Below, one piece after another: positions 1 through 19,288 of a stretch of DNA of 19,288 nucleotides. The stretch lies in assembly GCA_007131945.1 (NCBI GenBank), contig SLPP01000195.1, forward strand, positions 1 to 19,288, read 5' to 3'. Position numbers and translations under genes: made by a program. Within the stretch, counting starts at the first letter, position 1, and every line of letters begins with the position of its first letter. The DNA comes from Paracoccaceae bacterium (GTDB lineage Bacteria; Pseudomonadota; Alphaproteobacteria; Rhodobacterales; Rhodobacteraceae). The notes beneath the pieces are model-generated. The model had not been told where the DNA came from and searched no databases. It saw only the letters and a program-made list of their open reading frames with translations.

Positions 1-197
1 CGGGCATCGGATGGGGAGAGCGGTGCGCGACGGCGCATACCGACCCCGTTTGATCCGCTCGGCCGATTGGAGTTGGGCCCCGCCCGTGCGCCCGCACGGG
101 CAGCGCCCGACCCGCCCCCATGGGGCGGGCGCTTTTCGCGCCCACCCCTCGGGCCGGGCGCCGCCCGTGCGTCCGGCGTCCCTCCGGGCAGTGCCCG
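1..197. other. Intergenic region downstream of ribA, possible end of an upstream plus-strand gene
   Basis: No convincing complete gene is visible here. One plus-strand frame is open from base 3 to a TGA at 51-53 and could be the last codons of a gene outside the window, but 16 codons cannot be identified. The rest is GC-rich sequence with strong inverted repeats, described separately as a terminator. The decamer CGCCCGTGCG occurs at 81-90 and again at 162-171. Confidence 0.4.
82..136 (+). terminator. Tandem GC-rich hairpins ending in TTTT
   Basis: A 9-bp perfect inverted repeat (82-90 with 93-101) is followed by a second hairpin. Bases 102-109 (AGCGCCCG) pair perfectly with 126-133, and an alternative stem pairs 111-118 with 122-129. 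A TTTT run (133-136) follows on the plus strand. The T-run on the plus side only suggests termination of a plus-strand gene ending near base 53 rather than of ribA. Confidence 0.45.
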
Positions 198-1280
198 TCA
201 AAGCAGATGCCCCGACTTTTCCGCCTTGACGGCGAGATAGGCGGCGTTCTCGTCGGTGCGTCCGGCCTTGAGCGGCACGCGCTCGACCACGCGGATGTCG
301 CCCTTTTCCAGCATCGCCACCTTGGCCGGGTTGTTCGTGAGCAGCCGCACCCGGGAAAAACCGAGCCGGCGCAGCAGTTCCGCGCCCAGCCGGAAGTCGC
401 GCTCGTCATCCTCGAAACCCAGCCGGTGGTTGGCCTCGACCGTGTCGAAGCCCTGGTCCTGCAGCGAATAGGCGCGCATCTTGTTCGCCAGCCCGATCCC
501 GCGCCCCTCCTGGTTGAGGTAGAGCAGGATGCCGCTGCCGGCCTCCCGCATCGCTGCCAGCGCCGCGTGCAGCTGCGGCCCGCAGTCGCATTTCAGCGAG
601 CCGAGCACGTCGCCGGTGAAGCAGGCCGAGTGCAGCCGGGCGAGGACCGGGGCGTGGCGGTCGGGGCGGCCGACCTCGATCGCGTAATGCTCGACCCCGC
701 CGTCGTCGGGGCGGAAGACATGCAGCCGGCCGGCGCCGGCGAGCCGCATCGGCAGCCTTGCGGCGATGACCGGGGCGAGGCGGGTCTCGGGCATGTCGGT
801 CTCGGTGCAGCGCAGCACGGTCAGGCCATGCGCGGCGGCGAGGGCGGCGGCCTCGGGCGTCTCGGCGACGACGGCGGCGGGCAGGAGCTGGGCCGACTTC
901 ACCAGCCGTATCGCCGCGCGGTGCAGATCGGCCGGCCCCTCGCGCCGGGTGACCAGCGGCCCCTTCATCGGCTGCGCGAGGTCGTCGGCGGGATCGGCCA
1001 GCGCCTCGAGCCAGTCGGTGCCGGCGTCGGGCGGGATCACGACGCGGGCCACGTCGCCGTCATAGGCGCGCGCCTTCAGCGTCTGCGCGCGGTGGCCGGT
1101 CAGCGCCAGCACCGGCTCCGCCGCGACCCGGCGCAGATCGGCGAGGCGGTCGGGGGTCAACCCCTCGGCGGCGATCACCAGCGCCGCGCCGGGGCCGTCG
1201 GTCAGCGCCACCGGCAGGCCCATGCGCAGGTCGGCACGGGCCCGGTTGAGGCGTTCGAGGGGGCTGGGAAAGAGGCTCAT
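198..1280 (-). CDS. ribA: GTP cyclohydrolase II with degenerate DHBP-synthase-like N-terminal domain
   Basis: This 360-residue cytosolic enzyme opens the GTP ring in the first step of riboflavin synthesis. Residues about 185-360 form a complete GTP cyclohydrolase II domain: zinc ligands C220, C231 and C233, the [11 protein letters not shown] loop (254-264), DERDF (292-296), LLTNNPAK (313-320) and the family-typical C-terminal end KAEKSGHLL. Residues 1-180 resemble RibB in layout (AAE near 37, LADP near 94, a PAAVVAE segment near 134), but the acidic DDEDRENEGD metal/substrate motif of RibB is not recognisable, so this half is probably inactive in DHBP synthesis. I chose the ATG giving MSLFPSP; further upstream the frame is unlike protein. 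The Shine-Dalgarno match before it is poor. The gene is divergent from the response regulator, and no FMN riboswitch is visible upstream. Confidence 0.9.
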
Positions 1281-1329
1281 GCCGGGGCCGCGCGCTGTTG
1301 TCGGACGCTTGGATGTAGCCTGCGGGGCC

Positions 1330-1359
1330 CCGAATTGAAACATTTGGCGTGCAATTCGG
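1330..1359. promoter_or_regulatory. Perfect 8-bp inverted repeat in the ribA/response-regulator divergent region
   Basis: CCGAATTG (1330-1337) and CAATTCGG (1352-1359) are perfect inverted repeats separated by 14 nt, so the half-sites lie two helical turns apart. AT-containing arms are rare in this GC-rich DNA, and the site sits between two divergent genes. I read it as a candidate operator for a dimeric regulator; which protein binds is unknown. Confidence 0.4.
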
Positions 1360-1402
1360 CGCCCGCGCACACGTCCGCGTGAGCGGGATGTTGCAAAACT
1401 TG

Positions 1403-1416
1403 AATGCGGGCGCATT
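1403..1416. promoter_or_regulatory. AATGCG-GG-CGCATT dyad upstream of the response regulator
   Basis: A perfect dyad with 6-bp arms and a 2-bp centre lies 47 nt before the regulator's likely start. It is a second candidate operator in the same divergent region. A weaker repeat (ACAGGT 1422-1427 / ACCTGT 1444-1449) sits directly before the start codons and could fold in the 5' leader. Confidence 0.3.
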
Positions 1417-1462
1417 GCCCAACAGGTCTTCACCAAATCGAGAACCTGTCATGGAGCATGGC

Positions 1463-2149
1463 GTGGCAAAGCTGAACAAGATCCTTCTCGTCGATGACGA
1501 CGCGGACCTGCGCGAGGCGCTGGCCGAGCAGCTGGTCATGACCGAGGATTTCGACGTCTTCGAGGCCGCGGATGGCGCCGAGGCGATGGAAAAGGCCAAG
1601 GCCGGGACCTTCGACCTGGTCATCCTCGATGTCGGCCTGCCCGACACCGACGGACGCGAGCTCTGCAAGCGGATGCGCAAGGCGGGTGTGAAATGCCCGA
1701 TCCTGATGCTGACCGGGCACGACAGCGACGCCGACACGATCCTCGGCCTCGACGCCGGTGCCAACGACTACGTCACCAAGCCGTTCAAGTTCCCGGTCCT
1801 GCTGGCGCGCATCCGCGCCCAGCTGCGCCAGCACGAACAGTCGGAGAACGCCATCTTCCAGCTCGGCCCCTATCAGTTCAAGCCGGCGCAGAAGATGCTG
1901 ATCGACGAGCGCGAGCGCAAGATCCGGCTGACCGAGAAGGAGACAAACATCCTGAAGTTCCTCTACCGCGCGCCCGAGGGCGTGGCCGCGCGCGAGGTGC
2001 TCCTGCACGAGGTCTGGGGTTACAATGCCGGCGTGACCACCCATACGCTGGAGACGCATATCTACCGGCTGCGCCAGAAGATCGAGCCCGACCCGTCGAA
2101 CGCGCAGCTTCTGGTCACCGAGCCGGGCGGCTACCGACTGGTTCCCTGA
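1463..2149 (+). CDS. Orphan OmpR/PhoB-family response regulator
   Basis: This is a two-domain DNA-binding response regulator of 228 residues. The receiver domain (about 1-120) has the acidic cluster DDD at 11-13, phosphoacceptor D56 in ILDVGLPD, T84 and K106 in VTKPF. The OmpR-type winged helix follows at about 130-228, with recognition-helix region TTHTLETHIYRLRQK and C-terminal wing GGYRLVP. I prefer the GTG start at 1463 because GGAG (1453-1456) lies 6 nt before it; an in-frame ATG at 1451 has only a weak ribosome-binding site. No histidine kinase is adjacent, so the partner is encoded elsewhere. The output domain reminds me of CenR of the CenK-CenR envelope-control system in Caulobacter and Rhodobacter, but this is memory-based, so no symbol is given. 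Confidence 0.9.
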   Translation: MAKLNKILLVDDDADLREALAEQLVMTEDFDVFEAADGAEAMEKAKAGTFDLVILDVGLPDTDGRELCKRMRKAGVKCPILMLTGHDSDADTILGLDAGANDYVTKPFKFPVLLARIRAQLRQHEQSENAIFQLGPYQFKPAQKMLIDERERKIRLTEKETNILKFLYRAPEGVAAREVLLHEVWGYNAGVTTHTLETHIYRLRQKIEPDPSNAQLLVTEPGGYRLVP

Positions 2150-2167
2150 GCCGTCACCGAACCCCGC

Positions 2168-2234
2168 GCGGCCCCGGGTCACGGGCCGCATCCTCCCTGT
2201 TGGACTGGCCCGGGCCTCGCGCCCGGGTCCTTTT
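2168..2234 (+). ncRNA. Candidate small RNA, unit 1 of three (CCTCCC core plus terminator)
   Basis: The layout is a perfect 7-bp hairpin (GCGGCCC 2168-2174 with GGGCCGC 2183-2189), the core TCCTCCCTGTTGGACT (2191-2206), then a 9-bp terminator hairpin (2207-2215 with 2221-2229, one G-T pair) and TTTT (2231-2234). The 16-nt core CCTCCCTGTTGGACTG recurs at 2906 and 3037 while the terminator stems differ. CCTCC in the core can pair with GGAGG Shine-Dalgarno sequences, as in the CCUCCUCCC RNAs (CcsR/cuckoo, ar14/ar35) known in alphaproteobacteria. It lies directly downstream of the response regulator and could be made by processing of that mRNA. Membership in a named family is inference. Confidence 0.55.
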
Positions 2235-2235
2235 C

Positions 2236-2751
2236 CTACTGTGCCTCGAGAACCAGATCCAGATCGGCGATGACCTGAATGCGGTCGTCGGGATCGAGGG
2301 TTTCCGTGGCGATGCTGACCATCCGCTGCAGGTCGGCCTCGACCGCGCCGGTCAGGTGCAGGCGCTCATCCTCGATCCGCGCGTCGGTGAGCGTGACGCG
2401 GACATCCGCCATGTCGTCTTCCGGCACGTAGAGCTGCCGCACGCCGTTGGCATAATAGGTCACGTAACCCGAGAGCAGCGCCAGATCCGTCTGGCCGCTC
2501 AGCGTGAGCGAGATCTCGACGGCCCCGGAGACCCGGGCGAGGTTGCCGGCCTCGGGGAAGCCGAAGATCGTGGCCTGGACCAGCGGGCCGGTCTGGTTCC
2601 AGCTGGCGCCGGGATCGCCGTCCATGTCGAGCACGTGCCATTCCCGCGCCTCGCCCCCGACGGTGCCGGAGAAACTGCCGAGCACAGACTGCGCCGAAGC
2701 AGGCGCGATCGACAGGGCGAGGGCGGCGAGGGCGGCGGGCAGATGTCGCAT
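2236..2751 (-). CDS. Small exported protein of unknown function
   Basis: I do not recognise this 171-residue protein. The first 20 residues are a clear Sec signal peptide (hydrophobic run AALAALALSIA, cleavage expected after APASA). The mature part begins QSVLGSF, is rich in short beta-strand-like segments and acidic residues, and has no cysteine, lipobox or membrane segment, so a periplasmic or secreted beta-rich protein is likely. The start has a moderate purine-rich sequence (AAAGGGAAA) upstream. The gene is flanked by the small-RNA modules: unit 1 ends two bases before its stop codon, and units 2 and 3 lie upstream of its start on the other strand. It is convergent with the response regulator. 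Confidence 0.75.
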   Translation of the reverse strand: MRHLPAALAALALSIAPASAQSVLGSFSGTVGGEAREWHVLDMDGDPGASWNQTGPLVQATIFGFPEAGNLARVSGAVEISLTLSGQTDLALLSGYVTYYANGVRQLYVPEDDMADVRVTLTDARIEDERLHLTGAVEADLQRMVSIATETLDPDDRIQVIADLDLVLEAQ

Positions 2752-2823
2752 GATCGGTTTCCCTTTCGGTTTGCGTCCGGTGTCGCGGGAAGCCTATCAC
2801 CCCGGCACCGGCGGCGCACCCTG

Positions 2824-2949
2824 CGTTAACCCTTGGGTAGGGATTCGGTGCCACAATGTTCTCATCAACCTCCTCCCCTTGGCGTGTCGGGGCAATGGCA
2901 CGTCTCCTCCCTGTTGGACTGTCCGGGCCCCTCGGCCCGGACTTTTTTT
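2824..2949 (+). ncRNA. Candidate small RNA, unit 2 of three, with leader and strong terminator
   Basis: The core TCCTCCCTGTTGGACT is at 2905-2920. It is followed by a perfect 9-bp stem (GTCCGGGCC 2921-2929 with GGCCCGGAC 2934-2942) and seven T (2943-2949), the best intrinsic terminator in the window. A 6-bp 5' hairpin (2881-2886 with 2899-2904) precedes the core, as in unit 1. A second anti-Shine-Dalgarno motif, CCTCCTCCCC, is at 2869-2878. The true 5' end is unknown; a GTTAAC (2825-2830) and a weak CTTGG...CACAAT promoter-like pair lie upstream, so the mature RNA may start anywhere from about 2860 to 2881. Confidence 0.6.
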
Positions 2950-2987
2950 CGTTGCCGCGCGACGAAACATGCATCCACGATCCCCGT

Positions 2988-3001
2988 TTGACCCATGTCA
3001 A
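2988..3001. promoter_or_regulatory. FNR/CRP-type dyad TTGACCCATGTCAA
   Basis: TTGAC-CCAT-GTCAA is a perfect dyad that fits the TTGA-N6-TCAA form bound by FNR/FnrL/DNR-type regulators. Its centre (2994.5) is 41.5 nt before base 3036, where the third small-RNA core starts. That is the spacing of FNR class II activation if transcription begins there, but no good -10 element is visible. Confidence 0.4.
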
Positions 3002-3035
3002 CGACAGGGGCGCCGCACCGGGCGAGTGTCAGCGC

Positions 3036-3089
3036 ACCTCCCTGTTGGACTGAACCCGGCCCGTGCCCCGCACCGCCGGGTTTTCTTTT
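3036..3089 (+). ncRNA. Candidate small RNA, unit 3 of three, upstream of xth
   Basis: The core ACCTCCCTGTTGGACT (3036-3051) matches units 1 and 2 over 16 nt. It is followed by an 8-bp stem (AACCCGGC 3053-3060 with GCCGGGTT 3075-3082) that holds an inner GTGC/GCAC hairpin (3063-3066 with 3070-3073), then TTTTCTTTT (3081-3089). The 5' part has only a weak hairpin (3011-3014 with 3021-3024). It ends 69 nt before xth and could be a separate RNA or a terminating leader of xth. Confidence 0.55.
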
Positions 3090-3158
3090 CCCGCCCGATG
3101 CGCTTTTCTGCGCTCCGAACCCGACCCGAGGCCCGATCCCGGCGCAGCAGGAGCCCGC

Positions 3159-3947
3159 ATGCCCTTCACCATTGCCACCTGGAACATCAACTCGGTCCGC
3201 CTGCGCGCGGGGCTGGTGGCGCGGCTTCTCGCCGAGGAGGCGCCGGACATCCTCTGCCTGCAGGAATGCAAGAGCCCGGTCGAGAAGATACCGGCCGAGG
3301 TCTTCGCGGCCGCGGGCTATCCCCACATGGTCGCGCGCGGGCAGAAGGGCTACAACGGCGTGGCGATCATCTCGCGCCTGCCCATCGAGGATGCGGGCCA
3401 TATCGACTGGTGCGGCAGGGGCGATGCGCGCCATGTCGCCGCGCGGCTGGAAAACGGCGTCGTGATCCACAACCTCTACGTGCCCGCGGGCGGCGACGTG
3501 CCCGACCGGGAGGCGAACGACAAGTTCGGCCACAAGCTCGATTTCGTGGCCGAGTTGCGCGACCGGTTCCGCGCCGACCGGCCCGAGCGCGCGATCCTGG
3601 TTGGGGACCTGAACATTGCCCCGCGCGAGGACGATGTCTGGAGCCACCGCCAGCTTCTCAAGATCGTGAGCCATACGCCGGTCGAGACCGAGGGGCTCGA
3701 GACCGCGCGCGCGGAGGGGCGCTGGGTCGACATCACGCGGCAGGACATCCCCGAGGGACAGCTCTACAGCTGGTGGTCCTATCGCAGCCCGGACTGGGAC
3801 GCCGCCGACAAGGGCCGCAGGCTGGATCATGTCTGGGCCAGTCAGGACATCGCCGCCGCGGGCCATTCGAGCCGCATCCTGCGCGCGGCGCGCGGGTGGC
3901 AGCAACCGTCCGATCACGCCCCGGTCTTCGCAAGTTTCGATCTCTAG
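3159..3947 (+). CDS. xth: Exodeoxyribonuclease III (AP endonuclease)
   Basis: This 262-residue enzyme incises DNA at abasic sites and removes 3'-blocking groups in base excision repair, acting in the cytosol. It has the full exonuclease III signature: WNINSVR (8-14), catalytic metal ligand E36 in LQECK, Y107 in NLYVP, GDLNIAP with D150 and N152, RLDHVW (221-226) and the C-terminal SDHAPV with D252 and H253. Length is normal for the family. The ATG at 3159 has AGGAG 5 nt upstream and gives the canonical N-terminus MPFTIATWN; the frame opens earlier, through the unit 3 terminator, but that part is not protein-like. A GC hairpin (3949-3955 with 3964-3970) follows the stop. Confidence 0.95.
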   Translation: MPFTIATWNINSVRLRAGLVARLLAEEAPDILCLQECKSPVEKIPAEVFAAAGYPHMVARGQKGYNGVAIISRLPIEDAGHIDWCGRGDARHVAARLENGVVIHNLYVPAGGDVPDREANDKFGHKLDFVAELRDRFRADRPERAILVGDLNIAPREDDVWSHRQLLKIVSHTPVETEGLETARAEGRWVDITRQDIPEGQLYSWWSYRSPDWDAADKGRRLDHVWASQDIAAAGHSSRILRAARGWQQPSDHAPVFASFDL

Positions 3948-3948
3948 C

Positions 3949-3970
3949 GCCGGCCGCCTGACGGGCCGGC
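3949..3970. terminator. GC hairpin between convergent genes
   Basis: GCCGGCC (3949-3955) pairs perfectly with GGCCGGC (3964-3970). It lies between the ends of xth and the beta-barrel-like gene. There is no T-run on either side, so termination activity is a guess from position and stem strength. Confidence 0.3.
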
Positions 3971-3989
3971 ATCCCGCGAGTGCGCCGGT

Positions 3990-4580
3990 TCAGAAGGTGT
4001 TGACCGTGATGCCGACGAAAGCCCTTCGGGCGCGGATCCGGTAGCCGAGCCGCAGGCTCACCGGCGTCGCGCCGAAGCGGTAACCTGCCGTGATCGTCCG
4101 CTCGCGGAAACCGGCATCATTGCCCTGCACCGAGAAACCGGCCGAGAGACCCGATGCCCGATGGCCGAGTTGCGCGAGCAGCTGGTATTCGCGCTGGATG
4201 GTGTTGAATTCGCCCAGCAGGAACAAGGTCATGCGCTCGTCCATCGCGAAACGCTCGATGCCGAGCTTGACGCCGCGCGCGCCGCGCCCGGTGTCGTCCA
4301 GCCGCGCCGAGGGACCCGCCCGCAACCATGCGCCCGACCCCAGATCGAAGCCGTAGCTGAGCCAGAGATTCGTGGCGTGGCCGGTCTCGAATTCAGACCA
4401 ACCCAGCGTCGCGGTCACCCGGTCGCGGCGGATCGTGGCGGTCACGCTCGAGCCGCCCGGCACGACGTCGATCTGAAGGAATTCGCCGCTCGCCGATGCC
4501 GGCGCGGCAAGGCCAAAAGCCGACAGCGCGAGCAGCGCGCATGCGACCCACGCACGTATCGACGAACGCGATCCTGCCAT
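3990..4580 (-). CDS. Secreted beta-barrel-like outer-membrane protein linked to glycosyltransferase
   Basis: No named family was recognised. The 196-residue product starts MAGSRSS, with a Sec signal peptide ending near residue 31 (ALLALSAFGLAAPASA). The mature part is a series of alternating hydrophobic/polar strands with Gly-aromatic turns (LWLSYGFDLGSG, ERTITAGYRFG, LRLGYRIRA) and ends in phenylalanine (TVNTF), as outer-membrane barrels do; 8 to 10 strands seem likely. GAAGGA precedes the ATG. It is the next gene after the PilZ-containing polysaccharide synthase on the same strand, 253 bp downstream, suggesting a role in export or anchoring of that polymer. This role is inferred from position. 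A longer reading to 4778 exists but lacks protein-like sequence. Confidence 0.7.
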   Translation of the reverse strand: MAGSRSSIRAWVACALLALSAFGLAAPASASGEFLQIDVVPGGSSVTATIRRDRVTATLGWSEFETGHATNLWLSYGFDLGSGAWLRAGPSARLDDTGRGARGVKLGIERFAMDERMTLFLLGEFNTIQREYQLLAQLGHRASGLSAGFSVQGNDAGFRERTITAGYRFGATPVSLRLGYRIRARRAFVGITVNTF

Positions 4581-4715
4581 CACTGTCCTTCGGTCCTCCG
4601 GCGCTGCTGCACCAAGATCTTCCGGTCGGGCATATCCGGTTCGCGCGACCCGAGGAAAGCCGTTGCGGGAGGCGGCAGGAAATACGGGAGGTTGTGTGAC
4701 GCACGGATCACGTGT

Positions 4716-4749
4716 GGATCGCGTCGCCCGGCAGGGGGCGGCGCGATCC
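4716..4749 (-). repeat. Strong 13-bp hairpin between synthase and barrel genes
   Basis: GGATCGCG (4716-4723) pairs perfectly with CGCGATCC (4742-4749), and the stem continues inward for five more pairs (4724-4728 with 4737-4741, one G-T), leaving an 8-nt loop. It sits 85 nt after the synthase stop in the minus-strand direction and has no T-run. Possible roles are mRNA processing or 3' stabilisation, partial termination, or an operator for the barrel gene. Confidence 0.45.
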
Positions 4750-4833
4750 GATCCGCGGCGACAGGGTGGCGGTGCCACGGTGCTTCGGGTTTACGAGCTG
4801 ACGACCCGATCCCGGGCGGGACGCTGCGCGGGT

Positions 4834-7002
4834 CTAGGCGGCGCGTCCTTCCCTCGACCCGGGAGCCGTGAGAGCGCCGGTAGCGGGCGGCGCCTCGTCG
4901 AGGAGCGCGAGCGCCCAGTCCGGCGGCGGCTGCAGGGGAACCGGCGCGGCCTGCGCTTCTTGCGTCTCGCGCAGGAAGACGCGCCGGAGCATCTGCAGCA
5001 TCGTTCGCCCGACATCCCGCGCCGCGCCGGCATTCGAGAGGCCCGAGGCATAGAGTCGCCGGATAAGGGCGGAGCGTTCCGCCGATGCCGGCAGCCAGAA
5101 CTGCAGGCCGAAGCTCGCCGTGTCATCCGTCACGACGTTCCGCCGCGCGACCCGGGCGGCGATGCGCCCGATCTCGGGCAGGGTCAGCACCACCCAGTCG
5201 CCGGGGCGGAGGCCGTCATCGCGGGTGATCAACGCTGCCCCGGTCATCGACAGGTCCCGGGTTTCGGCGCCACGCGCCTCGTCCACCGTTTCCAGGATGC
5301 AGGGCAGGCGCAGTTCGAACCGTTCCTCGCCGCGCTTCGGCGGCGCCTGCAGCGCGGTCCGGGCGACGACGGCAAGCACGAGGATGTTGACGATCGACCA
5401 GAAGGCGACGATCGGGACCAGCGCGCCGTCATCGATGATCCGTGTTGCGGAGTGGCTGTTCAGCGCGAGCCCCGCCAGCGTGGCGAACATGACCAGCAGC
5501 GCGAACCACAGCGTCGGGCGGTCGACGAGCCGGCCGTCCCGCGCCTCGGCGCCCTTCGGGGTGACCTTGAAGGCGTGGCCGAAGGGGCGGATCAGGGTTC
5601 CGAACACGACGGGCAGTAGCCGCACCGCCTGCATCACCGAATGCGCGGCGGCGGCCAGCGGCACGAACTGCCCCCGGGCGAACATCCGCACCGTGGCGAT
5701 CGCGCCCAGGACGGCCGGGACCTGGTAGAGCAGGACGCTTTGCGTATCGGCGTTCAGAAGCGGTCGCAGCCCGGTCAGCAGATAGATCGCCGGCGTCAGG
5801 ATCGCGGTGGTGTAGATCAGGGGTTGCGAGAGCCAGTGCAGCGGCAGGAAGAGCAGGCGCTGCATCGGGCGCAGCCCCGGGCCGAGCGGGCCATCGCGCA
5901 GAAACAGCGTCTGGATCCCGCCCCGCGCCCAGCGCATCCGCTGCACGAAATAGGCGGCAAGCGATTCGGGCGCGAGGCCGACCGCCAGCCGCTCGCCCAG
6001 GTAGCGGGTGCGGAACCCCTTGCGCAGCAGGACGAGCGTCAGAAGGATGTCCTCGGTCACCGAGGTGGTCGGCAGCCCGCCGCCGGCCGCCTCGATCGCG
6101 CTGCGGCGGATGATCCCGTTCGAGCCGCAGCAGAAGGCGCAGTCCCAGCCGTCCCGTCCCGGCATGATCACGTCGAAGAAAAGCCGCTGTTCGTCGGGCA
6201 GCGCGGTGCGCATGTCCATGCCGGTCTGCAGCGGATCGTGGTTGAAAAAGTTGTGCGGCACCTGAACGATGCCGGTCGCGGGATCGTCGAAGAAGCCGGC
6301 GGTGCGGTAGAGGAAGTTGTGCTGCGGCACGAAATCGGCGTCCAGGACGAGTACGAACGCGCCGTCGGTGCGCGCGAGCGCGGCGTTGATGTTGCCGGCC
6401 TTGGCATGGGCATTGTCCGGGCGCGTGAGGTATCCGACGCCGTGGTCGCGGGCGAAGGCCTCGAGCCAGGGGCGGCGGCCGTCGTCGAGCACCCAGACCC
6501 GCAGCCGTTCGGCCGGCCAGTCGAGGCCCGCCGCGCCGACGATGCTCTTTTCGACGACCTCGCGCGACTCGTTGTAGGTCGCGATGAAGACGTCCACCGA
6601 CGGCAGCAAAGCCGGATCGGAGGCGCGCAGGCGGCGCTCGTGCGCGTCGGCCTCGGGGCTGCGGTCGGTGCGCCGGGCGATCTCGAGGAACAGCACCGTC
6701 GTATCCGCCCAGGCGAGAAGCTCGATCAGGAAGAGCGTCCAGACGAAGACGGATTGCGCGCTCAGATCGTTCGCCGGAAGGACCGTGACGGTGAAGCGCC
6801 ACCAGAGGTAGTTGATCGCGAGCAGCGCGAGCGCCGCCATCGTCATGCGCTGCAGCGCGGGATGGCGATCGAGCCCTTTGCCGAGGAAAAACCGGGCGAG
6901 GACGATGAACGCCAGACAGGCCAGGCCAAGGAACGGGCTTGCGAGACCGACGACGGCATCCGGCCCGCCGGCCTCCGCAGGGCCCTCGAATGTAGCCGGC
7001 AC
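4834..7002 (-). CDS. BcsA-like family 2 polysaccharide synthase with PilZ domain
   Basis: This 722-residue inner-membrane glycosyltransferase polymerises and translocates a beta-glucan-type polymer. Three N-terminal membrane segments (about 18-40, 53-70, 84-108) precede a GT2 domain with VLDDG (171-175), DAD (221-223), a CCGSN segment (291-295), TED (316-318) and QRMRW (354-358). About five more membrane segments follow, with the gating-loop motif FKVTPKG (478-484). The C-terminal PilZ domain has RFELR (561-565) and DLSMTG (583-588), matching RxxxR and DxSxxG, so cyclic-di-GMP activation is expected. The start is GTG. Length and order match BcsA, but no BcsB is next to it; BgsA (mixed-linkage glucan) or another GT2 synthase is equally possible, so no symbol is given. 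Confidence 0.88.
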   Translation of the reverse strand: MPATFEGPAEAGGPDAVVGLASPFLGLACLAFIVLARFFLGKGLDRHPALQRMTMAALALLAINYLWWRFTVTVLPANDLSAQSVFVWTLFLIELLAWADTTVLFLEIARRTDRSPEADAHERRLRASDPALLPSVDVFIATYNESREVVEKSIVGAAGLDWPAERLRVWVLDDGRRPWLEAFARDHGVGYLTRPDNAHAKAGNINAALARTDGAFVLVLDADFVPQHNFLYRTAGFFDDPATGIVQVPHNFFNHDPLQTGMDMRTALPDEQRLFFDVIMPGRDGWDCAFCCGSNGIIRRSAIEAAGGGLPTTSVTEDILLTLVLLRKGFRTRYLGERLAVGLAPESLAAYFVQRMRWARGGIQTLFLRDGPLGPGLRPMQRLLFLPLHWLSQPLIYTTAILTPAIYLLTGLRPLLNADTQSVLLYQVPAVLGAIATVRMFARGQFVPLAAAAHSVMQAVRLLPVVFGTLIRPFGHAFKVTPKGAEARDGRLVDRPTLWFALLVMFATLAGLALNSHSATRIIDDGALVPIVAFWSIVNILVLAVVARTALQAPPKRGEERFELRLPCILETVDEARGAETRDLSMTGAALITRDDGLRPGDWVVLTLPEIGRIAARVARRNVVTDDTASFGLQFWLPASAERSALIRRLYASGLSNAGAARDVGRTMLQMLRRVFLRETQEAQAAPVPLQPPPDWALALLDEAPPATGALTAPGSREGRAA

Positions 7003-7198
7003 GCGATCTCACCCTCTACTTGCACAAAGCTTGCGGCCACGTCCGGCGCGCCTCGATGGCGCGAGCTTCGGCAATTTGGGTGAAGACTTTCTGAACCGGG
7101 ATCAGCGCATGTCGGCGGCGCCGGGAATCTACCGGTCGCAGGCCGCTGGTGCTCAGGCGCCCGGACCGACGCCCGTCGTCATGCCCGTCGCTGATCGG

Positions 7199-9041
<1,843 letters not shown>

Positions 9042-10019
9042 ATGCTGAGGTCGATCCGGCGCCATCCGTGGCGTGGCCTGGGATTGGTCCTGGTGCTGCT
9101 GCCGCTTCTCTATCTCGCCGGGGCCGGGTACTTCCTGTCGCGCTTCGCCGCTGGCCTCCTGACCGTGGGGCCGCTGGTCGAGCGGCTGGCCGCCGAGCCT
9201 CGTCCCGAGGATCCGTTGGCGCTGGGCTATCGGGGCGATCCCGGCGCGGCCTTCGGGGCGCGGTTCGAGACCGTCGCGGTCGAGACCGAACTGGGCCCGG
9301 TCGAGGCCTGGTACGTACCGGCGGAAGGGGCGCGGGATGCGGCCGGCGGGTTCGCCGCGATCTATGTCCACGGGATCGCCGGGGCGCGCGAGGATGGCTA
9401 CCGGCACCTGTCGATGCTGCGCGCGGCCGGTGTCCCGGTGCTGCTGATCGGCTATCGCAACGATCCCGGCGGGCCGGCGGATCCCTCGGGCCTTTACGGT
9501 TTCGGGCTGACCGAGTGGCGCGACCTCGAGGCAGCCATCGGCGCGATGCTGGCGCGCGGCCATGACCGGCTCCTGATCGTGGCCGAGTCGATGGGCGGCG
9601 CGATCCTCGGTCAGTTCCTGTCGCGCAGCGACCGCGCCGGGTCGGTGGCGGCGGTGGCGCTTGATTCGCCCGCGGTCGATATCACGCAGGTGTTGCGCAG
9701 CTTTGCCATGGCAGCCCGGCTGCCGGCGCCCGGCGCCGTGGCGCGGGTCGGGCTGGTTATGCTCGACTGGCGAAAGCCGATCGATTACCGGGACGCACGC
9801 GTCAGCGCGATCTATGCTTCCTTTTCCGGGCCGCTTTTCGTGGCGCACGGGACAGGCGACGGGATCGTCCCGGCAGCCGGCACCGATGCGATGCTGGCCG
9901 CGCGCCGGGGGACCAGCGTCGTGGTGCGGACCGAGGCCGGCCACCTGCTCTCCTTCGCCGCCGATCCCGAGGGCTATCGCGCCGCCTTCGCCGCGTTCCT
10001 CGAACTGATCGCGCGGTGA
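9042..10019 (+). CDS. Membrane-anchored alpha/beta hydrolase
   Basis: This 325-residue protein has one N-terminal membrane segment (about residues 11-32) and an alpha/beta-hydrolase domain. The oxyanion region is VHG (109-111). The nucleophile is S183 in AESMGG, where the usual first glycine of GxSxG is alanine; the acid is D273 in GTGDGIVP and the base is H301 in AGHLL. The layout resembles the YqkD/Bem46-type serine hydrolases with a periplasm- or cytoplasm-facing domain behind an anchor; the substrate cannot be told. A GGGGAGG sequence precedes the ATG. It is transcribed towards icd, with 92 bp between them containing an apparent icd promoter, so they are probably not one operon. Confidence 0.85.
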   Translation: MLRSIRRHPWRGLGLVLVLLPLLYLAGAGYFLSRFAAGLLTVGPLVERLAAEPRPEDPLALGYRGDPGAAFGARFETVAVETELGPVEAWYVPAEGARDAAGGFAAIYVHGIAGAREDGYRHLSMLRAAGVPVLLIGYRNDPGGPADPSGLYGFGLTEWRDLEAAIGAMLARGHDRLLIVAESMGGAILGQFLSRSDRAGSVAAVALDSPAVDITQVLRSFAMAARLPAPGAVARVGLVMLDWRKPIDYRDARVSAIYASFSGPLFVAHGTGDGIVPAAGTDAMLAARRGTSVVVRTEAGHLLSFAADPEGYRAAFAAFLELIAR

Positions 10020-10026
10020 GAAAACG

Positions 10027-10042
10027 GTATGCGATTGCATAC
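10027..10042. promoter_or_regulatory. GTATGC-GATT-GCATAC dyad upstream of icd
   Basis: A perfect 6-bp inverted repeat with a 4-nt centre lies 6 nt upstream of the proposed icd -35 box. It has no T-run, so it is a better operator than terminator. GntR-family regulators bind AT-rich GTATNC-type dyads, but the regulator here is unknown. Confidence 0.45.
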
Positions 10043-10048
10043 AGCGCT

Positions 10049-10076
10049 TTGCAAGTCGCGCGAATTGGTCTATGAG
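10049..10076 (+). promoter_or_regulatory. Candidate icd promoter
   Basis: TTGCAA (10049-10054) and TATGAG (10071-10076) are separated by 16 bp and resemble sigma-70 -35/-10 boxes. The implied start near 10083 leaves a leader of about 30 nt before icd. Confidence 0.4.
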
Positions 10077-10111
10077 GCGCGCAACCGACTCACGCCAGAA
10101 CGGAGGGCAGC

Positions 10112-11326
10112 ATGACGAAGATCAAGGTCGCAAACCCGGTGGTCGAACTCGACGGCGACGAGATGACCCGGATCATCTGGGATTTCATCAAGAAGAAGCT
10201 GATCCTGCCCTATCTCGACATTGACCTAAAGTATTACGACCTCGGCATCGAGGAGCGCGACCGCACCGACGACCAGATCACCGTCGATGCCGCCCATGCC
10301 ATCAAGCAGTACGGCGTCGGCGTCAAATGCGCCACGATCACGCCGGACGAGCAGCGGGTCGAGGAATTCGGGCTCAAGCAGATGTGGCGCTCGCCCAACG
10401 GCACGATCCGCAACATCCTCGGCGGCGTGATCTTCCGCGAGCCGATCATCTGCAAGAACGTCCCGCGCCTGGTGCCGGGCTGGACGCAGCCGATCGTCGT
10501 CGGCCGCCACGCCTTTGGCGACCAGTACCGCGCAACCGACTTCCGCTTCCCGGGCAAGGGGAAGCTGACGATCAAGTTCGTCGGCGAGGACGGCACGGTG
10601 ATCGAGAAGGAGGTCTTCGACGCGCCGGGATCGGGCGTGACGATGGCGATGTACAACCTCGACCAGTCGATCATCGACTTCGCGAGGGCGTCGATGAACT
10701 ATGGCCTGGTCAAGGGCTGGCCGGTCTACCTGTCGACCAAGAACACGATCCTCAAGGCCTATGATGGCCGCTTCAAGGATCTCTTCCAGAAGGTCTACGA
10801 CGAGGAATTCGCCGACAAGTTCAAGGCCGCCGGCATCACCTACGAACACCGCCTGATCGACGACATGGTGGCCTGCGCGATGAAATGGTCGGGCGGCTAT
10901 GTCTGGGCCTGCAAGAACTACGACGGCGACGTGCAGTCCGACACCGTGGCGCAGGGCTTCGGCTCGCTCGGCCTGATGACCTCGGTGCTGATGACGCCCG
11001 ACGGCCAGACGGTCGAGGCCGAGGCGGCGCATGGCACGGTCACCCGCCACTACCGCCAGCACCAGGCCGGCAAGGAGACCTCGACGAACTCCATCGCCTC
11101 GATCTTCGCCTGGACCGGCGGGCTGAAGCACCGCGCGAAACTGGACGACAATGCCGAACTCAAGCGTTTCGCCGAGACGCTGGAGAAGGTGACCGTGCAG
11201 GCGGTCGAGGACGGCCACATGACCAAGGACCTGGCGCTGCTGGTCGGGCCCGAGCAGAAGTGGCTGACCACGATGGGCTACCTGGAAAAGGTCGACGAGT
11301 ACCTGAACAAGGCGCTTGCCGGCTGA
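10112..11326 (+). CDS. icd: NADP-dependent isocitrate dehydrogenase (eukaryote-like, homodimeric type)
   Basis: This 404-residue TCA-cycle enzyme converts isocitrate to 2-oxoglutarate and CO2 while making NADPH. The N-terminus [14 protein letters not shown], the substrate loop [12 protein letters not shown], the [13 protein letters not shown] segment, the metal-site [10 protein letters not shown] and the cofactor loop [14 protein letters not shown] all match the homodimeric subfamily shared by alphaproteobacteria and mitochondria, not the E. coli type. Length is normal. GGAGG (10102-10106) lies 5 nt before the ATG. An 8-bp hairpin follows the stop. An inverted repeat and a promoter-like pair lie upstream, suggesting control as a single gene. 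Confidence 0.96.
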
Positions 11327-11344
11327 ACGCGGCCGGGCCGCGTT
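11326..11344 (+). terminator. Hairpin at the end of icd
   Basis: AACGCGGC (11326-11333) pairs perfectly with GCCGCGTT (11337-11344) around CGG, starting on the last base of the icd stop codon. There is no T-run beyond the TT in the stem, so it may be a terminator or a 3'-end stabiliser. Confidence 0.35.
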
Positions 11345-11489
11345 CGCGCGGCTCAGCTCCGGCGACGATCCTTTCGGCGGCGCCCGCGCCGGCGTTGCGC
11401 GGGCGTCGCCGCTTGCGCGCGTTGAGTTTACCGCGACATCAAGAAGATACCGGTACTTGGCAGGGCATCACCAAGGATCGGAGCCCGGC

Positions 11490-12944
11490 GTGTCAGAGAA
11501 CTCCCCCCGCCTTGCCATGCCCTTCATGCAGCAGGGTCAGGCCCAGAAGCATGTCACCCATAACGAGGCGCTGGAGATTCTCGACCTGCTGGTCCAGCTG
11601 ACGGTCGAGGCCTTCGACGCCGAGGCGCCGCCGGCCGATCCCGCCGAGGGGCAGATCTGGGCCCTTGGGCCGGCGCCGGCGGAGGGCTGGGCCGGGCATG
11701 CGGGCGATCTGGCGGCCTGGGCGAACGGCGGCTGGCTATTCCTCCAGCCGAAGGCGGGATGGCGGGCGGCGCTGGGCGACGACGTGCGGGTCTGGACCGG
11801 GGCGGGCTGGGAGCGGCCGCGCCTTCCGGAGCTGGTGGACCTGGCCGGGGTCGGCGTGAACGCCGGCTACGACGCCGAGAACCGCCTTGCCGTTTCCGCG
11901 CCGGCGGCGCTGTTCACCCATGACGGATCCGATCACCGGCTGAAGATCAACAAGGCGGCGCCGGCGGATACCGCGACGCTGCTCTTCCAGACCGACTGGT
12001 CCGGCCGCGCCGAGATGGGGCTTGCCGGCGAGGACGACTTCTCGTTCAAGGTCAGCCCGGACGGCAGCACCTGGCACGAGGGCATCCGGATCGACCGGAA
12101 CACGGGGCGCGCGCATGTCAGCGGCATGCGCGAGCGGCTCTATGCGCACCGGACCTACCACGTGCGCACCGATGGCGACGATGCGAATTCGGGCCTCGCC
12201 GACGATGCCTCGGGCGCGTTCCGGACGATCTCGCGCGCCCTCGACGTGGTCTACGGCACGCTCGATCTCGGGCGCTTCGACGTGACCATCGCGGTCGCGC
12301 CCGGCATCTACGAGGAATTCATCGAGGTGCTGGCCCCGTCGATCGGGGCGGGGCTGGTCACCGTCCGCGGCACCGGCGCGCAACCCGACGACGTGATCAT
12401 CCGCGGGACCAGCGGCGTTGCCCCGGCCTATGCACCCTTCGGCGTGCTGCGGGCCTGGAACGGCGCGGTGATCGCGCTCGACAACCTGCGGATCGAGCGC
12501 GAGAGCGGCCCTTCGGTCGCCCTCTTGGACATCCGCTCCGGCGCCAACGTGATCGTCGATCTCGGCGACACGCTGCACCTCGGCGCCACCAACAACAGCG
12601 CGATCCGGATCGTCGGCGGGACGCTGACCGCCGAGCAGGCGACGCTTCGCCTGGTGGGCAACGTCTCCTCCCTCTTGCTCGTCCGGCAGGGCGGCAGCGC
12701 GAGCATCGTTTCCGCGACGGTGGATGTCGACGGGCGCTCCTTCTCGAACGCGGTCTTCGTGGCCGATCGCTGCGGCGTCATCGCCGGCCATACCGGGGCC
12801 ACGACGATCACCGGAACCGCGACCGGAGCGCGCGTGCAGGTCCGTTCGAACGGCGTGATCGACTTCGGCAACAAGGCGCTGTCCACGTTGCCCGGCTCGT
12901 CGAACGGCGTGGTCGATTCGGGCGGGGTCTACATCCCGCTCTGA
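11490..12944 (+). CDS. DUF2793 / beta-helix spike-like protein
   Basis: This 484-residue protein has two parts. Residues about 8-110 match DUF2793 as I know it (MPFMQQGQAQKHVTHNEAL, then a GW-rich region with WAL, GWAGH, WLFLQPKAGWRA). After a linker (about 140-220), residues 225-484 begin YHVRTDGDDANSGLADDASG and continue in short beta repeats (VTVRGTG, ALDNLRIERES, SAIRIVGGTL) typical of right-handed beta-helix tail spikes. Such proteins occur in phages, prophages and the dispersed spike genes of Rhodobacter gene transfer agents. No other phage gene is present. I chose GTG at 11490, with GGAG 6 nt upstream; the frame is open upstream but not protein-like. A surface-glycan-binding or degrading role is inference. 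Confidence 0.8.
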   Translation: MSENSPRLAMPFMQQGQAQKHVTHNEALEILDLLVQLTVEAFDAEAPPADPAEGQIWALGPAPAEGWAGHAGDLAAWANGGWLFLQPKAGWRAALGDDVRVWTGAGWERPRLPELVDLAGVGVNAGYDAENRLAVSAPAALFTHDGSDHRLKINKAAPADTATLLFQTDWSGRAEMGLAGEDDFSFKVSPDGSTWHEGIRIDRNTGRAHVSGMRERLYAHRTYHVRTDGDDANSGLADDASGAFRTISRALDVVYGTLDLGRFDVTIAVAPGIYEEFIEVLAPSIGAGLVTVRGTGAQPDDVIIRGTSGVAPAYAPFGVLRAWNGAVIALDNLRIERESGPSVALLDIRSGANVIVDLGDTLHLGATNNSAIRIVGGTLTAEQATLRLVGNVSSLLLVRQGGSASIVSATVDVDGRSFSNAVFVADRCGVIAGHTGATTITGTATGARVQVRSNGVIDFGNKALSTLPGSSNGVVDSGGVYIPL

Positions 12945-12963
12945 CGCCGCCGCGTCGCGCCGG

Positions 12964-12979
12964 CGCCGGCATGCCGGCG
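12964..12979. terminator. 16-nt perfect palindrome between convergent genes
   Basis: CGCCGGCATGCCGGCG is self-complementary and lies between the end of the spike-like gene and the end of the first UspA-like gene. It lacks a T-run; a bidirectional terminator is possible but unproven. Confidence 0.25.
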
Positions 12980-13017
12980 GCGTCGTCCGGGCCGAGGATG
13001 GATGCGCCTGCCCCCGT

Positions 13018-13443
13018 TCAGACGAAGCGGCGCGAGATCAGGACCGAGCATTGCGCATGGCGGACGACCCGCGCTGCGGTCGAGCCGATGAAATAGTCGC
13101 TCAGCCCCGGCTTGTGCGAGGCGATCATGATCAGGTCGGCGCCGTTATCCTCGGCGCATTCGAGGATCTGGCTCGAGGGTTTGCCGGCACGAAGATCGAT
13201 TTCCACCGGCTTGCCGCCGGCGGCCCCGGCGACGGCCTCGAGCTGCCGCCGGACCTCCGCGCGCTTGGCGTTCAACTGGTCCTTCGACATCGCCGCGACG
13301 ACGAAGGCCGGCAGCTCCTCCATCACGTGAACCAGCGTGATGCGCCCGCCCGGCGAGAGCAGCTTCGCCGCCTTTCCGATCAGCCCGCGCGTGGTCGCGC
13401 CCTGGCTGAACAAGGCGGCGGCGACGACGATCGACTGATACAT
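13018..13443 (-). CDS. UspA-like universal stress protein (second of a tandem pair)
   Basis: A 141-residue single-domain universal stress protein, cytosolic and presumably dimeric. The fold is shown by VVAAALF at the N-terminus, GGRITLVHV (32-40), GADLIMIASH (101-110) and a C-terminal block (108-130) ending in RVVRHAQCSVLI. The Asp of the usual VPxD start is replaced by Ala, and the G-x2-G of the ATP loop reads ASHK, leaving only the final GS (120-121), so ATP binding as in MJ0577 is doubtful. GGAGAGGAAG precedes the ATG. It follows its paralogue by 43 nt on the same strand, so the two probably form an operon under the FNR-type site at 14137. Confidence 0.88.
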   Translation of the reverse strand: MYQSIVVAAALFSQGATTRGLIGKAAKLLSPGGRITLVHVMEELPAFVVAAMSKDQLNAKRAEVRRQLEAVAGAAGGKPVEIDLRAGKPSSQILECAEDNGADLIMIASHKPGLSDYFIGSTAARVVRHAQCSVLISRRFV

Positions 13444-13486
13444 CTTCCTCTCCTGTTCCTGTCTGCCTGTCGGGCTGCCGGCGGGC

Positions 13487-13903
13487 TCAGCGCAGCACCA
13501 GAACCGAGGTCTCCGCGTGACGGACGACGCGGGCCGCGGTCGAGCCGATGAAATAGTCGCTCAGCCCCGGCTTGTGCGAGGCGATCACGATCAGGTCGGC
13601 GTTCTTTTCCTTTGCTGTGCCCAGGATCCCGGCAGATGCCATGCCGCTGCGCACCACGGCCTCGGTTTTCACGCCTTCGACGGTCGCGGCGATCGCCTCG
13701 AGCTGGTCGCGCACGTTGCGCTGGTGTTCGGTCAGTTGCGTGCGCGGGACATGCGCCGCGGCGTATTTCGGGATCTCGTCGAGCACATGGACGAGGACGA
13801 TGCGCCCGCCGGGGTTCAGCATCTCCCTGGCCTTCTCGATCATCGTGCGGGTGGTGCGGCCCTCGTCGAACAGCGCGGCGGCGATCAGGATTGTGTCGTA
13901 CAT
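13487..13903 (-). CDS. UspA-like universal stress protein (first of a tandem pair)
   Basis: A 138-residue paralogue of the following gene. Residues 1-40 (ILIAAALFDEG...GGRIVLVHV) and 101-137 carry the UspA fold. Residues 108-130 are identical to those of its neighbour, and the DNA for this part is nearly identical (65 of 66 bases, 13536-13601 versus 13076-13141), while the middle of the proteins differs widely. It has the same loss of the N-terminal Asp and of the first two ATP-loop glycines. GGAG precedes the ATG. It is divergent from the HupK-like gene, and the shared region has an FNR-type dyad 233 nt upstream, which fits the oxygen-limited induction seen for UspA-type proteins in other bacteria. 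Confidence 0.88.
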   Translation of the reverse strand: MYDTILIAAALFDEGRTTRTMIEKAREMLNPGGRIVLVHVLDEIPKYAAAHVPRTQLTEHQRNVRDQLEAIAATVEGVKTEAVVRSGMASAGILGTAKEKNADLIVIASHKPGLSDYFIGSTAARVVRHAETSVLVLR

Positions 13904-14256
13904 CGGCGAGGCTCCTGCATTTTGGCGTCGATTGCCGTCGATCCTATCGGCCCGAGGCGCGGTTCCGCGCGCCCGTTGCGTCCCGTCGTCGCCCGGCTGC
14001 GACGCCCCGACGCCGGTCCCCTTCCCGCCTAGCCGCTCGTGGCATTGCGGTCAACCACGCGGTGGCGGCGGACCGAAGCGCCGCCCGTGGTTCGTCCCGG
14101 CCGTCGCGCCAACTTCGGCGAAGAGTTCGTCGGGGGTTGAGATAGGTCAAGGAACCTTCGCCGCACACACGGCAGGATGGCATGTGTTCAGCGCCGCCGC
14201 GAAGGTACTCGCCTGCAGGGTGGCGCCGGAGGAAGTCGCTGCCAATCGAGGCAACC
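13904..14256. other. 353-bp divergent intergenic region, usp pair / HupK-like gene
   Basis: No gene is convincing. The main signal is the TTGA-N6-TCAA dyad at 14137-14150, listed separately. The rest is GC-rich and carries no clear -35/-10 pair or hairpin that I can support. Confidence 0.4.
14137..14150. promoter_or_regulatory. FNR/FnrL-type site TTGAGATAGGTCAA
   Basis: TTGA-N6-TCAA matches the core of the FNR family box; the fifth bases (G and G) make it less than ideal compared with TTGAT-N4-ATCAA. It lies 106 nt before the HupK-like start and 233 nt before the usp pair. Both flanking genes have plausible links to low-oxygen life, which supports the call. Confidence 0.5.
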
Positions 14257-15414
14257 ATGGCGCATATCCGCATGCTCGACCCCGCCACTAGGCCCGTGGA
14301 GCCGCCCGCCGGGCGGCTTCAGATCCTGCGCCGCGACTGTCCCGAAGCGGGGACCGTCGTCGCCTTCCGGAACCAGCGGCTGACCGACCTCGCGAGCGTG
14401 CTGCGCGGGCGCCCGGCGGCGGATGCGCCGCGCCTTGCGCGCCGGTTGCAGCCGGCCAGCGGCTGGGCGCAGGGACTGGCCTGCCTCGGCGCGATCGAGG
14501 CCGCCGCCGGCCGGCGCCCCGACCCGGACACGGCGCGCGCGCGCGCGCTTCTGGCACAGGCCGAAAGCGCGCTGGGGATGATCACGCATGCCGGTCTCGA
14601 CTGGCCGCGGCTCTTCGGCTGGGAACCCCGCCTGCGCCACCTGCGCTATGCCCGCGCGGCGCTCGACGCGCTGGTCGCCCGGCTGTGGCGGGGGCGGGAT
14701 CCGCTCGATCCCGCGGCGCGCGCGGCCGCGGCGTTCGAGGCCGAGCCCGCCGCCTCGGCGCTGATCGAGGCGCTCGAGACTGCTGTCCTGCCGCGTGCGC
14801 CGGTCGATCCGGCGCGGCTGGCGGACTGGGCCGCGCGCGATCGGGCGCCTTTCGCGCGGCTGATCCGCGCCGCCTCGCGGCTGTGTCTCGCCGCGCCGCC
14901 GCCGGATGCGGTGCCGGTGCCGGGGCTCTCCGATCTCGCCGCCGCGCTGGCTGCCGATCCGGGTTTCGGCCGTGCCCCGCATCTCGGTGGCGTCGCGGGC
15001 GACCCGACAGCCTTCGCGCGGCTTCCGGCGGTACCGGGTGCGGCGCGTTTCGGTCCCGTCGGCGCGCGGCTTCTCGCCCAGGCCGGGCAGGCGCAGGCCG
15101 CGATCGAGGCGCTGGCCCGGCTCGACCCGCCGCCGGTCGCGACATCGGCGCCGTGCCCCGGCACCGGCGCGGCGCTGGTCGAGGGGGTGCGCGGCCCGCT
15201 CGTGCATCTCGTCCGCCTCGACGGCGGCGACCGGATCGACCTCGTCGCCAGTGTCGCGCCCACCGAATGGATGCTGCACCCGGCCGGGCCGCTCGCCGCG
15301 ACGCTTGCCGCGCTGCCGGCAGAGCGGCTGATGCGCGACGCGCCGCTGGTGCTCGCCGCCCATGATCCGGGCACCAGGGTCACGCTGCGGCAGGAGGCGA
15401 CGGCGGAGTCATGA
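14257..15414 (+). CDS. HupK-like degenerate [NiFe]-hydrogenase large-subunit homologue
   Basis: This 385-residue protein aligns by eye with hydrogenase large subunits at both ends. An N-terminal helix region (GWAQGLACLGAIEAAAG, then RALLAQAESALGMITHAGLDWP, about 69-117) corresponds to the part after the RxCGxC motif. The C-terminal part (GVRGPLVHLVRLDGG, PTEWMLHPAGPLAA, APLVLAAHDPG) matches the segment leading to DPCxxC. The nickel-ligand cysteines are missing: the end reads HDPGTRVTL. HupK, an accessory homologue used in hydrogenase assembly in Rhodobacter and Rhizobium, has this nature. No other hup/hyp gene is in the window. I chose the ATG giving MAHIRML, with GAGG 5 nt upstream. A (GC)8 run lies at 14533-14548. 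Family call is fairly good; function is inference. Confidence 0.6.
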   Translation: MAHIRMLDPATRPVEPPAGRLQILRRDCPEAGTVVAFRNQRLTDLASVLRGRPAADAPRLARRLQPASGWAQGLACLGAIEAAAGRRPDPDTARARALLAQAESALGMITHAGLDWPRLFGWEPRLRHLRYARAALDALVARLWRGRDPLDPAARAAAAFEAEPAASALIEALETAVLPRAPVDPARLADWAARDRAPFARLIRAASRLCLAAPPPDAVPVPGLSDLAAALAADPGFGRAPHLGGVAGDPTAFARLPAVPGAARFGPVGARLLAQAGQAQAAIEALARLDPPPVATSAPCPGTGAALVEGVRGPLVHLVRLDGGDRIDLVASVAPTEWMLHPAGPLAATLAALPAERLMRDAPLVLAAHDPGTRVTLRQEATAES

Positions 15415-15467
15415 AAATCGGGCGGGCGGCGCGATCCGCCGGCCCGCGGTGCCCCGCATGGGGTCGG

Positions 15468-15540
15468 GTGCGCACGCGTGCGCACTTCGGCAACACCTTG
15501 AAATCACGCCCTGAATCGAAGGCGTTAACCGCAATGAAAC
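15468..15540 (+). repeat. Twin intergenic element, copy B (dyad + 37 nt + CGTTAACCGCAATGAAAC)
   Basis: GTGCGCACGCGTGCGCAC (15468-15485) is a perfect 18-bp palindrome, itself two GTGCGCAC units around CG. Exactly 37 nt later lies CGTTAACCGCAATGAAAC (15523-15540), 16 of 18 bases identical to copy A at 8846-8863. The spacer starts TTCGGCA and has TGAAAT, matching TTTGGCA and TGATAT in copy A. Here the element lies between convergent genes, where an ordinary promoter is not expected. Confidence 0.5.
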
Positions 15541-15542
15541 TT

Positions 15543-15562
15543 CCTGCCCGCGCCCGGGCAGG
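15543..15562 (-). terminator. Hairpin downstream of the Lrp-domain gene
   Basis: CCTGCCCG (15543-15550) pairs perfectly with CGGGCAGG (15555-15562) around a 4-nt loop. On the minus strand it is followed by AAGTTTCATT, a weak T-containing tail, which fits termination of the minus-strand gene ending at 15637. Confidence 0.35.
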
Positions 15563-15636
15563 GCGGGGGCGGACCGGTTGCCCGTCGCGCTCGGGGCCGG
15601 GGCCCGAGCGGCGCCTCGCCGGCGTCGCGCGCCGGT

Positions 15637-15873
15637 TCAGAACGCCTTGAAGGTCATCGTCGTGAGCGTGCGCGAGATGCCGGGGATGTCGAACAGCCGT
15701 TCGGTCAGGTAATGGCCGACATCCTCGCCCTCGGGGATGTAGACCTTTGCGATCAGGTCGTATTCGCCGCTGGTCGAGTAGAGTTCGGAGACGACCTCGC
15801 GGTCGTAGATGTCGGCCGCGACCTGGTAGGTCTTGCCCGGGGTACAGCGGAACTGGACGAAGACGCATTGCAT
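15637..15873 (-). CDS. Stand-alone Lrp/AsnC ligand-binding (RAM) domain protein
   Basis: A 78-residue protein consisting only of the Lrp/AsnC effector domain: MQCVFVQFRCTPGKT, then VSELYSTSGEYDLIAKVYIP, ending GISRTLTTMTFKAF. The alpha-beta-beta-alpha-beta ferredoxin-like fold and the SGEYDLIAKV strand are typical. There is no helix-turn-helix, so it does not bind DNA by itself; such proteins form dimers or larger rings that bind amino acids and may modify full-length Lrp proteins. The start is well supported by GGAGGTG 4 nt upstream. A longer frame reaching 16533 overlaps thpR and is rejected. thpR lies 59 bp upstream on the same strand, so they may be co-transcribed. Confidence 0.85.
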   Translation of the reverse strand: MQCVFVQFRCTPGKTYQVAADIYDREVVSELYSTSGEYDLIAKVYIPEGEDVGHYLTERLFDIPGISRTLTTMTFKAF

Positions 15874-15932
15874 GGGACACCTCCGAGAGCGCGGCGCCAG
15901 CCTATGCCGGCGCGGGCGGTGGGCGCAAGCGT

Positions 15933-16475
15933 TCAGCCGCTCAGCGGATACTCGGCCAGCACGTCGTAGACCGGCCCGTCGGGACGCAGGAGCGAGCGGT
16001 AGAGGGCGAATTCGGTGACCGTGAAGGGCGGCGAGGTCACGGCGCCGATCTCGCCCATTGCCCTGGCCAGCGCCGCGGCGCTGACCTGCCCGTCGGCGAA
16101 CCGGCCGAGCGTGATGTGCGGCACGAAGCGCTTGCCCTCGAGCGCCACGCCGACGCCGCGGACGGCCTGGGCGACGCGCGCCTGCAGATGCTCGAGCGCC
16201 GGCGCGGGGGCCAGCCGGGCATGGACGTTGCGCGGCCTGTCGCCGCCGAAGACGTCGAGCCCGGCAATCGCCAGGGTGAGCGGCGCGGCGCGCAGCCGGG
16301 CAAGCGCGGCGTCGACCTCCTCGAGGACCGGTTCGGCGACATTGCCGAGGAAGGCGAGCGTCAGGTGCAGGTTCTCGGGCGGCACCGGGCGCGGCAGCGG
16401 CAGCAGGAACTGCGTCACCGCAAGCTGGCGGCGCACCGGGTCGGGCAGGGGCAGGGCGACGAAGGCGCGGATCAT
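15933..16475 (-). CDS. thpR: RNA 2',3'-cyclic phosphodiesterase (2H family)
   Basis: A 180-residue 2H phosphoesterase that opens 2',3'-cyclic phosphates on RNA to 2'-phosphates and can show 2'-5' ligase activity. The two catalytic HxTx motifs are HLTL (37-40) and HITL (120-123). MIRAFVALPLP at the start, LAFLGNV after motif 1 and the RPDGPVYDVLAEYPL end are typical of the bacterial ThpR/LigT group, and the length is normal. The ATG is the natural start. The gene lies downstream of the BCCT transporter but is separated from it by a strong 12-bp hairpin, so it probably has its own transcript. Confidence 0.92.
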   Translation of the reverse strand: MIRAFVALPLPDPVRRQLAVTQFLLPLPRPVPPENLHLTLAFLGNVAEPVLEEVDAALARLRAAPLTLAIAGLDVFGGDRPRNVHARLAPAPALEHLQARVAQAVRGVGVALEGKRFVPHITLGRFADGQVSAAALARAMGEIGAVTSPPFTVTEFALYRSLLRPDGPVYDVLAEYPLSG

Positions 16476-16512
16476 GCGGCGGGCTCCGTTGGGGACCGGG
16501 CGGGAAAGGGAA

Positions 16513-16543
16513 CGGCCCGGGGGTCCTTGTCACCCCCGGGCCG
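16513..16543 (-). terminator. Strong 12-bp terminator hairpin after the BCCT gene
   Basis: Bases 16513-16524 (CGGCCCGGGGGT) pair perfectly with 16532-16543 around a 7-nt loop. On the minus strand it is followed by TTCCCTTTCCC, a T-containing tail, 21 nt after the transporter's stop codon. Confidence 0.6.
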
Positions 16544-16564
16544 CGCGCTGTCCAGTCCCGCGGC

Positions 16565-18223
16565 TCAGCGCGGCTCGGCCATCAGTCCCTTGATCAGCGC
16601 CACGCAGCCGAGCAGCAGCACCAGCGCGAAGGGCAGGCCGGTCGAGACCGCCATCGCCTGCAGCGCGACGAGGCCGCCGCCGATCAGGAGCGCCGCCGCC
16701 ACCAGTCCCTCGAAGGTCACCCAGAACACCCGCTGCACCACCGGCGCGTCGATCTTGCCGCCGGCGGTGATCGTGTCGATCACGAGCGAGCCCGAATCCG
16801 ACGAGGTGACGAAGAAGACGACCACCAGGATGATGGCGATGGTCGAGGTGATCGCCGCGAAGGGCAGCTCCGACAGCATGCCGAAGAGCGAAAGCTCCGG
16901 CACATAGGCCTCGATGACATAGCCGTAGACGGCGCTCTCGCTGACCCGCGCGATCACCTGGTCGATCGCCGAACCGCCGAAGGTGGTCATCCAGATCGCC
17001 GAGACGATGGTCGGGATAAGCAGCACGCAGGTGATGAATTCGCGCACCGTGCGGCCGCGGCTGACGCGCGCGATGAACATGCCGACGAAGGGCGACCAGC
17101 TGATCCACCAGGCCCAGTAGAAGGCGGTCCAGCCCTGGCGGAAGCCGTCGTCGTCGCGCCCGACGGGGTTCGACAGCGCCAGGATCTCGGTGACATAGGC
17201 GCCGAGATTGCCGAAGAACTGCCCGACCAGCGTCGCCGTCGGCCCGACGAGGATGACGAAGAGCAGCAATATGCCGGCGAGGATCATGTTCAGCTCGGAC
17301 AGCCGCTTGACGCCGCCGTCGAGCCCGCGCAGCACCGAGATCAGCGCCATCGCGGTGATCACGATGATCAGGATGACGGCGACGGTCACGTCCTCGCCGA
17401 TCCCCTCGATGCCGAAGACGAAGCCGATGCCGGCCGCGGCCTGGCTGGCGCCGAAGCCCAGCGAGGTCGCCAGCCCGAAGAGCGTGGCGAAGACCGCGAG
17501 GATGTCGATGACATGCCCTGTCCAGCCCCAGACGCGCTCGCCGAAGATCGGGTAGAAGATCGAGCGCACGGTCAGCGGCAGGCCCTTGTTGTAGGCAAAG
17601 AGCGCGAGGCTCAGGGCGACGACGGCGTACATCGCCCAGGGATGCAGGCCCCAGTGGTAGATCGTCGCCGCCATCGCCATGCGCCGCGCCGCCTCGACGG
17701 TGGCCGGATCGGCCAGCTCGCCCTCGACCACGCCGATGTCGCGCATCAGCGGCTGGTCGCCCCAGGGGGTGCCGAAGTAGTAGACCGGCTCGAGCACGCC
17801 GAAGAACATCAGCCCGATGCCCATGCCGGCGGCGAAGAGCATCGCGAACCAGCCGGCATAGCTGTAATCCGGCGTCGCGTCGGCGCCGCCGATCCGCACC
17901 TTGCCCAAGGGCGAGATCAGGATGCCGAGGCAGACCAGCACGAAGATGTTGCCGGCGATCATGAAGAACCAGTCGAAGTTCGAGGTCAGGAAGCCGCGCA
18001 GCGCGGTGAAGAGCGGCTCGACCTGGGTCTGGAAGGCGAGCGTCAGGATGACGAAGGCCACCACGACCAGCCCCGAGATGACGAAGACCGGGTTGTGGAT
18101 GTCGAGGCCGAAGGGTCCGATCTGCGGCGTGATGTTCTGCTGGCCGATCTCGTAATCTGTCTCGATGACGTCGGAGGCGCCTTCGGGCGGCGGAAGCGGT
18201 TCGCCTTCGTTACTGTCGGACAT
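16565..18223 (-). CDS. BCCT-family compatible-solute transporter
   Basis: This 552-residue inner-membrane carrier takes up quaternary ammonium compounds such as glycine betaine, choline, carnitine or DMSP, driven by Na+ or H+. It has 12 membrane segments and the family hallmarks: GMGIGLMFFGVLEP in TM3, TIYHWGLHPWAMYA, and the TM8 signature WTAFYWAWWISWSPFVGMFIARVSRGRTVREF spread over about 360-390. The N-terminal tail (1-40) is acidic. The C-terminal tail is very short (ends LMAEPR), unlike the long osmosensing tail of BetP, so stress gating of that kind is not expected. GGGAGA precedes the ATG. A UspA-like gene lies 80 nt upstream on the same strand, and a terminator follows. The substrate cannot be told from sequence. 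Confidence 0.93.
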   Translation of the reverse strand: MSDSNEGEPLPPPEGASDVIETDYEIGQQNITPQIGPFGLDIHNPVFVISGLVVVAFVILTLAFQTQVEPLFTALRGFLTSNFDWFFMIAGNIFVLVCLGILISPLGKVRIGGADATPDYSYAGWFAMLFAAGMGIGLMFFGVLEPVYYFGTPWGDQPLMRDIGVVEGELADPATVEAARRMAMAATIYHWGLHPWAMYAVVALSLALFAYNKGLPLTVRSIFYPIFGERVWGWTGHVIDILAVFATLFGLATSLGFGASQAAAGIGFVFGIEGIGEDVTVAVILIIVITAMALISVLRGLDGGVKRLSELNMILAGILLLFVILVGPTATLVGQFFGNLGAYVTEILALSNPVGRDDDGFRQGWTAFYWAWWISWSPFVGMFIARVSRGRTVREFITCVLLIPTIVSAIWMTTFGGSAIDQVIARVSESAVYGYVIEAYVPELSLFGMLSELPFAAITSTIAIILVVVFFVTSSDSGSLVIDTITAGGKIDAPVVQRVFWVTFEGLVAAALLIGGGLVALQAMAVSTGLPFALVLLLGCVALIKGLMAEPR

Positions 18224-18303
18224 GATTCTCCCTCATCGTTATGTTTTGTCCCGCAGGCCCTCGGATCGCTGCGGCATCGCGCCAAACGGGGCTTGCCGCC
18301 GCC

Positions 18304-18717
18304 TCAACGCACCACGAAGACCGAGATGGTCGCGTGCCCGGCGAGACGGCCGCCATGCGAGCCCCAGAAGTATTCGGCCAGGCCGGGCTTGTGCGAGGCG
18401 ATGACCACGAGATCGGCGCGCGCCTCCTCGGCGGCGCGCAGAAGGATCGCGTCGATGTCGATCGTCGGATCGGTGGCGGTATAGGCGACGGCGTCGATCG
18501 TCAGCCCGTCGGCCTCGCCCCGGGCGCGGGCGAACTCGGCCAGCTTCTCGCCGAATTCCCTGGGGTTGTGCGCGACCGAGGTCGGCGTCTCGGCGGTGAC
18601 CGAGACATAGGTCAGCGCGGCGCCGTAATGTCTGGCCAGATCGGTCGCCGTGTCGAGCGCCTTGGCCAGAATGTCCGGATGCGCCAGATCGACCGGGACC
18701 ACGATGCGTGAATACAT
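18304..18717 (-). CDS. UspA-like universal stress protein linked to the BCCT transporter
   Basis: A 137-residue single-domain universal stress protein. Unlike the other two here it keeps the N-terminal VPVD with D10, the adenine-contacting position in ATP-binding members. The C-terminal block (107-122) again reads ASHKPGL, then EYFWGS, so the first two ATP-loop glycines are replaced. GGAGGG lies close before the ATG. It is followed on the same strand by the BCCT transporter after 80 nt without a visible terminator, so a two-gene operon is likely. A known parallel is TeaD, a UspA protein encoded with and acting on the TeaABC ectoine transporter in Halomonas; a similar regulatory job here is inference. 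Confidence 0.88.
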   Translation of the reverse strand: MYSRIVVPVDLAHPDILAKALDTATDLARHYGAALTYVSVTAETPTSVAHNPREFGEKLAEFARARGEADGLTIDAVAYTATDPTIDIDAILLRAAEEARADLVVIASHKPGLAEYFWGSHGGRLAGHATISVFVVR

Positions 18718-18853
18718 GCTGTTCCCTCCTTCGTGCCGCAGTCTGGACCCGCGCGGCTTTGGCGGTCAACCCTAGCAGCCGAGAAAGCGCGCCATGGTGC
18801 AGAATCGCCGCCCCGCGGGCGTGATGCGACACGGCGGGGACGGTCCGGCGGGC

Positions 18854-19288
18854 CTAGTCGTCGCCGGTCTGCAGCCTGAGCGGCGCGGCGCGGGCGGCCA
18901 GATCGGAGGTCTCCAGCGGCCGCGTCGGGCGCGCCAGCCGGTTGCGCACGACCCAGCGGAGCCGGTGCTCGGCGCGGGTGATGGCGACATAGGCGAGCCG
19001 CTTCCACAGCGCGATCCCGGCCTCGCTGCGCCCCGACCGCGCGGCGGCGTAGAGGTCGGGGGCGAAGACCTGCACCTCGGGCCATTGCGAGCCCTGCGCC
19101 TTGTGGATCGTCACCGCCGCGCCGTGCAGGAAGGCCGCGCCCATCGTCGCGGCGTAGGGGATGACAGGCTCGGCGTCGCCCTCGTGCTCGATCTTGATGA
19201 TCGAGGCGGCCGAGACCTGCGGCTCCTCGGCGCCGATCACGTGCAGGCGCGAGAATCCCGGCCGGCCGCCGGGGCCGAGATAGACGAC
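18854..19288 (-). CDS. SF1 (RecD-like) helicase, C-terminal fragment cut by the window edge
   Basis: The frame is open to the window end, so only the last 144 residues are seen. TIHKAQGSQWPEVQVF is helicase motif V and LAYVAITRAEHRLRWVV is motif VI of superfamily 1B; together with the preceding GAAVTIHKAQ they match the C-terminal domain of RecD, RecD2 and related AAA_30/UvrD_C_2 ATPases. The protein would unwind DNA using ATP. The N-terminal Walker A/B motifs lie outside, so it cannot be decided between RecD2 and a shorter RecD-like helicase common in alphaproteobacteria. It ends 136 bp before the UspA-like gene. Confidence 0.85.
   Translation of the reverse strand, partial: VVYLGPGGRPGFSRLHVIGAEEPQVSAASIIKIEHEGDAEPVIPYAATMGAAFLHGAAVTIHKAQGSQWPEVQVFAPDLYAAARSGRSEAGIALWKRLAYVAITRAEHRLRWVVRNRLARPTRPLETSDLAARAAPLRLQTGDD

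Follow-up and report, generated by a model that had tools for sequence, protein, structure and literature searches.

A SorX locus with two SorX copies and a probable hairpin-less sibling behind an FNR-type palindrome in a Paracoccaceae bacterium

What are the three copies of a C-rich 15-nt core, CCTCCCTGTTGGACT, that follow an OmpR-type gene in this Paracoccaceae genome, and do they all belong to one kind of RNA? The window analysed here (the whole 19,288-nt stretch of contig SLPP01000195.1) carries the core on the plus strand in what we call units 1, 2 and 3 (Table 1); the copies are exact, without a mismatch, at the places given in a preliminary description of the DNA, which listed a 16-mer version (CCTCCCTGTTGGACT plus a final G) that ends one base further on. 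That description also placed a GC stem and a T-run right after each copy, and these are indeed present in all three units: the stems GGCCCGGGC, GTCCGGGCC and AACCCGGC lie directly 3′ of the core in units 1, 2 and 3, respectively, and are followed by T-rich ends. A terminator scan of the window picks up the terminators of units 1 and 2 but does not report that of unit 3, because its loop exceeds the limit of the scan.

There is no fourth copy of CCTCCCTGTTGGACT in the window at three or fewer mismatches, and at that threshold a mean of 0.30 matches is expected by chance, with three reached in 2 of 200 dinucleotide shuffles. The whole genome (G000; 3,292,963 bases in 417 contigs, 92% complete) contains six matches at up to two mismatches; three are the exact copies in the window, and each of the other three has two mismatches.

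Table 1. Features of the SorX locus and its surroundings, in window coordinates
Feature	Position	Strand	Basis or remark
ribA, GTP cyclohydrolase II	198..1280	-	PF00925 and NCBIfam ribA; upstream end of conserved neighbourhood
OmpR-type response regulator, counterpart of R. sphaeroides RSP_0847	1451..2149	+	PF00072, PF00486; same place before SorX in G051
Unit 1 (SorX)	2161..2234	+	RF02784, 69.8 bits, cut-off 46.6
Unit 1 core	2192..2206	+	Exact match
Unit 1 terminator stem and T-rich end	2207..2234	+	Terminator scan
Convergent gene for 171-aa protein, between units 1 and 2	2236..2751	-	Family unassigned
Unit 2, free-standing SorX with genus-typical 5′ hairpin	2875..2948	+	RF02784, 61.1 bits; hairpin comparison
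Unit 2 core	2906..2920	+	Exact match
Unit 2 terminator	2921..2948	+	Terminator scan
FNR-type palindrome TTGACCCATGTCAA	2988..3001	+	Pattern match; same place in relatives
Weak -10 slot GAGTGT	3024..3029	+	22 nt past box, where relatives show TAnnnT
Unit 3, predicted hairpin-less sibling RNA, start A3036	3036..3090	+	Box geometry; RF02784 match 3015-3088, 35.7 bits
Unit 3 core	3037..3051	+	Exact match
Unit 3 terminator: stem AACCCGGC with inner hairpin, T-rich end	3052..3090	+	Fold and sequence
xthA, exodeoxyribonuclease III	3159..3947	+	TIGR00633, 162.5 bits, cut-off 99.05

Family identity and neighbourhood

A search with the Rfam covariance models, one of the checks that the preliminary description had proposed, assigns units 1 and 2 to SorX (RF02784), both above the curated cut-off of 46.6 bits, while unit 3 falls below it (35.7 bits, E 1.1e-6) with most of the SorX 5′ hairpin deleted in its alignment to the model. 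The short 5′ hairpin said to be common to units 1 and 2 is borne out, as both align to the SorX 5′ hairpin; the distinct subfamily that was suggested is already represented in Rfam, as SorX.

The preliminary description had related the units to the cuckoo/CcsR RNAs, which, like CcsR1-4 and ar14, share with them a C-rich single-stranded stretch and an occurrence in several copies; the tandem layout and a single CCTCCTCCC at 2869-2877 also speak for this identity. That kinship did not survive comparison: the ar14 model reaches only 17.9 bits at unit 2 against a cut-off of 58.8, whereas SorX fits units 1 and 2 above its own cut-off. Short DUF1127 proteins are often found with CcsR-like RNAs (PMC10253847), yet neither DUF1127 nor any other Pfam domain was found in the five ORFs scanned among the 15 listed for 2100-3170, and the OmpR-type and xthA genes that flank the units have domains other than DUF1127. 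It is thus extremely improbable that the units are cuckoo/CcsR RNAs, and by sequence comparison this is a SorX locus rather than a cuckoo array. The small-RNA reading itself, with its invariant C-rich core and its variable but pairing stems, stands. The CCTCCTCCC at the 5′ edge of unit 2 may be a second anti-Shine-Dalgarno stretch.

SorY (RF02651, formerly RSs1543) was also tried as an identity for the units and rejected. Its consensus carries the same core, CCUCCCUGUUGGACU, followed, as in the units, by a terminator, but it differs in its 5′ hairpin and its genomic place, and units 1, 2 and 3 score 24.5, 28 and 21.8 bits, far below its cut-off of 111, with a model so narrow that it exceeds that cut-off in only 1 of 248 family genomes. 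SorY was found at E≤1e-4 in 226 of the 248 family genomes and not in the window's genome, where a search for its neighbourhood (query: the LysR-type gene beside SorY of G254) gave a best match of 35% identity; either loss or a gap in the 92% complete assembly could account for this.

RF02784 is widespread in the family, with matches at E≤1e-4 in 234 of 248 genomes (above the cut-off in 197) and in none of 14 control genomes. Within the genus, every one of the 18 genomes has between one and five matches at E≤0.001; at this level the 14 controls give one match (Caulobacter), which is below the cut-off, and among 16 genomes of the class outside the family seven match, none above the cut-off. In four loci from other Alphaproteobacteria (L222, L223, L224 and L225, near 1500-1575), CCTCCCTGT-NNN-ACT lies before a GC stem and T-run, in most cases with AGACGTGAA or a similar sequence in front of it; these elements, at which every Rfam family stays below its cut-off, are possibly an older relative of SorX.

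The surroundings are those of SorX as well. Unit 1 begins 12 bases past the OmpR-type gene (which has no NCBIfam equivalog above its cut-off among the matches listed), and unit 2 lies further along the ribA-ompR-xthA interval, behind the convergent gene. The 171-aa protein of that gene has no Pfam or NCBIfam match, and relatives at 38-41% identity occur in the same interval of two genus genomes (G253 and G261). In 86 loci a SorX-type core follows an OmpR-type gene (40 come from loci chosen for the exact core, 45 from family-model searches, and one is the window); ribA is present in 79 of them, and xthA is seen downstream in 56 (in 50 of these no more than 1200 bases away); many of the loci are too short to include it.

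The preliminary description also held that the stems differ but keep pairing while the core stays constant, and proposed that the core should be conserved before the hairpins in related genomes; both points are confirmed by the SorX alignment. In this alignment (A1) of 47 SorX sequences, which includes units 1 and 2 and leaves out L155 (from the same interval as L029), L219 and L220, CCTCCCTGTTGGA is invariant. The 5′ helix covaries: its seven pairs all show changes on both sides, pairing is kept in 98.4% of cells, and the covariation score was reached by none of 500 shuffles. Both-sided changes occur in four of the eight terminator pairs. The 14-nt core CTCCCTGTTGGACT is perfect in 37 of 45 first ompR-linked elements retrieved with the family model; seven of the others differ from it at one position and one at two. 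These observations bear on the idea that the units are mere terminators without action in trans. Every unit does end in a terminator and unit 1 does follow a gene, but the invariant part is the core before the terminator, while the terminator pairs vary, and SorX of R. sphaeroides is a 75-nt RNA that inhibits potA translation (PMC6238624, PMC9438474), so we give this idea next to no credence.

Folded alone, unit 2 adopts the family fold; the minimum for unit 1 differs from it because its GC-rich stems can pair together. The 5′ hairpin of unit 2 is of a type common to G251, G252, G253, G259, G260 and G261, and that of unit 1 is of an altered type common to G256 and G254. In G256 the counterparts of units 1 and 2 adjoin, and in the window the minus-strand gene lies between them. 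The simplest reading of these two units, judged from their sequences, would be a duplication of SorX in this branch.

The third unit and its palindrome

The preliminary description treated the three copies as a single family. This applies to units 1 and 2, which are SorX, but not to unit 3, which appears instead to be a hairpin-less sibling behind an FNR-type box that the description had missed. TTGAY-N4-RTCAA, which we take to be the FNR-type consensus and use here to call boxes, is present in its TTGAC..GTCAA variant upstream of unit 3, with its centre 41.5 bases before A3036. FNR class-II promoters have the site centred at -41.5 and the -10 hexamer at -12 to -7. Since the palindrome lies at the class-II distance, the unit 3 RNA would start at the core. 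The -10 slot, GAGTGT, is poor and does not conform to the TAnnnT hexamer 22 nt past the box, and a sigma-70 promoter scan of 2050-3200 found no promoter. In a predicted fold of the RNA that starts at A3036 the SorX 5′ hairpin is absent and the core is mostly unpaired except for its GG; in a longer RNA starting at 3015 much of the core is paired.

Between ompR and xthA, 12 of the 18 genus genomes, the window's own included (G000, G222, G248, G249, G252, G253, G255, G257, G258, G260, G261 and G262), carry a counterpart of unit 3, and none was seen in the intervals of G251, G256, G259 and G263; for this count G254 offers a stretch without xthA, and the ompR interval of G250 was not taken in. When the 12 elements are compared (with G258 represented by the matching interval of L094), the palindrome, core and terminator are kept and the sequence between them drifts. 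The palindrome is exact in ten of the 12 and has two mismatches in G255 and G260.

Unit 3 might be a decaying SorX duplicate that has lost its 5′ hairpin and its promoter and in which core and terminator linger. Its score below the SorX cut-off, its weak -10 slot and the lack of a counterpart in G256, which has units 1 and 2, are in line with decay. We nevertheless regard it as unlikely, given that 12 of the 18 genus genomes have the hairpin-less element, in which box and core persist despite the drift between them, and that the window's genome itself has an undamaged core and a palindromic box. That unit 3 might be a leader or attenuator of xthA, rather than a separate RNA, is suggested by its end about 70 bases before the xthA start. 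In relatives, however, xthA begins several hundred bases further from the element: counted from ompR, the element and xthA lie at 445 and 1014 in G222, at 254 and 835 in G257 and at 559 and 1339 in G261. This variable distance indicates that element and xthA are not tightly coupled, and a leader seems very unlikely.

The same box recurs at SorX loci elsewhere in the family. An exact box lies within 100 nt upstream of 27 of 216 SorX-type elements that had been selected independently of it; the reversed stretches have none, and random windows taken from the same loci have about 1.2 per 216. (L228-L239, loci chosen by the box pattern, are excluded from the counts of 216, 86 and 37, and duplicates among the elements in the box scans and the -10 table were removed by sequence, not by genome.) In these 27 the box-to-core distance clusters at 35-36 nt (nine elements) and at 65-66 nt (14 elements). 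A family-wide pattern of exact box plus SorX-type core is found at a spacing of 28-40 in 12 of 394 genomes and at 54-84 in 62, with the reversed patterns in none of the 394; the two sets of genomes do not overlap, and an exact box at either spacing is thus present in 74 of 394. Of 37 elements with a box of at most one mismatch, 24 have TA 22 nt past it, compared with seven or fewer at each of the other 13 offsets tabulated, and in most of the TA-bearing elements a start six bases past the hexamer coincides with or adjoins the first SorX base (ATCCCG, AACCCG) or the core start. The layout of box, 22 nt, TAnnnT, 6 nt and start in the relatives is, as read from sequence, the geometry of an FNR class-II promoter.

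Not every box has this layout, and most SorX loci are without a clear box. Ten further loci were drawn from the 28-40 pattern, and in five of them (L228, L229, L230, L233 and L234) the box lies directly against the SorX 5′ hairpin, 37-39 nt before the core, with no -10 at offset 22; these boxes perhaps serve repression or another start.

Where an interval holds several elements, the box marks the last. At least two elements are present in 13 of the 86 ompR-linked intervals, and three in only one, that of the window. In 11 of these 13 the box (at most two mismatches; nine exact) precedes only the last element, at 35-36 nt, and the sequences before the earlier elements have at least three mismatches to it; the exceptions are L111 and L193 (from G256). 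L111, from a Gemmobacter MAG, has SorX-type cores at 4630 and 4777 after ompR and an FNR-type box before neither. Among the intervals with a single element, 73 in number, a box with no more than one mismatch is present in 27 and absent from 46.

SorX biology, FnrL and targets

In Rhodobacter sphaeroides SorX, formerly RSs2461 (PMC5036791, which also gives RSs1543 as the former name of SorY), is a small RNA that originates in the 3′ UTR of an OmpR-type gene; RNase E matures it from a 116-nt precursor to 75 nt (PMC6238624). It is Hfq-dependent and inhibits translation of potA, with the effect that spermidine uptake is lowered under singlet oxygen and organic hydroperoxide stress (PMC9438474), and it is controlled by RpoE, RpoHI and RpoHII (PMC8307010). 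Model searches place SorX at 2,598,225 and SorY at 1,632,645 on contig C4 of G051; this matches the published R. sphaeroides positions of 2,598,224 and 1,632,642 (PMC6238624), and G051, which has two RF02784 matches at E≤1e-4, is therefore treated as that species. Units 1 and 2 agree with SorX of R. sphaeroides in their score above the cut-off, 5′ hairpin, core and terminator, and unit 1 also in its place after the OmpR-type gene; the window differs in having two SorX copies in one interval, and unit 3 differs from SorX in its lack of the 5′ hairpin and its score below the cut-off.

The window's genome encodes FnrL, which has a cysteine-rich N-terminus and scores 459.7 bits with NF045989 (cut-off 300), and by its sequence the box of unit 3 would be a binding site for this protein. 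ChIP-seq in R. sphaeroides located FnrL at the putative promoter regions of RSs0019 and RSs2461, for which the authors could not establish an influence of FnrL; the same source reports that CrpK binds motifs similar to those of FnrL (PMC4263372). At the R. sphaeroides SorX locus (L148, 1424-1471), the palindrome TTGCGTGAGATCAA, with two mismatches, is followed by 22 nt and TATAAA between the ompR stop and SorX. The implied start, 2,598,196, and the published end of pre-SorX, 2,598,182 (PMC6238624), are 14 nt apart, and because of this gap the former does not explain the latter. The sources found on SorX together with FnrL, among which the original SorX and SorY papers are not counted, draw no link between the two in the parts available; a literature search for FNR-dependent anaerobic small RNAs of Alphaproteobacteria found none, and the papers listed for the core sequence as letters are unrelated. 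The closest parallel is FnrS of Escherichia coli, which is FNR-controlled (PMC4263372): unit 3 is predicted to be switched on at low oxygen in the same manner, but this control is established for FnrS and predicted for unit 3, and no kinship in sequence is claimed.

Candidate targets were sought by comparing 21 potA-like loci with the core; L240-L243, the best potA matches of their genomes, have no recognised Walker motif and were evaluated separately. With several start codons tried for each gene, the best core duplexes in the L240-L243 group have -25.1 (G256), -19.6 (G000), -13.7 (G222) and -12.7 kcal/mol (G252), and those in a second potA-like group, which holds the best potA match of G051, have -21.4 (G222), -17.6 (G051), -16.0 (G256) and -15.7 kcal/mol (G000). 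Random 65-mers reach -16.2 kcal/mol at the 5% level and -18.5 at the 1% level. Pairing of the core with potA-like start regions is inconsistent across genomes. In L246 (G222; start at 1380), CCAACAGGGGG stands before the GTG of a potA-like gene and forms 11 pairs with the core; its -21.4 kcal/mol, again with several start codons tried, is beyond the 1% level of random stretches.

A shared seed under different promoters

Comparison with relatives establishes the SorX identity of units 1 and 2, the neighbourhood, the conserved structure, the promoter layout in relatives and the FnrL gene, all at the level of sequence; for the window's genome we infer from it the transcripts, FnrL binding, targets and division of labour. 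It seems probable that units 1 and 2 are SorX, that unit 3 is a sibling that shares their seed but has no 5′ hairpin, and that they are switched on by different signals. With the help of Hfq, all three units would block translation through pairing of their C-rich core with ribosome-binding sites; the published counterpart is the translational inhibition of potA by SorX in R. sphaeroides, and the core is its presumed seed. Unit 1 would be released from the 3′ UTR of ompR in the way known from R. sphaeroides, and unit 2, lying behind the unit 1 terminator and a convergent gene, would need its own promoter. Unit 3 would be transcribed from an FnrL-type class-II promoter at falling oxygen, with its start at the core. 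Oxygen control would then lie on SorX in some genera and on the hairpin-less sibling in this one, and with a shorter sibling behind an FnrL-type site, one RNA core may answer two different alarms.

A wider reading, to which we give even chances as a whole, is that the Rhodobacteraceae drive one invariant 13-nt RNA seed from several promoters. The FNR-type site found in about one-fifth of the genomes (74 of 394) would often be placed to make SorX a primary transcript of an FnrL class-II promoter, and SorX would then be more than a fragment processed from a 3′ UTR. In the present genus FnrL control would have shifted to the sibling without a hairpin, whose first bases are the seed, and SorX would be left with the oxidative-stress branch.

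In sum, a known RNA lies here in its usual setting, in duplicate and next to a sibling of a less usual kind; the noteworthy part of the locus is the FNR-type promoter layout, and no priority is claimed for the FNR-linked sibling. The conserved layout at many SorX loci, together with the sibling, would account for the FnrL ChIP-seq site at RSs2461, and it would provide directly testable sibling small RNAs with a shared seed and different promoters. If the wider reading is true, the same targets would be repressed under singlet oxygen or peroxide and on oxygen depletion, and oxygen sensing would be joined to the oxidative-stress RNA network through SorX, which has so far been described as an mRNA-derived stress RNA.
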